A DNA stretch of 64,000 nucleotides from an uncultured Kordiimonas sp. (GTDB lineage Bacteria; Pseudomonadota; Alphaproteobacteria; Sphingomonadales; Kordiimonadaceae). A program made the position numbers and the translations under genes. Of this stretch, positions 1 through 64,000 are shown in pieces; within the stretch, counting starts at the first letter, position 1, and each line of letters begins with the position of its first letter. The stretch spans positions 372,001 to 436,000 of the forward strand of contig CANMRM010000003.1 of NCBI GenBank assembly GCA_947500295.1. The letters are read 5' to 3'. The notes beneath the pieces are model-generated. The model was not told the DNA's origin and ran no database searches. It saw only the letters and a program-made list of their open reading frames with translations.

Positions 1-413
1 CCGTATACCTCGTCGGTTGATACATGCAGGAACCGGAATGCCTCCTTGCCTTTTTCGTCCAGGGACAGCCAGTGGGTCCTTGCGGCTTCAAGCATATGAA
101 AAGTGCCAACGATGTTGGTCTGGATAAATTCCCCGGCGCCCGTGATTGAACGATCAACATGGCTTTCCGCAGCAAGGTGCATCACGCCGTCGGGCGCGTG
201 TTCCGCAAAAATCCGGTCGAGAGCAGCGCGGTCGCAGATGTCGGCTTTTTCAAAACGATAGTTTGGGCTGTCCTCGACCTCTTTCAGGGTTTCGAGGTTG
301 CCTGCATAGGTCAGTTTGTCAACATTGACAACCGAATGGCCGAGGTCGCGCACCAGGTGGCGGCAGACCGCAGAACCGATGAAACCGGCACCGCCGGTCA
401 CGAGAATTTTCAT
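1..413 (-). CDS. rfbB: dTDP-glucose 4,6-dehydratase, 5' part only (cut by window edge)
   Basis: Only the first 137 residues are inside the window; the rest lies to the left. The enzyme converts dTDP-glucose to dTDP-4-keto-6-deoxyglucose in dTDP-L-rhamnose synthesis. The N-terminus [14 protein letters not shown] carries the GxxGxxG NAD-binding turn of an extended [14 protein letters not shown] is characteristic of RmlB, and STDEVYG at the edge holds the catalytic Asp-Glu pair. The YxxxK motif would be outside. The ATG directly follows the rfbC stop (TAGATG), so the two are co-transcribed and probably translationally coupled. GDP-mannose 4,6-dehydratase is a less likely alternative; the rfbC neighbour favours the dTDP pathway. 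Confidence 0.93.
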
Positions 414-983
414 CTAACGGGTTTCCTCGTACAAAAATGGGGATTTAAAGTCGCAAAAACGGGCAAGTTTCTTGTCTTTATCAGATAAAATTAGGTCTTC
501 CGGGGGAAAGGGCCACTCAATCGCAAGGTCAGGGTCATCGAAGGCAAGGCCACTATCGCTTTCCGGTGCGTAAAAACTGGTCACTTTGTAGCAAAATTCG
601 GTATCTGGCTCGAGGGTGCAAAAAGCATGGGCGAACCCCGCCGGCACCCATAGCTGTTTCCAGTTTTCGCCACTAAGCTCAACGCTTGCGTGCTGACCAT
701 AGGTCGGCGAGCCGATGCGCAGGTCCACGATTACATCCACAACTCTGCCCTTTGGCACACGTACTAGCTTGCCCTGGGCATGCGGAGGCAGCTGAAAATG
801 CAGACCTCGCAATACACCGGCGTCGCGTGAAAGCGAATGATTGTCCTGGACAAAAGTAACGCCGGGCGCAACTTCTTCAAACGCGCGGGCACTGAATGTT
901 TCCGAGAAAAAACCACGTTCGTCTCCAAATCGTTTCGGAGTCAGAACAAAGGCGCCTGGTAGCGGAAGTTCTTCTATTTCCAT
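414..983 (-). CDS. rfbC: dTDP-4-dehydrorhamnose 3,5-epimerase
   Basis: A 189-residue cupin enzyme that epimerises dTDP-4-keto-6-deoxyglucose at C3 and C5 in dTDP-L-rhamnose synthesis. The RGLHFQ motif gives the catalytic His at about residue 62, Asp87 lies in VVDVIVDLR, Tyr132 in FCYKV matches the catalytic acid, and GFAHAF near 117-121 is the usual C-terminal strand motif. Length is normal for RmlC. It is the first gene of an rfbC-rfbB pair and is divergent from the glycosyltransferase starting at 1091, so the 107-bp gap probably holds both promoters. Family assignment is secure. Confidence 0.95.
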   Translation of the reverse strand: MEIEELPLPGAFVLTPKRFGDERGFFSETFSARAFEEVAPGVTFVQDNHSLSRDAGVLRGLHFQLPPHAQGKLVRVPKGRVVDVIVDLRIGSPTYGQHASVELSGENWKQLWVPAGFAHAFCTLEPDTEFCYKVTSFYAPESDSGLAFDDPDLAIEWPFPPEDLILSDKDKKLARFCDFKSPFLYEETR

Positions 984-1090
984 CAGCTTCCCTGAAAAAT
1001 AAGGCTGGTCACGAACACCGCGCCTTTATATTAAATGGCATAGGGAATGAAAAGCACCGATTGGAGGCAGTCGGGCAAAGAGGGAGTTTT

Positions 1091-2260
1091 ATGACAGCAG
1101 GTGTGCAATCCGACCTTGCAATAACAGACGCTGTCCGCAGTTTTGATGAGGCATGCGTCGATGCAAAGCTGTCGCTGTTCTCGAAAGGTGTCGACCTTGA
1201 AGAGGCCCATTTGCTCGCCTATTACCCCCCTATTCATCGCAACCCTTATCAGCACATGCTTTATGCCGCCGCATTCGAGCAGGGGTTTGCCTGCTTCCCG
1301 GTTCGCGACCTGGCAGACGTAGGGTCACCGCCGGTGAATGCCCCACTAGGGGTTCACTATCATTGGGTACACCGGGTTTTTGCCGGCGCGCAAACCAGCA
1401 GGGATGCCGAGCGCATGGCGCAGGGTTTTCTCGATCAGGTGGATCAGCAGAAAGACGCCGGGCTCAAAATCATCTGGACGGTGCACAACCTTCTTTCCCA
1501 CAGCGCGCAGTTTGTGGATGAAGAAATTGAGTTGCGTGCAGGCCTTGGCGATCGCGCAGATTTTGTACACATCATGAACCCGGCAACTGTAGAATTGTGC
1601 GCGCGCTACTATGAGCTCAATGCCAGCAAAACATTTCTGGTGCCGCATCCATCCTATTTTGGCGTATACGGCGACTATATTTCAGCCGAGCAGGCGCGCT
1701 TTGACCTTGGCATCACACCTGAGGACAAGACTTTGCTGCTGTTTGGGTCTCTCGGCGCGCACAAGGGCACACGTCAGTTCCTCCGGGCACTGGATAGCCT
1801 TGAAGCCGAGCTGGGCCACAGACTGCGCGTTCTGATCGCTGGCCAGCCCACAGATGCCGCCTATATGGAGGAAATTTATGCGCTTGCAGCCGACAAGCCA
1901 AATGTCTTCCTTTTCGAACGTCACATAGACGACCAGACGGTGCAAACCCTGTTCCGGGCAACGGACGCTGTTGTGTGCCCCTATGAAATTGGCCTGAATT
2001 CAGGGGTTGCTGCCACGGCGGCAACATTTGGACGGCCTTGCGTGGTGCCGGATATTCTTGTGCCCGCAATGGCAGGCGCAAGTGCCGGAATTGTCGGGTT
2101 CAACCCTATGGACCGGTCGAGCCTTTCAATTGCCATAGCGCGCGCGCTCGAGGCCCGTGGTAACCCGGCAACGGAAACAGCGCTCATTCACTGGGCTGAA
2201 ATGCACCGGCCACGTGCCATGTCGCGGTCCTTCTTTGAAGCACTGCGCATGCGGTGGTGA
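1091..2260 (+). CDS. GT-B fold glycosyltransferase (GT4-like)
   Basis: A 389-residue cytoplasmic or membrane-associated glycosyltransferase, probably building the surface polysaccharide whose sugar nucleotides are made by the neighbours. The N-terminal half has HYHWVHR and IIWTVHNLL, typical of GT-B acceptor domains. The C-terminal half has LLLFGSLGAHKGTRQFL (the donor-domain strand and K-G turn), and VVCPYEIGLNSGVAATAA resembles the nucleotide-sugar E-x7-E region. I chose ATG 1091, preceded by an AGAGGGA Shine-Dalgarno. An open frame runs upstream to 896 but would overlap rfbC and adds no family-like sequence. Donor and acceptor cannot be told from sequence. Confidence 0.8.
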   Translation: MTAGVQSDLAITDAVRSFDEACVDAKLSLFSKGVDLEEAHLLAYYPPIHRNPYQHMLYAAAFEQGFACFPVRDLADVGSPPVNAPLGVHYHWVHRVFAGAQTSRDAERMAQGFLDQVDQQKDAGLKIIWTVHNLLSHSAQFVDEEIELRAGLGDRADFVHIMNPATVELCARYYELNASKTFLVPHPSYFGVYGDYISAEQARFDLGITPEDKTLLLFGSLGAHKGTRQFLRALDSLEAELGHRLRVLIAGQPTDAAYMEEIYALAADKPNVFLFERHIDDQTVQTLFRATDAVVCPYEIGLNSGVAATAATFGRPCVVPDILVPAMAGASAGIVGFNPMDRSSLSIAIARALEARGNPATETALIHWAEMHRPRAMSRSFFEALRMRW

Positions 2261-2266
2261 TGGCCT

Positions 2267-3268
2267 GTGGCATCTAAAAAATCATCCAGACGCAGCAACC
2301 CTCATGCCCGAAAACTTGTCCGGGCCGGCTACAGGCGCTTGCCCAGGTTTCTTCTGGCGCTCGCGAAGCTGTGCCTCGCCAATCCTTTCGTCTATAAGCC
2401 TGCGCTGCTGCCGCGCCGAAAGATCACCGTGTTGGGGAGGGTATCACGCGGTGGCCAGCATTGTTTCCGGCTTTCAGTCGCAACCGGAGGCCTCGTTCAG
2501 GAGCGTGCCGTTGCGAAGCTCACGATCTCCTGCTTCTCGCTATTTGGTATGAAGTTGTCATCGGTCAACCGTCATGACACGCATCAGCTGTTCGCCGATC
2601 CCCTTGATACCATCGAGCCACAACCGATCTATTTTGCCCTTCCAAAGGGAGCGTTCTGGGTCACCGCAACAATAGAGCGGCTGACCGATACGCAGCATGT
2701 AGGAATGGTCGGGAGTCTACGGCCCAACACTATTGTGTCCAGCCAGAGAGGTGGGCCTGTCAGCTCGCTGGAGCAGGCCCTGAATTCGAGGGACAGGTTG
2801 GCGCTGGAGACGCACCTTGAACAGGCACGCGTTGCCTGTGACCGAAAGACGGCATGCCTTGTTCTTGCACGTTTGGTGTTTCTCGAGCACCGCGAACATG
2901 ATCAAACCCTGCTTCGCCAAATTAATGACATTCAGCACACGCTTGACCACTTGCCTGCGGCCAGACGTGCAGGCCATGACATGCCAGGTTTTGACTACAA
3001 GGAACTGCAGACAGCACCGTGGAAAAATTCGGTGCTACTTTCAAGTTGGCTCAAGAGTGAAATCCTGGGCCTCGATCGCAGCGATTTGCCGGTTGTGTCG
3101 GTTGGTGCAGGTCCAAACGAAGTCCTCAGGCTTATGGCGGCTGTTCATGCAGGCAAAATGATCTCGCTTGATGGTACTGGTGATTGGGACACCGGCGATC
3201 TGCCCTGGATAAGCAAACGTGATATCGATGCCATTCTCGCGTTGACGCATGAGAGTGCACCCCTATAG
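2267..3268 (+). CDS. Unrecognised protein in the polysaccharide locus
   Basis: A 333-residue frame starting at GTG 2267, six bases after the glycosyltransferase stop, and overlapping the 5' flank of manC. I do not recognise the family. The N-terminus is very basic (KKSSRRSNPHARK, RRLPRF) and has no signal peptide. The middle is rich in beta-prone stretches, and the C-terminal third contains VVSVGAGPNEVLRL, a glycine turn that recalls nucleotide- or SAM-binding folds but is not diagnostic. Tight packing between two polysaccharide genes suggests a role in glycan assembly or modification. No in-frame ATG was found at the 5' end, so the GTG start is the best guess. Confidence 0.6.
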   Translation: MASKKSSRRSNPHARKLVRAGYRRLPRFLLALAKLCLANPFVYKPALLPRRKITVLGRVSRGGQHCFRLSVATGGLVQERAVAKLTISCFSLFGMKLSSVNRHDTHQLFADPLDTIEPQPIYFALPKGAFWVTATIERLTDTQHVGMVGSLRPNTIVSSQRGGPVSSLEQALNSRDRLALETHLEQARVACDRKTACLVLARLVFLEHREHDQTLLRQINDIQHTLDHLPAARRAGHDMPGFDYKELQTAPWKNSVLLSSWLKSEILGLDRSDLPVVSVGAGPNEVLRLMAAVHAGKMISLDGTGDWDTGDLPWISKRDIDAILALTHESAPL

Positions 3269-3311
3269 TTCATTGAACGATGAACCGGGGGAAGTGAAAG
3301 CAGGGTATGCC

Positions 3312-4745
3312 ATGAAACATCAGATAAAACCTGTCATCCTGTCGGGCGGCGCCGGGTCGCGCCTGTGGCCGCTGTCCCGGTCCAAGTATCCCAAGCAGTT
3401 TTTGCCAATGCTTGGTAGCAAAAGCCTTTTCACGCAAACGCTGGAGCGCGTATCGGAAGCATATGGTTTTCAACCGGCAATGGTGGTCGCCAACGAGCAT
3501 CACCGCTTCATCGTCAACGAGCAGGTTGCCGGCGCGGGGCTGGAGCTTGATGCCCTTCTGCTGGAACCGGTTGGGCGCAACACGGCACCTGCATTTGCAG
3601 TTGCGGCGCTGAAGGCAGCGGAATCCGAAGCTGATCAGCTGTTGCTTTTCCTGCCATCGGACCATGTGATCCTTGATACGCCGGGTTTTCACAAAGCGGT
3701 TGCCCTGGCAGCGGACGCTGCTGACGCTGGTCAATTGTGCTGTTTTGGTATGACGCCGACAAGGCCGGACACCGGTTATGGCTATATTGCCTCAGGGTCC
3801 GCACTCGAGGGCGTTGACGGTGCCTTCCATATCGATGGATTTCGGGAAAAACCGGATGAGGCTACTGCCAAGGACTATCTTGCGGCGGGTGACTATAGCT
3901 GGAATAGCGGCATGTTCCTCATGAAAGCCTCGGTCTTGCTTCAGGAGTTTGAAAAACTGCAACCCGCCATGCTGGAAGGGTGCCGGAAAGCGCTGGCGTC
4001 TGTGGAAGCCGACCTGAACTTCCTGCGGATGGATGAAGCTGTGTTTTCGAAGGTCCCTGCCGATTCAGTTGATTATGCAATCATGGAAAAAACCGACAAG
4101 GCGGCCGTTGTCCCGGCAGAGTTTGGCTGGTCGGACGTGGGCAGTTTCTCCGCGCTTGCCGATGTGCAGGCGGCGGATGGCTCCGGCAATGTCACGGTAG
4201 GCGATGTACTGCTTGAAGACGCCAAAAACTGCTTCGTTTCCAGCGAAAACAAGCTTGTTACGCTGCTGGGCGTAGAAGACCTGATTGTGGTTTCCACGGA
4301 TGATGCCGTCCTCGTCGCGCCCAAGGAGCGCGATCAGGATATTAAAAAGATTGTAGACAGGTTGAAGCGCTCGGACAGGATCGAGGCGGATTTCCACACC
4401 ACCGTTTACCGGCCCTGGGGCAATTATCGGGGCGTCGCCGAAGGGGATCGGTATCAGGTAAAGGAAATTGAGGTGTATCCCGGCAAGCGCCTTTCGCTGC
4501 AAAAACACCATCACCGGGCCGAACACTGGGTGATCGTTGAAGGCTCGGCGATCGTCACCCGCGATGATGAAGAACTTCTTCTGAGCGAAAACGAGTCTGT
4601 CTATTTGCCGCTTGGTGCTGTCCATCGGCTTTCCAACCCGGGAAAGATCAACCTGAAACTGATTGAAGTGCAGTCGGGTTCCTATCTGGGAGAGGATGAC
4701 ATTGTGCGGCTTGAGGATGATTTTAACCGCGAAGTAGACAAGTAG
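3312..4745 (+). CDS. manC: Mannose-1-phosphate guanylyltransferase / mannose-6-phosphate isomerase (bifunctional)
   Basis: A 477-residue type II PMI-GMP enzyme (ManC/AlgA/XanB family) that makes GDP-mannose from mannose-6-phosphate. The N-terminal pyrophosphorylase domain has LSGGAGSRLWPLSR at residues 10-23 and FREKP near 178. The C-terminal cupin isomerase domain (about 370-470) has RPWGNY, LQKHHHRAEHW (zinc ligands) and LPLGAVHRLSNPG. Full length for the family. ATG 3312 is preceded by AGCAGGG; the frame stays open to 3249 but that extension overlaps the upstream gene and is not family-like. It ends three bases from the convergent PAS gene. It probably supplies mannose or fucose-type donors to the adjacent glycosyltransferase. 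Confidence 0.95.
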   Translation: MKHQIKPVILSGGAGSRLWPLSRSKYPKQFLPMLGSKSLFTQTLERVSEAYGFQPAMVVANEHHRFIVNEQVAGAGLELDALLLEPVGRNTAPAFAVAALKAAESEADQLLLFLPSDHVILDTPGFHKAVALAADAADAGQLCCFGMTPTRPDTGYGYIASGSALEGVDGAFHIDGFREKPDEATAKDYLAAGDYSWNSGMFLMKASVLLQEFEKLQPAMLEGCRKALASVEADLNFLRMDEAVFSKVPADSVDYAIMEKTDKAAVVPAEFGWSDVGSFSALADVQAADGSGNVTVGDVLLEDAKNCFVSSENKLVTLLGVEDLIVVSTDDAVLVAPKERDQDIKKIVDRLKRSDRIEADFHTTVYRPWGNYRGVAEGDRYQVKEIEVYPGKRLSLQKHHHRAEHWVIVEGSAIVTRDDEELLLSENESVYLPLGAVHRLSNPGKINLKLIEVQSGSYLGEDDIVRLEDDFNREVDK

Positions 4746-4748
4746 CCT

Positions 4749-5330
4749 TTATCGCGAAAGGTTCTGGTACCCTTGCATGGTCAGGTCGAATTCGGCCTGG
4801 TTGCCGATGTTGGCCTCGGCACAGACGACCTCCTCGGGTTCAATGGGCGCATAGAGATTGTCGGAATAGATTCGGTGATCCACTGTCACCAGAACAAGAT
4901 AGCCGCTAATATGGTTGGTGTCCGGGTTTGCGAGGGCAAAACCCGATTCCATTGTGCGCAGGTGGCGCCTGTTGGTATAGCAAAACAGCCCGTGGCTGTT
5001 AACCATGGAGGTGAGTGTGTTCATGCGGTCAATCATGGAAAGATAGGTTTCGCGGCACACGTCATAGGGGTGATCGCACACAAGCAGGCCAGTGAAATCC
5101 TGCTTGTACTCATCCACGACATGCGTACCAACAATCGTAAAGCGTGGTCCGTCGTCCGAGTTGCGGATTTTAACAATATTTGGCAACAGGGGTTTGAACT
5201 TCGAAGGATCGATCGCGGGTTCAGGCACTCTGCCTGACACGTCCCGGTGATGCAGCCAGAATTCATAGAACTCCTGGTGCATCTCAATGATGTTTGACTT
5301 ATCGCCCATGACGGGTGCAATCCCTGACAC
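4749..5330 (-). CDS. PAS_5-type sensory domain protein
   Basis: A 193-residue soluble protein resembling the PAS_5 family common in Alphaproteobacteria: an N-terminal helix (EMHQEFYEFWLHHRD), then VPEPAIDPSKFKPLLPNIV, then a PAS-like core with FTIVGTHVVDEYKQDFTG and a closing strand SGYLVLVTVDHRIY. There is no attached output domain, so partners are unknown. A second in-frame ATG at residue 8 (MGDKSN) is a possible start. Two distant relatives sit at 50524 and 51179. It lies between manC and galU on the galU strand, which may hint at control of polysaccharide or attachment, but that is inference. Confidence 0.75.
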   Translation of the reverse strand: MSGIAPVMGDKSNIIEMHQEFYEFWLHHRDVSGRVPEPAIDPSKFKPLLPNIVKIRNSDDGPRFTIVGTHVVDEYKQDFTGLLVCDHPYDVCRETYLSMIDRMNTLTSMVNSHGLFCYTNRRHLRTMESGFALANPDTNHISGYLVLVTVDHRIYSDNLYAPIEPEEVVCAEANIGNQAEFDLTMQGYQNLSR

Positions 5331-5421
5331 TTGTCATGACCCCCAAAGAGCACTGTACGCACCGGGAGCTGCAGTAGATTAGTTTAGTCGGAATTGTATT
5401 TACGCAATGAATGACATGGTC

Positions 5422-6288
5422 CTACCTAAATGTAATCAGTTGCCGGATTTCGTTGGCCATATGCGGGTCTTCGGCGGCCAGCGACAGGTTGGCCATCAGC
5501 CAACCGATTTTGCTGCCGCAATCGAAGCGGGTCCCATCAAACTCGATAGCATGAAAAGGCTGTTTGCCGATCAGTTCAGCCATTGCATCCGTAAGCTGGA
5601 TTTCACCGCCAGCGCCGACTGCTTTTTTGTTCAGATGGTCCATCACCTCAGGCTGCAGAATGTATCGCCCCACAACTGCGTGTGTCGAGGGGGCATCTTC
5701 CGGGTGCGGCTTCTCAACCAGCCCTTCGACAGCTATGTGACTGCCAGTATGCTCGCCGGGCGTTATCACGCCGTATTTTGATGTGTCTTCGCGCGAAACA
5801 TTCATGGAGGCGACCATGTTGCCACCAAGCTCATTGTAAGCTTCTACCATCTGCCTAAGCGCGCCGGGGCGGCCTTTGATCAGGTCATCGGGCAGGGCAA
5901 CCGCAAAAGGATTGTCTCCTACCAGTTTGCGCGCGCACCATATGGCGTGCCCAAGGCCCAGCGGGCGCATTTGGCGTACGTAGGAAATGCGGCCTTCTTC
6001 AAGAAGCATGGAGCGCGCCACGTCCAGAGCGTCTTCCTTGCCTTTTTCCTGAAGAATTTTCTCCAGTTCGTACGCATGGTCGAAATGATCTTCCATCACC
6101 TGTTTGTTGCGACCTGTCACCAAAATGATGTCTTCGATGCCGGCCTCAAGAGCCTCTTCAACCGCATACTGGATCAGGGGCTTGTCGAGCACAGGCAGCA
6201 TCTCTTTCGGGATGGCTTTGGTGGCAGGCAGAAAACGGGTGCCAAGACCAGCGACCGGAAGCACGATTTTTTTGATAGGAGCGTTCAT
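5422..6288 (-). CDS. galU: UTP--glucose-1-phosphate uridylyltransferase
   Basis: A 288-residue cytoplasmic enzyme making UDP-glucose. PVAGLGTRFLPATKAIPKEM at residues 11-30 is the nucleotide-binding signature of GalU, VEEALEAGIEDIILVTGRNK follows as expected, and VEKPHPEDAPS and GGEIQLTDAM are later family motifs. Length is typical. It lies 32 bp downstream of pgi on the same strand, so pgi-galU is probably one transcript taking fructose-6-phosphate toward UDP-glucose. Confidence 0.96.
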   Translation of the reverse strand: MNAPIKKIVLPVAGLGTRFLPATKAIPKEMLPVLDKPLIQYAVEEALEAGIEDIILVTGRNKQVMEDHFDHAYELEKILQEKGKEDALDVARSMLLEEGRISYVRQMRPLGLGHAIWCARKLVGDNPFAVALPDDLIKGRPGALRQMVEAYNELGGNMVASMNVSREDTSKYGVITPGEHTGSHIAVEGLVEKPHPEDAPSTHAVVGRYILQPEVMDHLNKKAVGAGGEIQLTDAMAELIGKQPFHAIEFDGTRFDCGSKIGWLMANLSLAAEDPHMANEIRQLITFR

Positions 6289-6320
6289 GACAATTCCTTC
6301 ACATAACAGGCCAAGAGGCT

Positions 6321-7616
6321 TTATAGATCTGCCAAATATTGGCGTGTAAGTATCTTGCCTTCTTCAACCGCTGGCTGGTCGAAAGCGTTAACCCCCATCA
6401 AGTGCGCAGTCACCACGGTTTCTAACATGAAAGAAACGAAAAGGCCGCCCAGATTTTCCTCGCTCAGACGATCAATAACAAGTTCGCGCACCATGCGACC
6501 CTTTCCGCGCAGGGTTTCCTGGGTTGCGCGCGATTGACAGGTCACTGTGTCGCCGATGGTGCGACCGGCCATATAGTCGAGGCCGTATGACTTGGCTTCG
6601 GCTGGGTCAATCCGCGGACCTTCTCCAAGGCTTGGCACCGTCACGAACGTGCAGAATTTGTCATTGGGGCCATCCAGGAACAGCTGGAGCTGGCTGTGTT
6701 GGTCCACAGGGCCAATCGCACGGATGGGCGTGGTACCAAGGCCGTCCTTGCCCAGGCTTTCAGCCCACAATTGGCCATGCCAGCGGGTGAAGGCGCGCAA
6801 GGCTTCTGCATAGGGCATGAGCAGGACCTGCGTCACACTTTTATGCTGGTGCAGTGTGTGTGTCAGCGCAGCACCGACAACCGCAGCTGATGCGCCGGGA
6901 TTTTCGCAGAAATCAGAGCTGACATCTTCCGCTCCTTTTCGGAATTTTGCCGCTGATAAACCCGATACAGCAACCGGCAGCATGCCAACCGTGGTCAGGA
7001 CGCTGAAGCGTCCGCCAACGTCTGTGGGGTGATCGAGAATGGGCGACCCGAGTTTTTCGCCGTAAGTCCGGAGTGGTCGTTCGCCGGGTTCCGTGATGAA
7101 GGTGAAGTGGGCACCGAGCGCGTCGCCGCTGACCTTGGTCTCCAACCATGCCCTGCAGGCCAGGAGCTGCGCCAGCGTTTCTGCCGTGGTGCCGGACTTG
7201 GAAATGGCGAGCACATGGGTCTTTGCTGGTTCAAGGGCGGCAAAAAGCCGGTCCATTTCAAACGGGCACAGGCTGTCAGGCGTGTGAATATGTGTGTTGG
7301 TGCCCGCGACATGGTCGGGCAGATAACGGGAAATAGCGATTGCGGCTTGCGCGCCCAGGCTGGAGCCGCCCGTTCCCAGCACGATCAGATGTTTGAAACC
7401 CGCGCGGATGTGAGTGGCAGCGGTAGCGACATCCGTCAGCTCCGGCCCCTCGGACGATTGTTTCGCGAAAGGCAGCAGCCCGGTCTCTGCCAGTTCGGTG
7501 GCATAAGCAGTCGCGCGTCGCAGGTTTTCTGCGTAAGCCTCGGAAAGGCCGTCGCGCTGCAGCTGTATTTCAAGGCTTTCAGCGCCGAAGTTCATTTCAA
7601 ACATAACGAAATTCAT
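6321..7616 (-). CDS. pgi: Glucose-6-phosphate isomerase
   Basis: About 431 residues; interconverts glucose-6-phosphate and fructose-6-phosphate. Two SIS domains are visible: LGTGGSSLGAQAA and SKSGTTAETLAQ (phosphate-binding serines and threonines) in the first half, and the C-terminal PGI signature NAFDQPAVEEGK. It is shorter than the roughly 550-residue E. coli enzyme and belongs to the compact bacterial type. Start choice is uncertain: the frame extends to a TTG at 7622, and in-frame ATGs lie at 7616, 7604 and 7595. I chose 7616, with a weak GGA just upstream. Together with galU it links central carbon to sugar nucleotides. Confidence 0.92.
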   Translation of the reverse strand: MNFVMFEMNFGAESLEIQLQRDGLSEAYAENLRRATAYATELAETGLLPFAKQSSEGPELTDVATAATHIRAGFKHLIVLGTGGSSLGAQAAIAISRYLPDHVAGTNTHIHTPDSLCPFEMDRLFAALEPAKTHVLAISKSGTTAETLAQLLACRAWLETKVSGDALGAHFTFITEPGERPLRTYGEKLGSPILDHPTDVGGRFSVLTTVGMLPVAVSGLSAAKFRKGAEDVSSDFCENPGASAAVVGAALTHTLHQHKSVTQVLLMPYAEALRAFTRWHGQLWAESLGKDGLGTTPIRAIGPVDQHSQLQLFLDGPNDKFCTFVTVPSLGEGPRIDPAEAKSYGLDYMAGRTIGDTVTCQSRATQETLRGKGRMVRELVIDRLSEENLGGLFVSFMLETVVTAHLMGVNAFDQPAVEEGKILTRQYLADL

Positions 7617-7733
7617 TTCCAAAAAATGTAATTGTACACCGTAAAAACTGAGGGTGATGGTGTCAATCAGGGCTGAGGTGTTCGCCCCTTTCAGGTTGCG
7701 GTGGGACTGTAGGTAGCCACTGTGACGCCTGTG

Positions 7734-8405
7734 TTACGCCTCTTTTTTTGTGAAGCGGGTAAACTCGTCCAATTCCGCTTTTGTCGGATCCATTTTTGGT
7801 TCCTGCCGGCTACGGGCCCGGAACCATAAATTGAAGGCCCATTTTTCTCCGGCCTCGACCGGCATGCCAGCATGCAGCGTCAGCGGGTGCTTGCGCACAG
7901 TGCCATCTGCGGTGTTGTGAAAAACGAGCAGCTTGCCCTGCTCAGCAGGCACAGAGAGGTTGAGTTTGGTAAAGCTTGTCGCGCCGCCCCTAGGCACAGT
8001 GTTGAGGTAGCCAAGCGCCGTGACCAGCCGCTGACCGCCGAGCGTCCAGTTGCGCTTGCCGGTTTCTGTTGTGGGGTCGAACGCGTCGAAATGCGCACGA
8101 TACTCTGCGCCGGCCTGATAGTTGATCACCTGAAAGCTTTCAGCGTGTGACAGCGGAATGCCAATAAGGTTTGCAACGCGCCGGGCGACGGCCGTGAAAA
8201 CATCATCTGCGTAATGATTGACCCAAAGGACATTGTTTGTTCGGGCATCGGAGACGACACCATCGTCCGGTCCTGAAACCTTCGCGCGGTCCATATGTTC
8301 CTGCTTGGCGTACTTGATGATGTGCAGGCATTCCTGCGGACTCAGGAATTTGTCGATGGTGTAAACGCGCGGTGTTTCATTCAGATCAATTATTAAACGT
8401 TGCAT
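7734..8405 (-). CDS. 2-oxoglutarate/Fe(II) prolyl 4-hydroxylase-like oxygenase
   Basis: A 223-residue enzyme of the P4Hc type. The iron triad is visible: His105 and Asp107 in YRAHFDAFD and His178 in LTLHAGMPV, with Lys188 (GEKWAFNLWFR) positioned to bind 2-oxoglutarate. R55-T-N-N (SDARTNNVLW) matches the substrate-side motif of bacterial and viral prolyl hydroxylases. No signal peptide, so it acts in the cytoplasm, on an unknown protein or peptide. Its 5' side faces a 254-bp gap toward the lipoprotein gene at 8660. Confidence 0.88.
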   Translation of the reverse strand: MQRLIIDLNETPRVYTIDKFLSPQECLHIIKYAKQEHMDRAKVSGPDDGVVSDARTNNVLWVNHYADDVFTAVARRVANLIGIPLSHAESFQVINYQAGAEYRAHFDAFDPTTETGKRNWTLGGQRLVTALGYLNTVPRGGATSFTKLNLSVPAEQGKLLVFHNTADGTVRKHPLTLHAGMPVEAGEKWAFNLWFRARSRQEPKMDPTKAELDEFTRFTKKEA

Positions 8406-8496
8406 AGTCGGTACCGAGATGGATGTTGTTCAGATGCGACTTTAATCCCTGATTTTGTTTCCACCAGCATTAAGTGTCTCTGTATCAGGAGTTTTC

Positions 8497-8538
8497 ATGG
8501 TGTTCAGGTGTCGATTGGAAAGTACGGGAAGCCTTTGA
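8497..8538 (+). CDS. Possible 13-residue leader peptide
   Basis: ATG 8497 lies five bases after a strong AGGAG Shine-Dalgarno (8487-8491) and opens a 13-codon frame, MVFRCRLESTGSL, whose last codons and TGA fall inside the hairpin at 8529-8545. No run of one amino-acid codon is present, so a classic amino-acid attenuator is not obvious. The placement upstream of the lipoprotein gene at 8660 resembles leader-peptide control. It may also be chance; there is no independent evidence of translation. Confidence 0.3.
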   Translation: MVFRCRLESTGSL

Positions 8539-8549
8539 TCGGCTTTTTT
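8529..8549 (+). terminator. Short hairpin plus T-run, candidate attenuator
   Basis: AAGCC (8529-8533) pairs with GGCTT (8541-8545) around a 7-base loop and is followed by a run of T to 8549. The stem is short, so termination would be weak. No + strand gene ends just upstream, so if functional it ends a short leader RNA and would act as an attenuator for the gene at 8660. Confidence 0.35.
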
Positions 8550-8659
8550 GTCACAAGATGCTGAGGTTTCTGGACATCAGCTACAATATATGGAAAAAAT
8601 AGCACCATATCCGACAACTCGCTTTTTTGCGGGGCTGGCAGCGTTTGGGGAGTGATTTC

Positions 8660-9115
8660 ATGAGCAGAAAAACCACAATTTTGGCATGTGCAAGCTTGTT
8701 TCTGGCTGGGTGCCAGGGGTTTGCAAACGGGTCGGAACCCGCCGCGGATACTGTCTCGGCCTATGATGGTACGGGCGCAGAACCGCCACAGGAATTGTTG
8801 CTGGAGCTCGGGGATGCGATCGGTGACATTCGGTTCCCGAATGGCACAAGTTTTGACGAGAAAGACTCCATTATTCTCGGCGCTGGCGAGAGCACGTTCG
8901 GTAAAATACTGGGTTCTGTGAGAACCGACAGCGAACTGGTTGTCAAATTCTTCAAGGATAATATGCCGGGAGAAGGCTGGGGGCTGATCAGCGAATTTCA
9001 GGCGGACGATACAACCCTTGTCTATGACAAGCCAAGCCGTGTCGCAGTTATCATTATTGAGCGCAGCAACCGTTCCACACAGGTTCGAGTGACCGTCACG
9101 CCGCGCAACATGTAG
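8660..9115 (+). CDS. Small lipoprotein of unknown function
   Basis: A 151-residue predicted lipoprotein. The N-terminus is basic then hydrophobic and ends in a lipobox LAGC with the acylated Cys at residue 18, so it should be anchored in the inner or outer membrane. The mature part has a compact alpha/beta look with KFFKDNMPGEGW, a pattern seen in small envelope proteins that share a fold, and a final strand VAVIIIERSNRSTQVRVTVTP. I do not recognise the family. ATG 8660 has GGGGAG upstream. It is followed after 15 bp by the methyltransferase-like gene and probably shares its transcript. Confidence 0.75.
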   Translation: MSRKTTILACASLFLAGCQGFANGSEPAADTVSAYDGTGAEPPQELLLELGDAIGDIRFPNGTSFDEKDSIILGAGESTFGKILGSVRTDSELVVKFFKDNMPGEGWGLISEFQADDTTLVYDKPSRVAVIIIERSNRSTQVRVTVTPRNM

Positions 9116-9130
9116 CGCGAGTTTGATGTG

Positions 9131-9730
9131 ATGCCGGATAGCCTGCTCGACACCCTGTCGAGGTTTGCTCCGGCCGTCATCGTTGCAGGTGCCGCAATCT
9201 GGGTGCTGCTGCGCGCCTGGTTTCTGAAAAAACAGGCAGGTGTTTCGGTTGTTGCCCTTAAGGGCGGTCGGAAAACCGCTGTTGAAATCTGGCTGGCGTT
9301 CACCGGCATACTACTCGATATCTATCTGCTCTTGCGCGCCTTCTGGTCGCCGATCGACAGCTGGCTCCCCAACTGGTTCCAGGCACCGTTGCCGGGCGTT
9401 TTTATCATGTTGGCGGGTGTGCTTGTCATGATGGTTTCCCAGCTGCAGATGGGAAATTCGTGGAGGATTGGCATGCCGGGAAAAAGCGCAAGCAAGCACC
9501 AGCTTGTGACCAGTGGGCTGTATCGCTTCAGCCGCAACCCAATCTACCTCGGTGTCTTCCTGTTCCTTGCCGGAACGGTCCTCAACACCACAAATGCGCT
9601 TACCCTGGCCAGCCTGCTCGCCTGTGCGGTATTAATTCCCGTCCAGGTGGCGGGAGAGGAAGTGTTTTTAGAGAATGAGCTTGGACCCGAGTTTGAAGCC
9701 TATCGTGCCCGCGTTCGGCGCTGGCTCTGA
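9131..9730 (+). CDS. Isoprenylcysteine carboxyl methyltransferase-like (ICMT/PEMT) membrane protein
   Basis: A 199-residue integral membrane protein with about four to five helices. The C-terminal half has the ICMT/PEMT signature: SWRIGM, then LVTSGLYRFSRNPIYLG, then EEVFLENELGPEFEAYRARVRRW, which binds S-adenosylmethionine at the membrane surface. Bacterial members methylate lipids or small molecules that are mostly unknown; prenylated proteins are not expected. Starts GTG 9128 and ATG 9131 are adjacent; I use the ATG. Convergent with the MATE gene. Confidence 0.82.
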   Translation: MPDSLLDTLSRFAPAVIVAGAAIWVLLRAWFLKKQAGVSVVALKGGRKTAVEIWLAFTGILLDIYLLLRAFWSPIDSWLPNWFQAPLPGVFIMLAGVLVMMVSQLQMGNSWRIGMPGKSASKHQLVTSGLYRFSRNPIYLGVFLFLAGTVLNTTNALTLASLLACAVLIPVQVAGEEVFLENELGPEFEAYRARVRRWL

Positions 9731-9742
9731 CAATGACGGCCC

Positions 9743-11269
9743 TCAGCTCGGGTCGGCAGGCTTTGCGGGCGCAGACCCCGGCTGCGCATGAAACGCGCGC
9801 GCCGATGAATAAGGCAAAATCGGTGTCTTGGGGGCAGCATCGTCGTCGGCGTGCTCACTGGCCGTTTCATCAGCTTTGGCATCAGCAGCGCGTGTGACGG
9901 CGCTGATGGTCATGAAACACACGTAAACCGCTGCGATGCCGACAACCATGGAACCAATTGCCTGCGCCACGAGCGCACCCTCAGGTCCATAATATTGCGC
10001 ACCAAAATAGGCAAACGGCACTGTGCCCGCGGTTGCTTTGGCGACGTTGAAGAATGTTGCCCGCATCGGGTGCCCAAGGTTGTTGAAGGCGGCGTTTGCA
10101 ACAAAAAGCGCACCAAGAAAAGCAGTCAACGGCACAACCCACAAGCAAAAGGCGCGGATCATGTCTGCAGATGGCCCCGTGGCGCTGAATGCGTCGATGA
10201 TTGTTTCCTGACACAGCAGGAAAACAGCCCACAAAACGGCCGTATATCCAGCAATGAAACGAAGCGAGCTCGCCACGGTTTCCCTTACCCGGTCATAAAG
10301 GTGTGCCCCCAAATTCTGGCCAATAACCGGCCCAATAGACCCGGACATGGAAAAGAAAAGAGCAAAAGCAACAGGCGTAATGCGCGCAACAATGGTGTTG
10401 CCGGCAACAACACTGTCGCCAAATTCAGCGATCACAGCCACCACATACGCATTGCCTACAGGCGTTGCCACATTTGTGATGGTGGCTGGGCCAGCGATTT
10501 TCATCATGGGGCGCAGCGTGGCCATGAATTCGCTGACCGACCAGCGTCCCCGCAGTTTGTGGATATGGAAAATGGCGTAAAACCCGCTGGCCATCATGGC
10601 AACGCGCGCAATCGCAGACGCGTAGGCCGCGCCAACAAGGCCAAGGTCCAGGCCAAAAATCAGGATCGGGTCAAGAATGCCATTCACGATCGCTGCGGTT
10701 ACCATCACCATCATGGCGCGGCGCGCATCTCCAAGCGCACGCAATACACCACCAGCTCCCATGCCCATGGCCATCAGGGGCAGGGTGGGTAACAAAATAT
10801 GCATGTAAACGAGTGCAAGTTCGTGGGTACGCCCCTTGGCACCGATCATGGTCAACACGTCAGGCAGCCACGGCCACATACACAGCACCACCAATGTTGC
10901 AATCCCGAAGGAAAAGGCCAGCGTGTTGGTGACAATGGAGCTGGTCTGCGTGCGATTTCTCGCGCCAACGGCTCTTGCTGTCATGGCGCCTGTCGCGATC
11001 GACAAGCCAATACAGATTGATGCCGAAAAGAAAATGATTGTTCCGGCAAATCCAATCGCTGCCGCCAGCTCTGCCTCGCCCAGCAAGCTGAGGAAATACA
11101 TGTCCAGCAAATCAACCGCAAACACCGACAACAGGCCAACGGCTCCCGTCAGGGTCATGGTGATCACATGCTTGAAAACCGAGCCCTCGGTAAAGGGCGC
11201 ATCGATCTGGTTGCTGTCGTCGTCCTGCCCGGTGCTATCCCCGGCAGTTTTTTTGGCGTCGTTGGCCAT
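9743..11269 (-). CDS. MATE family efflux transporter
   Basis: A 508-residue inner-membrane antiporter with about 12 hydrophobic segments in two similar halves; it exports drugs or metabolites using an ion gradient. Family features include GSVFKHVITMTLTGAVGLLSVFAVDLLD near the start and PVIGQNLGAHLYDRVRE in the second half. About 45 low-complexity residues rich in Ala, Asp and Pro trail the last helix and are unusual. I chose ATG 11269, with GGAG nine bases upstream, over the longer frame from 11314, which adds a basic tail. Substrate unknown. A 26-bp palindrome at 11410 lies upstream and could be its operator. Confidence 0.9.
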   Translation of the reverse strand: MANDAKKTAGDSTGQDDDSNQIDAPFTEGSVFKHVITMTLTGAVGLLSVFAVDLLDMYFLSLLGEAELAAAIGFAGTIIFFSASICIGLSIATGAMTARAVGARNRTQTSSIVTNTLAFSFGIATLVVLCMWPWLPDVLTMIGAKGRTHELALVYMHILLPTLPLMAMGMGAGGVLRALGDARRAMMVMVTAAIVNGILDPILIFGLDLGLVGAAYASAIARVAMMASGFYAIFHIHKLRGRWSVSEFMATLRPMMKIAGPATITNVATPVGNAYVVAVIAEFGDSVVAGNTIVARITPVAFALFFSMSGSIGPVIGQNLGAHLYDRVRETVASSLRFIAGYTAVLWAVFLLCQETIIDAFSATGPSADMIRAFCLWVVPLTAFLGALFVANAAFNNLGHPMRATFFNVAKATAGTVPFAYFGAQYYGPEGALVAQAIGSMVVGIAAVYVCFMTISAVTRAADAKADETASEHADDDAAPKTPILPYSSARAFHAQPGSAPAKPADPS

Positions 11270-11569
11270 TATGGTTGTCTCCGGCGCGCCAGTTCGGCGC
11301 CGTTTATGCTGCATGTGCGCGCAGCGATTGGTGACCTGGATTTATTGTTTTATCTGAGGCGATCAAAGCTGGATCGCGGCTATCAAGTCAAACAACAGTT
11401 TTGTGATGCTGCCATCTATATTTGTGTAGATGGCAAAACTTCAATGGATCGAGCAGCAGATGTTTGGCTTAACGCGTGTTTATGATAATAATGCTATATC
11501 ATTGCATTATGGGCGAGGGCGACAGAATGATACCGTGTATGTCATGTCGCGTTTTCGGGGAGCAAATAA
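11270..11569. other. Divergent intergenic region
   Basis: Three hundred bases between the MATE gene and the propeller gene, AT-rich near 11485-11510. The only clear structure is the palindrome at 11410-11435. Promoters for both flanking genes should be here, but I cannot assign convincing -35 and -10 boxes. Confidence 0.6.
11410..11435. promoter_or_regulatory. 26-bp near-perfect inverted repeat, candidate operator
   Basis: Arms TGCCATCTATA and TGTAGATGGCA surround a four-base TTTG centre; ten of eleven arm positions match. There is no T-run, so it is more like a repressor site than a terminator. It lies about 140 bp upstream of both divergent genes. No regulator gene sits beside it. Confidence 0.45.
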
Positions 11570-12466
11570 TTGGTCATTCACAAGTATATCACTGGTATAG
11601 CCTGCGCACTGGCCTTGCAGGGAGCCAGCACCAGCGCTTTGGGTGCTGAGGGCGCCGCCGATATTGTTGGGCATGGAACCGTTTCCACGCCTGCCAGGGA
11701 GTTTGCAACCAGCCTTGATCCGGATGGAACAAATTTATACTTCAATCGAATCACGGACGAAGCAGGCATTTATATTTGGGTTGCTGGCCCCGGTGGTGAC
11801 GCCAAGCCTGCCCGGAAAATCTGGTTCAGTGATGATCGCTACGGTGACGTTGATCCTTTTGTCAGCCGTTCAGGCGACCGGCTTTATTTCAGCAGCGATC
11901 GGCCTTTGCCAGGCAGTGGAAGCAGTGAACCGACACCAGACAACAACACATGGTATGCGCCAAGAACCGAGTCCGGATGGGGCGAGCCCCAGTTTGCAGG
12001 GACCACCGTCAACAGCGCCGCGTCCGAGACTTTTGTTTCGGAAAGCGCGCAGGGTGAACTTGTTTTTACCCGGTTTGGCGAAGGCTCCGGTCGGGCACGG
12101 CCCGCCTACCTTATGGTTGCCAAACGGAAAGGAGAAGGCTTTGAAACGCCGCAGCGCATTGAAACCCTGCCTCAGGGCTTGCGTGTCTCCAATCCTGCCG
12201 TATCACCGGACGGCGGCCTTATAGTGGCTGCAGGCACACGAGGTGATGCGCCCAAACTGTATTTCAGCCGCAAGTCCCCGGCGGGGGACTGGGCTCCGTT
12301 TCGAGCGCTCACTGAAGCGGTAAACGTGCCGGACGGCGTACAGTTCGCGCCCTATATTTCCAACGACGGTCAGTGGTTATATTTTTCGTCAGAAAGACCT
12401 GCGCCAGACGGCGCAGGCGATGACGATATTTATCGGGTGCGTCTCGATCTTGCCCTGCCGGATTAG
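11570..12466 (+). CDS. Secreted TolB-like (PD40) beta-propeller protein
   Basis: A 298-residue exported protein. An N-terminal signal peptide (residues 1-25, cleaved near SALGA) is followed by repeated PD40/WD40-like blades: FATSLDPDGTNLYFNR, VDPFVSRSGDRLYFSSDRP, NPAVSPDGGLIVAAG and APYISNDGQWLYFSSERP. Such propellers act as periplasmic binding or scaffolding modules; no catalytic domain is attached. The start is TTG 11570, seven bases after GGGGAG, because no ATG would retain the signal peptide. The last four bases overlap the stop of the convergent gene. Confidence 0.8.
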   Translation: MVIHKYITGIACALALQGASTSALGAEGAADIVGHGTVSTPAREFATSLDPDGTNLYFNRITDEAGIYIWVAGPGGDAKPARKIWFSDDRYGDVDPFVSRSGDRLYFSSDRPLPGSGSSEPTPDNNTWYAPRTESGWGEPQFAGTTVNSAASETFVSESAQGELVFTRFGEGSGRARPAYLMVAKRKGEGFETPQRIETLPQGLRVSNPAVSPDGGLIVAAGTRGDAPKLYFSRKSPAGDWAPFRALTEAVNVPDGVQFAPYISNDGQWLYFSSERPAPDGAGDDDIYRVRLDLALPD

Positions 12467-12957
12467 CGGTCCGCGGGAATAAGCATCGCATCCATCGGCT
12501 CTGCAGCGTTCCAGGCATCGCGGTCGGTCGGCTGGTCATGATCAAACGAGAGCTTCCAGCTGCCGTGAATTTTTTTGATCACTACTTCGAACCGGCCATA
12601 TGACGCCGTGCCATCAGAATGCATGAGGCGAAACACGCCGGTTTCATAGGCTGTGTTTTCATTGTGGCTGCGTTCATTGAAGCGGAAGCTTATCGGGCGC
12701 CCGCCCCGGTCAGCGAGACTGTTAACATACTCCCGCATGCGCTCAATATAGGCCATGCCGGTTTGCACCTTGCCGCGGCTGACGCGCACAATATCGTCGC
12801 TATAAAGGCTGGCATGCAGGTCCCCGTCGCCTTTGGCATAGGATTCGATGAAGGGTAGCCAGATTTGCGCATTGATTTCTGCGTTTGAATGACTGTCCGC
12901 TTGGGCTGAACCCGACAGGTAGAAAAAACAGATAAAAACAGCGATAAGCTTGTTCAT
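12463..12957 (-). CDS. Secreted SnoaL/DUF4440-like (NTF2 fold) protein
   Basis: A 164-residue protein with a clear signal peptide (MNKLIAVFICFFYLSGSAQA). The mature part looks like an NTF2-fold domain: IWLPFIESYAKGDGDLHASLYSDDIVRVSRGKVQTG, then strands RPISFRF, AYETGVFRL, YGRFEVVIKKIHGSWKLSFDHD. Members are small-molecule-binding or enzymatic; no specific function can be given. It overlaps the propeller gene by four bases tail to tail. Confidence 0.75.
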   Translation of the reverse strand: MNKLIAVFICFFYLSGSAQADSHSNAEINAQIWLPFIESYAKGDGDLHASLYSDDIVRVSRGKVQTGMAYIERMREYVNSLADRGGRPISFRFNERSHNENTAYETGVFRLMHSDGTASYGRFEVVIKKIHGSWKLSFDHDQPTDRDAWNAAEPMDAMLIPADR

Positions 12958-13134
12958 GACAATCCTCTTTATCGTAACTTTTTTCTTCGTCTAGCCGCCA
13001 AACAGGGTATTCCGAACAAAAATGATATGAGTGGTTTTCCACCCGAGATGAGTTGACGTCCGAATGCGGCTTGTAGTGACTTTGTCATCACCTATATCTG
13101 GTAGCCAATTGAGGTCATTAAACGGAGGAATGCC

Positions 13135-13830
13135 ATGCCTGAGTATAAAAATGCGTTGATTATCGGTGCGGGTCCGGGCCTGAGTGCATCGCTTGCCAGA
13201 CAATGTGCCAAAAAAGGCATGACAGTGTCGCTGGCCGCTCGAAATATTGAAAAACTGGCAGACATCTGCGCCGAAACCGATGCAGCGGCCTATGCGTGTG
13301 ATGCGTCCAACGAGCGGGACGTTGAAAGCCTCTTTAGTGCACTGGACGAGGAAGGCCGGACACCTGACCTGCTGATCTTTAACGCGGGCTACTATACCCG
13401 TGGTTCGCTTACCGAGCTTGATGCTGCAGAGGTGAAGAAAACACTGGTGCTGGGAGCCTATGGTGCGTTTCTTGCTGCACAGAATGCCGCAAAACGCATG
13501 CTGCCTGCAGGTAAAGGCGGCATGCTGTTTACCGGGGCGTCTGCCAGTGTGAAAGGCTATGCAAACTCCAGCCCGTTTGCCATGGGAAAATTTGCTCTCC
13601 GGGGTTTATGCCAGTCATTGGCGCGCGAGCTTGCGCCTCAGGGGATTCACGTGGCGCATTTTGTCATAGATGGTATGATCCGGGCGCCTGAGCGGGGTGA
13701 CGCTTATGCGGATCCGGACCGTACGCTCGATCCGGACGCTATTGCCCAGACCTATCTGGCGGTTGCAGAGCAGGATTGCTCGGCCTGGACCTGGGAGGTT
13801 GAGTTGAGGCCGTCGACAGAAACTTTTTAG
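13135..13830 (+). CDS. SDR-family protein lacking the catalytic tyrosine
   Basis: A 231-residue classical-SDR-sized protein. The N-terminal GAGPGLS (11-17) is the dinucleotide-binding turn, FNAGYYTRG corresponds to the NAG motif, and TGASAS (133-138) holds the serine. The active-site YxxxK reads F148-A-M-G-K152, so Tyr is replaced by Phe. This F-for-Y form recurs in a subgroup ending in GIHVAHFVIDG, seen here at 171-181. It may bind NAD(P) without acting as an ordinary dehydrogenase. ATG 13135 follows CGGAGG. It is nine bases before the DUF1992 gene. Confidence 0.82.
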   Translation: MPEYKNALIIGAGPGLSASLARQCAKKGMTVSLAARNIEKLADICAETDAAAYACDASNERDVESLFSALDEEGRTPDLLIFNAGYYTRGSLTELDAAEVKKTLVLGAYGAFLAAQNAAKRMLPAGKGGMLFTGASASVKGYANSSPFAMGKFALRGLCQSLARELAPQGIHVAHFVIDGMIRAPERGDAYADPDRTLDPDAIAQTYLAVAEQDCSAWTWEVELRPSTETF

Positions 13831-13839
13831 GAGCAAGCC

Positions 13840-14160
13840 TTGAAGCTTGATAAACTCGCAGAAGCCAATATCCGGCGCGCTCAGCGCGAAGGCAAACTCG
13901 ACGAGCTCGCCGGTGAAGGCAAACCGCTGAAGGCGTCCGCGACCGACGGTTCAATCGAAGCCTTCGGGTATGGTGCAATGGCGAGCGAAGGAGTGGTGCC
14001 GGAAGAGGTCCAGCTCCGGAAGGCGGTCGAGCAACAGCAAAAAGTGCTGGCTGGTTTGGCAGACGGTGATGCGAAGAAACGTGAAATGAAAAAACTGGCT
14101 GATCTGCAAATGCGCCTTTCCATGCAGGAAGAAGCCCGGCGCCGCTATTTTTCGAGCTAG
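13840..14160 (+). CDS. DUF1992 (DnaJ-C28-like) small protein
   Basis: A 106-residue protein matching the DUF1992 family: LAEANIRRAQREGKLDELAGEGKPL at the N-terminus is the family signature, followed by a helical, Lys/Glu/Gln-rich tail (RKAVEQQQKVLAGL, KKREMKKLADLQMRL). Function is unknown; the domain also occurs in DNAJC28. The start is TTG 13840 with AGGAG seven bases upstream at the end of the SDR gene, so the two form an operon. It overlaps the stop of the convergent LytTR gene by four bases. Confidence 0.85.
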   Translation: MKLDKLAEANIRRAQREGKLDELAGEGKPLKASATDGSIEAFGYGAMASEGVVPEEVQLRKAVEQQQKVLAGLADGDAKKREMKKLADLQMRLSMQEEARRRYFSS

Positions 14161-15653
14161 GTCAGCGCTTTGCGAACCTTCGGTAAGATGCGCCTGCTGA
14201 CAGGTACATAGGCGCCACTCTTCAAAAGCAGTCGCCCGGACCCGGAGGCATCTCGCTCGAGGGAGCGAATAAATCCGGTGTTGACCAGGTAGGATCGGTG
14301 CACTCTCAGGAAGGTTGATGGCAGTGACTTTTCGAGCTGGCTGAGGCTGCTGTCGTGCAAGACTGTGCCCCGGTTCTCAACTTCCAGTTCCACATAGTCA
14401 CGTGCGCCTTTGCAGACCGCTATCTGGTCGGTTGAAATAATCTCGACTTTTCCCTGACTGCTTATTTTGATCTGTGATGGTGACGAATATTCACGGCTTT
14501 CATCCAGTGCCAGTTGCAGGCGGTTTGCCCTGTCTTCTTCCCGTGCTCTCAGGCGTTTTTCCTCTGCGTTCTTTCTGATTTCTACACCAAACAGAAACAG
14601 CAAAAGCCCGGCGACACTGTAATAGAAATAAATGTCCAGGAATCCGGCGGGGATGGTCAACAGCGCAAACAACACCAGTGCCAGCGTGAAGGCAATGGCT
14701 GTCCTGTCACGGTTCAGGGCCTTGCGTCCGGCGAGCAGGCTGCCAACCACCGCAGGCACCAGCAATGCCATGACTGCTCTGCCGTCAAACCCCGGTGTTA
14801 TGACTATCGCAGCCATCATGGCTGCCACGCCGAGGGAGATTACCAAAGGCTTGCGGGTCTCAATAAAGCGGTCAACCACGTGCAAAAGCAGGCAAAAGCC
14901 GCTGGCGAAGGCGAAAATAAGCACAAGCACCAAGCGCACATCCTGCATAGGATAGCTGTAGGCAACAAAACCGCGCGACACTTCAGTCACCAGCTGTGCG
15001 GCGGCAAAAAGAGAGATCAGCGGGATGAGCACACTGGTCAGGTCTTCCCTGCGCCTGATAGCAATCGCACCAAAATACAGCGCACCAGCAAGCAGAATGC
15101 CGATGGGCAGAAGCGAGCTTATGTAGCCGCGCATGATATACTCGCGGGGACCCGCATAGGGCCCTATGCCGAGCGCATGAAACGGGTAGGAAAGTGTGAT
15201 CAGGCTGTGGTGCCCCGATAGCTCAAGCGTAAGTTGATTACCGCTTTCCCGCAGGAGGTTCTGGTCGACATAGAAGCTTGCATCCATCAGGCCGGGAATT
15301 TCTTCCGCGGCGCTGGATCCCGGCCGACCATTCTCGCCGACAAGAACGCCGTTGAGAAACACGCGGCTGGCGGCTTTAGCCCGCACATAGACCGCGAGGG
15401 GCTGCGGGCTGGAGAGAAACGCCTCCGGTAGATCGAGGTTCGCTCTTATCCAGATGTGGCGGTGCTGGGTGTCGATCCGGTTATCGACCAGGGGTTCGCA
15501 GTCGGGCTCGGTGAACGAGGGCATGCCATCACCAGCCGGGCAGATGATGACCGAGGCCAGGTCTATGCGGCTGAAGTTCTGCGCTGAGGCTGGCGTGATT
15601 GCCACAAAAACCATGCCGAGCAGGACAATCAAACCTCTCTTGATGCCTGCCAT
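14157..15653 (-). CDS. Membrane-tethered LytTR transcription regulator
   Basis: A 498-residue one-component regulator. It has a signal peptide (cleaved near ASAQ), a periplasmic beta-sandwich domain (about 27-165, jelly-roll-like with VFLNGVLVGENGRPG), seven hydrophobic helices (about 175-355), a short coiled coil (EEKRLRAREEDRANRLQLALDES), and a LytTR DNA-binding domain (about 395-495) with ARDYVELEVENR, FLRVHRSYLVNTGFI and VPVSRRILPKVRKAL. The order resembles 7TMR-DISM receptors with LytTR output. It is divergent from the S33 hydrolase gene at 15789, and a textbook-spaced LytTR direct repeat lies between them (15682-15714), so it probably controls itself, the hydrolase or both. Ligand unknown. 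Confidence 0.88.
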   Translation of the reverse strand: MAGIKRGLIVLLGMVFVAITPASAQNFSRIDLASVIICPAGDGMPSFTEPDCEPLVDNRIDTQHRHIWIRANLDLPEAFLSSPQPLAVYVRAKAASRVFLNGVLVGENGRPGSSAAEEIPGLMDASFYVDQNLLRESGNQLTLELSGHHSLITLSYPFHALGIGPYAGPREYIMRGYISSLLPIGILLAGALYFGAIAIRRREDLTSVLIPLISLFAAAQLVTEVSRGFVAYSYPMQDVRLVLVLIFAFASGFCLLLHVVDRFIETRKPLVISLGVAAMMAAIVITPGFDGRAVMALLVPAVVGSLLAGRKALNRDRTAIAFTLALVLFALLTIPAGFLDIYFYYSVAGLLLFLFGVEIRKNAEEKRLRAREEDRANRLQLALDESREYSSPSQIKISSQGKVEIISTDQIAVCKGARDYVELEVENRGTVLHDSSLSQLEKSLPSTFLRVHRSYLVNTGFIRSLERDASGSGRLLLKSGAYVPVSRRILPKVRKALT

Positions 15654-15681
15654 GTGCCTTGGCTCCTGCTATTCACGTCTG

Positions 15682-15714
15682 CCGTTTGCAGATTAGACCA
15701 TACCGTTTGCAGAT
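15682..15714. promoter_or_regulatory. Candidate LytTR operator (12-bp direct repeat, 21-bp period)
   Basis: CCGTTTGCAGAT occurs at 15682-15693 and again, identically, at 15703-15714. The offset of 21 bp is two helical turns, the hallmark of LytTR sites, and ACCGTTTGC in the second copy fits the family's usual 9-bp half-site closely. It lies 29-61 bp upstream of the LytTR gene and 75-107 bp upstream of the hydrolase gene. Confidence 0.75.
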
Positions 15715-15788
15715 CACCAGAGGAAAAAGCGTCTGATTTCAGCCAGATAGGAAGTACTTGCGAAACTGAATACAAAGTGAGGATCACA

Positions 15789-17243
15789 ATGAATTATAAA
15801 AAAACACTGGTCGCTTCCTTGTTGGCTGCTGCCGCATTGATGACACCGACCGGCGCGACAGCAAGCCCTGACGGCGAAAAACCCATCACCTTTGAAGAGC
15901 GGCGCGGTGAAACAGTAGACGCCTTTGAGGGCACTTTCATGGTGCCTGAAAACCGAAACAAGGCTGATAGCCGGCAAATCCCCATAACCTATGTGCGCTT
16001 TCCGGCCACGGCCGACAACCCTGGTGCGCCGATTGTGTATCTGTCTGGCGGGCCCGGCGGCTCTGGTATCAGGACGGCACGCGACCGTCGGTTTGCCATG
16101 TTCATGGCTTTGCGCGCGCACGGTGACGTCATTGCGCTGGACCAGCGCGGGACCGGTGCCTCCAACATCCTGCCGGAGTGTGTTTCCAAAGAGCATGTCC
16201 CAAACGAGAGGCAGGTGAGCGACGCAGAACATGTTGCCATTCATCAGGCTGCGTTGAAGGAATGCCTGGCTTTCTGGCGCGAAGAAGGGGTCGACATTGC
16301 GGGATACAACACAGTTGAAAATGCGCGTGACCTTGAAGACCTGCGGCGTCACCTGGGGGCTGAAAAGATCACCTTGTGGGGTATTTCGTATGGCAGTCAT
16401 CTGGCTTTCGCTGCCTTGAAGGAGCTTGGAGACCGGATCGAAAAAGTGGTGATTGCCAGCGCGGAAGGTCTGGACCAGACCGTCAAGATGCCAGCGCGTA
16501 CCGATGCCTATTTTGATCGCCTTCAGGCCGCGATTGACACGCAGCCCGGCGCAAAAGCGGCGTATCCCGACATCAAGGCCCTGATGCGCCGTGTGCACGC
16601 CAAGCTGGAGGCGGAACCTGTTATGCTCGATGTGCCGCTACGCAGCGGTGGTACTGCGCCGTATCTCTTTCATCGGCGGGACATGCAGATGGTTGCCAGC
16701 GCACTAGTTTCCGACCCGGGCCGGGTGGCGCAGTTGCTCAACCTCTATCTTGCGGTTGATGCGGGCATCATGGAGCCGCTTGCGGGTCTCCTTGGCCGGT
16801 TTGTTGTGCCGGGCGAGCCCATCAGCATGCATGCCATGTCAACCGCGATGGATGTTGCTTCCGGCATGACGGCGCCGCGCAAGGCCTGGATCGCGGAGCA
16901 GGCGGAGACGGCGTTGTTGAAGGACTATCTCAACTTCAGTTATCACTATGACGGCGTGGCGCCCGAGCTTGACCTGGGGGATGGTTTCCGCGCCAAACCG
17001 GTCAGTGATGTGCCGGTGCTCCTGTTCAGTGGCACCCTCGACGGACGCACCTATATCGAAAGCCAGCGCGAATCTGTTGAAGGGCTCGGTAACCTGACCA
17101 CTATTATGGTCAAAAATGCCGGGCATAACCTCTATATGCTGTCCTCGGACGTGCAGGATGCCATTGACCGTTTTTTGCGCAATGAGCCGCCTGCAGCGCC
17201 AGTGATTACAGTCGAGTTGCCGGACATGGCACCGCGCCGCTGA
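15789..17243 (+). CDS. Secreted alpha/beta hydrolase, S33 tripeptidyl aminopeptidase-like
   Basis: A 484-residue exported hydrolase. The signal peptide ends near GATAS. The oxyanion motif GGPGGSG is at about 88-94, the nucleophile Ser200 is in WGISYGSH, the acid in LLFSGTLDGRT and the catalytic His in KNAGHNLYM. The ALDQRGTGAS motif is typical of S33 proline-iminopeptidase and tripeptidyl-peptidase relatives. It probably trims peptides in the periplasm or outside. ATG 15789 follows GAGG; the upstream open frame to 15654 covers the operator region and is not coding. The LytTR site upstream suggests inducible expression. Confidence 0.88.
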   Translation: MNYKKTLVASLLAAAALMTPTGATASPDGEKPITFEERRGETVDAFEGTFMVPENRNKADSRQIPITYVRFPATADNPGAPIVYLSGGPGGSGIRTARDRRFAMFMALRAHGDVIALDQRGTGASNILPECVSKEHVPNERQVSDAEHVAIHQAALKECLAFWREEGVDIAGYNTVENARDLEDLRRHLGAEKITLWGISYGSHLAFAALKELGDRIEKVVIASAEGLDQTVKMPARTDAYFDRLQAAIDTQPGAKAAYPDIKALMRRVHAKLEAEPVMLDVPLRSGGTAPYLFHRRDMQMVASALVSDPGRVAQLLNLYLAVDAGIMEPLAGLLGRFVVPGEPISMHAMSTAMDVASGMTAPRKAWIAEQAETALLKDYLNFSYHYDGVAPELDLGDGFRAKPVSDVPVLLFSGTLDGRTYIESQRESVEGLGNLTTIMVKNAGHNLYMLSSDVQDAIDRFLRNEPPAAPVITVELPDMAPRR

Positions 17244-17259
17244 CACACCTTGAAAAAGT

Positions 17260-17281
17260 GGTTGCGCCTTTGGGCGCAACC
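17260..17281 (-). terminator. Rho-independent terminator
   Basis: GGTTGCGCC (17260-17268) pairs perfectly with GGCGCAACC (17273-17281) around TTTG. Read on the minus strand the stem is followed by ACTTTTTC, so it serves the gene ending at 17287; on the plus strand it may also stop the hydrolase transcript, though the T-run is missing there. Confidence 0.75.
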
Positions 17282-17286
17282 GGGGA

Positions 17287-18573
17287 CTAGTTGCCCCTGA
17301 ACTGCCGAACCCCTGCAAGGCGTCGCTTGGCTTCTTCATTGTCGGGGTCCATTTCCAGCACCCTTTTGAAGGCGGTCTCGGTTGCTTCCTTGCTGCCGTA
17401 TGCGTTCAGGATGTATCCAAGGCTCAAAAGCGCCTCGGTTGTTGGAAAGTCTGCGGCAACCCACTCCATGAGAGATAACCCCGCCTCCCGGTGACCTTTG
17501 CGCAGGAGCCCGAGAGCAATACCTTCACTTGCGCCAATAGCGCGGTCACCTGCAAAGCCGCGGTTGGTCTTTAGCCACTCGTAAGCCGTTCTCATCTCGG
17601 ATACACCACCCGCGTCAAAGGCGCGACCAAGCACCCGCCGCTCGGTTGGGGCGGTGATCTTGCGTACCGCAATCGAGCCATCTTCGCCAAAAGACATGCC
17701 ACCCCTCAGGTTGTTCACCAGAAGCTGGTCTCCAAATGCCCAGATGCCGTTGGGGAAGGATTGTTGGGCATCGGTGCCCGCCCCGTCTTGCCAACCCTGA
17801 ACACCATTGCCGGAGACGACCTGGTAACTGCCGTCCATCTGCACCATAACCACGACATGTTCCCAAAGCTTGGTCACAAACAGCACGCCGGAGGCGAAGG
17901 CAATGTGGCCATTAACATGGCCGGGCAGGGTCACGAGTTCGCTGACGTCACCATCCGGTGTGATTTTGAGCACAGCCCCATTCCCCAGGCTGACGGCGTA
18001 CAAATTGCCCTCCGGGTCGGATGTGAGGCCGTTACCCTGTGCCAGAAGATCGTGTCGGGCAAATTCGGTTGTTGTGCCGTCTTTGTGCACTTCAACAATA
18101 TTGCCCTGCATATAATTGATCGCAAACACGCGTTCGTCGCTTGTGACGGTCATGCCAACGGGGCAGCGCAGCCCTTCGGTCGCGAATGGAGACACTTCAC
18201 CTGTGCGGGTGACTTTGCTAATGCGGTGCCCCAAACATTCACCGACCAAAAGGCTGCCGTCTGGCATCACGATGATGCCAGACGATCCGTAGAAACCGTC
18301 CGCAAACTGTTCAACTGTGCCCGTGGGGGTGATGCGCCACAGCCCATTGTCCTGATTGGCGATGTAGATGTAGCCAAAGCGATCAGCAGCAATGCCGCCG
18401 ATCCGACCCGTGCCCGGAATTTTCACGCCGGTTGTCATCATGGTCTCGGTCGTAAAGCCAGACCAATCAGGCTGCGGGTCCTGAGCTGTGGCTGAAAAAC
18501 CGAAAGCGGAGAAAACTGATAGGGTAAGAATCCCGAAAACAGATTGGCGTAAGCTGCAGGAAAGCCTCATCAT
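17287..18573 (-). CDS. Secreted SMP-30/NHL-like beta-propeller with TPR tail
   Basis: A 428-residue exported protein. Signal peptide 1-30 (SATAQ), then an SMP-30/NHL-type propeller (about 45-320) with repeated GYIYIANQDNGLWRI, GSLLVGECLGHRISKV, ERVFAINYMQGNIVEV and GNLYAVSLGNGAVLKI blades, then TPR-like helices at the C-terminus (EALLSLGYILNAYGSKEATETAFKRVLEMDPDNEEAKRRL). Lactonase activity is possible but metal ligands cannot be confirmed. It is divergent from the CadC-like regulator; a tandem 17-bp repeat begins 20 bases upstream of its start, suggesting direct regulation. Confidence 0.8.
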   Translation of the reverse strand: MMRLSCSLRQSVFGILTLSVFSAFGFSATAQDPQPDWSGFTTETMMTTGVKIPGTGRIGGIAADRFGYIYIANQDNGLWRITPTGTVEQFADGFYGSSGIIVMPDGSLLVGECLGHRISKVTRTGEVSPFATEGLRCPVGMTVTSDERVFAINYMQGNIVEVHKDGTTTEFARHDLLAQGNGLTSDPEGNLYAVSLGNGAVLKITPDGDVSELVTLPGHVNGHIAFASGVLFVTKLWEHVVVMVQMDGSYQVVSGNGVQGWQDGAGTDAQQSFPNGIWAFGDQLLVNNLRGGMSFGEDGSIAVRKITAPTERRVLGRAFDAGGVSEMRTAYEWLKTNRGFAGDRAIGASEGIALGLLRKGHREAGLSLMEWVAADFPTTEALLSLGYILNAYGSKEATETAFKRVLEMDPDNEEAKRRLAGVRQFRGN

Positions 18574-18592
18574 TTGATATCCCCTTGTCGAT

Positions 18593-18626
18593 CTGAAATT
18601 ATCAGGTGGCTGAAATTGTCAGGTGG
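18593..18626. repeat. Tandem 17-bp direct repeat, candidate operator
   Basis: CTGAAATTATCAGGTGG (18593-18609) is followed immediately by CTGAAATTGTCAGGTGG (18610-18626), differing at one base. It sits just upstream of the SMP-30/TPR gene and 122 bp upstream of the CadC-like regulator. OmpR-type winged helices bind direct repeats, so the neighbour at 18748 is the natural candidate. Confidence 0.55.
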
Positions 18627-18747
18627 CACACTGCGGCACCTTGCCTGCAGCACAGATCATTGATGTGGCTTGGTGCAATTGTTAACCTCTGACTTCGTCC
18701 TGACTTATTTCTGATCGGCCTGCCGGCCGGGAGCGCGGGAGTGCAAG

Positions 18748-20193
18748 GTGGAGAATAGCGGACAAGAGGGTTATCGGTTTGGAGCGTTTTTTTTCGCGCC
18801 CGATAGCCTGGAGCTGTTTCGGGACGATGTGGTTGTTCAGTTGCCCGTGCAGTCGGCAAAAATCCTCGAAATCCTGCTTTCAAATGCGGGTGCGATGGTC
18901 AGCCGCGACACAATTCGGGAAGCGGTCTGGAGTGACCGCTATGTGGATTTTGATGCGGGCCTGAACAGCGAAATCAAGAAAATTCGCCGGGCATTGGGTG
19001 ATGACGCAGGTGACCCGGTGTTTGTGGAAACCGTGCCGCGGCGGGGGTATCGGTTCATTGCAGAACTCCAGTCTGGCTCCAGTGGGCGGGCGACGGGCAA
19101 AGTGTGGTTTATGGCGGCCGCTGTGTTTTTGATTGCAGCGCTGGGGTCTGGGGTATTTTGGATGCTCAAGGAAAACAGCACCCCCACCGTAACCGAAAGC
19201 CCCCCCTCGGCATATGCGGAGATCGGTTCGCCCGCTTATGACGCACACCTGAAAGGCCGCGTGGCGCTGCGCGCACAGGATTTTGCTGCAGCGGAACAGT
19301 ATTTTTTGTCGGCGATTGAGGCCGATCCGGGGTTTGTGCATTCCTATACCGGTCTTGCGCGCGCCGCCATTGCCCGCCGGAGTGAAGGCTGGCATCGTAT
19401 CCGACGAGCCAATGACCTGGTGGAAAAGGCCCTCGAAATCGAACCAAAACTTGTTGAAGCGCGCACGATGCTTGCAGGCATTCAGCTTTATTACGCGCGC
19501 CGACCTTCGGTCGCTGCTACTTTGCTGGAGGTCTTGATCGACGAGGGGATCGATACAGCGGATGTATTTGTCACGCAGGCCTACCAGCGGACCATTCGCG
19601 GTGATACGGACGGAGCGGTTGAAAGCGCGGAACGTGCCTACAGAAGTGATCCCATGAGCCCGACCCTGAACGCTAACTATGGCTGGATTTTCTATAAGGC
19701 GCGCCGCTACACCGATGCGGAGCGCCTGTGCAAGACCAGTCATGATTTGGCACCGGACCGGGAGTTTGCGCTTGAGTGCGTCATTCATGTCAATCATAGC
19801 CAGCAGGATTATGCTGAAGCCGCGGACTATGGTTTGCGGCTAATGGCTCTCCGCGGGGCGACGGCTCAGGAAATCGCGACGATTCGAGCTATTGATGATG
19901 CGGCAGGTAGAGAGGCCGCCTACTGGCGCTGGACAGCAAACTGGTTGGAGAACGAGGGTGCCGCATCGGTTGATGCGCTGTCGTCGCTTGGAATTGCTCA
20001 TGCGATTGTGGGTGATGGTGACGCTGCAGTGCGCATCTTTGATCAGGCGTTCGAGAAAGGCGGGGAGGCTTTTCTTGCATTTTTAGCCGTGGATCCGCGC
20101 GTCGATGCACTCAGGTCTCACCGCGAGTTTGACCGGCTCGCACAGCTCAGCCGCCAGCCGTTCGAGCCGGACCAGCTAAGGCTTTTTGATTGA
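18748..20193 (+). CDS. CadC-like membrane-tethered winged-helix regulator with TPR sensor
   Basis: A 481-residue one-component regulator. The N-terminal OmpR/CadC-type winged helix (about 8-105) has LPVQSAKILEILLSNAGAMVSRDTIREAVW and ETVPRRGYRFIAEL. One transmembrane helix follows (about 113-135, WFMAAAVFLIAALGSGVFWM). The rest is a periplasmic TPR-type helical domain (YDAHLKGRVALRAQDFAAAEQYFLSAIEADPGF and later repeats). It should sense an envelope signal and bind DNA from the membrane. The start is GTG 18748 after GGGAG. It is divergent from the SMP-30/TPR gene and overlaps the convergent gene at 20176 by 18 bp. Confidence 0.88.
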   Translation: MENSGQEGYRFGAFFFAPDSLELFRDDVVVQLPVQSAKILEILLSNAGAMVSRDTIREAVWSDRYVDFDAGLNSEIKKIRRALGDDAGDPVFVETVPRRGYRFIAELQSGSSGRATGKVWFMAAAVFLIAALGSGVFWMLKENSTPTVTESPPSAYAEIGSPAYDAHLKGRVALRAQDFAAAEQYFLSAIEADPGFVHSYTGLARAAIARRSEGWHRIRRANDLVEKALEIEPKLVEARTMLAGIQLYYARRPSVAATLLEVLIDEGIDTADVFVTQAYQRTIRGDTDGAVESAERAYRSDPMSPTLNANYGWIFYKARRYTDAERLCKTSHDLAPDREFALECVIHVNHSQQDYAEAADYGLRLMALRGATAQEIATIRAIDDAAGREAAYWRWTANWLENEGAASVDALSSLGIAHAIVGDGDAAVRIFDQAFEKGGEAFLAFLAVDPRVDALRSHREFDRLAQLSRQPFEPDQLRLFD

Positions 20194-20562
20194 CCTTTGG
20201 TGCATGAGCCAGCCAGCGCCCAGCGCGGCGATGCCCACCAGATCAAAGCGAAACACACCTGCAAGCTCGTCCGTTGTTGGCCCGATGAACAGATAGAGGC
20301 CCGCAAAACTGATCATGCTGACAAATCCGCAGATGGTGGCTGTTGGCCTGAGGGTCGGGCGAAAGGCGGCAATCAAAAGCAGGCTGCCGACAATGCCGAA
20401 CAAAACAGCGCGATGCCGGAGCAAGAGAGACAATTCGGCGTTGGCGACGTTTATGCCATAGGCAGATGCAACAATCTGGTCGCCAAACACGCCCGCCAGA
20501 GGCGCAAAATTGATCAGTCCCGCGATCAGAAAAAGCCCGGTGACAAGTCTCGAATTCATCAT
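20176..20562 (-). CDS. Small four-helix membrane protein
   Basis: A 128-residue integral membrane protein with four hydrophobic segments (LVTGLFLIAGLINF, AVLFGIVGSLLLIAAF, ICGFVSMISFAGLYLFIG, FDLVGIAALGAGWLM). RHRAVLFGIVG followed by RFDLVGI is a pattern in small uncharacterised proteobacterial membrane proteins. No function can be assigned. It lies 23 bp downstream of the serine hydrolase and is probably co-transcribed with it. Confidence 0.7.
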   Translation of the reverse strand: MMNSRLVTGLFLIAGLINFAPLAGVFGDQIVASAYGINVANAELSLLLRHRAVLFGIVGSLLLIAAFRPTLRPTATICGFVSMISFAGLYLFIGPTTDELAGVFRFDLVGIAALGAGWLMHQRSIKKP

Positions 20563-20585
20563 CAGGCTTCTCCTTTTGTGGCCTG

Positions 20586-21695
20586 CTACTCTTTGAGTAA
20601 CGCCTGAGCAAGGCTAACGGTTGCATTGGCGAGCTTATTATATCCCGAGCCGTTGTTGTTCAGAATAATAATTGTCAGCCCCCTTTCCGGGAAACGGCCG
20701 ATAATCGATGTATAGCCGTTGATGCCGCCATTGTAGGTGATGATGCGGGCGGTTGCGCCTTTATCATCAAGCGGAATAGCGCCAACCACCCAGGCAAACG
20801 GCATTTCCGGATCAAACATGATGGCTTTGCTGTCCGACGACAACAGGGCATCACCGTATAGGCCTTGGTCCCATTTCAACAGGTCCCGCGCCGTTGAATG
20901 AAGCGAACCGGTTGCCTGAAACAGGTCCATATTCACATAGCCGCTTTTGCAGTAGCGGGCGTCAGCGGGCTGACAACTGATTTCCTCACCGTTGCGCATA
21001 TAATCACTCGCGAGATGAGGAACCACCTCGCCTTCCTGATAATCACCCGTATCTGTCATGCCAAGCGGGGACAGAATGCGCTCTTCCAGAACTTCGGAAT
21101 AGGGTTTTCCCGTAGTGGTTTCCAGGATTTTGCCGAGCAGGAAATAGTTGGAATTGGAATAGCGATACTCGCTGCCTGGCTCGAAATTGAGCGGCTCCGC
21201 AGCAAAAGCGGCGATGAAGTCCTCGTCCGAGCTTGCGGATCTGAACTTGCCATCCCTCCAGCCGGGCAATTCGGCATAGTGGGGAATGCCGGACCGATTG
21301 GCGAGCATGTGCCGCACAGTGATCCGGTTTTTGTAGTCAGCTGGATACTCCGGCAAATAGGTGCCGAAAGTGGCATCAAGATCTATTTGGCCAGCTTCTA
21401 CAAGTTGCATGACCAGCACGGCGGTGAAAGATTTGGTCATCGACGCGATACGGAAGCGTGTTCCGGGAAGGTTTTCGACATTGTGTTCCCTGTTGGCAAG
21501 GCCAAAGCTCGCCAGGGCAATGGGCTGGCCATCTTTTGCCACCAAAAACGTGCCGTCTATCTCGGCCGTTTCCGCTTGTTGGGCAATGAGCGAAACCAGA
21601 CCATCCTCGGGGATGTTGAGGTCCTGGGCGCTGCTGGTCATAAGTGGAGGCAGAGCAACTGCAAAAGCTATCGCCTTTAGGGCTGTGTGGATCAT
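20586..21695 (-). CDS. Serine hydrolase, class C beta-lactamase-like
   Basis: A 369-residue exported protein of the beta-lactamase/penicillin-binding family. Signal peptide about 1-23. The SxxK motif is S85-M-T-K88, the YxN motif is Y179-S-N181, and GGINGY near the C-terminus takes the place of the KTG box, as in esterase or D-aminopeptidase relatives. This makes a peptidase or esterase role more likely than antibiotic resistance. It is upstream of a small membrane protein gene and downstream of the amidohydrolase. Confidence 0.85.
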   Translation of the reverse strand: MIHTALKAIAFAVALPPLMTSSAQDLNIPEDGLVSLIAQQAETAEIDGTFLVAKDGQPIALASFGLANREHNVENLPGTRFRIASMTKSFTAVLVMQLVEAGQIDLDATFGTYLPEYPADYKNRITVRHMLANRSGIPHYAELPGWRDGKFRSASSDEDFIAAFAAEPLNFEPGSEYRYSNSNYFLLGKILETTTGKPYSEVLEERILSPLGMTDTGDYQEGEVVPHLASDYMRNGEEISCQPADARYCKSGYVNMDLFQATGSLHSTARDLLKWDQGLYGDALLSSDSKAIMFDPEMPFAWVVGAIPLDDKGATARIITYNGGINGYTSIIGRFPERGLTIIILNNNGSGYNKLANATVSLAQALLKE

Positions 21696-21758
21696 TGGGA
21701 TTCCTCGCTGATGATTTTTTTTATAGAAGTAAGCGCGCTTGCCCGCTCTTCAATGGCA

Positions 21759-22760
21759 TCAAAGGTTATAAACTGCCTCGGCCGTTCGCCTGAACATGGC
21801 ATCCTGCTCATCCCGGCTGTAGCGGGCGGCAATTTTCTTCAGGCCGTTCCAGAGCACACGGTACCCGATTGATACGCGGTCAACGGGGAAATTGCTCTCG
21901 AACATGCAGCGGTCGGGGCCGAAACATTCGATGGTGTGATGATAGTATCCCGCCTGTGCTTCGACAAACTCGTCAGACGTGGGCGGCACGTCGCGGCCGA
22001 ACCAGCCAAACCCATTATCCGGCATGGCCAGGCCTCCAAGCTTTGCATATACATTCGGGCATTTGGCAATCGCGGCGATATCCCGTTTCCACGCCTCAAA
22101 AATCTCATCGCGCCTGCCTTCATAGGCACCAACACCAAGCGGGGTGCCGAAATGGTCGAGCACCATAACCGTGTCGGGCACAGCGGCGGCGAGGTCACGG
22201 AATTCCGAATTTTGATGATGAAAATGCCAGCTGTCGTACGTGAGGCCCCGATCTCCCAGCATTTTCATGCCTTTGCGGAAATCCGGGTCTGCAAACAGGT
22301 GTTGCGGAGCAGGTGGCGGGATCAGCAGGGCTTCGGGGTTCGGGTCCCAGGCACCTGCGTCCCTAATGCCCTTAAACAGCGTGTCTCCGGCAAGGGCGTG
22401 CTCGTCCAGCACTTCAGCAAGCCTTTTGTTGCGCAACTCCGCATGGGCCACGATGCCCGCGATAACCGACTTGCCGGCTGCCTGCGCAGACCGCGCAGCA
22501 TTGAGCGCAACAAATTCAGTTTCTCCGACCGGCTTCAGGTGGTCCGGGCCCTCCGGACGGTAGCTTGCGCCGCATTCAATAAACACGGTTTTGATGATGT
22601 TGTGTCCATCGCTCGTGTCCGCATGTAATTGCTCAAGCGTGTAAGTGAGGTTGTCCTGATCCCAAAGGTGATGATGAGGGTCAATGATCACCTGATCCGG
22701 GTTGATCACTTCTTCGTCGATTTGAGCCAGCCATGTGTCGTTTGCAAACAGGTCGGACAT
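21759..22760 (-). CDS. Amidohydrolase-2 family TIM-barrel hydrolase
   Basis: A 333-residue cytoplasmic protein of the PF04909 type. The N-terminal metal motif is IIDPHHHLWD (His29-His31), VFIECGASYR follows the first strand, VLDHFGTPLG supplies a further His, and MFESNFPVD is the late family motif with the metal-binding region. Relatives act on lactones, cyclic amides or aromatic acids; the substrate here is unknown. It starts four bases after glmS ends, on the same strand, so it is probably the last gene of a glmU-glmS transcript. Confidence 0.85.
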   Translation of the reverse strand: MSDLFANDTWLAQIDEEVINPDQVIIDPHHHLWDQDNLTYTLEQLHADTSDGHNIIKTVFIECGASYRPEGPDHLKPVGETEFVALNAARSAQAAGKSVIAGIVAHAELRNKRLAEVLDEHALAGDTLFKGIRDAGAWDPNPEALLIPPPAPQHLFADPDFRKGMKMLGDRGLTYDSWHFHHQNSEFRDLAAAVPDTVMVLDHFGTPLGVGAYEGRRDEIFEAWKRDIAAIAKCPNVYAKLGGLAMPDNGFGWFGRDVPPTSDEFVEAQAGYYHHTIECFGPDRCMFESNFPVDRVSIGYRVLWNGLKKIAARYSRDEQDAMFRRTAEAVYNL

Positions 22761-22764
22761 GTGG

Positions 22765-24582
22765 CTACTCCACTGTCACAGACTTGGCCAGGTTGCGTGG
22801 CATGTCCACATCCGTGCCTTTTTCAACCGCTGCATAATAGGAAAGCAACTGGATAGGCAGCGCATACAATATGGGGGAAATCAGGTCGCCCGCCGGTGGC
22901 ATCTCGAAATGGGCATACATGTCATCAGCAATACTGCCTTTGTTGTCTGACAGAAGAACCACCTTGCCTTTGCGTGCCATGATTTCCTGCAGGTTCGAGA
23001 CGGTTTTTTCGCTCAGGCCGCCGTCCGGCGCAATGCCAATGACCGGCACATTTTCGTCTATGAGAGCGATGGGACCATGTTTGAGTTCCCCTGCGGCATA
23101 GCCTTCCGCGTGGATGTAGCTGATTTCCTTCAGTTTAAGCGCGCCTTCCATTGCGATAGGGAAATAGATGCCGCGGCCTACAAACAATATGTCACGTGCT
23201 GTGGCGATATCGCGAGCGATAGACTCAATTTTCTCGTCATCAGACAGGATTTTTGCCATCAGGGCCGGCGCATGCTCAAGTTCCGACACATAGTTTGCCA
23301 CTGTAGCTGCGTCTATTTCGCCTTTGTCGGCGGCCAGCTGAACCGCAAAGCTGGCCAAAACTGACAGAGAGCACGTGAAAGCCTTTGTGCTTGCAACTCC
23401 CACTTCCGGGCCAGCATGGATTGGCAGAACCAGATCGCTTTCCCGCGCCATTGTTGAGCCAAGAACGTTGACAATGGAAGCGATGTGCTGACCGGCGTCT
23501 TTGGCATGTCGGAGCGCGGCAAGCGTATCCATTGTTTCGCCGGACTGGGATATGAATATCGCAAGGCCTCCGTCAACATACACAGGGTCCCGGTAGCGAA
23601 ACTCGCTGGCGATATCCACTTCGACGGGTACTCGGGCGATTTTTTCGATCCAGTAGCGGGCAACCTGCGCGGCGTAGAAGCTGGTCCCGCACGCAACGAG
23701 CGTTATCTTGGGAACATCCTTCAGGTCAAAAGGCATATCCGGTAGCCGTATGGTGCCGGCGTTGGGATCAAGGTATCGGCCAAGTGTTTGCGCAACCACG
23801 GTTGGTTGCTCGTAGATTTCCTTCTGCATGAAGTGGCGGTGGTTGCCTTTGTCGATCATCGTGGTAGCAACCTGGCTTATGCTTGTCGCCCGTTCCACCG
23901 GTGTATTTGCGCGATCAAAAACCTGAACAGAGTCGCGGGTTAGCTCAACCCAGTCACCTTCTTCAAGATAGATCAAGCGGTTGGAAAGCCCGGCCAGTGC
24001 CATAGCGTCGGAGCCCAGATAGTTTTCGCCGTCGCCAAGGCCAACAACAAGGGGGCTGCCTTCGCGAGCGCCGAACATCAGATTTTCCTTGCCGGCTACG
24101 AGAACGCAGAGGGCAAAGGCGCCCTGAAGCCGACTTAGCAGGGTCTGGAACGCCGCGCGCGGTTCGGCCCCGGTTTCCAGTTCACGTGTTAGTAATTTCG
24201 CCACCACTTCGGTGTCTGTCTCGCCTTCAAATTCAGCGCCGGACGCCGTCAATTCGTCCTTCAGTTCTTTGAAGTTTTCGATGATGCCGTTGTGAACAAT
24301 TGCAACCTTGTCAGTCATGTGAGGGTGGGCGTTGGCTTCGGTGGGCTCACCGTGGGTGGCCCATCGCGTATGGCCAATGCCGCTGTTGCCTTCAAGCGGG
24401 CTATTGGCAAGCAAGCCCGCCAGCGCATCAAGTTTTCCAGGCGCCCGCCGGCGTTCAAGGCTGCCTTTTGACAAGGTGGCGACGCCAGCACTGTCATAGC
24501 CTCTGTATTCAAGCCGCTTGAGGCTTTCCATCATGCGGGGGACCGCTGGGCTCTGGCCCACAATACCGACAATGCCACACAT
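22765..24582 (-). CDS. glmS: Glutamine--fructose-6-phosphate aminotransferase (isomerizing)
   Basis: A 605-residue enzyme making glucosamine-6-phosphate, the first step to UDP-GlcNAc for peptidoglycan and LPS. MCGIVGIVG gives the N-terminal nucleophile Cys2 of the glutaminase domain, HTRWATHGEP and AIVHNGIIEN follow. Two SIS domains contain VACGTSFYAA, ISQSGETMDTL and the closing DVDMPRNLAKSVTVE tail. Full length. Three bases separate it from glmU, indicating one operon. Confidence 0.97.
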   Translation of the reverse strand: MCGIVGIVGQSPAVPRMMESLKRLEYRGYDSAGVATLSKGSLERRRAPGKLDALAGLLANSPLEGNSGIGHTRWATHGEPTEANAHPHMTDKVAIVHNGIIENFKELKDELTASGAEFEGETDTEVVAKLLTRELETGAEPRAAFQTLLSRLQGAFALCVLVAGKENLMFGAREGSPLVVGLGDGENYLGSDAMALAGLSNRLIYLEEGDWVELTRDSVQVFDRANTPVERATSISQVATTMIDKGNHRHFMQKEIYEQPTVVAQTLGRYLDPNAGTIRLPDMPFDLKDVPKITLVACGTSFYAAQVARYWIEKIARVPVEVDIASEFRYRDPVYVDGGLAIFISQSGETMDTLAALRHAKDAGQHIASIVNVLGSTMARESDLVLPIHAGPEVGVASTKAFTCSLSVLASFAVQLAADKGEIDAATVANYVSELEHAPALMAKILSDDEKIESIARDIATARDILFVGRGIYFPIAMEGALKLKEISYIHAEGYAAGELKHGPIALIDENVPVIGIAPDGGLSEKTVSNLQEIMARKGKVVLLSDNKGSIADDMYAHFEMPPAGDLISPILYALPIQLLSYYAAVEKGTDVDMPRNLAKSVTVE

Positions 24583-24585
24583 GAC

Positions 24586-25959
24586 CTAGTCCTTCTGTTT
24601 TGCCGCTTTGGTGCGGGCTGCTTTTTCCGCCTGTTTTTCTTCCCGGAAGCTGGTGGCATACCCCTCAATGCTGCGCTGACGGGCCCGGGAAACCGCAAGG
24701 CTGTCTGCTTCAACGTCTTTCGTGATGACACTTCCTGCGCCCACGATCGCACCATCACCGACCGTGACAGGTGCAACCAGGGACGAATTAGATCCGATAA
24801 AGGCGCCGGCGCCAATGGTTGTCTGATATTTCAGGAAGCCATCATAATTGCAGGTGATGGTGCCAGCACCAATGTTGGCATTGGCGCCAATCGTTGCGTC
24901 TCCGATGTAAGTCAGGTGGCTGACCTTCACGCCCTCAGCGAGGGTCGCCTTTTTAACCTCGACAAAGTTGCCGATTTTTGCGCCGGGTCCGATGTCCGCA
25001 GCGGGCCGCAGGCGCGCGTATGGGCCAACAGCAGCACCCGCGCGCACAGTCGCTCCCTCAAGGTGAGTGAAGGCTTTGATGGTCACATTGTCTTCTACGG
25101 TTACGCCCGGACCGAACACCACATTGGGTTCGACCACAACGTCTTTGCCGAGCTTGGTGTCATGACTGAAAAACACAGTTTCAGGCGCTGTCAGGGTTAC
25201 GCCGGCGGTCATGGCTGCCGCTCGGCTTCTTTGCTGGAAAATGGTCTCTGCGACCGCTAATTCGGCGCGGCTGTTGATGCCAATCAGCTCATCTTCACCG
25301 GTTTCGACAACAGCAACAGACATGCCGTCCTTGCGAGCAATTTCGACCAGGTCGGTCAAATAATATTCCTTGGCAGCATTGTTGTTACTGAGGGAGGAAA
25401 GCCATCCCGTCGCATGTTCGCCGGAAATCAGCATCATGCCTGAGTTGCACAGCGAAATGGCACGTTCGGCTTCGCTGGCGTCCTTGAATTCTACAATGCG
25501 CTCCAGCGCGCCATCTGGTCCGGTAACCAGCCGGCCATAGGATGCAGGGTCCTTTGCCCGAAATCCAAGGACGACCAGTCCGCAATTGTCGTCGTTTTTC
25601 AGTGCATCGATCATCTGTTGCATGACGGCGGAGGATATAAAGGGCACATCGCCGTAGAGTACAAGCAGGTCGCCGCTGCACCCTTCCAGCAGTGGCATGG
25701 CTGATTGAACGGCGTGCCCGGTACCGAGTTGCTCTGCTTGTGTTGCAAACTCCACGTCAGGGAGAGCATTTTCAAGCTGTTCGCCCATCGCACCCTTCAC
25801 AATGATTGTACGGGCGGGGAGAAGCGACTGCAGGCTGGCAAGCAAGTGGCTGATCATGGGTTTGCCGGCTATCGGATGCAAAACCTTGTGAAGAGAGGAC
25901 TTCATCCGGGTGCCTTGGCCAGCGGCCAGGACCACGGCTGCAAGTTGACTATCGGCCAT
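24586..25959 (-). CDS. glmU: Bifunctional GlcN-1-P acetyltransferase / GlcNAc-1-P uridylyltransferase
   Basis: A 457-residue bifunctional enzyme producing UDP-GlcNAc. The N-terminal uridylyltransferase has VLAAGQGTRMKSSLHKVLH, QLGTGHAV and LYGDVPF. The C-terminal left-handed beta-helix has many hexapeptide repeats (IGDATIGANANIGAGTITCNYDG, IGSNSSLVAPVTVGDGAIVGAGS). The tail is Lys/Ala-rich (KAARTKAAKQ), as is usual. It heads the glmU-glmS-amidohydrolase run. Confidence 0.97.
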   Translation of the reverse strand: MADSQLAAVVLAAGQGTRMKSSLHKVLHPIAGKPMISHLLASLQSLLPARTIIVKGAMGEQLENALPDVEFATQAEQLGTGHAVQSAMPLLEGCSGDLLVLYGDVPFISSAVMQQMIDALKNDDNCGLVVLGFRAKDPASYGRLVTGPDGALERIVEFKDASEAERAISLCNSGMMLISGEHATGWLSSLSNNNAAKEYYLTDLVEIARKDGMSVAVVETGEDELIGINSRAELAVAETIFQQRSRAAAMTAGVTLTAPETVFFSHDTKLGKDVVVEPNVVFGPGVTVEDNVTIKAFTHLEGATVRAGAAVGPYARLRPAADIGPGAKIGNFVEVKKATLAEGVKVSHLTYIGDATIGANANIGAGTITCNYDGFLKYQTTIGAGAFIGSNSSLVAPVTVGDGAIVGAGSVITKDVEADSLAVSRARQRSIEGYATSFREEKQAEKAARTKAAKQKD

Positions 25960-26048
25960 ACAAGAATTCCCCTGTGGATTTCAGGCATGCGCGCTCAAGC
26001 GCCTGCGTTGCAGTAACTGACCCACCATTTGTGGTGCCAGCATACCGC

Positions 26049-26066
26049 TTTGAAATATTTTTCAAA
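26049..26066. promoter_or_regulatory. 18-bp inverted repeat upstream of glmU
   Basis: TTTGAAA (26049-26055) and TTTCAAA (26060-26066) flank TATT, a perfect dyad about 90 bp upstream of the glmU start. It is AT-rich with no following T-run, so it resembles a binding site more than a terminator for the gene ending at 26106. No regulator can be named. Confidence 0.35.
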
Positions 26067-26105
26067 CCCATTTGTGCAAACATAATCAATCTTTCCGAGA
26101 TCAAT

Positions 26106-27143
26106 CTACAGGTCAAAATCAGTCATTTTCTTGGCGGGAATGAGATGCCAGCTTGCCCGACTTTTCTTCAACGCGGCCTGCTTGTCTTTGCGCCTCCAGT
26201 GGGCCTTGAGCACAGACATCTGGAGGTTGCTGAAACTTTTGAATGGAAGCCCGGGCAGCGGGTTGAAGGGGCTGGGTCTTGCGTAGGCCCAGATTTCCAG
26301 GCGTGATTGGTTTGATGCCGCCTGCCCCCGGCCATGGAAGCCGTTGGTGTTGGCGATCACAAGGGTCCCCGCTTCAAGCGTTAACCCTCTAGGGTTGGGG
26401 AGGTCCATTTCAGCCAGGTCTTGTTCGGTCGCCCTGAAAGACCCCTTTTCGGAATATCCGTCGGGCTGGTTTTTGGCGACCAGGGCGCGCCGATATTCCC
26501 ATCTTAACCTCCGCCAAGTCATGCGGTTTGAGCCCTGAACATAGGTGAAAGGCCCTTTTGCCTCGGTCACGTCCTCAAGAAATAGCCAGGCCTTCATGGT
26601 TGGATGAAATGTATCGGCGTGCATGTTTTTTTGCGGATCAGCACCGGTTTCGCGGATGCTGTTCCTGATCCGCTGGATATACAACAGGGGCGGCGTCAAT
26701 TTTGCTGCGCTGTAGCGCAGGAGGTTTTGGAGCCGACGACTTTCCGTTAGAGCCTTGAGGCAGGGTTTGTCTTCCATGTTGCCCGGGTCCAGCAGAAATC
26801 TTTGTGTTGCTGTGTCTCCCTGAAGCATCTGGCGGGTTTCGCCGGAATGGTTTTTGACCTCGGACCGGATTTTTTTTAGGTCTTCCGTCGATATGAAGTT
26901 TTCCACAACCATAAAGCCGTTTTGGCGAAATGTTTCTCGCAGTTTTCTAGGGCAAATCGGTGCGAGAAACCACCATCGAAGTTGCACAACAGCACGTGCC
27001 AGAATCACCCGGAAAACATGGAGGCCCAGTCCATTAAGGATCACGGAACCAATCACCGGGTTGTCACGGAAAGACTTCGCCGGTGTTAAAACGGACAAAA
27101 TCCGGATAGGCAGCAAGGCCAAATTCTTGAGGAAATTCATCAT
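26106..27143 (-). CDS. Phytanoyl-CoA dioxygenase (PhyH) family oxygenase
   Basis: A 345-residue Fe(II)/2-oxoglutarate oxygenase. The triad is His175 and Asp177 in KNMHADTFHP and His270 in NTNGFHGRG, with Arg281 (SRLEIWAYAR) placed for 2-oxoglutarate. The first 60 residues are hydrophobic and basic (LPIRILSVLTP, FRVILARAVVQLRWWFLAP), suggesting membrane association. Substrate unknown; the neighbourhood of polysaccharide-precursor genes does not settle it. Adjacent ATGs at 27143 and 27140 are equally possible starts. Confidence 0.85.
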   Translation of the reverse strand: MMNFLKNLALLPIRILSVLTPAKSFRDNPVIGSVILNGLGLHVFRVILARAVVQLRWWFLAPICPRKLRETFRQNGFMVVENFISTEDLKKIRSEVKNHSGETRQMLQGDTATQRFLLDPGNMEDKPCLKALTESRRLQNLLRYSAAKLTPPLLYIQRIRNSIRETGADPQKNMHADTFHPTMKAWLFLEDVTEAKGPFTYVQGSNRMTWRRLRWEYRRALVAKNQPDGYSEKGSFRATEQDLAEMDLPNPRGLTLEAGTLVIANTNGFHGRGQAASNQSRLEIWAYARPSPFNPLPGLPFKSFSNLQMSVLKAHWRRKDKQAALKKSRASWHLIPAKKMTDFDL

Positions 27144-27605
27144 GGAGTGTTGATTCCGAGTATGGGCTCTGGCTTTCCCCTACCACGTATCAACACAGCA
27201 GCACAAAGCCTAAGAACCGATTTCTCTTGATGGATTAGGGAAGAACCTGAAGGCCAGGCAAGGGGTCAGTCTGGTGACACACTGTGTCCCAACTGTCCCG
27301 ATCATGGAACATGAATGCCCTACAACCATAAAGTGTTTCTTTTCGAGACAGTTTCTGACGTAGACTTGTAAAGATTGTGTCCTAAAAAGGACTTAAGACC
27401 AATTTTGACTATTCAGTCAGATAGTAATTTGCTACATTAAGGCGAATCAGGCTCATAACAGGGATGTAATAAAAAAGATCAGCTCTCCGTACCTGGAGTG
27501 TACGTAAATAATGAAACCGGGACTGGTCAAATCACCGAAGGGACGCGGTGCGCTAAGTCAGGGATTGCTGGGCGACGTGTCTTGTGTGGCTACAGGAGAC
27601 AGAAA
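27144..27605. other. 462-bp intergenic region with several short dyads
   Basis: No convincing gene. An open frame from 27498 joins the kinase frame but does not look coding. Dyads seen are GACACACTGTGTC (27277-27289), GTCC-TAAAAA-GGAC (27379-27392) and TGACT-ATTC-AGTCA (27406-27419), the last overlapping a TTGACT that could be a -35 box. The region probably contains the kinase promoter and one or more regulator sites. Confidence 0.5.
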
Positions 27606-28739
27606 GTGCCGCATATATATCCGGAGCTCTTGTTTTTTGTTCTTGTGTCCGCTTTGCCTGCGGCCATTTTCTTCCCGATAAATAAAATCCGTAAAGTTGA
27701 TGCTGCCAGTCTCATGATTGCATGCGGGTGCGTATTTCTTTCAGTCAGCTGGGTTGCTGACTTTGGCGTGCATTTGTATGCGTCGGGAAACTCGGCGAAC
27801 TTTGATGGTCTGTCTTTGCCCCACATTCTGCTGATCGTATTCGGGTTCGTGCCGGGAGCAGCGCTTATCGGGATCGGGGTTGTAAGCTGGGCACGTGAAG
27901 TCGCGTCCCTCAGGCAGGAAATCGGTCGACGTCAGGCGGCCGAGCAAGAGCTTGAAAGAGTGAACCGGCAACTGGAACAACAGGCTGCGCGTGCTGAGAT
28001 GGCGGACAGGGTCAAGGACGATTTTCTTGCCAATCTTAGTCACGACCTGAGAACTCCTTTGAATGCAATCATCGGCTTCAGCGAACTCATGCATGCTGAA
28101 ATGTTCGGCGAACTGGGCACCGCACGATACAAAGAATATCTGGACGCAATTAACTCGAGCAGCCGACAACTGCATGACAGCATTAGCGACATGCTTGATC
28201 TTGCCAAAATCAATGTCGGCCAGATGAAGTTGAGGCGTGAGAAAGTCGGGCTGCGGCAGTTGGTTGACGAGTGCGTCGCTCTCGTTCGGCCTGAAGCTGA
28301 CGAAAAAAACATTGATCTGGAGGCGACATTTGCCGCTGAGATGGTCGTCAGTGCCGACAGACGCATGTTGTTCCAGGTTCTGCTGAACCTGTTGTCCAAC
28401 GCTATAAAATTCACGCCTGCAAAGGGAAAGGTTTCCCTGCTGGTCTTGCAGCAAACAGATGGCCGACCGGTACTGATTGTCCGCGATAACGGGTATGGCA
28501 TGTCGAGTAAAGACATTGACCTTGCTATCGCGCCGTTTGAACATGCGGAAAGTTTGCTCGCCCGTTCGCACGAAGGATTTGCGCTGCAGCTGGCCCTGGT
28601 GAACAAATTTGTCGAACTGCACGACGGCCAGCTCATGATCGACTCCAAGCCTGATTACGGAACATGTGTCACAATCAAATTGCCCGCTGTGGCCCGCTCT
28701 GACGCCATAGTTTCTGAAAATGTGGTGTCTATCGCCTGA
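27606..28739 (+). CDS. Membrane histidine kinase with degenerate ATP-lid
   Basis: About 377 residues. Three N-terminal membrane helices (about 7-26, 34-54, 72-95), a coiled coil, then HisKA with phosphoacceptor His146 in NLSHDLRTPLN and an HATPase domain with N-box NLLSNAIKFTP and G1 box RDNGYGM. The G2 box, normally EGTGLGLPLV, reads EGFALQLALV, losing its glycines, so ATP-lid function is doubtful. No response regulator is adjacent. I chose GTG 27606, with AGGAGA eight bases upstream, over the ATG at 27498, whose extra 36 residues are not kinase-like. Confidence 0.85.
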   Translation: MPHIYPELLFFVLVSALPAAIFFPINKIRKVDAASLMIACGCVFLSVSWVADFGVHLYASGNSANFDGLSLPHILLIVFGFVPGAALIGIGVVSWAREVASLRQEIGRRQAAEQELERVNRQLEQQAARAEMADRVKDDFLANLSHDLRTPLNAIIGFSELMHAEMFGELGTARYKEYLDAINSSSRQLHDSISDMLDLAKINVGQMKLRREKVGLRQLVDECVALVRPEADEKNIDLEATFAAEMVVSADRRMLFQVLLNLLSNAIKFTPAKGKVSLLVLQQTDGRPVLIVRDNGYGMSSKDIDLAIAPFEHAESLLARSHEGFALQLALVNKFVELHDGQLMIDSKPDYGTCVTIKLPAVARSDAIVSENVVSIA

Positions 28740-28765
28740 AGGGGCTGTGTTCATCACAGTAGTGG

Positions 28766-29662
28766 TCAGCGATCCCCCACGAGAGCGCGGCGTTCCGACA
28801 AAACAAGGGATTTCAGGAAGTCGGACAGGCGCAGGACATGCGGCTCTTCCGCGACATCCGCATATGTTGTCAGCCATAGATCTCGAATTATGGACACTTC
28901 CCGTGGCAACACAGTTGTTAGGGATGGTAAACCATCGCCCACAAAACAAGGCAGAAGCGCGAGGCCGAGACCGGCGGCTGCCGCGTTGGCCTGCCCCACA
29001 ACGCTGGTTGTCCGAAAGACAATGTTGGGTGCGCCAATCATTTTGTCGAGCATCTTGAGTTGAGGCAGCGGAAGCAGGTCATCCACATACCAGATGAACT
29101 GATGCTCTTTCAGGTCGCCTGGCTGAATGATGGGCGGATGGTTCTGGAGGTAGCTCGGCGCCGCATAAAGCCGCAGGCGATAGTCGCCGAGTTTCTGCGA
29201 GACAACGCGCCCATGTGCAGCCTTCGACAGCGTGACCGCCATGTCAGCCTCGCGCCTTGTAAGCGACATCAGGCGTGTTTCAGCAATCAGTTCAAGTTGA
29301 ATGCCGGGGTTGTGGGCGTGAAACCCGGCCGCATGGCGTGCTAGAAACTGACTTCCGAACGCTTCCGGGGACGCCAGGCGTACAACACCCGTCGGCCCAC
29401 TTGCGGAGGGCGCCACAGCTTCAATCAGGTCAATCGATCCGGCTTCCATTTTTTCGGCGTGGGATAGCAATCGCCTGCCATCTTCCGTCAAACGATAGCT
29501 TCGGCCGCTGCGATCAAACAATGCAAGCGAAAGGGATGCCTCAAGGGCGCTGATGCGCCGGGACACCGTGGTGTGATCCACGCCAAGACGCAAGGCCGCT
29601 GAGGAGAGCTTGCCGCGGCGCGCCACCTCAAGGAAATACCGCATGTCGTTCCAGTCAAACAT
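28766..29662 (-). CDS. LysR-family transcription regulator
   Basis: A 298-residue LTTR. The winged HTH (about 2-60) has MRYFLEVARRGKLSSAALRLGVDHTTVSRRISALE, followed by the substrate-binding domain (SPEAFGSQFLARHAAGFHAHNPGIQLELI, GLALLPCFVGDG). I chose ATG 29662 (MFDWNDM); the frame extends to 29752 but that part overlaps the dyad and promoter region. It is divergent from mmsA, so it probably controls valine-degradation genes in response to an intermediate. A 16-bp dyad starts 12 bases upstream of its start. Confidence 0.9.
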   Translation of the reverse strand: MFDWNDMRYFLEVARRGKLSSAALRLGVDHTTVSRRISALEASLSLALFDRSGRSYRLTEDGRRLLSHAEKMEAGSIDLIEAVAPSASGPTGVVRLASPEAFGSQFLARHAAGFHAHNPGIQLELIAETRLMSLTRREADMAVTLSKAAHGRVVSQKLGDYRLRLYAAPSYLQNHPPIIQPGDLKEHQFIWYVDDLLPLPQLKMLDKMIGAPNIVFRTTSVVGQANAAAAGLGLALLPCFVGDGLPSLTTVLPREVSIIRDLWLTTYADVAEEPHVLRLSDFLKSLVLSERRALVGDR

Positions 29663-29673
29663 ACAGCACATAA

Positions 29674-29689
29674 TGTGCAAAAATGCACA
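29674..29689. promoter_or_regulatory. Candidate LysR-type operator
   Basis: TGTGCA-AAAA-TGCACA is a perfect dyad in the gap between the LysR gene and mmsA. LTTR sites are interrupted dyads of T-N11-A form lying in such divergent gaps, which this fits. It would place the regulator over its own promoter and upstream of mmsA. Confidence 0.55.
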
Positions 29690-29790
29690 AATAACAATGC
29701 AATAGTTCGTGGTGACCTGCAAATATGCGTGATGTATGGTGCGTGCAATCATTCGGGCAGCAGTCGCCCGATGGCAATCAGGAGAGAGCG

Positions 29791-31296
29791 ATGTACGAGC
29801 GCCATCACTATATCAACGGCTCAGACGTGGAAGGTGCGTCCGGGCGATTTGGTCCCATTTTCAATCCGTCAACCGGTGAGCAGCAGGGCAAGGTTTCACT
29901 GGCGTCCAAAAGCGAGGTTGAAACCTGCATTGCGGCGGCACAAGCCGCTTTCCCCGGGTGGTCTGCCACCTCTGTTGTCAAGCGTGCGCGTGTGCTGCAA
30001 AACCTTGTTCAGCTGCTGTACCGCGACAAGGACAAGCTGGCCGAAGCACTGGCGAGCGAGCACGGAAAAGTGTTTTCAGACGCACAGGGTGACGTGCAGC
30101 GCGGGCTTGAGGTTGCCGAGTTTGCCCAGGGCATTCCGCATCTCCTGAAAGGCGAGTTTTCTGACAATGTGTCGGGTAGTATTGACATGTATTCCATGCG
30201 CAAGCCTTTGGGCGTTGTTGCGGGCATCACGCCGTTCAACTTCCCGGCGATGATCCCTTTGTGGATGAGCTGCATGGCGATTGCCTGCGGCAATACCTTT
30301 GTATTGAAGCCCTCAGAAAAAGACCCGAGCACACCGCTGATGTTTGGCGAGCTTTGGAAAGAGGCGGGACTGCCGGTTGGTGTGTTCAACGTGATCAACG
30401 GCGACAAGGAGGCGGTGGACACCGTCTGCACCGACCCGCGTGTCAAAGCCGTCTCGTTTGTTGGTTCAACACCTATTGCCCAGTATGTCTATTCAACCGC
30501 CACGGCACACGGAAAGCGCTGCCAGGCGATGGGCGGTGCCAAAAACCACATGATCATCATGCCGGACGCTGACCTGGATCAGGTCGCTGACGCGTTGGTT
30601 GGTGCGGCCTATGGCTCAGCGGGCGAACGTTGCATGGCGATCTCGGTTGCCGTGCCGGTTGGCAAGCAGGTCGCTGACAAGATGGTGGATATGCTCAAGC
30701 CGCGGGTTGAAGCGCTGAAGGTCGGCCACTCGATGGATATGGAAGCCGAGATGGGGCCATTGGTCACCGCTGATCATCTTGCCAAGGTCAGGGGATATCT
30801 GGACCTGGCGGAAAAAGAGGGCGCTGATGTTGTGGTTGATGGCCGCGACTTCAAATATTCCATGCAGGGATATGAAAACGGTTACTATCTTGGCGGCTCG
30901 CTGTTTGACAACGTCAAGCCTGAGATGCGGACTTATCGGGAAGAAATCTTCGGCCCGACGCTTCAGATTGTGCGCGCAGAAACGTTTGATGACGCTATCC
31001 GCCTGCCAAGTGAGCATGAGTTCGGCAACGGCACCTCCATCTTTACGCGCGACGGCGATACAGCCCGTGCCTATGTAAACAACGTCGAGGTTGGCATGGT
31101 CGGCGTGAACGTGCCGATCCCTGTGCCACTGGCGTTCCACACTTTTGGCGGCTGGAAAAGCTCCGCATTTGGCGACATCAACCAACATGGCATGGAAGGT
31201 GTACGCTTCTATACAAAAACCAAAACGGTCACCAGCCGCTGGCCAACCGGCATCCGGTCTGGTGCAGAGTTTGTGATTCCAACTTTAAACAGCTAA
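29791..31296 (+). CDS. mmsA: CoA-acylating methylmalonate-semialdehyde dehydrogenase
   Basis: A 501-residue ALDH-superfamily enzyme that oxidises methylmalonate semialdehyde to propionyl-CoA at the end of valine (and inositol) degradation. TPFNFPAMIPLWM, LKPSEKDPSTP, FVGSTPIAQYVY and the nucleophile Cys281 in GSAGERCMAIS are characteristic of MmsA, as is KNHMIIMPDA where other ALDHs carry the general-base Glu. ATG 29791 follows AGGAGAG. Other valine genes lie at 34290-37410 on the same strand, and the divergent LysR gene probably regulates the set. Confidence 0.95.
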   Translation: MYERHHYINGSDVEGASGRFGPIFNPSTGEQQGKVSLASKSEVETCIAAAQAAFPGWSATSVVKRARVLQNLVQLLYRDKDKLAEALASEHGKVFSDAQGDVQRGLEVAEFAQGIPHLLKGEFSDNVSGSIDMYSMRKPLGVVAGITPFNFPAMIPLWMSCMAIACGNTFVLKPSEKDPSTPLMFGELWKEAGLPVGVFNVINGDKEAVDTVCTDPRVKAVSFVGSTPIAQYVYSTATAHGKRCQAMGGAKNHMIIMPDADLDQVADALVGAAYGSAGERCMAISVAVPVGKQVADKMVDMLKPRVEALKVGHSMDMEAEMGPLVTADHLAKVRGYLDLAEKEGADVVVDGRDFKYSMQGYENGYYLGGSLFDNVKPEMRTYREEIFGPTLQIVRAETFDDAIRLPSEHEFGNGTSIFTRDGDTARAYVNNVEVGMVGVNVPIPVPLAFHTFGGWKSSAFGDINQHGMEGVRFYTKTKTVTSRWPTGIRSGAEFVIPTLNS

Positions 31297-31304
31297 TGTG
31301 CTTG

Positions 31305-31327
31305 GCCCGGACCTCATAGGTCCGGGC
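31305..31327 (+). terminator. Strong hairpin after mmsA
   Basis: GCCCGGACCT (31305-31314) pairs perfectly with AGGTCCGGGC (31318-31327) around CAT, nine bases after the mmsA stop. No T-run follows, so it may terminate poorly or protect the mRNA end. Confidence 0.5.
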
Positions 31328-31425
31328 TCACATTCTGGTCAAAAAATGGGGCGAACCCATGGGGCGGACCAGAGACAGCAAACTGGCCTGAAAATCAGGC
31401 GTTCATTTCGCGGGGAGACACAGGA

Positions 31426-34224
31426 ATGATACTCAGAAATTTACTTGTCGGTTCATTGGTGCTTGGCGGGCTTGCCGCTTGTGACATGCCGGCAAACGAC
31501 ACGGCGGCACCTGGTGGACCGTCGACGGAGCGGGAAAAAGGCATCGACCTTGAGGTTCATATCCCGTACGAGAAATTCACACTCGATAATGGTTTGCGCG
31601 TCATCGTGCACGAAGACCGCAAGGCACCCGTGGTGGCAGTCAGCGTCTGGTATCATGTCGGTTCAAAAGACGAGCCACAGGGGAAAACGGGTTTCGCCCA
31701 TTTGTTTGAGCATTTGATGTTCAACGGGTCGGAAAACTACAACGATGAGTTTTTCAAGCCTTTTGACGCTGTCGGCGCCACCAACATGAACGGCACCACC
31801 TGGTTCGATCGCACCAACTACTTCCAGAATGTACCCACACCGGCGCTTGAGATGGCACTTTGGATGGAGTCTGACCGCATGGGCCACCTCCTGGGGGCCG
31901 TCACACAGGAAAAGCTCGATAACCAGATTGGTGTTGTCCAGAATGAGAAGCGTCAGGGCGACAATGCGCCGTACGGCCTTGTTGAGTACCGTCAGCTTGA
32001 GGGACTGTTCCCTGTTGGGCACCCGTACCGCCATTCTACAATCGGCTCACTTGAAGACCTTTCTGCCGCGTCACTTGAAGATGTGAAAAACTGGTTCCGC
32101 GAATACTACGGCGCCGCAAACACCGTTGTTGTGCTTGCCGGCGATATTGACGCCGAAACCGCGCGCCCTTTGATGGAAAAATATTTCGGTGACATTGGTG
32201 CCGGCCCAGCGCTGAAGCAGCATAAAGCCTGGGTGCCGACACGCGTGAACAACACCATTGAAGAAATGGTCGACCTGAAGGCGCCGCAAGTGCGTATTTA
32301 CCGCAATTGGGCGGTGGCACCGCGCACGGACCTGGATGCTGCGGAGCTTGTTATTGCAGCCAACGTGCTGGGGGGTGGCAAGAACTCGCGCCTGTATCAG
32401 GCTCTCGTCTATGAAAACCAGTTGGCCGTCAGCGTAAGCGCCAGCATGCAACCTTTTGAGCTCGCCAGCCAGTTCGAGGTACAGGTTACCCTGAAGCCGG
32501 ATGTTGATGAAGCTGAAGCCATGCGCCTTATCGATGAGGTGATGGACACCTACCTTGCCGAAGGTCCAACAGCCGACGAGCTAAAGCGCGTGAAGACCCG
32601 CGTGATCGCAAGCCAGATTCGTGGCCTTGAGCAGGTTGGTGGTTTTGGTGGCAAGGCAACAGCGCTTGCGCAAGCAGAGCTGTATGCAGGTGATCCGAAC
32701 TATTATGCAGATTCTGTTGAGCATCTGAACAATGCTTCGATCGCTGAAGTGCTGGAAAGCTCGCAAAAATGGCTCGGCCAGGGCTATTACCAGCTGACCG
32801 TCAGACCACCCGGCAACTACACGACAGCGGAAGCAGGTGTCGACCGGTCAACCGGACTGCCGGATGTTGGTGACATGCCAGACCTCTCGTTCCCTGCAAT
32901 TGAAGAGGCAACGCTTGCAAATGGTATGAAGGTGGTTGTCGCAAATCGTCCAACCGTGCCGGTTGTGACAATGGCCATGCAGTTTGATGCCGGGTATGCC
33001 GCTGATGCGGGTCGCCCGCTTGGGACTGCCAGTTTCGCGCTCAACATGATGGACGAGGGCACCGCAACACGCAGTGCGCTTGAAATTGCTGCCGAAGTTG
33101 AAAGCCTGGGTGCGACGCTTTCCACCGGGTCTGACGTGGACATGAGCACGGTCAGCCTGTCATCGCTGAAGCCAAATCTGGATGCGTCGCTGGCACTTGC
33201 TGCCGATGTGGTCCGTAATCCGGCGTTTGCACAGGAAGAGATCAACCGTCTGAAGCCACGCTGGGTGCAGTCGATCGCGCAGGAGAAAGCGCAACCGGTG
33301 CAGCTAGCCCTCAGGACTTTGCCGGCGCTTCTGTACGGCGATGGCCACAGCTACAGCGTGCCTCTCACAGGCTCCGGCACTGTGGAGGCGATTGAAACGC
33401 TGACCCGTGATGACCTCGTGCAATTCCACACGGACTGGATCAGGCCAGACAATGCCACCATCTTCATGGTCGGTGATATAACGCTCGCGGAAGCAACCGC
33501 AGCGCTTGAACGGACCTTTGGTGACTGGCAGGCGCCAGCATCGCCAGTGCCCGCCAAGAACATTGCCGAGGTTGCGCTTCCGGAAACGGGTCGGGTGATC
33601 ATCATGGACAAACCGGGTTCGCCTCAGTCACTGATCCTTGCCGGCCATTTGTACCCGTCAAACGGTGACGAGGATTTCCAGACGCAGGAAATGGCGTCTG
33701 ACATTCTTGGCGGCGAATTCACGAGCCGGGTCAATATGAACCTGAGGGAAGACAAAGGCTGGGCTTACGGTGCCTATACCTTCACGACAGGCGCGCGCGG
33801 TCAGCGCATGTGGCTTGTGTATGCGCCTGTGCAAACCGATAAAACCACAGACTCGCTCGCTGAGCTTGGTCGCGAGTTTGCGGCCTATCTGGGTGACCGC
33901 CCGGCAACCGCCGATGAGCTTTCGCTTTTTGTCTCCAAGCGGATCAACAGCCTGCCGGGTCAGTTTGAAACTGCGAATGCGGTGCTTGGCAGCCTGCTCT
34001 CAAACAACCGCTATGGTCGGTCAAACGATTATGTGCCTAGCCTCAAGCGACAATATGCGGCGCTGAACGTGGACGCCGTCAACGTGGCTGCGCGGGCAAA
34101 TATCCACCCTGGCAGCCTGACGTGGCTGGTGGTTGGTGACCGCGCCCAGATCGAAGAGGGCATCCGAGGTCTTAACCTCGGTCCTGTCGAGGTTTGGGAC
34201 ACGGATGGCAACCGCCTCGACTGA
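31426..34224 (+). CDS. M16 family zinc metallopeptidase, lipoprotein, two-domain
   Basis: A 932-residue exported peptidase of the pitrilysin/insulinase family. The N-terminus ends in lipobox LAAC with Cys19. The first half has the inverted zinc motif HLFEH (92-96) and Glu174 in QNEKRQ as the third ligand. The second half repeats the fold without the zinc motif (FDAGYAADAGRPLGTASFALNMMDEGT), as is normal for the inactive half. Such lipoproteins degrade peptides in the periplasm. It sits between mmsA and the rest of the valine genes with hairpins on both sides, so it is probably a separate transcript. Confidence 0.92.
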   Translation: MILRNLLVGSLVLGGLAACDMPANDTAAPGGPSTEREKGIDLEVHIPYEKFTLDNGLRVIVHEDRKAPVVAVSVWYHVGSKDEPQGKTGFAHLFEHLMFNGSENYNDEFFKPFDAVGATNMNGTTWFDRTNYFQNVPTPALEMALWMESDRMGHLLGAVTQEKLDNQIGVVQNEKRQGDNAPYGLVEYRQLEGLFPVGHPYRHSTIGSLEDLSAASLEDVKNWFREYYGAANTVVVLAGDIDAETARPLMEKYFGDIGAGPALKQHKAWVPTRVNNTIEEMVDLKAPQVRIYRNWAVAPRTDLDAAELVIAANVLGGGKNSRLYQALVYENQLAVSVSASMQPFELASQFEVQVTLKPDVDEAEAMRLIDEVMDTYLAEGPTADELKRVKTRVIASQIRGLEQVGGFGGKATALAQAELYAGDPNYYADSVEHLNNASIAEVLESSQKWLGQGYYQLTVRPPGNYTTAEAGVDRSTGLPDVGDMPDLSFPAIEEATLANGMKVVVANRPTVPVVTMAMQFDAGYAADAGRPLGTASFALNMMDEGTATRSALEIAAEVESLGATLSTGSDVDMSTVSLSSLKPNLDASLALAADVVRNPAFAQEEINRLKPRWVQSIAQEKAQPVQLALRTLPALLYGDGHSYSVPLTGSGTVEAIETLTRDDLVQFHTDWIRPDNATIFMVGDITLAEATAALERTFGDWQAPASPVPAKNIAEVALPETGRVIIMDKPGSPQSLILAGHLYPSNGDEDFQTQEMASDILGGEFTSRVNMNLREDKGWAYGAYTFTTGARGQRMWLVYAPVQTDKTTDSLAELGREFAAYLGDRPATADELSLFVSKRINSLPGQFETANAVLGSLLSNNRYGRSNDYVPSLKRQYAALNVDAVNVAARANIHPGSLTWLVVGDRAQIEEGIRGLNLGPVEVWDTDGNRLD

Positions 34225-34233
34225 CAAAAAAAT

Positions 34234-34257
34234 ACCGCCCGGTTTCGGCCGGGCGGT
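34234..34257 (+). terminator. Hairpin terminator after the M16 gene
   Basis: ACCGCCCGG (34234-34242) pairs with CCGGGCGGT (34249-34257). An A-run precedes it and a weak CTGGGTTCTC follows, so termination is better supported on the minus strand; its position ten bases after the M16 stop suggests it ends that transcript. Confidence 0.6.
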
Positions 34258-34289
34258 CTGGGTTCTCACACAATAAAGGAATTCGCCTC

Positions 34290-35429
34290 GTGGATTTCTC
34301 GCTTAATGAAGATCAGCGCGCCATTCAGGATATGGCGCGGTCTTTCACCGCTGACCGTATTACACCCGATGCCCACACTTGGGACGAAGACAAAGTCTGG
34401 CCAACTGACGTTGCCAAAGCGGCTGGTGAGCTCGGCTTTGGCAGCATCTATGTCTCAGAGGAGGGCGGTGGCTGTGGCCTCAGTCGTATCGAGAGTGTGC
34501 TGATTTTTGAACAGCTTTCGATGGGGTGCCCTTCAACAGCTGCCATGATCAGCATCCACAATATGGCAACTTGGATGATCGACAGGTTTGGCAACGACGA
34601 GCAACGCGAGCGGTTTGTGCATGACCTGATTGCCATCGACAAGATGGCAAGCTACTGCCTGACGGAGCCGGGCGCGGGCTCGGACGCCGCCAGCCTCAAG
34701 ACCAAAGCCGTCCGGGACGGCGACGAGTATGTGCTCAATGGTGCAAAGGCTTTCATCTCGGGCGGTGGTACAAGCGACGTTTATGTGGTGATGGCGCGCA
34801 CATCTGATGACGGTGCGCGCGGTATCAGTTGTTTTGTTGTTGAAAAAGACACGCCCGGTTTGTCGTTTGGCGCGCAGGAGAAAAAACTCGGTTGGCACAG
34901 CCAGCCCACGTCCGCTGTGATGTTTGATGACTGCCGTATCCCGGCCGCGAACCTTGTGGGCGAAGAAGGGCAGGGGTTCAAAATAGCGATGATGGGCCTG
35001 GATGGTGGTCGGTTGAACATCGCGGCCTGCTCGCTGGGTGGTGCTCAGCGCGCGCTTGACGAATCTGTCATTTACACCAAAGACCGCAAGCAATTTGGTC
35101 GGTCCATTGCGGACTTTCAGGCAACCCAGTTCAAGCTTGCTGACATGGCCACAGAGTTAGAGGCCGCTCGGCTGCTGTTGTATGCCGCAGCGCAAAAGGT
35201 TTCAGATGGTGCGCCGGGAGCCGCCGCCCATGCGGCGATGGCCAAACGTTTTACCACCGATGTGGGTTTCGAGGTTACGAACCACGCCCTGCAGCTGCAT
35301 GGCGGATATGGATACTTGCAGGATTATCCCATCGAGCGAATTTTGCGCGACTTGCGAGTGCACCAGATCCTTGAAGGTACAAACGAGATCATGCGCGTGG
35401 TGATCAGCCGCGAACTGTTGAAGGATTAG
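34290..35429 (+). CDS. Acyl-CoA dehydrogenase, probable isobutyryl-CoA dehydrogenase
   Basis: A 379-residue FAD enzyme. YCLTEPGAGSDAASL and the C-terminal LHGGYGYLQDYPIERILRDLR and EGTNEIMRVVISREL are acyl-CoA dehydrogenase signatures. Directly followed by a 3-hydroxyisobutyryl-CoA hydrolase and mmsB, it most likely oxidises isobutyryl-CoA to methacrylyl-CoA in valine breakdown. The start is GTG 34290 after AAAGGA; the longer frame from 34194 runs into the M16 gene. Substrate range cannot be read from sequence. Three bases separate it from the next gene. Confidence 0.9.
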   Translation: MDFSLNEDQRAIQDMARSFTADRITPDAHTWDEDKVWPTDVAKAAGELGFGSIYVSEEGGGCGLSRIESVLIFEQLSMGCPSTAAMISIHNMATWMIDRFGNDEQRERFVHDLIAIDKMASYCLTEPGAGSDAASLKTKAVRDGDEYVLNGAKAFISGGGTSDVYVVMARTSDDGARGISCFVVEKDTPGLSFGAQEKKLGWHSQPTSAVMFDDCRIPAANLVGEEGQGFKIAMMGLDGGRLNIAACSLGGAQRALDESVIYTKDRKQFGRSIADFQATQFKLADMATELEAARLLLYAAAQKVSDGAPGAAAHAAMAKRFTTDVGFEVTNHALQLHGGYGYLQDYPIERILRDLRVHQILEGTNEIMRVVISRELLKD

Positions 35430-35432
35430 GTA

Positions 35433-36491
35433 ATGAGTGACGCTGAAGTATTGTTCGAAACGCGAGGCAACATCGGCCTTATTACTCTCAATCGTCCAAA
35501 GGCCCTCAATAGCCTCACACACGGCATGTGCACGGCGATCACCAAGCAGTTGTCTGAATGCAAGACCATGCCGTCCGTGCATGCGGTCGTGGTTGTCGGC
35601 GCGGGTGACAAGGCCTTTTGCGCCGGAGGTGACGTTGTGAAAGTCACTCAGTCCTACAAGGCGGGCACCACCGAGTGGCGGGATTTTTTCCATGACGAAT
35701 ACCTCATGAATATCGCCATTCACGAGTTTCCCAAGCCCTACATCAGCCTCGTGGATGGTATAGCCATGGGCGGCGGGGTTGGCGTGTCGATCCCGGGCGA
35801 TTTCTGGGTCTCGACGGAAAAAACACTGTTTGCCATGCCGGAAACCGGACTGGGCCTTTTCCCCGATGTTGGCGGTGGCTGGTTCCTGCCACGCCTTCCC
35901 GGCGAGACGGGCATGTATCTGGCGCTGACGGGCGCGCGCATCAAGGCGCCGGACCTATATGCACTCGGCATTGCGACGCATAACGTGGCGTCAGACCGGA
36001 TTGAGGCGCTTCTGGATGCGCTCGCAGTTGCCGAGATCAAAGACAACCGGGACGCTGCCACTGTGCTTGATGGCTTTCACGTAGACCCGGAGCCCGCACC
36101 GCTTGCGATGTTGTTTGATGAGATCGACGGCGCTTTCGCTGGTGTGCGGGTCGAGGAAATCCTGCACATGCTGGAGCTGGATGAAAGTGAGTGGGCACAA
36201 AAGCAGTTCAAGATATTGGCAAGCAAGTCGCCAACCAGCCTGAAACTGACGTTTGAGCAGCTTCGGCGCGGCGAGGTGCTCGATAGTTTCCGTGACAATA
36301 TGCGAATGGAATTCCGCATGGTGTGCCGGGTGATGGAAGGCAGTGACTTTTATGAAGGTGTGCGGTCGATCCTCATTGACAAGGACAACGCGCCTGAGTG
36401 GCATCCAAACACGCTTGATCGCGTGAGCGCCGACGACATTGCCGGTCATTTTAAGCCGCTTGGCGCAGACGAATTGCAAATCGAAGACTGA
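35433..36491 (+). CDS. 3-Hydroxyisobutyryl-CoA hydrolase (enoyl-CoA hydratase fold)
   Basis: A 352-residue crotonase-superfamily enzyme releasing free 3-hydroxyisobutyrate. CAGGDVVKV near 66-74 and GIAMGGGVGVSIPG (about 109-122) form the oxyanion holes, and MPETGLGLFPDVGGGWFLPRL carries the hydrolase-type Glu and Asp. The length, longer than a hydratase, and the C-terminal extension fit HIBCH. ATG four bases after the dehydrogenase stop; operon with it and mmsB. The step between, methacrylyl-CoA hydration, is not encoded nearby and may use a general crotonase. Confidence 0.92.
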   Translation: MSDAEVLFETRGNIGLITLNRPKALNSLTHGMCTAITKQLSECKTMPSVHAVVVVGAGDKAFCAGGDVVKVTQSYKAGTTEWRDFFHDEYLMNIAIHEFPKPYISLVDGIAMGGGVGVSIPGDFWVSTEKTLFAMPETGLGLFPDVGGGWFLPRLPGETGMYLALTGARIKAPDLYALGIATHNVASDRIEALLDALAVAEIKDNRDAATVLDGFHVDPEPAPLAMLFDEIDGAFAGVRVEEILHMLELDESEWAQKQFKILASKSPTSLKLTFEQLRRGEVLDSFRDNMRMEFRMVCRVMEGSDFYEGVRSILIDKDNAPEWHPNTLDRVSADDIAGHFKPLGADELQIED

Positions 36492-36519
36492 ATTTTGGGA
36501 AAAGAGTAGGGATACGCTC

Positions 36520-37410
36520 ATGACAAACATCGCATTTATCGGTTTGGGCAACATGGGCCTGCCCATGGCCAAAAACTTGCTGGCCGCAGACCACAGTTTA
36601 CGTGGCTTCGACCTTGCGGAAGAAGCGAGAGCGAGCCTTGAAGGTGCCGGCGGTCAGGCGTTCAGTACAATTGCTGAGGCAGTTGCCGACGCAGACGTTG
36701 TGGTTTCCATGCTGCCGTCGGGTGCGATCGTGAAGGCAGTTTATGAAGGCGATGACGGTGTCTTTAAAAATGCCAAGGCTGGCGCGCTGATGATCGACAG
36801 CTCCACCATTGACGTTACGACCGCGCGCGATGTCGCGCAGGAAGCAAAAGCACATGGTTTCGACATGGTAGATGCGCCCGTCTCCGGCGGTGTTGGCGGG
36901 GCGGCTGCCGGCACGCTCGCGTTTATGGTTGGCGGTACGGCTGCCGCTTTTGCAAAAGCAAGTCCTGTGCTTGAGCCCATGGGCGCGAAGATCGTGCATT
37001 GTGGTGCGTCCGGCAACGGACAGGCTGCCAAAATTTGCAACAATATGGTGCTTGCGATCTCGATGATCGGGGTTTCGGAAGCCTTCAACCTCGGGCGGTC
37101 ACTCGGCCTTGATGACCAGACCTTTTATGATGTGGCGGCAAACGCGTCCGCACAGTGCTGGTCCCTGACCAGCTATTGCCCTGTGCCGGGGCCGGTGCCT
37201 GCATCACCCGCCAACAATGATTATCAACCCGGGTTTGCGACGGCCCTGATGCACAAGGACCTGGGCCTTGCGATGGAAGCGGTGGCATCCTCGGGTGCCA
37301 ACACGCCGATGGGGCATCTGGCCGCCGAGATCTATGCCACAATGAACGACGAAGGTCACGGCGGCGTGGACTTCTCGGGCGTGATCAAGCATCTGGCGGG
37401 AACCCTGTAG
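36520..37410 (+). CDS. mmsB: 3-Hydroxyisobutyrate dehydrogenase
   Basis: A 296-residue NAD enzyme of the beta-hydroxyacid dehydrogenase family, converting 3-hydroxyisobutyrate to methylmalonate semialdehyde, the substrate of MmsA. IGLGNMGLPMAKNL (6-19) binds NAD, DAPVSGGVGGAAAGTLAFM is the substrate motif, and the catalytic Lys lies in GQAAKICNNM. FATALMHKDLGLAMEA is the C-terminal family motif. ATG 36520 follows the hydrolase by 28 bp with an AGTAGGGA upstream. The longer frame from 36439 overlaps the hydrolase. Confidence 0.95.
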   Translation: MTNIAFIGLGNMGLPMAKNLLAADHSLRGFDLAEEARASLEGAGGQAFSTIAEAVADADVVVSMLPSGAIVKAVYEGDDGVFKNAKAGALMIDSSTIDVTTARDVAQEAKAHGFDMVDAPVSGGVGGAAAGTLAFMVGGTAAAFAKASPVLEPMGAKIVHCGASGNGQAAKICNNMVLAISMIGVSEAFNLGRSLGLDDQTFYDVAANASAQCWSLTSYCPVPGPVPASPANNDYQPGFATALMHKDLGLAMEAVASSGANTPMGHLAAEIYATMNDEGHGGVDFSGVIKHLAGTL

Positions 37411-37437
37411 CGCCCTGATTGCTCGGCGGGAGCAGCG

Positions 37438-38277
37438 ATGAAAAAGATTTTGATTGGATTGGGCTTGCTAATGGCCATGGTTGCGGCAGGGCTGCAATAT
37501 GTGCTGTCTGATGAGGCTCCTCAGCCAACCATTGCCTGGTCCCTGAGCGAAGACTTCCAGAGCCCCGAAAGCGCGACGATTTCAGAGCGCCATGCCGCTA
37601 TTTTTGTCTCGAACGTGAATGGTTATGAAAAAAACAGGCAGGGGTTTATCAGCCGCCTTTCCCTCGGCGGCGAGCTTGAGCAGCTGGTGTGGCTGGAAGG
37701 TATTAACGCGCCTACTGGGTTGACGGCTGCTGGCGATACTTTATGGGCCGTAGATTTTGACCGTCTGCTTGAGATTGACATCCCAAGTGCAAAAATCCGT
37801 GGAACTTATCCTGCGCCGGACGCTAATCCGCTGCTCAATGATGTCGCGGTAGGCCCCGCAGGTGATGTGTTTGTGACCGGCTCCGCCAGCAACAGTGTTT
37901 ACAGGCTGGAGAACGGCTCCCTGGAGGTGTGGCTGAAAGACGATGAAGCACTCAGGTTCGCAAACGGTATTCTGGTGACAGGCGATGCCGTTGTCGTCGC
38001 AGCATACCATTTGCTGCGTATCGAGCGGCAGACCAAAGCTTTGCGTCCGCTTGGTTTCAAGGAAACTCTCTATGATCTTGAAGGTGTCGAGGCGGACGGC
38101 AAGGGCGGGTATCTGGTCTCGGTCATTGGTGCTCGGCCCTTGTATCATCTGACCGGCGGCGGACAGCTTCGCCCGCTTTATCAAAGCGAGCACTATATGG
38201 CAGACTTTGACTATTCAAGTGGGCTGGTTGTCGGACCAACGGGACCGCGTAGCATTACGGCTATCAAGCTAAATTAG
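37438..38277 (+). CDS. Exported SMP-30-like beta-propeller protein
   Basis: A 279-residue protein with an N-terminal signal or anchor helix (KKILIGLGLLMAMVAAGLQYVL) and propeller-like blades: INAPTGLTAAGDTLWAVDFDRLLEIDI, LLNDVAVGPAGDVFVTGSASNSVYRLENG and FANGILVTGDAVVVAAYHLLRI. NDV and FANG occur where SMP-30 proteins place metal ligands, so lactonase activity is possible. It follows mmsB by 27 bp on the same strand and may be co-transcribed, but its role is unknown. Confidence 0.72.
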   Translation: MKKILIGLGLLMAMVAAGLQYVLSDEAPQPTIAWSLSEDFQSPESATISERHAAIFVSNVNGYEKNRQGFISRLSLGGELEQLVWLEGINAPTGLTAAGDTLWAVDFDRLLEIDIPSAKIRGTYPAPDANPLLNDVAVGPAGDVFVTGSASNSVYRLENGSLEVWLKDDEALRFANGILVTGDAVVVAAYHLLRIERQTKALRPLGFKETLYDLEGVEADGKGGYLVSVIGARPLYHLTGGGQLRPLYQSEHYMADFDYSSGLVVGPTGPRSITAIKLN

Positions 38278-38279
38278 TC

Positions 38280-38657
38280 TTACTTTTTCGGTTTGGTTGT
38301 TGGCTTGGGTTTCAGTGAGCTGACATGCGCGAAACTTTTCCTGAACCATTTTCGCATGGCGCGCGTGTTGTCATACATCGCCGGTGGCATGGCAGCGTAC
38401 TCCTTTTGAAAAAAGCCCGGATACCCTTCAAACAGGCCTGTGTCATAGGTTTCCATGAAATCCTTCAGGTCCGTTTTGGAAAGCCTGAGACCAATGATGT
38501 TGTCCCGGTTAATATGGGAAAACATATTGCCGTTCCAGGATGTGTAGGGGCGTGTGGCCCCTTTCCATTCCACTTCCGGCACGCCGTCGATCATGTGCTT
38601 GTAGGCGGCCAGGACAGCCGGGTCTGTTTCAAACTCTTTTTTCTTCTTTTTTGCCAT
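38280..38657 (-). CDS. Small basic protein, unknown (possibly TfoX_N or YdhG-like)
   Basis: A 125-residue soluble protein starting MAKKKKKEFE and ending in a Lys/Pro-rich tail (SLKPKPTTKPKK). The core has SWNGNMFSHINRDNIIGLRLSKTDLKDF and EYAAMPPAMYDN, which recalls small alpha/beta domains such as TfoX_N, but I cannot confirm it. ATG 38657 is 19 bp downstream of the AHSA1 gene and it is probably the third gene of that ArsR-AHSA1 operon. Confidence 0.65.
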   Translation of the reverse strand: MAKKKKKEFETDPAVLAAYKHMIDGVPEVEWKGATRPYTSWNGNMFSHINRDNIIGLRLSKTDLKDFMETYDTGLFEGYPGFFQKEYAAMPPAMYDNTRAMRKWFRKSFAHVSSLKPKPTTKPKK

Positions 38658-38676
38658 GTGCCTTCCCGATGCGCCG

Positions 38677-39150
38677 CTAGGCTGCGAAGGATTCCTGAAC
38701 CAGAAAACGATAAAGCTTGCCAAAAGCGGCACCCCATCCGTCGATAATGAACGGGCTGAACTCGTGAGGGATACCACTGTGGGTCAGCCGGACCTCTGTC
38801 TTGTTTTCCCCGTGCTCGATGAATTCGACACGCACCAGCATGTTGTCGCCTTCGCCTTCAGCCATCTCGTCTGAACGAGGGGCGGCATAAGCCAACACGC
38901 AAGGCGGGTCAAACTCGACAAACACCGCTTGCCCCGGCTGTACATGACCACCCCGAAGGGTCATCTCATGACAGTATTTTCCGCCGAGCTTTGGCTCCAC
39001 CTCGGCCTTCACTTCCATCGTGTCCGCGCAGCCCCACCATTGCTCGAGCTTGCTTGTGGCAATCCAGGCGTCAAACACCGCTTCGCGCGGTGCGTCATAG
39101 ACACGGGTCACGATCAGTTTGCCGTCTTCATACTGTGTTTGTGTCGTCAT
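38677..39150 (-). CDS. SRPBCC/AHSA1-domain protein
   Basis: A 157-residue protein of the activator-of-Hsp90-ATPase-1 type START-like fold: VTRVYDAPREAVFDAWIATSKLEQWWG at the N-terminus, EVKAEVEPKLGGKY, and the C-terminal helix GWGAAFGKLYRFL. These bind hydrophobic ligands; they are often encoded with an ArsR-type repressor, as here. It overlaps the ArsR gene by 23 bases. Confidence 0.88.
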   Translation of the reverse strand: MTTQTQYEDGKLIVTRVYDAPREAVFDAWIATSKLEQWWGCADTMEVKAEVEPKLGGKYCHEMTLRGGHVQPGQAVFVEFDPPCVLAYAAPRSDEMAEGEGDNMLVRVEFIEHGENKTEVRLTHSGIPHEFSPFIIDGWGAAFGKLYRFLVQESFAA

Positions 39151-39478
39151 CCCCTGTCCCCTTCTGTTGGTTCAAATAGACTTCCACCGCGTCAAATTGT
39201 TGTTTCCAGATGCGTGCATAGTGGGCAATCCAGCCACCGGCCTGTTCAGCGGGCCCCGGAACTGCGCGGATAAAATGCTCGCGGCCCCTGCGTGTTTTTT
39301 CAATCAGGCCTGCACGCTCAAGTACTCTCAGGTGCTTTGAAATGGCAGGCTGAGACATGTTGTGCGGCTTTGCGAGATCGGTGACATTTGCCTCCCCGTC
39401 AGCGAGCTGGGCTAACATGCCGCGGCGAGTGCTGTCGGAAAGTGCGCTGAATATCTTATCCAGATTAGACTCATTCAT
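39128..39478 (-). CDS. ArsR-family transcription regulator
   Basis: A 116-residue winged-helix repressor with FSALSDSTRRGMLAQLADGEANVTDLAKPHNMSQPAISKHLRVLERAGLIEKTRRGREH. No CxC metal site is visible, so it likely senses something other than arsenic. ATG 39478 (MNESNLDK) is preferred over the frame from 39544. The start codon is inside an 18-bp palindrome (39476-39493) that is probably its own operator. First gene of the ArsR-AHSA1 operon. Confidence 0.9.
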   Translation of the reverse strand: MNESNLDKIFSALSDSTRRGMLAQLADGEANVTDLAKPHNMSQPAISKHLRVLERAGLIEKTRRGREHFIRAVPGPAEQAGGWIAHYARIWKQQFDAVEVYLNQQKGTGDDDTNTV

Positions 39479-39493
39479 AACCAAAAGGTTATG
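39476..39493. promoter_or_regulatory. Candidate ArsR operator overlapping the arsR start codon
   Basis: CATAACC-AAAA-GGTTATG, a perfect dyad, spans the ATG of the ArsR gene. Binding there would block transcription initiation or early elongation of the ArsR-AHSA1 operon. ATAACC/GGTTAT half-sites are consistent with ArsR-type dyads; a direct promoter was not assigned. Confidence 0.6.
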
Positions 39494-39657
39494 TATTTTT
39501 TCAATCCTGTCAATAGCCAAATAAAAATAAGGTTTACTTGCCATTTATCTGTGAAATTACTGCAATTTTAACAATGACTTAAGGTTCTCTGATCTAGAAA
39601 TGATACATGTTGCAAATGCGGTTGATGAAATGCGCTATGACCCGTGGAGAGACCAAA

Positions 39658-40155
39658 ATGAAACTGCCCGTGAAACTAATTTTGCCAGCGCTGGTGCTCG
39701 GTGCGTCTTTTGTCCTAAAGGCGGAAGAACACATCGTTGAGGTTATTACCGACAATGAACAGGGCATCACGTCTTTCAAGCCCAAGTTTTTGAGGGTTGC
39801 GCAGGGTGATACGGTAACCTGGGTCAATATTACGGACGACCTGCACAATGTCATCACCTACCCGGATGGTTTCCCGTCCGGAAGTACCGGGTTTGAGAGC
39901 CCCTATTTTGAAAAAGCAGGTGACAGCTGGTCTTATACCTTTGAGCAGAAAGGTACCTACCAGTATCATTGCATCCCTCACATTCTGATGGGCATGCGGG
40001 GCGTGGTCACGGTGGCGACGCCAACACCGCCAAACAGGTTTCACAAGCCAAGCAAAGATGAAATCGTTGCCTACAGGGGCAAGCTTCTGGAGTTTTTCGA
40101 CTCTGAAGAGTTCAGCATTATGCCGGACGCAGTGCGTCGCAACGTAAAGGACTAA
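39658..40155 (+). CDS. Periplasmic cupredoxin (pseudoazurin/plastocyanin-like)
   Basis: A 165-residue exported blue-copper protein. Signal peptide about 1-21. Copper ligands: His63 (DDLHNV), Cys105 and His108 in YHCIPHILMGM, with Met111 or Met113; the C-x2-H-x2-M spacing is as in amicyanin and pseudoazurin. A C-terminal helical tail (about 130-165) is extra. It would carry electrons in the periplasm. ATG 39658 follows GGAGAG; the frame from 39607 adds a non-signal leader. It is convergent with the second cupredoxin and the dihaem protein. Confidence 0.85.
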   Translation: MKLPVKLILPALVLGASFVLKAEEHIVEVITDNEQGITSFKPKFLRVAQGDTVTWVNITDDLHNVITYPDGFPSGSTGFESPYFEKAGDSWSYTFEQKGTYQYHCIPHILMGMRGVVTVATPTPPNRFHKPSKDEIVAYRGKLLEFFDSEEFSIMPDAVRRNVKD

Positions 40156-40186
40156 AAAAAGGGCGCGGCCACTTCCTGCCGCACCC
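40154..40186 (-). terminator. Rho-independent terminator
   Basis: On the minus strand GGGTGCGGC pairs with GCCGCGCCC (one mismatch) around AGGAAGTG, followed by seven T. It ends the dihaem protein-cupredoxin transcript coming from the right. Confidence 0.75.
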
Positions 40187-40215
40187 TTCATCGAATTTCA
40201 GTTACATGGTGGCCG

Positions 40216-40545
40216 CTACTCGACTTTGATGACCATTTTCATTTTTGGATGAATGGCACAGCGAACCCGATAGGTGCCAGCAGAATCAAACGCGATAGAG
40301 CCTTCCTCGCTGGGTTTTTGCAAGCCCAGATCCTGTTTCTTGCCTTTGACGATTGTATAGACATTGTGAGCAACACTGTCGTCATTGACAAAAACCACGG
40401 ACTGACCGGATGTCAGAGAGAGCTGCTTCTCTGAGAACTGTTTACCCTTCTGGCTGATACGCACCGCGTCCTGCGCCAGTACAGGGCTTGCAAAAGCTGT
40501 CATCAAACCCAGTCCGAGGGCAGCGTGTAAATATTTTGAACTCAT
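40216..40545 (-). CDS. Periplasmic cupredoxin (amicyanin-like)
   Basis: A 109-residue exported blue-copper protein. Signal peptide about 1-24 (SPVLAQ). Ligands: His60 (VAHNV), Cys96 and His99 in RCAIHPKMKM, Met102 or Met104; spacing matches the amicyanin/pseudoazurin C-x2-H-x2-M form. It lies 23 bp downstream of the MauG/CCP-like gene and shares its terminator, so it is a natural electron partner of that dihaem protein. Confidence 0.88.
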   Translation of the reverse strand: MSSKYLHAALGLGLMTAFASPVLAQDAVRISQKGKQFSEKQLSLTSGQSVVFVNDDSVAHNVYTIVKGKKQDLGLQKPSEEGSIAFDSAGTYRVRCAIHPKMKMVIKVE

Positions 40546-40568
40546 TGTCTCTAGTCCTCTCTGGATTA

Positions 40569-41582
40569 TCAGTTGGGAAGCTTGGGGAGTGAAACCGCGG
40601 GGTCGTCGCTGCTGAGCGATTGCAGGAACGCAACAAGATCGCTTTTCTCCGAAGCGGTCAGTCCAAGTTCCTGCATCTCACTAGACAGTGAGGGGCGTTT
40701 AACAAACCCGCTGTCATAGTGATCTACCACTTCTTCCAGCGTCTTGAGGCTACCATCATGCATGTACGGTGCTCGTTCAACGATATTGCGGAGGCCCGGT
40801 GTTTTGAACGCATGTTTCAGCGCATCAAACTCAAGCACCTCATAGCGACCCTCGTCAGCGTCCCCCAGTCCTATGTCATGGAAACCCCAGTCAGTGAAAT
40901 TCCAGCCTTCGTGGCAGCTGGCGCAGCGGGCCTTGGTATTGAAGACCTCAAACCCACGTTTTGCGGCCTCGCTGATGGCATTATCATCCCCTTTAACCCA
41001 GCGGTCGAAGGGAGCTTCGGCTGAAACCAGCGTGCGTTCGTAGGTTGCGATGGCTTTTCCGATGTTGTCTGCGGTAACGCCTTCACCAGGGAAAACGTTC
41101 TCAAAAAACTGGACGTAACCAGGCACATTGCGCAGTTCGACCAACAGCTCGTCAAGATCCTGCGCCATTTCTCCGCCTGCCTGAATAGGGCCAAGCGCTT
41201 GCTCTTCCAGTGATTCTGCCCGGCCATCCCAAAAATATAGTTCACCCCATGCCAGATTGAGCACCGTGGGCGTGTGCCGGCCAAGGCGGGACATCGGTGT
41301 GCCAACGCTTGTTGGCTGCGCATCTTCCCAGGCAAAACTCGGGTTGTGGCAGGATGCACATGTCAGGTTGTTTTCCCGGGAAAGCCGTGGGTCAAAAAAC
41401 AGCATCTTGCCAAGTTCTGCCTTGGCTTCGCTATATGAATTTTCTTCCGGAAACGGAATATCTGTCGGCCTTTCATAATCCGCCCGTGTCAGGCTATCCT
41501 GTGCCGTGGCCAGTCCCGTGGTCGTACCCGCGACCATCGCCGCGATAACTAGTGTTTTTGCGTGAGACACAATTATTTTCAT
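40569..41582 (-). CDS. Dihaem cytochrome c peroxidase / MauG-family protein
   Basis: About 337 residues, exported. Two CxxCH haem sites: CASCHN and CASCHE (about residues 75 and 220 from ATG 41582). GKMLFFDPRLS, GRHTPTVLN and YMHDGSLKTLEEVV are CCP/MauG signatures; the YMHDG methionine is a possible axial ligand. The family reduces peroxide or performs MauG-like oxidations. I chose ATG 41582, six bases after GAGG, over ATG 41594. It heads an operon with the amicyanin-like cupredoxin. No methylamine dehydrogenase genes are in the window, so a peroxidase role is likelier. Confidence 0.9.
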   Translation of the reverse strand: MKIIVSHAKTLVIAAMVAGTTTGLATAQDSLTRADYERPTDIPFPEENSYSEAKAELGKMLFFDPRLSRENNLTCASCHNPSFAWEDAQPTSVGTPMSRLGRHTPTVLNLAWGELYFWDGRAESLEEQALGPIQAGGEMAQDLDELLVELRNVPGYVQFFENVFPGEGVTADNIGKAIATYERTLVSAEAPFDRWVKGDDNAISEAAKRGFEVFNTKARCASCHEGWNFTDWGFHDIGLGDADEGRYEVLEFDALKHAFKTPGLRNIVERAPYMHDGSLKTLEEVVDHYDSGFVKRPSLSSEMQELGLTASEKSDLVAFLQSLSSDDPAVSLPKLPN

Positions 41583-41623
41583 CACGAACCTCATTTGTTC
41601 AGCGACCCCCTGGGCGTTGAATT

Positions 41624-43843
41624 CTAACTTCTCATTTCCGAAACAAACTGCTTCACCTGGCCATCAAGGCCGACGGCGAGTTCCAACAACTCAGAAGCGG
41701 CTTCTTCAACTGAAGACATGGTGTTTGCATTGGCGCGGGCGGCCAGACCCACAGCATCAATGCTGTCTGCTACACGATTGGTCATTTCTGCCGCGACGGA
41801 TGCCGCATCGCCAATTTCCGACGTTTTGCTGGCCTGTTGTTCGACGGCTGCGGAAATATCGGCAGCGATTTCATCGATCATGGCAATCTTGCTGGTCACG
41901 CCGCGTACAGAATCGGTTGCGGTGCTGGTGGCTGAAAGCATTTCGCTGATTTGTTTCTCAATTTCATGTGTTGCGTTGGCGGTTTGATTGGCGAGGCTTT
42001 TCACCTCAGAGGCAACGACAGCGAAGCCTTTGCCAGCTTCTCCTGCACGAGCGGCTTCAATCGTGGCGTTGAGGGCAAGCAGGTTTGTTTGTTCGGCGAT
42101 CTCATTGATCAGCTTCACAACATCTCCGACATTTTGAGCGACACCATCCAGCAGATCCACTTGCGAAACTGCCTCAGATGCCGCGCTGTTCGCTGCCTGT
42201 GTGTTTTCAGTGGCTTCCCGGACACGACCATTGATGGCTTCAATGGACTGGTTCATTTCGGTTGCGCTCAACGCCACAGAGCTGACGCGTGTGCCTGCTT
42301 CCTGGCTGTCCTGGTAGCTGTCGGCTGAGCGCTGGGCAGTGTCGCGTGCCGATTGGTCAACCATGTTGGCCGACTGTTTAAGCAGCTCCGCCTTGGACGT
42401 GACATCGGCAACGATCGAGGCAACCTGCTTTTCGAACTGATCTGCAAGTTGCTGCCGCTGATGGGCCTGCTCGTCAGCTGCACGTTGCTCGCTTTCAGCA
42501 AGTTGCCGTTTTTGCTCCGCCTCACGGGCCATATCCCGTTCTCTTGCCTCTTTTTCTGCATTCAAACGGGCTTGTTCAGCTTTGTTGGCCTCAAGTCTCA
42601 ATTGCTCTGCTTCACGCACACTGTCTCGGAATTTGGTGATAGAGCCTGCCAATTCTCCGAGTTCATCGGCTCTCTCATTGTACGGGATGGCGGCATCGAG
42701 GTCTCCGCCTGCCATGGCACCCGCAACGTCTGCAATGTGGGAAATCGGCGCAACCATCCGCGCTCCCACAACATAGCCAATGCCGCCCAATACAACGATC
42801 ACGCCGAGCGAGGCCAGAAGCATGACCCAGATTTTTTGCTCTATTGGCTCGTTAAGTTCCGATTCGCTGATTTCAGCAACCAGCGCCCACCGCGTTCCCC
42901 GAAAATCGATTGGCTGGAAGGAAGCAATAACTGGCGCGCCGTCATAGTTTGACGCTACCTCGACGCCGGTTTTGCCGTTCAGACCGGCTAGTGCACTGGT
43001 GCTGTCCACCGTTTGGACAAGTATGGACGATTGCTCGCGGAAACGGCTGTCACTACGCATTAGCTTGTCGGCGCCGACAAGATAAGTTTCGCCCGTTTCA
43101 CCAAGACCTGTTCTTTGTATCATGGTCTTGTTCAACAAATTTACCGGCATCTGGAACGCGAGCACGCCAATTTTGGTGCCTTCTGCGTCAAATACAGCGC
43201 GCGCGATGAAGCTTGCCGGGGCGTCGTCACTTGGGCCATAGGGAGCGAAATCGCTAAAAGCTACATGATTTGATTCGGTGGCATTGAGAGCGGAGCGATA
43301 CGCCTCTCCCAGGCCCGTATCTCGCCATTCACCGGAGATGAAGTTTGTTGCGAAATCCCGTTCTTTATAAACGCTGTAAACAAGATTTCCTTCCAGATCG
43401 AGAAGGAATACATCGTATAGGCCGCTTGCTTCAGCCAATGACCGAAACCATGGATGAAACACCATGTGAACGGAACTGTAATAGCTGTCATCGCCAGCAG
43501 CATCCAGCTTGTGGCGATCGCCGGCACCGTGCGGGTTGTCAACAATATAAAGTTGTTGCAGCTGACCGGTTTGGTCACTGTCCATGTCCAGCCATGCGTC
43601 TCCCAGATCCGTGAGCGCACCTGCGGTGGTCGGGTTTGACGCCGTCAGGAACAGGCTGTTTTCAATGCCCGTGAAATAACTCTGCACTTCAATCGCTTTA
43701 GCGGACCGACTGAGGTTCAGTTTGTTTTTTGCTTCTTCCTGCAACTCAGCCCGCATCTGACTGGCTGAAATTACGACTAAAGCAAGAGTGGAGGCCAAAA
43801 GAAGCCCCACCGTAAAAACCGGTATCTTAATCCTTAAACGCAC
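41624..43843 (-). CDS. Methyl-accepting chemotaxis protein with Cache-type sensor
   Basis: A 739-residue chemoreceptor. One N-terminal helix (about 7-28), a large periplasmic Cache-type domain (about 40-320), a second helix ([23 protein letters not shown]), HAMP, then a long coiled coil rich in Glu, Ala, Arg and Gln ([22 protein letters not shown]) and the signalling domain with [38 protein letters not shown]. It ends without a CheR-tether pentapeptide. No che genes are nearby. Ligand unknown. Confidence 0.93.
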
Positions 43844-44101
43844 TGACAGTTCCCTAGATTACTGAACGCGGCAACAGGAAATTTCTAACAAAATCACCCC
43901 ACCAGACGCGCCAGTGCCCCCACACAAAGTGCGTCTGAACAGCAACCTAGGCACCAATAGTAAAAATTGAATTAATCAAAATCCGGGAATCGTCGGGCGG
44001 GAGGATGTGCCGAGCGCACAATCGCCGCCACCAACTCTTGCGTGTGTTGGTGATTATTTGTTAGGTGAAAAACGGACGGGACTGACCCGTTGCAGATCAC
44101 C
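43844..44101. other. Intergenic region upstream of the chemoreceptor
   Basis: About 260 bases with no credible gene. An AT-rich patch near 43960-43980 could be the chemoreceptor promoter, but boxes cannot be assigned with confidence. Confidence 0.4.
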
Positions 44102-44127
44102 AAAAAAGGCGGGCTTGCGCCCGCCTT
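44102..44127 (-). terminator. Rho-independent terminator
   Basis: AAGGCGGGC (44106-44114) pairs perfectly with GCCCGCCTT (44119-44127). On the minus strand the stem is followed by a run of T, 25 bp after the stop of the LuxR-type gene. Confidence 0.85.
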
Positions 44128-44151
44128 ACGGTTTATCCCAATATCGTAACT

Positions 44152-44865
44152 CTAGATGGCGCGCTGATGCTCCAGGCCACCAGCCGGTGCAAGGATTTGA
44201 TTGAGTGCGCCGTATTTGATGACAGCCTGAGTACGGTTGGAAACATCCAGCACTTTGAAGATAGCGTGCATGTGGGCCTTTACCGTGCCTTCGGCGATGC
44301 CCAGCCTGGCGGCGATTTCCTTGTTCGGAAGGCCGTCGGCAGCCATGGCGAGGATTTGTTTTTGACGGAAAGACAGGCGGCCCAGGTCGACATAAGTATC
44401 TTCATTGCGGTGGCTTGGGCGCAAGCGGTCATGCATGAAGGCCCGAACGTCCGGTCGCGCCGGTACGTAACCGCCGCTTCCTGCGTGATCTGTCGGCAGG
44501 TTCATGGCGCGCCTGATTTTGCTCACCAGTTCAGTGACGCTGGCGCCGCGCTTGACGATGGTTGCGCCCTGCCAGATTGGTGACACTGTTGAGGTGTCGC
44601 TGACAATGACGATTGCGGCCTGGGGATACAGCCGACGGACGAGCTTCAGGCAGTTGCGGCCATCATGGCCATCGACACTTTTTTCAGCGGTCAAGCCACC
44701 TGGATGAACAACCACCAGATCCAATCTGTCGTGCTTGGCTGTGACCTCGATAAATTCGCTTTCACTGCCTGCGTTAATGACTTCGGAGAAGTTTGCCGAC
44801 ACTGACACAACTTCGTGCATCGACATCCGAAACAATTCTTCACCGTCAATTATCAGAGCTTTCAT
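44152..44865 (-). CDS. LuxR-type regulator with a pseudo-receiver domain
   Basis: A 237-residue NarL/FixJ-type protein. The receiver-like domain (1-115) keeps the acidic Asp7 and Lys105 but the phosphoacceptor position reads His54 in LVVVHPGG, so phosphorylation is not expected. The C-terminal HTH (about 165-220) is intact: LSFRQKQILAMAADGLPNKEIAARLGIAEGTVKAHM. ATG 44865 has GAGGAAGAT just upstream; the frame from 44940 adds an unrelated basic leader. It could work by dimerisation or ligand binding. Targets unknown. Confidence 0.87.
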   Translation of the reverse strand: MKALIIDGEELFRMSMHEVVSVSANFSEVINAGSESEFIEVTAKHDRLDLVVVHPGGLTAEKSVDGHDGRNCLKLVRRLYPQAAIVIVSDTSTVSPIWQGATIVKRGASVTELVSKIRRAMNLPTDHAGSGGYVPARPDVRAFMHDRLRPSHRNEDTYVDLGRLSFRQKQILAMAADGLPNKEIAARLGIAEGTVKAHMHAIFKVLDVSNRTQAVIKYGALNQILAPAGGLEHQRAI

Positions 44866-45241
44866 AATCTTCCTCGCTAACCGCCCCGGCGTTTTTTTGT
44901 GGCTCATTGACCTTTGTACAGGGCTAAACTTTTCATACATTTAGTGTAGCAAGAGTAAGCCGAAGGTCATTCTCTGCCGGGTGAGCTTGAGACGAATCGT
45001 TTGAACGATGCGACGAACAGCGGTTGTGGACGCTTCGAAACGTTAATCCGAAACAAGACGGGTTACAGAGCGCGCCGCGGATTTGAACAGGTCAGCCAAG
45101 TCGAATCATCACTCGTTTCGCCAATTGGCAGGCGCTGCTCGGCAAAAGGTTTGACTTCTGCACTGTGAGCGTCCATGGAAAAACCTGACAAGGGCGCCCA
45201 CTCCCGTATCCATAAAAAGGGCTGTGGCGCAGGGAAGAGAG
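44866..45241. other. Divergent intergenic region before the AST operon
   Basis: About 376 bases between the LuxR-type gene and the M20 gene. It has one clear dyad, ATCGTT-TG-AACGAT (44996-45009), and no credible gene. Both promoters should be here. Confidence 0.4.
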
Positions 45242-46510
45242 ATGGTTTTGACACCCAGAGAAGTTGCCGAAAGCGACATCGTCAAAGAACTGTTGAGCAA
45301 AATCGATGAGCAGCAGTCCTTAATGGTGGATACGGTCGTTGAGTGGTCGCATGTAAACAGCGGCAGCCGCAATCTTGACGGCTTGGCCGAAATGGAAAAG
45401 CTGGTTGTCGATGCTTTTTCATCGCTTGAGCCGCAAGTCGCCTATGTCGACTTGCCGGACGGAGAAGGGGTTACACCTGCGGGCGACGTTGAGGTGCAGA
45501 AAAACGGACGTTGTATCCGGATTTTCAAACGCCCGGACGCCAACCGCCGTGTTTTGATGACGGGCCACACCGATACAGTTTTTGCCGTCGATCACCCGTT
45601 CCAGCAAACCAAGTGGCTTGACGACAACACACTCAACGGCCCCGGTGTTGCTGACATGAAGGGCGGCATCATCGTCATGCTGAATGCCCTGAAAGCACTT
45701 GAAGCGTCGCCTTATGCCTCTTCCGTTGGTTGGGAGATTTTGTTGTCGCCGGACGAGGAAACCGGCTCCCTTGCTTCTGCGGCCGTGCTTGCCGATCGGG
45801 CGATTGCCGCCGACATCGGCATGACTTATGAGCCCGCGCTTGCCGACGGCACCCTGGCCGGCGCGCGCAAGGGCAGCGGCAACTTTGTGATGGTGGTTGA
45901 GGGAAAAGCAGCGCATGCGGGCCGCGAGTTTTTTGAAGGGCGCAACGCCGTTGTTCTGCTTTCTGAAATCATCGGTGCCCTGTCCAACCTGACGAATGGC
46001 CGCCCGGGTTTGACGGTTAACCCCGCCGTCGTCAGTGGCGGTGTGGCGCCAAATGTCGTGCCGGACAAGGCTCTGTGCCGGTTCAATGTCCGTCTTGAGG
46101 ACCCCTCCGACGCGCCGTGGTTTGAGGGTGAACTTGCCAAAATTGTTGAGCAGTATGGAGCTCGTGACGGGTTTCAGGTTCGGCTTCATGGTGGTATCAA
46201 CAGACCGCCGAAGGCGATCACGGAGGCGAATCAGTTGCTGATGGACGCCATTGCCGACTGTGGTGCCGAACTGGGGATAAATGTTGCTTATGTGCCGACA
46301 GGGGGGTGCTGCGAAGGCAACAACCTTGCAGCTGCCGGTTTGCCTAACGTTGACACGCTTGGCGTGCGCGGAGGTTTAATCCATTCGGCAGACGAATTTG
46401 TTCTGGTTGACAGTTTCGCTGAGCGCGCCAAACTGTCCGCCCTTATTTTGATGGCTTTTGCAGCCGGAGCACTCGACGACGTGTTGGCCGCAAAAACCAA
46501 CGAGGCCTGA
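45242..46510 (+). CDS. M20 family metallohydrolase in the AST operon
   Basis: A 422-residue zinc aminoacylase/carboxypeptidase-type enzyme. Ligands and catalytic residues: His109 and Asp111 in GHTDTV, Asp138 in VADMKGG, Glu172-Glu173 in PDEETGS. KAAHAGREFFEGRNAV and GGVAPNVVPD mark the lid domain. M20 members include ArgE, DapE and CPG2. Placed at the head of astA-astD-astB, where AstE is absent, it may remove succinate from succinylglutamate; this is inference. ATG 45242 follows GGAAGAG; a GTG at 45224 is an alternative. The gap to astA is 93 bp. Confidence 0.88.
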   Translation: MVLTPREVAESDIVKELLSKIDEQQSLMVDTVVEWSHVNSGSRNLDGLAEMEKLVVDAFSSLEPQVAYVDLPDGEGVTPAGDVEVQKNGRCIRIFKRPDANRRVLMTGHTDTVFAVDHPFQQTKWLDDNTLNGPGVADMKGGIIVMLNALKALEASPYASSVGWEILLSPDEETGSLASAAVLADRAIAADIGMTYEPALADGTLAGARKGSGNFVMVVEGKAAHAGREFFEGRNAVVLLSEIIGALSNLTNGRPGLTVNPAVVSGGVAPNVVPDKALCRFNVRLEDPSDAPWFEGELAKIVEQYGARDGFQVRLHGGINRPPKAITEANQLLMDAIADCGAELGINVAYVPTGGCCEGNNLAAAGLPNVDTLGVRGGLIHSADEFVLVDSFAERAKLSALILMAFAAGALDDVLAAKTNEA

Positions 46511-46603
46511 TACGCCCAGTATCACGCCTGACCTCAGGCTTGGCGACAAGCCGAAGGCGACCGGGGCCCTTCAGTTGCCCGGACCAAAAAGAAGGAAAAT
46601 CCC

Positions 46604-47677
46604 ATGTTTGTAGTGCGACCTGCACGATTGGATGATCTTGAGGGCCTCGTCAGGCTTGCGCGTGTCAAGGCGCCGGGTATGACGACATTCCCCAGCAATG
46701 AAGACCAATTGAAAGAGAGGCTTGAGCTGTCCGAGGCGGCCTTCTCCGGCCCTGCTGACCTCGGCCAAAAAAGCAACTATCTGCTAGTGCTCGAGGAGAT
46801 TGAAACCGGAAAAATTGTTGGCACCAGCGCGCTGATAGTCGGCATCGGTCTTGATAAGCCGTTTTACAGTTACCGGATCATTCACCACACCCAGACGAGC
46901 AAAGAGCCACCCATTCGGATTGATACTGAATTGTTGCAGCTTTCAAACGACTATGTGGGAGCGACCGAAGTCGCGACACTATTCCTTGATCCGGAATACA
47001 GGACTGATGACTTCCGGCCTGCCAAGCTCGGGAAATTGCTTGCAAAAGCGCGCTATCTGTTGATGGCAGCGCACCGCAGCCGCTTCCCTGACCTTGTTGT
47101 CGCTGAAATCAGGGGATGGGTTGATGAAAAAGGAAATTCGCCATTCTGGGATGCCATAGGCAGGCACTTTTTCAACCTTGATTTCTATGAAGCGGACGAC
47201 ATCAACGGGCAGGGCAACAGCCAGTTTATCTCCGACCTGATGCCCACTTTTCCTATTTACCGGGCCATCCTGCCTCAGGCGGCACAGGACGTGATTGGCC
47301 GGCCACATGACGGCGCCGTGCCGGCCGCCAAACTGCTTGAGAGGGAAGGGTTCCATTTCTCGGGCGCGGTCGATATTTTTGATGCCGGACCGCTTCTGGA
47401 TGCCCGCGTCGATATGATCGCAACTGTGCGCAACAGCCTGCAAGGAACGCTTGCAGGTAGCGTAGAAGGTGGGCATGCAGACCACCATCATCTGGCAGCC
47501 AATGTGTCACTGGATAACTTCCGCGTTGTTGCCACCAGTGTTGTTGAAGGCACCAGTGGCCTCTGGCTACCGGAAAGTGCTGCCAACGCACTTGAGGTCG
47601 GTGAAGGCGACGCCGTGCGCTATGTTTCGCTCGAAATAGATGCCAAAGGCCCAACCCCATTGGAGGGAATGCGATGA
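46604..47677 (+). CDS. astA: Arginine N-succinyltransferase
   Basis: A 357-residue GNAT-like enzyme transferring succinyl from succinyl-CoA to arginine, first step of the AST pathway. The N-terminus FVVRPARLDDLEGLVRLA, GVGIGLDKPFYSYRI-like GIGLDKPFYSYRI, TEVATLFLDPEYR and HFFNLDFYEADD are AstA signatures. ATG follows AAGGAAAA. The last four bases overlap the astD start (ATGA), showing coupling. Confidence 0.95.
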   Translation: MFVVRPARLDDLEGLVRLARVKAPGMTTFPSNEDQLKERLELSEAAFSGPADLGQKSNYLLVLEEIETGKIVGTSALIVGIGLDKPFYSYRIIHHTQTSKEPPIRIDTELLQLSNDYVGATEVATLFLDPEYRTDDFRPAKLGKLLAKARYLLMAAHRSRFPDLVVAEIRGWVDEKGNSPFWDAIGRHFFNLDFYEADDINGQGNSQFISDLMPTFPIYRAILPQAAQDVIGRPHDGAVPAAKLLEREGFHFSGAVDIFDAGPLLDARVDMIATVRNSLQGTLAGSVEGGHADHHHLAANVSLDNFRVVATSVVEGTSGLWLPESAANALEVGEGDAVRYVSLEIDAKGPTPLEGMR

Positions 47678-49152
47678 CCGGACATATGGGAGACGCATGG
47701 CGTCAGGGCCACGGCGAGCGTTTTACTTCATTAAACCCCGCCAATGGAAACATCGTTTGGGAAGGCAACAGCGCAACAGCTGCTGATGTCGAAGCGGCTG
47801 TGGCCGCAGCGCGGGAGGCTTTCGCAACATGGTCTCTGACCTCGCTTGAGGACCGTGTGGCGCTCGCCCGGCGCTATGCGGAGCTGGTGAATGTGCACAA
47901 GCAGGAGCTTGCAGCATTGATCAGTGAGGAAGCTGGCAAGGTCATGTGGGATGCGCTCGGTGAGGCAACGGCAATTGCCAACAAGGTCGAAATTTCCCTC
48001 AAGGCCTATGAAGAACGCACCGGCAGCCGGGAAGCGGTTAACGGTGCTATCAGGTCCAGGCTCTCGCATCGCCCACACGGTGTGATGGCGGTGTTTGGGC
48101 CCTATAACTTCCCTGGCCATCTGCCAAACGGGCATATCGTTCCAGCGCTGCTGGCTGGCAACACCATCGTTTTCAAACCAAGCGAGCTAACGCCTGCTGT
48201 TGCGGAAAAGATGCTGCGTATCTGGGAAGAAGCAGGTCTGCCCAAAGGCGTGCTTAACCTTGTGCAGGGCGGTCGGGATACAGGTGCTGCGCTCGCCGCG
48301 AGCCATGGTATTGACGGACTGCTGTTCACCGGCAGTGCAAACACCGGCCTTGCGATTGCCCGCCAGCTTCTAGATCGGCCGAATGTGATTCAGGCGCTGG
48401 AAATGGGCGGCAACAACCCGCTGATCGTGCATGAAGTGGAAGACCTTCAGGCTGCCGCTGTTATGACGATCCTGTCGGCTTTTGTCAGCTCCGGCCAGCG
48501 TTGCACCTGCGCTCGCCGCCTGATTGTGCCTCACGGTGGGGACGGAGATGCATTTGTGGATACTTTGGCCCAGACGATGGACAGGATTGAAGTCGGTGCC
48601 GGGGACAGTGAGCCCGAACCTTTCATGGGTCCGTTGATTAGCGCGGCAGCCGCCGACAATGTGCTTAAGGCGCAGGAAATGCTTGAAGCATCCGGGGGCA
48701 AAATAATCAGGCGCAGCGAGCGGCTTTCGCTCGGCGATGCCTTTGTGTCGCCTGGGTTAATCGACGTGACGGATGTGCCTGACCGCCCGGACGAGGAAGT
48801 CTTCGGGCCGATGCTGCAGCTTATTCGTGTTGCCGATCTGGATGCCGCTATCGCGGAAGCCAATAACACCAAATACGGGTTGGCGTCCGGATTGATTTCT
48901 GACAATCGCGAAAACTACGACTATTTCTTCCCGCGGTCCCGCGCAGGCATCGTCAACTGGAACCAGCAACTCACTGGCGCGGCCTCAACGGCACCGTTTG
49001 GCGGTATTGGCTGGTCCGGCAACCACAGGCCAAGCGCCTATTATGCAGCAGACTATTGCGCCTATGCCGTCGCGACCATGGAGCAGGCAGAGGGCAAGGT
49101 GACCGTTGCAGCGCTGCCCAAGGGACTGAGCATTCAAGGAGACGACACATGA
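47674..49152 (+). CDS. astD: N-succinylglutamate 5-semialdehyde dehydrogenase
   Basis: A 492-residue ALDH oxidising succinylglutamate semialdehyde to succinylglutamate, the fourth AST step. AVFGPYNFPGHLPNGHIVPALLAGN and FKPSELTPAVAE are AstD-like; general base Glu in LEMGGNNPLIV; nucleophile Cys in SSGQRCTCARR. Overlaps astA by four bases and astB by four bases. Confidence 0.96.
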   Translation: MTGHMGDAWRQGHGERFTSLNPANGNIVWEGNSATAADVEAAVAAAREAFATWSLTSLEDRVALARRYAELVNVHKQELAALISEEAGKVMWDALGEATAIANKVEISLKAYEERTGSREAVNGAIRSRLSHRPHGVMAVFGPYNFPGHLPNGHIVPALLAGNTIVFKPSELTPAVAEKMLRIWEEAGLPKGVLNLVQGGRDTGAALAASHGIDGLLFTGSANTGLAIARQLLDRPNVIQALEMGGNNPLIVHEVEDLQAAAVMTILSAFVSSGQRCTCARRLIVPHGGDGDAFVDTLAQTMDRIEVGAGDSEPEPFMGPLISAAAADNVLKAQEMLEASGGKIIRRSERLSLGDAFVSPGLIDVTDVPDRPDEEVFGPMLQLIRVADLDAAIAEANNTKYGLASGLISDNRENYDYFFPRSRAGIVNWNQQLTGAASTAPFGGIGWSGNHRPSAYYAADYCAYAVATMEQAEGKVTVAALPKGLSIQGDDT

Positions 49153-50483
49153 GTTGGCGTGAAATCAATTTTGACGGCATCGTTGGTCCAACCCACAATT
49201 ATGCCGGTCTGTCATATGGCAACGTTGCGTCTGCAAAAAATGAAGGCCAGATAGCAAACCCCCGCGAGGGTGTGCTGCAAGGCCTGGAGAAAGCGCAACA
49301 TCTGCGCCGGCTTGGTATGACACAGGGGGTATTGCCTCCTCACGACCGTCCTCACCTGCGGACGCTGCGGTCGCTTGGTTTTACAGGCAGTGATACCGAA
49401 ATCCTGACCTCGGCCTGGACGTCAAGCCCCGCATTAGTGCGTAACCTGATGTCGTCTGCAACTATGTGGACCGCAAACGCCGGGACCGTTTCTCCCTCAC
49501 CGGATACGGCCGACGGCCGTACGCACTTCACGCCCGCCAATCTCGCGGCAATGTATCATCGGTCTATTGAGCATGAAACGACCGGCAAAGTCCTGAAGGC
49601 CTATTTCCCGGAAGGCGACCATTTTGCGCACCACCCGGCATTGCCTGGTGGCACTCATATGGGCGACGAAGGGGCTGCAAATCACAATCGTTTTTGCACG
49701 GATTACGGCGCTGAAGGAGTGGCGCTATATGTTTATGGGCGCAGCGCCTTTGATGGAGCAAAAGACCTGACGTACCCCGGGCGACAAACCCTGGAGGCCA
49801 GTGAAGCCATCGCGCGACAGCATGGCCTGAAAAAGGACCGGGCGGTATTTGTTCGCCAAAATCCCGGCGCTATTAATGCCGGGGCGTTCCACAATGATGT
49901 TGTTGCCGTGTCGAACAGGAACGTCTTTTTCTATCATGAAGAGGCATTTGAAAACCCGGCTGAGGTTCAGAGCATGTTGCGTGCGGCAGCACCCGAGATA
50001 GACTTCGAGTTCGTTGAAGTCCCGTCCGCCAAGGTGCCACTCTGTGATGCCGTAACGTCATACCTTTTCAACAGTCAGTTGCTGTCGGTCCCCGGGGAAG
50101 ACAAGATGCGCCTTATCTTGCCGGTTGAAGTCGAGGAGACGGCCAGTACACACGCCTATGTCAAAGAAATGCTCGGCTCGAACGGTCCGATAGGGGCGGC
50201 GGATTTCCTCGATGTGCGTCAAAGCATGCGCAATGGTGGCGGTCCGGCTTGCCTGAGGTTCCGTGTGGCACTGTCAGACCAGCAGATGGCTGCGATGGGA
50301 GCCAATGCAGTGCTCGATGACGCTCTTGTTGACCGTCTCAAAGACTGGGCCGGCCGCCATTATCGTGACCGGGTGGAAGCCAAGGACCTGGGTGACCCCC
50401 AACTGATGGAAGAGTGTTTCGCGGCTCTGGATGAGTTGACGCAAATCCTGGCGCTCGGCAGCGTCTACGATTTCCAACAGTAA
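49149..50483 (+). CDS. astB: N-succinylarginine dihydrolase
   Basis: A 444-residue guanidine-modifying enzyme of the amidinotransferase fold, hydrolysing succinylarginine to succinylornithine, CO2 and ammonia, the second AST step. NFDGIVGPTHNYAGLSYGN is the N-terminal AstB signature, GAFHNDVVAVSN holds the catalytic His, and the nucleophilic Cys is in NGGGPACLRFRV. Start ATG 49149 overlaps the astD stop. astC and astE are not in the window. Confidence 0.96.
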   Translation: MSWREINFDGIVGPTHNYAGLSYGNVASAKNEGQIANPREGVLQGLEKAQHLRRLGMTQGVLPPHDRPHLRTLRSLGFTGSDTEILTSAWTSSPALVRNLMSSATMWTANAGTVSPSPDTADGRTHFTPANLAAMYHRSIEHETTGKVLKAYFPEGDHFAHHPALPGGTHMGDEGAANHNRFCTDYGAEGVALYVYGRSAFDGAKDLTYPGRQTLEASEAIARQHGLKKDRAVFVRQNPGAINAGAFHNDVVAVSNRNVFFYHEEAFENPAEVQSMLRAAAPEIDFEFVEVPSAKVPLCDAVTSYLFNSQLLSVPGEDKMRLILPVEVEETASTHAYVKEMLGSNGPIGAADFLDVRQSMRNGGGPACLRFRVALSDQQMAAMGANAVLDDALVDRLKDWAGRHYRDRVEAKDLGDPQLMEECFAALDELTQILALGSVYDFQQ

Positions 50484-50523
50484 CAATTGCGGCGGCGTTC
50501 GGTTGCCGGATGCCGCCGGCGTC

Positions 50524-51108
50524 TTAGCTTTCGGGGGGAATACCTGCGCCTATATCGATAAACACTTGCTCGTGCTGCTCAACGTACACGCGGTCATTTA
50601 TGGTCAGTTGATCCCCCAGTTTGTGGGAGGTTTTGATCACGCCGGTTCCCACAAAAAATTCCACTTCACCGCTATCACCAAGCAACGGTAACTGCATGGT
50701 TCGATAGACAAACGGCCGTTCTTTCAAGCTGGCACCCCAACGTGTCAGGGCTCCGGCACATGGTAGCGCTTTCAGGAGGCGGTAATATTCAATTTGCTGT
50801 GCGTGGTTCTCTGCCGGAACCAGGTCAAATATATTCTGGCCCGTGATGTCAGCACCCAGGATTTTCACCAGCTTGCTGCCGGAAGCAAGGATAATCAATT
50901 CATCCGGCTTGCTGAATTTGCTCATGAAGGTTTCATCAAGGTAGGGTGCAATTTCATGGAGTCGGAAATCGCTGCGATAGGGGACAATCTTGCTGTTGCG
51001 GCGCGGCAGTTCATGCCAATAACGCGCAACAGATTCGCTCGCTTCGCTATAGCGAAGCGCCTGAAAAAACGCCCCTGACCAACTGTATGTTGGCATAACT
51101 TTCAACAC
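50524..51108 (-). CDS. PAS_5-type sensory domain protein
   Basis: A 194-residue soluble protein distantly like the one at 4749: RYSEASESVARYWHELPRRNSKIVPYRSDFRLHEIAPYLDETFM, then the PAS-like core LIILASGSKLVKILGADITGQNIFDLVPAENH and a closing strand VEFFVGTGVIK. It has no output domain. ITGQN(I/M)xD is shared with the gene at 51179 (VTGQNMLD), so the two are tandem paralogues. Function unknown. Confidence 0.75.
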   Translation of the reverse strand: MLKVMPTYSWSGAFFQALRYSEASESVARYWHELPRRNSKIVPYRSDFRLHEIAPYLDETFMSKFSKPDELIILASGSKLVKILGADITGQNIFDLVPAENHAQQIEYYRLLKALPCAGALTRWGASLKERPFVYRTMQLPLLGDSGEVEFFVGTGVIKTSHKLGDQLTINDRVYVEQHEQVFIDIGAGIPPES

Positions 51109-51178
51109 CCATAAAAACCGAACTACAACGATAACGCGAAATAGTTAAAAAAGAAAGACCAGCGAAGAGATTGATTTT

Positions 51179-51739
51179 TCAGACGATTTTCTGATCGATT
51201 GGTGCTTTTTGTACGTTAAGGTTGGTGAACCACACGTTAAGGCTGATTCCGGCTTTTTTGCTTTTGTCACGAAAGTCCTGCTGGTCCTTCTTCATCGATT
51301 CTGCACGCGTAATGCCGACAAAATATTTCACATTGCCTTTGTCGCACATCAACGGAAGCTGCAGCCCTTTTGCGACACTCGGCAGTATTGTTTTTGACAA
51401 GGCGTGTTCTGTTACGCCTGCGAAGCATCCGGTCCGCATTTTGACATAGAACTCACGCATTGCAGATCGATGTTCGGGCAGGCAGACATCCAGCATGTTT
51501 TGCCCCGTAACATCCACCTGCGTTACTTCGCTTGTGCGTGAGCCCGCCACTCGAATAATCTGATGATCATCGTCAACGCTTTCTACCAGGAAAACATCCG
51601 GCAGGGTTTTGCCCATGCGCATTGGCGAGAAGTCTTTTTTTAGTGGGCACAGCTGCCCGGGAACACGTAGATCAAGCCAGTGATCCACAAGTGCCGATGC
51701 GCTCGTACAAAAACGCAGTTCATCATAGGGTTGGTTCAT
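51179..51739 (-). CDS. PAS_5-type sensory domain protein
   Basis: A 186-residue soluble protein, same family: FCTSASALVDHWLDLRVPGQLCPLKKDFSPMRMGKTLPDVFL, PAS core IIRVAGSRTSEVTQVDVTGQNMLDVCLPEHR, and VKYFVGITRAES. The C-terminal 30 residues are polar (KKDQQDFRDKSKK). It lies 70 bp upstream of its paralogue on the same strand and is divergent from msrP across 217 bp. Confidence 0.75.
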   Translation of the reverse strand: MNQPYDELRFCTSASALVDHWLDLRVPGQLCPLKKDFSPMRMGKTLPDVFLVESVDDDHQIIRVAGSRTSEVTQVDVTGQNMLDVCLPEHRSAMREFYVKMRTGCFAGVTEHALSKTILPSVAKGLQLPLMCDKGNVKYFVGITRAESMKKDQQDFRDKSKKAGISLNVWFTNLNVQKAPIDQKIV

Positions 51740-51956
51740 TCCTCAAAGCCTAAACTCAAAACAAAAACTCAATACAAAGGCCGGCGGCTGCACCTACTGA
51801 AACAGGAGAGACCCCATCTAAGCAGACAACTCTTGCAACCAACTGGCCGAAAGGCTTGTAGGCTGCGTGTTAACCATATTTCACGGAAAAGACAACAGCT
51901 TCGTGATTGGACGTTATCGGGGGGATTGCTTATCTAGGCTCTGAAAGGATTTTGGC

Positions 51957-52904
51957 ATGTTGATCAAGCACAAAAAAGGCTGGCAAGAGACAGAAAATTC
52001 CGTAACGGATGAAAGTGTTTATATAAACCGGCGTACGGTGATGGCCGGTGCGGCGGCGCTCGGTGCTGCTGCTGTTGTGCCGTCGGCGTTGGCTCAGCGC
52101 GACAGGGTATTGGCGCCCCTTGCAGCCCGACCTACAGGCTATAATTCGAACGAATCACTTACGCCGGAAGCGGCGGTCACCCAGTACAACAACTATTATG
52201 AGTTTGGTACAGGCAAGGGCGACCCGTTTCAAAATGCCTGGCAGCTTCAGCCCAAGCCATGGTCGATTGTTGTCGACGGGCTTGTGGATAAAGCAGGCAC
52301 ATATGCTCTTGAAGACCTGATTGATTTCAATGCTCTTGAAGACAGGATTTATCGCCTGCGCTGCGTCGAGGCCTGGTCGATGGTTGTCCCCTGGATCGGC
52401 GTGTCGCTCGCGTCAGTTCTGAAAAAAATTGAGCCGCAATCCGGCGCCAAATATGTTCGCTTCGAGACACTTGCGGACAGAGCACAGATGCCGGGTCTCC
52501 GCTGGCCGGTACTGGACTGGCCCTACACCGAGGGACTGCGGCTTGATGAAGCCATGAACGACCTGACGTTGCTTGCGGTTGGACTTTACGGCAAGGAAAT
52601 TCCCAACCAGAACGGTGCTCCTGTCAGGCTGGTGGTGCCTTGGAAATATGGCTTCAAATCGATCAAATCGATTGTGCGGATTACCTTGACAGATACACAG
52701 CCGGACACCAGCTGGAATATCTCGGCTCCCCGGGAATATGGCTTCTATTCCAATGTAAACCCGGACGTTGATCATCCGCGCTGGAGCCAGAAACGGGAGC
52801 GGCGTATCGGTGAATTTGGCCGTCGCGAAACATTGAAATTCAATGGTTACGGCGAAATGGTGGCGGATCTTTATGCAGGTATGGACCTGAGAGCCAACTA
52901 CTAG
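51957..52904 (+). CDS. msrP: Protein-methionine-sulfoxide reductase, molybdoenzyme subunit
   Basis: A 315-residue periplasmic Mo-molybdopterin enzyme that repairs oxidised methionines in envelope proteins with electrons from MsrQ. A Tat-type signal has Arg25-Arg26 in NRRTVMAG followed by an Ala-rich hydrophobic stretch. The Mo-ligand Cys136 is in [30 protein letters not shown] and [15 protein letters not shown] are MsrP/YedY family motifs. ATG 51957 follows AAAGGA. msrQ follows after 21 bp. Confidence 0.95.
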
Positions 52905-52925
52905 GTTGGTCAGGCAACAAGATCA

Positions 52926-53567
52926 ATGAGCCCGTTAGTCCCAACAACCAACCAATTGCGCCGTGTCGGCAAGCCAATTGTATTTTTGGCTATGCTGGTG
53001 CCTGCTGTTTGGCTTGTGTGGAATTGGTGGCTTGCCTTTCAATATCAGCCAAACGGCTTGGGGTTTAACCCGCAGGAAGCTTCAAACCGTTTTACCGGGG
53101 ACTGGGCGCTGAGGTTCCTGCTGCTGTCACTCGCGGTTACACCGTTTTCAACTCTTGTTGGTTCTGCCAAACCCGTTCTGTTCAGACGCATGATCGGCCT
53201 GTACGCCTTCTTTTATGTGTGCCTGCACATCACGAGTTATGTCTGGCTTGATATGCTGTTTGACTGGATGGAGCTCTGGGCAGATGTGATGAAGCGTATA
53301 TATATCACCATAGGGTTTGCCGCCTTTCTGCTGTTGGTGCCGGTTGCGGTTACCAGTACCAAGGGCTGGGTCAAAAGACTGGGTGCCCGGCGCTGGCAGC
53401 GGCTCCACAAGGCGGTCTATGTGATTGGCCTGCTTGCGGTTGTTCACTTCATCATGATGCGCAAGGGCTTCCAGATTGAGCCTCTCGTTTACGCCTCTAT
53501 CCTGGCTGTGTTGCTGGCATTCCGTTGGCGCAAGCTTATGCCAGCCCGCTGGCTGGCGCGGGCTTAA
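52926..53567 (+). CDS. msrQ: Protein-methionine-sulfoxide reductase haem-binding membrane subunit
   Basis: A 213-residue inner-membrane protein with about six helices of the ferric-reductase-like fold, passing quinone electrons to MsrP. Haem-ligand histidines are likely in YVCLHITSYVWLD, RWQRLHKAVYV and VVHFIMM; TGDWALRFLLLSLAVTPFSTL is a family motif. The last four bases overlap the convergent MaoC gene. Confidence 0.94.
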   Translation: MSPLVPTTNQLRRVGKPIVFLAMLVPAVWLVWNWWLAFQYQPNGLGFNPQEASNRFTGDWALRFLLLSLAVTPFSTLVGSAKPVLFRRMIGLYAFFYVCLHITSYVWLDMLFDWMELWADVMKRIYITIGFAAFLLLVPVAVTSTKGWVKRLGARRWQRLHKAVYVIGLLAVVHFIMMRKGFQIEPLVYASILAVLLAFRWRKLMPARWLARA

Positions 53568-54016
53568 GCCCCGCGCTTCAGGACCATAGCATTGGTCACA
53601 ACTTCCATGACCAGTTCATCCTTTTGGTTGAATACCTGATATCGGGACTTGATAAGACCAAGATTTGGACGGGACTCGCTCTCGCGTTTTTCAAGCACCT
53701 CGCCGGATACGGACAAAACATCCCCCGGGAACACGGGTTTTTTCCATTTGATGCCGTCAACGCCGGGTGACCCCATGCCGGCAAAGCCCTGATCCATCAT
53801 GTGGTCCACAAGGATGCGCATGGTCATGGCACATGTATGCCAACCGCTGGCGCACAAGCCACCAAACACCGACTGTTTGGCCATTTCCTCATCGACATGA
53901 AAAGGCTGCGGGTCATATTTTCTGGCGAAATCGACCACCTCATCCCGGGTTACTTCATAGGCACCGAAACGGTCTGGGTTGCCCAATTCAACGTCTTCAA
54001 AGAAAATTTTGAACAT
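53564..54016 (-). CDS. MaoC-like (R)-hydratase / dehydratase
   Basis: A 150-residue hot-dog-fold protein. The hydratase site is Asp35 and His40 in YDPQPFHVDEE, with GGLCASGWHT downstream. Such enzymes hydrate enoyl-CoAs; several also take part in PHA or fatty-acid metabolism. A substrate cannot be named. It is divergent from the FMN dehydrogenase gene and tail to tail with msrQ. Confidence 0.9.
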   Translation of the reverse strand: MFKIFFEDVELGNPDRFGAYEVTRDEVVDFARKYDPQPFHVDEEMAKQSVFGGLCASGWHTCAMTMRILVDHMMDQGFAGMGSPGVDGIKWKKPVFPGDVLSVSGEVLEKRESESRPNLGLIKSRYQVFNQKDELVMEVVTNAMVLKRGA

Positions 54017-54209
54017 GTTGTGTCCCTCCTGTTTATGGGGAAGATGGCTCGGCCTGGTTCGCGGTCAAGGCAGTGACGTGAATAGCATGTATCGGAATTT
54101 GTGTGATGCTTGCTGTTTCAGGTTGGCCCGATAGACTGAGGATTGCTGTAGATAAATGCAGACAAACGCAGCATTGTTGCAAGCGACCTGCATAGTAACG
54201 AGAGCATAA

Positions 54210-55367
54210 ATGTTTCGACGCCTTGCCAATTGCCACAATGTCGACGAGCTGCGGCTGCTCGCCAAGCAACGCTTGCCGGGCCCGATTTTTCATTACATCG
54301 ACGGTGCCGCGGACGATGAAGTAACCTACAGACGCAACACGGCAGCATTTGAAGACTGTGATCTGGTGCCGAATGTACTGGCCGGTGTGGATGACGTGGA
54401 CATGTCGGTGACGGTAATGGGCCAAAAGCTTGATATGCCGCTTTTTTGCTCACCAACGGCGCTCCAGCGCCTGTTTCACCATGACGGAGAGCGAGCCGTC
54501 GCACGTGCAGCACAAAAATTTGGCACGTTGTTTGGTGTGTCGTCGCTGACGACGGTGAGCCTCGCTGAAATTGGCGCGTTAACGCGCGCACCAAAACTGT
54601 TCCAATTCTATTTTCACAAGGACAGAGGACTGAACGACGCCATGATTGAGCGCGCCAAAGCCGCCGGTTTTGATGCAATGGCGCTCACCGTGGATACCAT
54701 CACCGGCGGCAACAGGGAGCGGGACCTGCATACGGGCTTTACGTCGCCCCCCCGGTTAACGCTCAAAAGTCTGGCAAGCTTTATGGTGCACCCCGGCTGG
54801 GCGCTGAATTACTTTTTCCGGGAGGCTTTTGAACTTGCCGAGCTCAAAAGCCATGTTCAGGAAGGGTCGAATGTATCTGTTTCTGTTGGTGACTATTTCT
54901 CCACCATGCTCGATCAGTCAATGAACTGGCAAGACGCAGCGGACCTGCGTGCCAAGTGGGGCGGGCCCTTCTGCCTCAAAGGTGTGATGAGCGTGGCCGA
55001 TGCCCGCCGTGCGGTAGAGATCGGCGCAAGTGCTATCATGATATCAAATCATGGTGGTCGCCAGCTAGATGGTTCGCGCGCGCCTTTTGATCAGGTTGCT
55101 GAAATTGCTGACGCGGTCGGCGGCGATATCGAGATTATTCTAGACGGCGGTATACGCAGGGGTACGCATGTCCTGAAGGCATTGGCCGCCGGTGCAACGG
55201 CCTGTTCTGGTGGCCGTATGTACCTGTATGCACTTGCTGCAGCCGGCCAGAAGGGCGTGGAAAAAGCGCTTCAGAATATGCGATCAGAGATAGAGCGCGA
55301 CATGAAATTGCTGGGTGTTACCCGCATTGAAGAGCTGACCGGTGACATGCTGCGGTATAGGTCCTGA
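54210..55367 (+). CDS. lldD: FMN-dependent 2-hydroxyacid dehydrogenase, probable L-lactate dehydrogenase
   Basis: A 385-residue FMN TIM-barrel enzyme. HYIDGAADDEVTYRRN is the N-terminal family motif, FQFYFHKDRGL carries substrate-site residues, and the active-site His281 lies in SNHGGRQLDG; ILDGGIRRGTHVLKALAAGA binds the FMN phosphate. It passes electrons from L-lactate, or a related hydroxyacid, to the respiratory chain. The symbol is given for the family; glycolate or mandelate substrates cannot be excluded. Confidence 0.88.
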   Translation: MFRRLANCHNVDELRLLAKQRLPGPIFHYIDGAADDEVTYRRNTAAFEDCDLVPNVLAGVDDVDMSVTVMGQKLDMPLFCSPTALQRLFHHDGERAVARAAQKFGTLFGVSSLTTVSLAEIGALTRAPKLFQFYFHKDRGLNDAMIERAKAAGFDAMALTVDTITGGNRERDLHTGFTSPPRLTLKSLASFMVHPGWALNYFFREAFELAELKSHVQEGSNVSVSVGDYFSTMLDQSMNWQDAADLRAKWGGPFCLKGVMSVADARRAVEIGASAIMISNHGGRQLDGSRAPFDQVAEIADAVGGDIEIILDGGIRRGTHVLKALAAGATACSGGRMYLYALAAAGQKGVEKALQNMRSEIERDMKLLGVTRIEELTGDMLRYRS

Positions 55368-55483
55368 TGGAAAAAGCGCCGTCCAGCTGAAGGCAAAGAT
55401 CGTATACCTAAAGTGAGTGATAAAGATTTTGCTCTTGATCTGGCCATATTTTGGATGGAGCATAGCAAAAACAAGGACACGAC

Positions 55484-56428
55484 ATGCGCACACTATTTGC
55501 CGGATTGCTTCTTATGTTTGGGTCAGCGTTGGCACCTGCCTTCGCTGTGGCTGATTCCATTGAAGCAAGCTACAAATTTTACTGGAATGGTTTTCTGGTT
55601 TCTCAAGCTGATACCAGTGCAACCATATCGCCGGAAAGTTATGATTTTGCTTTGGATTTTCGCATGCGCGGCATGGCGAAGCTGTTTGCAAACGGCCGCA
55701 GCAAAGCCCGTGTGACAGGTCGAATGAACGGCAATGGGCCCGTGCCAGCGCTTTATGAAAACTCCGGCCGCTGGGACGGTAAAGACTATGCGCAAACAAT
55801 GACTTTCAGCACGGATGGTGCCCTTGTCGACCAGAAGCTGGACTGGCCTGAAAAATGGCTTGAAGAGTTCAAACGTGAACCGGTTCCGGCAGATTTGCAG
55901 GTTGGGCCCGACCCCGCATCGCTTGTGATACAGCTGATCAGCACACCGCTTGGGCGTGCAACCGCCTCGGACCCGATGGTGGTTCGGTCGTTTGACGGTG
56001 ACTCGGTTTTTGACTGGGACATCACGTGCCAGCCTGAGCCTGTGGTACTGGAAGAATCCGGTAAATCGCCTTTCAGCGGCGAAGCCTATGAATGCAGTTT
56101 TGGCGGAAAACTGGTCGCCGGCGAGCGCATTCTGACGGAAAAACAGCAGAAAAAAGCGGAAAAAAGGCGTCGAAAAGCAGAGAAAAAGCGCGCAAAAGGC
56201 AAAAAAGATGAAGAAGAAAAGCCTCCGAAGATCTGGATACAGGCTTTTGAAGATGGTGCCTATATTTTGCCGGTGCGGGCTGAAATGTCGACCGGCATGG
56301 GACGGGTCGTGATGTATCTGTCGTCCCTCGAACTTGACCGGAAACCAGAGACGGTTGTTGCGTCTTCAACCGGCAAGTCAATGACCGGACAGGTGCAGGC
56401 GACGGCCGACGCAGAATCACTGCGTTAA
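55484..56428 (+). CDS. Exported DUF3108-domain protein with a charged insert
   Basis: A 314-residue exported protein of the DUF3108 type. Signal peptide about 1-23. SIEASYKFYWNGFLVSQADTSATI and MRGMAKLFANGRSKARVTG are DUF3108-like, as is LPVRAEMSTGMGRVVMYL near the end. Between them, about 218-248, is a very basic and acidic run of Lys, Glu, Arg and Ala (KQQKKAEKRRRKAEKK), an apparent insertion loop. The family is uncharacterised but often lies in envelope or lipopolysaccharide contexts. Confidence 0.82.
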   Translation: MRTLFAGLLLMFGSALAPAFAVADSIEASYKFYWNGFLVSQADTSATISPESYDFALDFRMRGMAKLFANGRSKARVTGRMNGNGPVPALYENSGRWDGKDYAQTMTFSTDGALVDQKLDWPEKWLEEFKREPVPADLQVGPDPASLVIQLISTPLGRATASDPMVVRSFDGDSVFDWDITCQPEPVVLEESGKSPFSGEAYECSFGGKLVAGERILTEKQQKKAEKRRRKAEKKRAKGKKDEEEKPPKIWIQAFEDGAYILPVRAEMSTGMGRVVMYLSSLELDRKPETVVASSTGKSMTGQVQATADAESLR

Positions 56429-56687
56429 CCGGTGCCGCAGCGCTTCGCAGCAAAAGGCTGCATTAATATCGCTAAGATTGCGTTTTACCCTGCTCGCGGA
56501 TTTCCTATCGCGTTCATTTGACATTTTGCGCCGCTATGCCACACTCGACGCCATCGGTCTGGCGTGGGGGCATACGGGCTTCGTTCAGCTTTATTCGACG
56601 TATTACATCCAGTTGTTTGCTTGGATTGATTGCCCTTGCGTCTTGTCACAGTATTTCGCGGACAACCGCGATGTGGGGAAGGAAACT

Positions 56688-57995
56688 ATGAAGAATTTGA
56701 AAAAGACCCTTTTGGGTACGGCTGCGATAACAGGGATGGTGGCTTTTGCCGCTTCTGCCGCTCTGGCAGCCGACGTTAAGGTCATTCATGCGGGTGAGTT
56801 GCTGGCGGTGCCGGGTACGGCGTCCAAGTCGGAGCAGACAGTTGTGATCGAAGGCGGCCGCATCACCGCAGTGCTTGATGGGTACCGCGATGCCGGTGAT
56901 TTCGGAGCGGATGCACAAGCCGTTGACCTTAAGGATAAATTCGTCATGCCCGGCATGATGGACATGCACGTGCACATCCAGATGGAACTGGGACCAAACA
57001 GCGACAGCCAGCGCTTGCGCATGTCCGATGCGGACATTGCAATGCAAAGCGTTCACTATGCCAAACAGACCCTCATGGCCGGTTTCACAACTGTGCGCGA
57101 CCTGGGAGCAAATCCCGAGCAGCTTTATGCGCTCCGGGACGGCGTTGCCCGCGGCTGGATCGATGGGCCGCGCATTGTCGGATCCGGTGGTGTGTCAGTG
57201 ACGGGTGGTCACGGCGACGTGGATGGCATGCGCCCGGATTTGCTGGAAAAATACACATCAAAAACAATTTGTGACGGAGGGGCTGATTGCCGCCGCGCTA
57301 CCCGCCGCGCGATCAAGTTTGGTGCCGACGTAATCAAAATTACAGCCACCGGCGGTGTTTTGAGCGACACAAACACCGGTACAGGCCAACAGATGGCGGA
57401 TGACGAACTCACAGAAGTGATGGACACGGCCCATTCTCTTGGTCGCAAGGTGGCTGCACATGCCCATGCAGCGCAGGGCATCAATGCAGCCTTGCGTGCC
57501 GGCGTTGACAGCATCGAGCACGGTTCCTACGCAGACGCGGAGTCGATCCGGCTCTTCAAGGAAACCGGCGCATATCTGGTGCCAACACTTCTGGCTGGCG
57601 CGACTGTTGTGAAAATGGCTGAGAGCAGCGATTTCATGAGCCCGGCAATCAAGGAAAAGGCACTGCGCGTCGGCAACGACATGGCAGGTAACTTCGCCGT
57701 TGCTTACCGGGAAGGTGTGAATATCGCATACGGGACAGACTCCGGCGTCTCGAAACATGGCACCAACGCGGAAGAGGCTTTGTTGATGAAAGAAGCCGGC
57801 ATGTCAGAAGCTGATATTCTGAAGTCAGCTACTGTCAATGCCGCTGACCTTATCGACATGAGCGACAGCCTCGGTACGTTGGAAGCCGGCAAGTATGCAG
57901 ACATCATCGCCATGGATACGAGCCCCCTGTCCGACATCTCCGCAGTGCTTAATGTGAGTTTTGTGATGAAGGGTGGCAAAATCTACAAAGACTGA
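56688..57995 (+). CDS. Secreted amidohydrolase (Xaa-Pro dipeptidase/imidazolonepropionase-like)
   Basis: A 435-residue exported metallo-amidohydrolase. Signal peptide about 1-28 (SAALAAD). The HxH metal pair is His94 and His96 in MDMHVHIQ; a Lys that is carboxylated in relatives lies in IKITATGG; further ligands lie in AAHAHA, IEHGSY and the Asp of YGTDSGVSKHG. Close families cleave peptides or cyclic amides. ATG 56688 follows GGGGAAGG; the frame from 56478 is non-coding leader. It is six bases upstream of the first of the tandem membrane-protein genes. Confidence 0.9.
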   Translation: MKNLKKTLLGTAAITGMVAFAASAALAADVKVIHAGELLAVPGTASKSEQTVVIEGGRITAVLDGYRDAGDFGADAQAVDLKDKFVMPGMMDMHVHIQMELGPNSDSQRLRMSDADIAMQSVHYAKQTLMAGFTTVRDLGANPEQLYALRDGVARGWIDGPRIVGSGGVSVTGGHGDVDGMRPDLLEKYTSKTICDGGADCRRATRRAIKFGADVIKITATGGVLSDTNTGTGQQMADDELTEVMDTAHSLGRKVAAHAHAAQGINAALRAGVDSIEHGSYADAESIRLFKETGAYLVPTLLAGATVVKMAESSDFMSPAIKEKALRVGNDMAGNFAVAYREGVNIAYGTDSGVSKHGTNAEEALLMKEAGMSEADILKSATVNAADLIDMSDSLGTLEAGKYADIIAMDTSPLSDISAVLNVSFVMKGGKIYKD

Positions 57996-58001
57996 CGCTG
58001 A

Positions 58002-58700
58002 ATGGGGTTGCGCAAGCAGCCCCAATCCTATGCGGATGTGGTGCAGGGGAAAACCTTGAGTGCAAGGATCAAGGACTATAGAGCTTTGTATGGAGCGATC
58101 GCGCTTGCATTGATCGGTGCCGTGCTGTCGCTCCAGAGCATGCTCTATCTCAATATAGACAGTTATGGTGTCGAGGCTATCCGGGCGCGCTGGCATTGGG
58201 AATTAGTGCTCAATATCCAGATTCTTTGCTTTGCCTTCATCTGGTTCAGTCATCACAACCGGATTTCCTATTCGCAAGGGCGCTGGAAAGCCAGAGCGAT
58301 CATCAATTTCCTCATTGGGTTTGCTGCCGTTGGCATGCCGATTTTCCTGACGGTTTTGGGCACCTACATGAACTGGTATCGAAACCCGCCAGAGATCGAA
58401 ACGGCGAAATACATGATTAGAGTTGCCGTCTATATATGGCTTGCCAGCAACTTTGCAGTGCCCTTAGTCCAGAGCCTGATCGTTAAGAAAAAGCGAGCTC
58501 GGAAAGCCATTGGAATGCGGTTCGGGCTGGTTCGACACACACCAGCGTTTCTTGTCATTCTTTTTCTGCTCATGAATGATCGTCTCCCGAATAATTGTGG
58601 GTATGCGGTGGCGCCGTTTTTATGCTTTGCGCACGGCGCTCTTGTTTATCTTGAAAAGGCATTCCGCAATCCACCCTACGACAGGGAAGTGACGGCGTGA
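58002..58700 (+). CDS. Unrecognised six-helix membrane protein, tandem copy 1
   Basis: A 232-residue integral membrane protein with about six helices. It is the most diverged of four paralogues (58002, 58697, 59938, 60685). The shared motif is RxRxxWExxLNxQxL before helix two's end: here RARWHWELVLNIQIL. A basic cytoplasmic stretch (KKKRARKA) lies between helices four and five, and the C-terminus ends in LEKAFR. Starts six bases after the amidohydrolase stop and overlaps the next copy by four bases. I cannot name the family. Confidence 0.75.
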   Translation: MGLRKQPQSYADVVQGKTLSARIKDYRALYGAIALALIGAVLSLQSMLYLNIDSYGVEAIRARWHWELVLNIQILCFAFIWFSHHNRISYSQGRWKARAIINFLIGFAAVGMPIFLTVLGTYMNWYRNPPEIETAKYMIRVAVYIWLASNFAVPLVQSLIVKKKRARKAIGMRFGLVRHTPAFLVILFLLMNDRLPNNCGYAVAPFLCFAHGALVYLEKAFRNPPYDREVTA

Positions 58701-59362
58701 CCGGCAATGATCGCGACGACAATGCCCCTTCAGGTGACGGCTCCGGACTTAAACGATTTAGCCTTGTGGACAATCGTGCTCTGATGGGAGCAATCGCCCT
58801 CAATATTACGGGGGTTATTCTGGCCTTTATGTTGTTTCAGTACCTTCAGGCAACGGACGGCGCGAGGGCGCTCAGTCGGTCCCGGCTGGTCTGGGAAGTC
58901 ATTTTAAACCTGCAGATCCTGAGCGCGGCGCTGGTCTGGTTCTGTTACAGTGACCGCATAGAAGGGTCCCACAGGCAAATTCGTTGGTTGCAGCATGTGC
59001 GGCGCTGGTTCGCCATGGTTACGGTGCTTCTCCCCACAGGACTTGGCCTTCTCGGTATTCAGCAAAACTGGTTTTTGGAGCAACCTTCCGCGGCAACAGT
59101 CCGTCTTTTTGCATTTGTGGTGCTGGCATACTGGCTTCTTGGTATTTGGCTGCATTTTCTTGTCCAGCGTCGTCGGCGAACACGCCGGGGAAGGGCAGGT
59201 CTCAAATACCGTGCGCTGTTTTTGCTGCCGTCCATTTCGCTGGTTCTCATTGCATTGGTTGATGCTCCTTCTGGGGGTCAATTTTGGCTGATGGCCATTC
59301 CCGTGTTAACCTACCTGCAGGGCTCCATGCCCTTTTTGACCAAAGCATTTGGCCTGAGATAA
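58697..59362 (+). CDS. Unrecognised six-helix membrane protein, tandem copy 2
   Basis: A 221-residue paralogue. The polar N-terminus (about 1-25) is followed by helices beginning GAIALNITGVILAFMLFQYL; the shared motif reads RSRLVWEVILNLQIL then [17 protein letters not shown] lies between helices four and five, DAPSGG before helix six, and LTKAFGLR ends it. The GTG start overlaps copy 1's TGA. Most similar to copy 4. Function unknown; it may form homo- or hetero-oligomers with its neighbours. Confidence 0.78.
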   Translation: MTGNDRDDNAPSGDGSGLKRFSLVDNRALMGAIALNITGVILAFMLFQYLQATDGARALSRSRLVWEVILNLQILSAALVWFCYSDRIEGSHRQIRWLQHVRRWFAMVTVLLPTGLGLLGIQQNWFLEQPSAATVRLFAFVVLAYWLLGIWLHFLVQRRRRTRRGRAGLKYRALFLLPSISLVLIALVDAPSGGQFWLMAIPVLTYLQGSMPFLTKAFGLR

Positions 59363-59370
59363 CAACGCCC

Positions 59371-59844
59371 GTGAGAATAGTATTTGAATCCGCCGACTAT
59401 GTGGAAACCCTGATCAAAAAGGGGCTGCTGGAGCAGGCAGGCTTTTTTGTTCATATGGACAATATGGGTTTTGGCTCAATTGAGCCACATATGAGCCTGG
59501 TGCTGGGCCAGCGACTATGGGTTGTTGAGGCCGACTTCGAAGAAGCCCGCCAACTACTGGGCGACACCACATTGCCGGAAGACGTGCCTGCAAGCGATGA
59601 ACCCATCGATACATGTCCGGCGTGCGGCAGCTGGCAGGTGGTTCGCCACAGGTCCATGATCTGGTTCCCGCTGTTTTTCATTGTCGATATCATGATGGCG
59701 CCTCTGGGCGGTCGAAAGCGACGTTGCCAGGCCTGCGGGGAGCGATTTGAAGGGACCACACCTGAACTGACCTTGCCAATCAAGATCCTGTTCACAGTTG
59801 CGGTTTTCTATCTCCTGCTACTGGCAGTATTGATGGTTACGTAG
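59371..59844 (+). CDS. DUF2007 protein with split zinc ribbon and membrane helices
   Basis: A 157-residue protein. The N-terminal domain (about 1-65) matches DUF2007, a putative signal-transducing domain: VRIVFESADYVETLIKKGLLEQAGFFVHM. It is followed by a CPACG motif, a hydrophobic segment (WFPLFFIVDIMMAPLGG), a CQACGERF motif, and a final helix (ILFTVAVFYLLLLAVLMV). The two CxxC pairs suggest a zinc ribbon whose halves are joined by a hydrophobic hairpin. GTG 59371, nine bases after copy 2, is the best start; the longer frame overlaps copy 2. Sits among the membrane paralogues. Confidence 0.75.
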   Translation: MRIVFESADYVETLIKKGLLEQAGFFVHMDNMGFGSIEPHMSLVLGQRLWVVEADFEEARQLLGDTTLPEDVPASDEPIDTCPACGSWQVVRHRSMIWFPLFFIVDIMMAPLGGRKRRCQACGERFEGTTPELTLPIKILFTVAVFYLLLLAVLMVT

Positions 59845-59937
59845 CTCGCGGCAGGGTTGATTGCTTTCTAGTGTCGCAATTGAGTTTGCGCTGATAGTGT
59901 AAAAGCGCGCTTTTTTGGGGAAAGCAATTGGAGCCCC

Positions 59938-60609
59938 ATGTCAATCGCGCAAATACACATCCACAAGACCGACCTGAAGATTGCCAGGCCCCGTGCCATG
60001 ATGGCGGGGTGCGCCCTTGTTTTCAGCGGCATCATCATCACGCTGATGGTACAGCAGTTCCTGGCACCCGACGAAGGGCGAGGGGTTCTTACCCGCTCTC
60101 GATTGTGGTGGGAGATCGTCCTGAATGTGCAGCTGCTGTGTGTTGGCATGATGTGGTTTTATTATGCCGAAAAGATTGAGGACGCCGTTGGGTCCAAGCG
60201 CAGATACCTCATATTCAGGGCGACGTTGAGTGTCATAACTGTATCCGTTCCTGCGGTCATCGGTACCGCTGCAGCATTGAATAACTGGTTCGAGCTCAAG
60301 CCGGATAGCGGAACACTCTATGTCTTTGTTGGTTCGCTGATCGTCTACTGGGCCGCAGGATTGTTTTTGCACCGTCAGATAGTTCTTGGACGTGTCCGTA
60401 ACCGCATTCGATTGCAGGTACGTGTTGGCTTCAAGTTCTTTATTCCCCTGTATCTGCTGATGATGGTGATCGTTTGTGATATTGCGCTCGGAGGAACAAA
60501 CTGGGCAGTAATGACGCCAATACTTTTGTCTTTTCAGGCTGCGACACCTTACTTTTTAAAAGCGTTTGCGCTGCGTCCGGGCAGGATGCCAGGCAACTCA
60601 ACAGCTTGA
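59938..60609 (+). CDS. Unrecognised six-helix membrane protein, tandem copy 3
   Basis: A 223-residue paralogue with helices starting MAGCALVFSGIIITLMVQQFL. The motif reads RSRLWWEIVLNVQLL then WFYYAEKI. NNWFELKPDSGTLYVFVGSLIVYW and ALGGTNWAVMTPILL follow, and YFLKAFALRPGR ends it. ATG 59938 after GGAG; 93 bp separate it from the DUF2007 gene. The paralogy is clear by eye; function is not. Confidence 0.78.
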   Translation: MSIAQIHIHKTDLKIARPRAMMAGCALVFSGIIITLMVQQFLAPDEGRGVLTRSRLWWEIVLNVQLLCVGMMWFYYAEKIEDAVGSKRRYLIFRATLSVITVSVPAVIGTAAALNNWFELKPDSGTLYVFVGSLIVYWAAGLFLHRQIVLGRVRNRIRLQVRVGFKFFIPLYLLMMVIVCDIALGGTNWAVMTPILLSFQAATPYFLKAFALRPGRMPGNSTA

Positions 60610-60684
60610 ACATGGCGAATTCGGTTCTTTTCACCCTATGACTGATGTATCCTTTACCAAAGTGCAACGGGGGGCATAGAGACG

Positions 60685-61353
60685 TTGTCTGGAGAAGGTG
60701 ACGAAAAACCGTTTTTCAGGGTCAGAATTTCAGACGGGCGATCACTGCTCGGCGGGATAGCCCTGTTAATAACCGGCGTTATCGTTGCCATGATGGTTCA
60801 GCACTATGTCGCTTCGGGAGAATCCGATTCCGGCATCACCCGCTCACGGCTCTGGTGGGAAGTTGTTCTCAATCTACAGATTTTAAGCGTCGGAATGATC
60901 TGGTTTTGCTACAGCGACCGGATTAGTGACGCGAAAGGGCCTGTCAGGCGCCTGCAGATACTTTTGTGCGGCTTTGCGATTCTTTCGGCCTTGATGCCAA
61001 GTGTTCTTGGAGCGGTATCAGCCGCAAACAACTGGTTTTCCATTCGCCCCGGCCCCCAGACATTTATCGGTTTTTTTATTTTTGGTGTCGTGTTCTGGCT
61101 CATAACCCTGGTCGCCCAATTGTGGTTTCTGGGATTGCGGAGCCGATACGCAAACCGCAAGCGCCGAAAACGGTCGGCGGCGTTTTACGCACCTGCGCTT
61201 ACACTTGGCGCAATAGCACTGTTTGACGCCCCCAGTGGCGGAACCACGTGGCTGACCATGACGCCTGTTCTGCTTTATTTGCAGGGCGCTGTGCCATATC
61301 TTCTCAAGGGTTTGCGTGTGCGACCGAAAAAAAACCGAAACCCGGCAACCTAA
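60685..61353 (+). CDS. Unrecognised six-helix membrane protein, tandem copy 4
   Basis: A 222-residue paralogue. The frame has no usable ATG, so TTG 60685, about ten bases after a GGGGGG, is the likely start. Helices begin [20 protein letters not shown]; the motif reads [15 protein letters not shown] then [31 protein letters not shown] between helices four and five, and [21 protein letters not shown] are shared with copies 2 and 3. It ends [10 protein letters not shown]. Its stop overlaps ychF's by four bases, tail to tail. Confidence 0.78.
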
Positions 61354-62453
61354 TTGGCAAAGCGGAAGTGCATGACGTCTCCGTCAGCCACGACATACTC
61401 TTTGCCCTCAAGACGCATTTTGCCGGCATCCTTGGCACCTTGTTCACCGCCCAATGAAACAAAGTCTTCATAAGACGTGGTTTCTGCCCGGATAAAGCCC
61501 TGTTCGAAATCAGTGTGAATAACACCTGCTGCCTGCGGCGCTTTGGTGCCGGTGGTTATGGTCCAGGCCCGGGCCTCTTTGGGGCCGCAAGTGAAATAGG
61601 TGATCAATTCCAGCAAGTCGTACCCTGCGCGAATGACGCGGGCGAGACCGGTCTGGCCCAATCCAAGTGTTTCCAGAAACTCTGTTTTTTCTTCTTCTTC
61701 GTCGAGCTGGGCGATTTCTGCTTCAACTGCGGCGGAAATAACAACGCAGCCAGCACCCTGGCGTTTTGCCATGTCTTCAACCGCTTTCGAGAACTCGTTG
61801 CCGTCTGCAGCGTTGTCTTCATCAACGTTGCAGATGTAGAGGATTGGTTTGGATGTCAGAAGCTGCAATTCCCGAAACGCTTTGGTTTCGTCTTCGCCGT
61901 CCGGTTCGACAAGGCGGGCGGGTTTGCCCTCTTTCAAAAGCGGAATGACCGTCTCGATCATGTCCATTGTTGCTTTGGCTTCCTTGTCACCGCCGCGAAC
62001 CTTGCGGCCAAGACCATGGATGCGGCCCTCGAGGCTTTCAAGGTCAGCAAGCATCAATTCGGTCTCAATGGTTTCAGCGTCCGAGACGGGGTCAACACGC
62101 CCGTCCACATGGGTGATATCGTCGTCTTCAAAGCATCGTAGCACATGACAGATTGCGTCGGTTTCCCGGATGTTTGCGAGGAACTGGTTGCCAAGGCCTT
62201 CTCCCTTGGAGGCGCCGCGCACGAGGCCTGCAATATCTACAAAAGAGAGTTGGGTCGGTATGATTTCCTTGCTGCCTGCCAGCTCGGCGAGCTTGAACAG
62301 ACGCTCGTCGGGCACAGGTACCTGGCCGACGTTGGGTTCGATGGTGCAGAAGGGGTAGTTTGCCGCTGCAGCATTGGCTGTATTGGTCAGCGCGTTGAAC
62401 AGCGTTGATTTACCGACGTTGGGCAATCCGACGATACCACACTTGAAACCCAT
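61350..62453 (-). CDS. ychF: Redox-regulated GTPase/ATPase YchF
   Basis: A 367-residue OBG-family P-loop protein associated with ribosomes and oxidative-stress response. The N-terminal [19 protein letters not shown] is the P-loop; [22 protein letters not shown] contains the G3 region, and NVDE the G4-like motif that gives ATP preference. The C-terminal TGS-type domain ends in [16 protein letters not shown]. The start ATG shares one base with the pth stop (TGATG). Confidence 0.96.
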
Positions 62454-63166
62454 CAGTTGTCACCTTTCAGTTTGTTTGCCAGCGCCTTGAGCGCCGAGGC
62501 CATAGGGCCGTCATTATCTGGTTGTGCGGGACGATCCGCCCGGGGCTTTGCGGTTTCGGCGCGTGGTTTCGCTTTTGCCCCACGTTCTGGCGTGAGACGC
62601 CGGGCCACCTCTGCCAAAAATCGCGGACGATCACCGTCTGCAAGCCAGGGTGCTTCCCGTGCAACAGCATCAATCATGGCGTCCCGCATGGTGGTCTCTG
62701 ATTTGGCAAAATCACCAAGAACATGGCCGTGCACGCGTGCCTTATCGCCGGGGTGTCCGATGCCAAGCCTCACGCGCTCGAATTCGGGGCCTATGTGGGC
62801 CGCAATGGATTTGATGCCATTGTGGCCAGCCGAACCGCCGCCTTTTTTTGCTTTTATCTTGCCGAAGGCAAGATCGAGTTCATCATAGAAGACCACCACA
62901 TCCTTCGGTTCAAGCTTGAAGAAACGCATGGCTTCGCCGACGGCGCGCCCGCTTTCGTTCATATAGGTTTGTGGTTTGACCACGACGATTTTGTCGCTTC
63001 CAAGCCGTCCCTCATGGGTGAGCGATTGCCAGCGCTGTTTGCCGCTGCCTGCATCCGGAGAAAAATTATGGCGACGGACAATCTCGTCCACCGCCATAAA
63101 TCCGATATTGTGCCGGTGGTTTTCATACTTGCTGCCCGGATTGCCGAGACCAACAAACAGTTTCAT
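62453..63166 (-). CDS. pth: Peptidyl-tRNA hydrolase
   Basis: A 237-residue essential enzyme recycling peptidyl-tRNA. [18 protein letters not shown] contains catalytic His19, [13 protein letters not shown] the Asp, and [14 protein letters not shown] and [10 protein letters not shown] are family motifs. It is longer than the about 190-residue E. coli form owing to an Arg/Ala/Lys/Pro-rich C-terminal tail (about 195-237), common in Alphaproteobacteria. Between rplY and ychF. Confidence 0.96.
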
Positions 63167-63230
63167 GAAAACCCCCGTTTCAAGTGAGCTGCATCAGGCA
63201 GCAAGGAGCGCGGGGCGCGCTCCCGCACAA

Positions 63231-63893
63231 TTATTCTTCAGTGTCTCCGCCTTCAGCGGCTTCTTCACCTTCAACAGCTTCTTCGTCTTCTTCGCCTTCA
63301 CCAGCGGCATCCTGTGCAGACTTCAGTCCGCTTGGCGCCACGATAGCGAGGATTGTGAAGTCACGGTCAGTGATGGTAGGTACCGCGCCGTCAGGCAAGG
63401 AGATGTCAGAAATTTTGATGGCGTCGCCAAGATCAAGTTCTGCAACATTCACTTCGATGAACTCAGGGATCGCGTCCGCTGGAACGTTAAGCTCAATGTC
63501 GTGGCGGGTGTTGTTGATAACACCACCGCGTTTGAGGCCCTGCGACTCTTCTTCGCCAACAACATGAACAGGAACAGCCATGGTGACGGTTGCACCCTTG
63601 CCAAGGCGCAGGAAGTCGATGTGCATTGGCACGTCTGTCACGGGATGCAGTTGCAGGTCACGGGGCAGAACTGTCGTTTTCTTGCCATCCACGATAACGT
63701 CGTATGTGTGTGACATGAAACCGCCGCGGTTCAGAAGCCGCTGAAGTTCATTTGCCTTGATTTGAATCGACTCAGGGTCTTTTTTGTCGCCGTAAATTAC
63801 GGCTGGTACGAAGCCTGCGCGACGTGTTGCACGGCTGGCTCCCTTGCCAATCCGCTCACGGGCTTGCGCTTCGATTGTGATGACGTCAGCCAT
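63231..63893 (-). CDS. rplY: 50S ribosomal protein L25, long (CTC) form
   Basis: A 220-residue 5S-rRNA-binding protein with the N-terminal L25 domain (about 5-95: ARERIGKGASRATRRAGFVPAVIYG) and a C-terminal TL5/CTC domain, ending in a Glu-rich acidic tail. ATG 63893 follows GGAGAAAGTGA. It is upstream of pth, a common arrangement, and 64 bp separate them. Confidence 0.96.
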   Translation of the reverse strand: MADVITIEAQARERIGKGASRATRRAGFVPAVIYGDKKDPESIQIKANELQRLLNRGGFMSHTYDVIVDGKKTTVLPRDLQLHPVTDVPMHIDFLRLGKGATVTMAVPVHVVGEEESQGLKRGGVINNTRHDIELNVPADAIPEFIEVNVAELDLGDAIKISDISLPDGAVPTITDRDFTILAIVAPSGLKSAQDAAGEGEEDEEAVEGEEAAEGGDTEE

Positions 63894-64000
63894 TCACTTT
63901 CTCCAAACTTTTGTTCAGCAACCCGGACCATCCGGATGCCGACCGTCGCTTCCTCCAGGGATGCAAGGACGGATTGCTCGCGCGGGCGATCCCGGACGAG
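63894..64000. other. Sequence upstream of rplY
   Basis: About 107 bases without a gene in either direction; it holds the rplY ribosome-binding site and presumably part of its leader or promoter. No tRNA or terminator is evident. Confidence 0.4.

Follow-up and report, generated by a model that had tools for sequence, protein, structure and literature searches.

The locus lies in a 64-kb stretch of DNA that was analyzed as a whole (the window). A gene for a LytTR protein and a gene for a secreted alpha/beta hydrolase diverge from a 135-bp gap, which houses two identical copies of CCGTTTGCAGAT with a period of 21 bp (Table 1). The original prediction had described the exact repeat, its period, the divergent gap, and the two flanking genes, and the sequence confirmed each of these points. 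Framed as 9-bp half-sites, the repeat reads GCCGTTTGC, a 12-bp spacer, and ACCGTTTGC, an exact 9-12-9 spacing. As had been proposed for its core, the repeat closely resembles published LytTR half-sites, for example ACCGCTTGT-12-ACCGCTTAT (PMC6193735), in half-site sequence as well as in spacer length.

Table 1. Coordinates of features at the locus (positions in the window).
Feature	Position	Strand	Sequence or basis
DR1 (operator repeat 1)	15682..15693	+	CCGTTTGCAGAT, exact sequence; conserved columns, 41 loci
DR1 9-bp half-site	from 15681	+	GCCGTTTGC
DR2 (operator repeat 2)	15703..15714	+	CCGTTTGCAGAT, exact sequence
DR2 9-bp half-site	from 15702	+	ACCGTTTGC; most conserved half-site over 41 loci
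-35-like box, hydrolase promoter	15721..15726	+	AGGAAA here, GTGAAA-like in relatives; 10 bp past half-site 2
-10-like box position	15744..15749	+	CAGATA here; 17 bp past the -35-like box
One-component membrane regulator, 498 aa	14157..15653	-	Pfam, AF2, fold search, conservation
Secreted S33/TAP-like alpha/beta hydrolase	15789..17243	+	PF00561 and PF08386; secretion signal by eye

The repeat stands out from its surroundings. Exact 12-bp repeats are expected ~5e-6 times in a 135-bp gap at lag 21 and ~2e-4 times at any lag from 12 to 60. At lags 18–24, the whole window contains a single exact 12-mer direct repeat, the CCGTTTGCAGAT pair, and the 33-bp pattern, with up to three mismatches allowed, occurs there once and in shuffled sequence not at all. 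A scan of the 4.27-Mb source genome with a degenerate pattern and two mismatches returned the operator site and one chance-like site, with one match in the control; a slightly different pattern gave one other two-mismatch site (G000:C3:516673), also chance-like. The original prediction had called for such a scan for further sites of the same spacing, and none was credible in this genome. On these matches, the operator appears to be effectively private to the hydrolase promoter. A gene for a PF00144 beta-lactamase-fold protein lies 5 kb away (window 20586-21695, - strand), and the window scan found no operator copy ahead of it.

The regulator carries a LytTR domain (PF04397) at residues 402-497 (Pfam E 3.3e-20); the Pfam search found this domain only, with neither a receiver (PF00072) nor a kinase (PF06580). 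In the AF2 model (15 sequences, pLDDT 85.7, pTM 0.71), the chain begins with a signal peptide or helix followed by a periplasmic jelly roll at ~36-165. Seven transmembrane (TM) helices then run from 169 to ~365, the last of them continuing as a signaling helix to 390, and a LytTR fold occupies 394-497, matching 3d6w (Z 16.9) and AgrA (3bs1, Z 13.6). The 7TM bundle matches GPCR folds at Z 14.2, a value close to the ~13-14 that unrelated helical bundles can reach. The jelly roll, which contains the invariant cysteines C38 and C52, matches domains of GH2 beta-glucuronidase and beta-galactosidase (Z 11-13). Sensor, membrane helices, and DNA-binding domain thus share one polypeptide, and the model supports a one-component membrane LytTR protein with a periplasmic domain.

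In the hydrolase, S200, D418, and H446 are invariant in the alignment and stand at putative catalytic-triad positions. Its alpha/beta fold, Ser-Asp-His triad, and TAP-like C-terminal part are those of the S33/TAP-like class. Hip1/CaeA and TnmK1 are its best matches in both sequence and structure (Hip1 and TnmK1 at Z 27-29 with the AF2 model, pLDDT 88.7), at 16-18% identity, from which a substrate is not transferable.

Conservation of the repeat and layout of the promoter

We compared full-length homologues of the regulator, drawn from whole-genome searches of the genus and family with a few from the rest of the order and phylum. They include Alphaproteobacteria (Parvularcula, Marinicaulis, Maricaulis, Euryhalocaulis, Robiginitomaculum, and Alteripontixanthobacter) and Gammaproteobacteria (Pseudoalteromonas, Aliikangiella, Planctobacterium, and Marinibactrum). 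Their upstream gaps read CCGYTYRCMGAY-N9-CCGYTYRCMGAY, and the same repeat and spacing recur in dozens of related marine bacteria. At lag 21, 29 of 39 homologous gaps from both classes scored at least 20 of 24, and 17 scored at least 22; any other lag from 13 to 35 gave at most nine and two gaps, respectively. Because the scan consensus was composed after part of the scored loci had been viewed, a consensus-free lag test on the same gaps provides the cleaner figure: a peak of 18 gaps at lag 21 against three or fewer at other lags. About one-quarter of the gaps scored below 20, and some gammaproteobacterial members (L052 and L070) have the repeat copies at altered spacing. The repeat is oriented toward the hydrolase in 29 gaps and toward the regulator in one. 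Half-site bases vary among loci (C/T, A/G, and A/C) within a fixed frame, as expected of a binding site and not of a recent duplication.

Conservation of the repeat with the gene pair had been set beforehand as a check; the period-21 repeat does stay with the pair over Alpha- and Gammaproteobacteria. The homologues in these counts are not independent, some of the genomes being close, and the evidence is comparative throughout. From it, we conclude that the 33-bp double repeat is a real, conserved LytTR operator, to which binding is predicted. The regulator family itself is patchy and not universal: a search of 385 class genomes at E<=1e-40 found homologues in only one genome (G038) besides the source genome, and phylum-wide, eight of 398 genomes were positive.

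Read toward the hydrolase, the layout is a 9-bp half-site, 12 bp, a second 9-bp half-site, 10 bp, a -35-like box, 17 bp, and a -10-like box. Two direct repeats of ~9 bp, within the 11-13 bp separation of LytTR operators, therefore lie upstream of the -35 position. In an operator-anchored alignment of 38 loci, the -35-like peak (GTGAAA) scored 2.99 against a 95% null of 2.27; the -10-like peak was marginal (2.84 against 2.82), at the expected 17-bp distance and 33 bp after the second half-site. The window's own -35 and -10 boxes match the consensus poorly, and no sigma-70-type or consensus promoter was called in the window; such boxes suit an activator-dependent promoter without proving one. 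Activator promoters of the LRS type have 9-12-9 repeats whose distance to the -35 box is strongly biased to 10 bp (PMC6193735). Mainly because sequence, spacing, and distance all agree with these published LytTR/LRS activator sites, activation of the hydrolase is, by analogy, the likeliest direction of control.

Exchange of partners and two-component relatives

Orthologues of the S33 hydrolase (E<=1e-60) number 18 in 59 related genomes, and all 18 adjoin a gene of the sensor family. Elsewhere, the divergent partner is a PF00144 beta-lactamase-fold protein (L139, L141, L142, L143, L058, L061, and L062). The operator is retained beside five of these and degenerate in L141, while L058 has a perfect repeat of its own; the partner in L064 was assigned as PF00144-like by sequence resemblance. 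In one genome (G016), the gene for a regulator paralogue diverges from one for a trypsin that carries ankyrin repeats at its C-terminus, again with the operator between the two genes (L140 2371-5556). On a tree of 37 regulators, at least five changes of partner type are needed, and for the S33 partner, three changes are forced by well-supported branches. Further operators lie before PF00144 genes and are oriented toward them in G012 (L136 6988-7020 and L137 2562-2594) and G016 (L138 2957-2989); of the two further PF00144 genes that carry the operator in G012, one is common to G016. By their sequence, these operators before beta-lactamase-fold hydrolases probably constitute a small regulon. That the operator is kept despite partner exchange suggests that the constant theme is the control of secreted serine hydrolases of any fold, and since the repeat recurs even with an unrelated enzyme, it is very probably the receptor's switch for secreted hydrolases.

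The LytTR domains of the 37 fused regulators form one clade (SH-aLRT 97 in a quick tree of a short domain), apart from the other LytTR proteins of the source genome and from two-component response regulators. At one locus (L021 251-2661, which shares its contig with L072), the sensor region forms part of a histidine kinase, a LytTR response regulator comes next, and both the divergent S33 gene and a recognizable operator are kept. Kinases at L053, L073, and L083 have divergent PF00144 or S33-like genes without the operator of the regulator clade. By eye, the kinase-type siblings L053, L055, L022, and L083 have other half-sites at lag 21 or 20; we rejected these repeats as instances of the same operator because the half-sites differ. 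The repeats of 21-bp period among them lie upstream at ~1230-1270 in L053, ~2760-2800 in L055, and ~1150-1190 in L022. With other half-sites in most two-component siblings, the repeat appears specific to the fused-regulator clade.

The source genome contains 13 LytTR domains. One belongs to a histidine kinase and LytTR response regulator pair (L157 365-2799; G000:C1, ~40.4-42.8 kb), and it groups with two-component forms of the sensor family. Upstream of another LytTR response regulator gene, TTTTCGA(G/C)GATTT occurs twice, 21 bp apart, a candidate operator (L154 3275-3308). A second LytTR gene diverges from a hydrolase gene (L160 1959-2825 and 2896-4293; G000:C2, ~663.5-665.8 kb); the hydrolase combines a PDZ domain with a dienelactone-hydrolase/S33-like domain, and the pair is reminiscent of HigX and its hydrolase. 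With this PDZ-alpha/beta hydrolase as its partner, the second LytTR gene shows that such pairs recur.

Proposed mechanism and known systems

From the operator, spacing, orientation, conservation, linkage, and domain architecture computed here, we infer, with a probability of roughly 75%, that the divergent membrane LytTR protein uses the repeat as its operator and that the LytTR domains of the dimerized receptor bind it and activate hydrolase transcription. The receptor would dimerize, and its two LytTR domains would bind the two half-sites on the same face of the DNA. From there, just upstream of the hydrolase -35 box, they would activate the gene for the secreted serine hydrolase. Binding of an outside ligand by the jelly-roll 7TM receptor may be relayed to the LytTR domain without phosphorylation, because a long helix joins the 7TM bundle directly to the DNA-binding domain. 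The original prediction of a one-component envelope circuit stands as far as the modeled membrane LytTR protein with its periplasmic domain is concerned; its suggestion of a peptide signal does not, as nothing was found in its favor. The modeled sensor fold instead speaks for a glycan or small metabolite. Most plausibly, the ligand is a periplasmic glycan, muropeptide, or small ester or amide, perhaps the substrate or product of the hydrolase. More tentatively, and with the balance of probability against it, the family may be a patchy but wide class of 7TM-DNA-binding receptors, each in a closed loop with a secreted serine hydrolase. The enzyme fold would be exchanged (S33, beta-lactamase, or trypsin) around a constant receptor, operator, and promoter layout, and the receptor's ligand would be what the enzyme consumes or produces.

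The opposite sign of control, with the membrane LytTR protein keeping the hydrolase gene off until a signal releases it, is unlikely. It has a precedent in CoxC, an alphaproteobacterial membrane one-component LytTR regulator that represses at PcoxB and is released by CO (PMC11347149), but at PcoxB the operator and the -35 box overlap, whereas the half-sites here end ~10 bp upstream of a conserved -35-like box, the usual position for an activator. It is decidedly improbable that the repeat mainly serves the regulator gene, with the hydrolase a bystander or merely coregulated. With DR1 just 28 bp from the start codon of the regulator, the regulator promoter must be at or behind the operator, and LRS operators do serve autoregulation of their operons (PMC6193735); yet the hydrolase is the gene that the repeat and the promoter-like boxes face, and the same site stands alone before hydrolase genes in G012 and G016. 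Some autoregulation besides control of the hydrolase is likely.

We give very little credence to the site belonging to another of the 13 LytTR proteins of the genome, numerous as they are, or to an unrelated factor: it tracks the regulator clade over genera, classes, and partner swaps, the remaining LytTR proteins are distant, and chance-like matches aside, it is unique in the genome. Duplication does yield short repeats, but a chance repeat is rejected by the shuffles, the expected number at lag 21, and the lag-21 conservation, and in diverged genomes the copies have gathered substitutions at fixed spacing; the probability of chance or of neutral tandem duplication is negligible.

In the LRS systems HdrRM and BrsRM, one autoregulated operon encodes a soluble LytTR regulator and, downstream of it, a separate membrane inhibitor (PMC6193735). 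The present locus is like them in its ACCRCTTAY-like half-sites, 12-bp spacer, 10-bp distance to the -35 box, and predicted control by a membrane module. Unlike in LRS, sensor (7TM with a periplasmic domain) and LytTR domain are fused here, and a divergent gene for a secreted hydrolase is the predicted target; no separate membrane partner lies beside the regulator gene. By analogy, the system would work like a fused LRS, yet by definition it is not one. HigX of Caulobacter, a membrane LytTR protein with four TM helices, no periplasmic domain, and a COG4188 hydrolase partner, shares the membrane-bound one-component form, the alphaproteobacterial setting, and the gene's divergence from a conserved hydrolase gene (PMC13384398). 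The ChIP motif reported for HigX is an inverted repeat, with no direct-repeat operator described in the shared gap (PMC13384398). With 7TM helices, a jelly roll, and an S33/TAP-like partner, the present regulator is not a HigX. CoxC, a repressor of cox genes, has an MHYT 7TM domain and three repeats over the -35 box (PMC11347149). Like RcoM, it is a one-component LytTR regulator whose direct repeats are spaced by about two turns of the helix (18-21 bp for CoxC); RcoM differs in being a heme protein with three repeats.

In architecture, the AF2 model, with a periplasmic beta domain followed by a 7TM bundle, is that of the 7TMR-DISM receptors such as RgsP, in which these parts precede a cytoplasmic output (PMC6107284). 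That paper names kinases, GGDEF/EAL, and PAS domains as outputs, whereas a DNA-binding LytTR domain takes this place here. PF07695 (7TMR-DISM) matches the window regulator weakly (E 0.67) and seven of 19 relatives (best 5e-4), compared with E 2.6e-5 for the related kinase at L053, still below the cut-off. YpdB, whose repeat is GGCATTTCAT (PMC4847170), and AgrA share the LytTR fold and a pair of direct repeats separated by about two helical turns, but they are response regulators under a separate histidine kinase, whereas the window regulator is one protein. We found no published description of the regulator-hydrolase pair or its operator, which is weak evidence, as subscription papers lay outside the search. 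Membrane one-component LytTR regulators are known as a kind, and the present family is a variant.

The signals and targets of membrane-bound LytTR regulators are an open question, stated explicitly for HigX (PMC13384398). The family offers a defined predicted operator, a target promoter, and a small set of assayable secreted enzymes, which makes reporter-based ligand screens straightforward. Unrelated serine hydrolases swapped behind one receptor and operator, together with the one kinase/response-regulator case, amount to a natural experiment on the interconversion of one- and two-component systems. The family perhaps also offers a rare example of a GPCR-like 7TM bundle connected directly to a transcription factor. 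In a Foldseek comparison, the regulator model aligned as a whole with human WLS (E 3e-5), at a high rmsd.

Follow-up and report, generated by a model that had tools for sequence, protein, structure and literature searches.

A CCP_MauG-family dihaem protein that recurs beside receptor genes: a candidate redox-protein-coupled chemoreceptor system in Kordiimonas

The window, a stretch of 64,000 nucleotides of Kordiimonas DNA, contains an operon encoding a chemoreceptor (MCP), a dihaem c-type protein (DiHeme) and a cupredoxin (CupB), and a second cupredoxin gene (CupA) is convergent with it. On balance we read MCP, DiHeme and CupB, with CupA, as a periplasmic redox-protein-coupled chemoreceptor system. 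This reading draws on the gene content of the locus, on the recurrent linkage of related dihaem genes to receptor genes, on one receptor domain that occurs with exchanged cytoplasmic outputs, and on a Tyr at the predicted ligand position of the second haem.

The locus and its conservation in the genus

The genome from which the window comes measures 4.27 Mb in 13 contigs. The minus-strand genes run in the order MCP, DiHeme, CupB, with gaps of 29 bp (MCP-DiHeme) and 23 bp (DiHeme-CupB). The first-pass annotation had placed CupB and DiHeme in one operon, and the common strand and short gap bear this out; it stopped short, however, overlooking the chemoreceptor gene immediately upstream of DiHeme. 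It had also ended DiHeme at position 41582; that position is a Met within the gene, whose open reading frame (ORF) reaches 41594. Its description of a protein with two CxxCH sites and MauG/CCP signatures agrees with the translation (C79-C82-H83 and C224-C227-H228) and with the PF03150 score, which lies above the curated cut-off; both features place DiHeme in the CCP_MauG superfamily. Sec-like N-termini, read by eye, suggest a periplasmic location. The chemoreceptor scored above the cut-off for each of its domains (MCPsignal 110, HAMP 40.3 and dCache_1 59.3 bits). The LuxR/NarL-type gene is a candidate regulator and a possible, putative member of the MCP-DiHeme-CupB system.

Table 1. Genes of the locus, their positions in the window and the family matches on which the assignments are based
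Gene	Position	Strand	Assignment
CupA	39658-40155	+	Copper-bind PF00127 (5.2e-19); type-1 copper protein resembling pseudoazurin/plastocyanin; C-terminal tail; transcribed towards the operon
CupB	40216-40545	-	Copper-bind PF00127 (1.7e-8); amicyanin-like cupredoxin; last gene of the operon
DiHeme	40569-41594	-	CCP_MauG PF03150 (2.8e-57; 194 bits, cut-off 25.6); dihaem c-type protein
MCP	41624-43843	-	dCache_1 PF02743 (5.5e-16), HAMP PF00672 (4.1e-10), MCPsignal PF00015 (1.5e-31); first gene of the operon
LuxR/NarL-type regulator	44152-44940	-	PF00196 (3.4e-17); upstream of MCP

Some dihaem match at 1e-20 was found in 27 of the 79 genomes searched, and close DiHeme orthologues (76-81%) in three of the 18 other genomes of the genus. 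All three (loci L034, L035 and L036) have MCP, DiHeme and CupB together with a convergent CupA, the MCP frame being broken in L035. At L036 the block sits amid different genes, and none of the other window genes sought was found there, the LuxR/NarL homologue included; this homologue is present at L034 and also at L035, where the contig ends within it. CupA was detected in four of the 31 relatives searched, and these are the same four of the 19 genus genomes that hold close DiHeme orthologues; the search took in four genus genomes of less than 90% completeness and did not extend to the family members G019-G028. One of the latter, G024 (L037), has the order CupA-DiHeme-CupB-MCP on a single strand. 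Since the 4.27 Mb genome of the window has 12 MCPsignal matches, chance adjacency of a receptor to any given gene should be rare in it.

Receptor linkage and a shared periplasmic domain across the dihaem family

Related loci were collected by a genome scan with seven orthologues (alignment A1); of 539 related stretches the 80 best were taken, by similarity and not by their neighbours. Together with relatives, controls and samples of the class this made 127 sources, and local HMMs were run on all six frames of each. A tree of 125 dihaem proteins was made with a quick IQ-TREE run (SH-aLRT support only, with long-branch warnings); L067 and L143, which duplicate L039 and L064, were left out of the tree and of all counts. 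A receptor was counted by a fixed rule, that is, on the same strand and with either the shared domain described below within 1.2 kb or an output domain within 2.7 kb.

By this rule a receptor is located near 47 of the 53 loci of two sister clades, one of which contains the window, but near only 3 of the 57 dihaem proteins outside them (Fisher p 1.2e-20, a value that is too small, as near strains among the rows make independence overstated). When two contig-cut loci are assigned by hand the count is 49 of 53, and the hand-assigned comparison is 49/53 versus 1/57. The hand assignments concern L052 and L053, labelled as cut receptors because the contig ends inside a receptor-like ORF, and L147, set to none despite a same-strand GGDEF match 1470 bp upstream. 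The three positives among the other proteins are L041, with a histidine kinase (HK) 2.6 kb away, L048 and L147. Outside the fixed rule, L041, L042 and L045 have opposite-strand histidine kinases no more than 2.1 kb away, and L110 and L144 have GGDEF receptors with the shared domain at 2.2-2.3 kb. At the paralogous control loci (L152-L171) the rule found a receptor in 0 of 20 cases; an MCP lies 3.45 kb from L169, and the DNA of L171 ends 38 bp downstream. As a background, 31 of 399 other genes in the loci sit next to a receptor on their own strand, in part because these are the very receptors already counted.

The larger sister clade (36 rows, SH-aLRT 99) shows the linkage without exception: in 36 of 36 loci the dihaem gene is followed by a receptor with the shared domain. 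The outputs of these receptors are a chemoreceptor (MCP) module in 25, a histidine kinase in eight and GGDEF-EAL in two, and the remaining receptor is truncated by its contig. Mapped on the tree, the HK label requires three changes and GGDEF one. The median gap between the two genes is 11.5 bp (32 of the 36 pairs were measurable by the ORF caller). Two outlying gaps, of 379 and 423 bp at L084 and L077, are probably wrong-frame ORF calls. The 17 loci of the window's own clade (support 95) are more varied: six have an MCP lacking the shared domain, four an MCP carrying it, two a cut receptor, and one each an HK and a divergent MCP, which leaves three with no receptor (L051, L063 and L065, the DNA of the last ending 838 bp downstream). 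Two mostly gammaproteobacterial groups (5 and 10 rows) have an MCP nearby in 14 of 15 loci (same-strand in eight, divergent in six, none in one), these receptors being of another type. The partner histidine kinase of L054 (Geminicoccaceae) contains, by eye, a CxxCH site ahead of the second membrane helix.

The scan gave 42 hits to the shared domain, of which 24 had already been used to train the HMM of this domain and 32 are in alignment A2; for the 36-row clade, 24 domains belong to the training set and 12 were found by the HMM. Mean column identity in A2 is 34%, and the best conserved positions are Trp120 (31/32), Pro137 (29), Leu128 (26), and Met70 and Thr71 (23 each). In ten sampled partners, eight of them from the 36-row clade, Pfam recognised an MCP, HK or GGDEF-EAL output in all ten, and no curated family above its cut-off for the periplasmic part in any of the ten; the partner at L039 matched 4HB_MCP_1 below the cut-off. 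The domain is modelled as a four-helix bundle (pLDDT 87.9), of which the long first and last helices include the membrane helices. According to the secondary structure, M70-T71, L128-G129 and I136-P137-T138 would be located at helix ends distant from the membrane helices. Foldseek gave weak matches to 4HB receptor domains, to Tar and to QseE-QseG (9m08, E 0.059), and no match at E 0.001 or better. Docking of the redox protein on the receptor is putative; what bears on it is the gene linkage and this conservation at the far end of the domain.

The domain was found at 1e-12 in at least 12 of 289 class genomes. It is not exclusive to DiHeme, since some of these 12 loci lack a DiHeme gene: it accompanies DiHeme at L172, L173 and L181, follows a CupB-like gene at L174, L175, L179 and L180, and has neither gene in the DNA viewed at L177, L178, L182 and L183. 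At L176 the CupB-like gene is divergent and a dihaem gene lies about 2.3 kb away (L144).

Gene linkage can reflect co-regulation only. DiHeme and the cupredoxins might clear periplasmic peroxide while MCP senses an attractant or repellent of its own under the same conditions. The dCache domain of the window's MCP is of a type that binds ligands by itself, relatives of this MCP occur without DiHeme nearby, and the catalytic residues of the dihaem protein are retained (of the 53 proteins of the two sister clades, all keep Gln132 and 51 keep Glu142). What co-regulation leaves unexplained is that one receptor domain is kept with DiHeme across MCP, HK and GGDEF-EAL outputs, and we judge such separate functions to be somewhat unlikely. 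Because the shared domain stays with DiHeme while the cytoplasmic outputs change, coupling at the periplasmic side is the best explanation of the linkage, with DiHeme, CupB or both as the proposed redox or peroxide input.

This coupling reading is weaker for the window than across the family, because its MCP lacks the shared domain and has a dCache domain instead; within the genus of the window the reading draws on linkage alone. No A2 match at 1e-12 was obtained in the window's genome among the 10 of 23 candidates scored. At the loci of five MCP relatives (38-51% identity) neither a dihaem nor a cupredoxin gene was found in the 11 kb viewed (5/5). At one of these loci, L226, an ORF about 2 kb away encodes a single CxxCH. 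The dCache receptor of the window is probably a replacement.

Haem ligands of DiHeme and the two cupredoxins

DiHeme appears to be a Tyr-ligated member of the CCP_MauG superfamily, and we leave MauG identity unclaimed. It scored 348.5 bits to the MauG family of tryptophan tryptophylquinone (TTQ) biosynthesis, TIGR03791 (cut-off 443.85), and 214.3 bits to the MbnH family TIGR04039 (cut-off 362.85), below the cut-off in both cases. In a phmmer search of PDB sequences peroxidases ranked first (208 bits), with Paracoccus denitrificans MauG (3l4m) at 75.7 bits. The AlphaFold2 model (pLDDT 93.0) gave VIA-align Z scores of 37.6 to MacA, 34.3 to 6e1c and about 31 to MauG, its best fits being mixed-valence or reduced peroxidases.

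The first-pass annotation had proposed that Tyr at the second haem would favour MauG and Met a peroxidase. Tyr293 of DiHeme falls, ungapped, on position 294 of the MauG chain (a 62-residue fragment against chain positions 259-303 of variant 3rn0), which puts DiHeme on the MauG side by alignment, the model itself being without haem. The MauG alignments inspected were those of the variants 3rn0, 3rn1 and 4y5r, and for 3l4m the matched range only. The residue at this position, Tyr294, is a haem ligand of MauG. A reference title in PMC6405878 names Tyr294 as axial ligand. The alignments support placing DiHeme in the haem-ligand class of MauG, MbnH and BthA, with Tyr293 as the predicted sixth ligand, and not among the Met-ligated canonical bacterial cytochrome c peroxidases.

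Residues were counted in an alignment of 127 dihaem proteins minus the two duplicates. Tyr occupies the Tyr293 site in 36/36, 17/17 and 15/15 proteins of the receptor-linked groups (the 36-row clade, the window's clade and the gammaproteobacterial groups) and in 42/57 others; Met is found in 9/57 others, including the canonical relatives L040-L046 (7/7). Tyr was rejected as a marker of receptor linkage, as it is also present in those 42 rows. Trp231, three residues past the His of the second haem, follows linkage more closely, as does the shared receptor domain: it is present in 53/53 proteins of the sister clades, 5/57 of the rest and 0/15 of the gammaproteobacterial groups. Retention of the peroxide-pocket residues Gln132 and Glu142 makes peroxide chemistry plausible for DiHeme. 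At the loop position where 4aal has His, DiHeme has Thr99; loss of this His was rejected as a defining trait, since 7 of 17 members of the window's clade keep it, and the idea that its loss would abolish reductive activation does not hold for the clade.

The Tyr raises the question whether DiHeme matures an unlinked protein substrate in the manner of MauG. The same residue occupies the ligand site of MauG and 6e1c by alignment, and BthA, a fold match, has Tyr463 ligation according to PMC6405878. The earlier statement that methylamine dehydrogenase genes are lacking was made for the window, with the advice to look for mauA-like genes elsewhere. It extends to the whole genome for the small subunit: PF02975 had no match, all 15 candidates being scored, and the control search worked, with matches in 10 of 289 class genomes, nine of them over the cut-off. 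The large subunit (PF06433) was not found either, in a search that had no positive control. Maturation of methylamine dehydrogenase was rejected on the small-subunit result. TIGR03791 itself had 12 matches at 1e-60 in the 289 class genomes and none over its cut-off. Because none of the five PF02975 loci examined (L231-L235) held a CCP_MauG gene (0/5), our comparison is made with the MauG of the PDB. The conserved neighbours of DiHeme are receptors and cupredoxins and include no enzyme that requires a cofactor, and a role as maturase of any unlinked substrate appears very improbable.

Both cupredoxins had been described as having the C-x2-H-x2-M spacing. C-x2-H-x2-M is the spacing of amicyanin and C-x2-H-x4-M that of pseudoazurin. 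The string is present in both proteins and suits CupB; for CupA, the alignment of CIPHILMGM with pseudoazurin CTPHYGMGM favours the second Met, that is, C-x2-H-x4-M. Conservation alone cannot pick the ligand of CupA, since both Mets are invariant in eight homologues (alignment A5). The predicted ligands of CupB (His60, Cys96, His99 and Met102) are invariant in the 18 rows of alignment A4. Neither protein reached the cut-off for pseudoazurin (TIGR02375, 109.85 bits; CupA 61.4, CupB 23.6) or for amicyanin (TIGR02657, 110.2 bits; CupB 31.1, CupA 43.7), and CupA scored 62.0 bits, also below the cut-off, to TIGR02656.

Homologues of CupA stand beside DiHeme on its own strand at L037, L053, L054 and L142. 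Of the 289 class genomes, at least 47 have relatives of CupB at 1e-8, and among the best 30 class loci, the window included, a receptor domain lies downstream on the same strand in 16 and upstream in three (L194, L208 and L221). DiHeme is also present at two of these 16 (L195 and L196), and 14 have none within 1.5 kb; cupredoxins of the CupB type are thus often receptor-associated even without DiHeme. A YD-x-PL-type motif, positioned directly after the first membrane helix in 19 aligned receptors, occurs at 13 of the best 30 loci. A cupredoxin gene lies within 700 bp of the dihaem gene in 15 of the 17 loci of the window's clade, ten of which have two, and in 0 of 36 loci of the 36-row clade, so that cupredoxins are not obligatory.

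This last count bears on a plain periplasmic peroxide-reduction chain, in which DiHeme would be a putative peroxidase supplied with electrons by the cupredoxins. Fold and sequence are closest to bacterial cytochrome c peroxidases, and the Gln, the Glu and a conserved Trp122 are retained. Such a chain is hard to reconcile with Tyr in place of Met at the second haem and with the missing cupredoxins in the 36-row clade, and it leaves the receptor linkage unexplained; we consider it distinctly unlikely.

Proposed coupling and known systems

The preferred reading, coupling of the redox proteins to the receptor, would work as follows. DiHeme, plus CupB where present, would be exported to the periplasm, where peroxide or the local electron-transfer state would set the oxidation state of the dihaem centre and the cupredoxins would swap electrons with it. 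In its oxidised or its reduced form the redox protein would then dock on the receptor encoded next to it, at the periplasmic domain, and alter the receptor's output. Periplasmic partner proteins work with helical-bundle receptor domains in MBP-Tar and TorT-TorS, and sugar-loaded MBP, which docks on Tar, is the model for the docking proposed here. As the distal-pocket residues are retained, peroxide or redox state would be the likeliest stimulus; copper is possible and less likely. Of the two readings that the first-pass annotation had offered, a peroxide-reduction chain or a MauG-like maturation system, the MauG-like element stands at the haem ligand (Tyr293, with Tyr in 53/53 clade proteins), and neither accounts for the receptor linkage with exchanged outputs.

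MauG oxidises preMADH through long-range electron transfer. By analogy, in the 36-row clade a MauG-like enzyme might switch the receptor by long-range oxidation of the domain's near-invariant Trp, with Trp231 as relay, the dCache receptor of the window being a derived variant. We regard this as unlikely; were it true, the partner enzyme would leave a redox mark, covalent or radical, through which the receptor is read out, a principle of sensing for which we know of no precedent.

If periplasmic coupling is correct, orphan MauG-like dihaem proteins, which form a large set, would gain a function as sensor input, and an unannotated receptor domain driving chemotaxis, phosphorylation or c-di-GMP outputs would gain a testable input. 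Periplasmic sensing of peroxide or redox state through a partner enzyme could then be tested directly in cultured genera, Pseudovibrio, Rhizobium, Methylobacterium and Leisingera among them.

DiHeme resembles MauG of P. denitrificans (3l4m and variants) in its dihaem CCP_MauG fold and in having Tyr where the second haem takes its sixth ligand. It differs in its low score to 3l4m and to TIGR03791, in a genome without the methylamine dehydrogenase small subunit and in having a receptor as its conserved partner. The bacterial dihaem peroxidases MacA and CcpA are closest in sequence (208 bits) and fold (Z 37.6), but DiHeme has Tyr for their Met and Thr99 where 4aal has the loop His. With 6e1c, titled in the PDB as a MauG-like protein associated with microbial copper homeostasis, and with BthA it shares superfamily, fold and Tyr at the ligand site. 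We take 6e1c to be MbnH, from which DiHeme is set apart by its score below the TIGR04039 cut-off, and we know of no receptor partner of 6e1c/MbnH or of BthA. A MauG- or peroxidase-receptor pair was not described among the matches listed in the open part of PubMed Central, which is not proof of absence, and the accessible part of PMC13401364 mentions neither MauG, diheme, peroxidase nor cupredoxin. The arrangement proposed here, a periplasmic partner together with a helical-bundle receptor domain, is like that of MBP-Tar, TorT-TorS and QseG-QseE (9m08), the Foldseek matches to Tar and QseE-QseG being weak; unlike in those systems, the role of partner would fall to a redox enzyme or a cupredoxin.

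Altered residues in dihaem proteins and their neighbours

In L048 the dihaem gene either overlaps the coding sequence of a histidine kinase or directly adjoins it. As aligned, the dihaem protein carries Met at the ligand site (Tyr293 of DiHeme, the dihaem protein of the window), and the peroxide-pocket residues Gln132 and Glu142 are replaced by Ser and Thr, respectively; this protein looks as if it were a catalytically dead sensor. At the positions of Gln132 and Glu142 the dihaem proteins of L110, L144 and L147 carry Val and either Asn or Leu, respectively. An opposite-strand cupredoxin is located within 1.8 kb of each of these three genes, and in L110 and L144 a GGDEF receptor with the shared domain (an unannotated four-helix periplasmic domain) lies ~2.2 kb away. 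Cys occupies the Tyr293 column in the Campylobacterota relatives L096 and L097. No receptor match was present within 4.5 kb of the L047 dihaem protein.

Receptors and flanking genes

Because the L054 histidine kinase contains a CxxCH site inside its presumed periplasmic part, it may itself bind haem c. The broken frame of the chemoreceptor MCP in L035 reflects either an assembly error or real decay. The AHSA1-domain and ArsR-type genes beside the cupredoxin CupA overlap by 23 bp in the window, and both are retained in L034 and L035. Inspection by eye of the 224-239 aa proteins following the dCache MCP in L227, L228 and L224 revealed a signal-like N-terminus and a common YRFRGLSL stretch.

Coordinates of the features discussed
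Locus	Genome	Positions	Feature
L047	window's genome	5942-6877 (= C3:81995-82870)	second dihaem protein, Tyr-type
L048	G027	5955-6845	second dihaem gene
L054		9105-10757	histidine kinase adjoining DiHeme and two cupredoxins
L035	G014	5337-7555	MCP frame split among three ORFs, draft contig
window		38677-39544	AHSA1-domain protein and ArsR-type regulator genes, adjoining CupA
L227		7028-7747	protein following dCache relative of MCP
L228		6690-7409	as L227
L224		3275-3949	as L227
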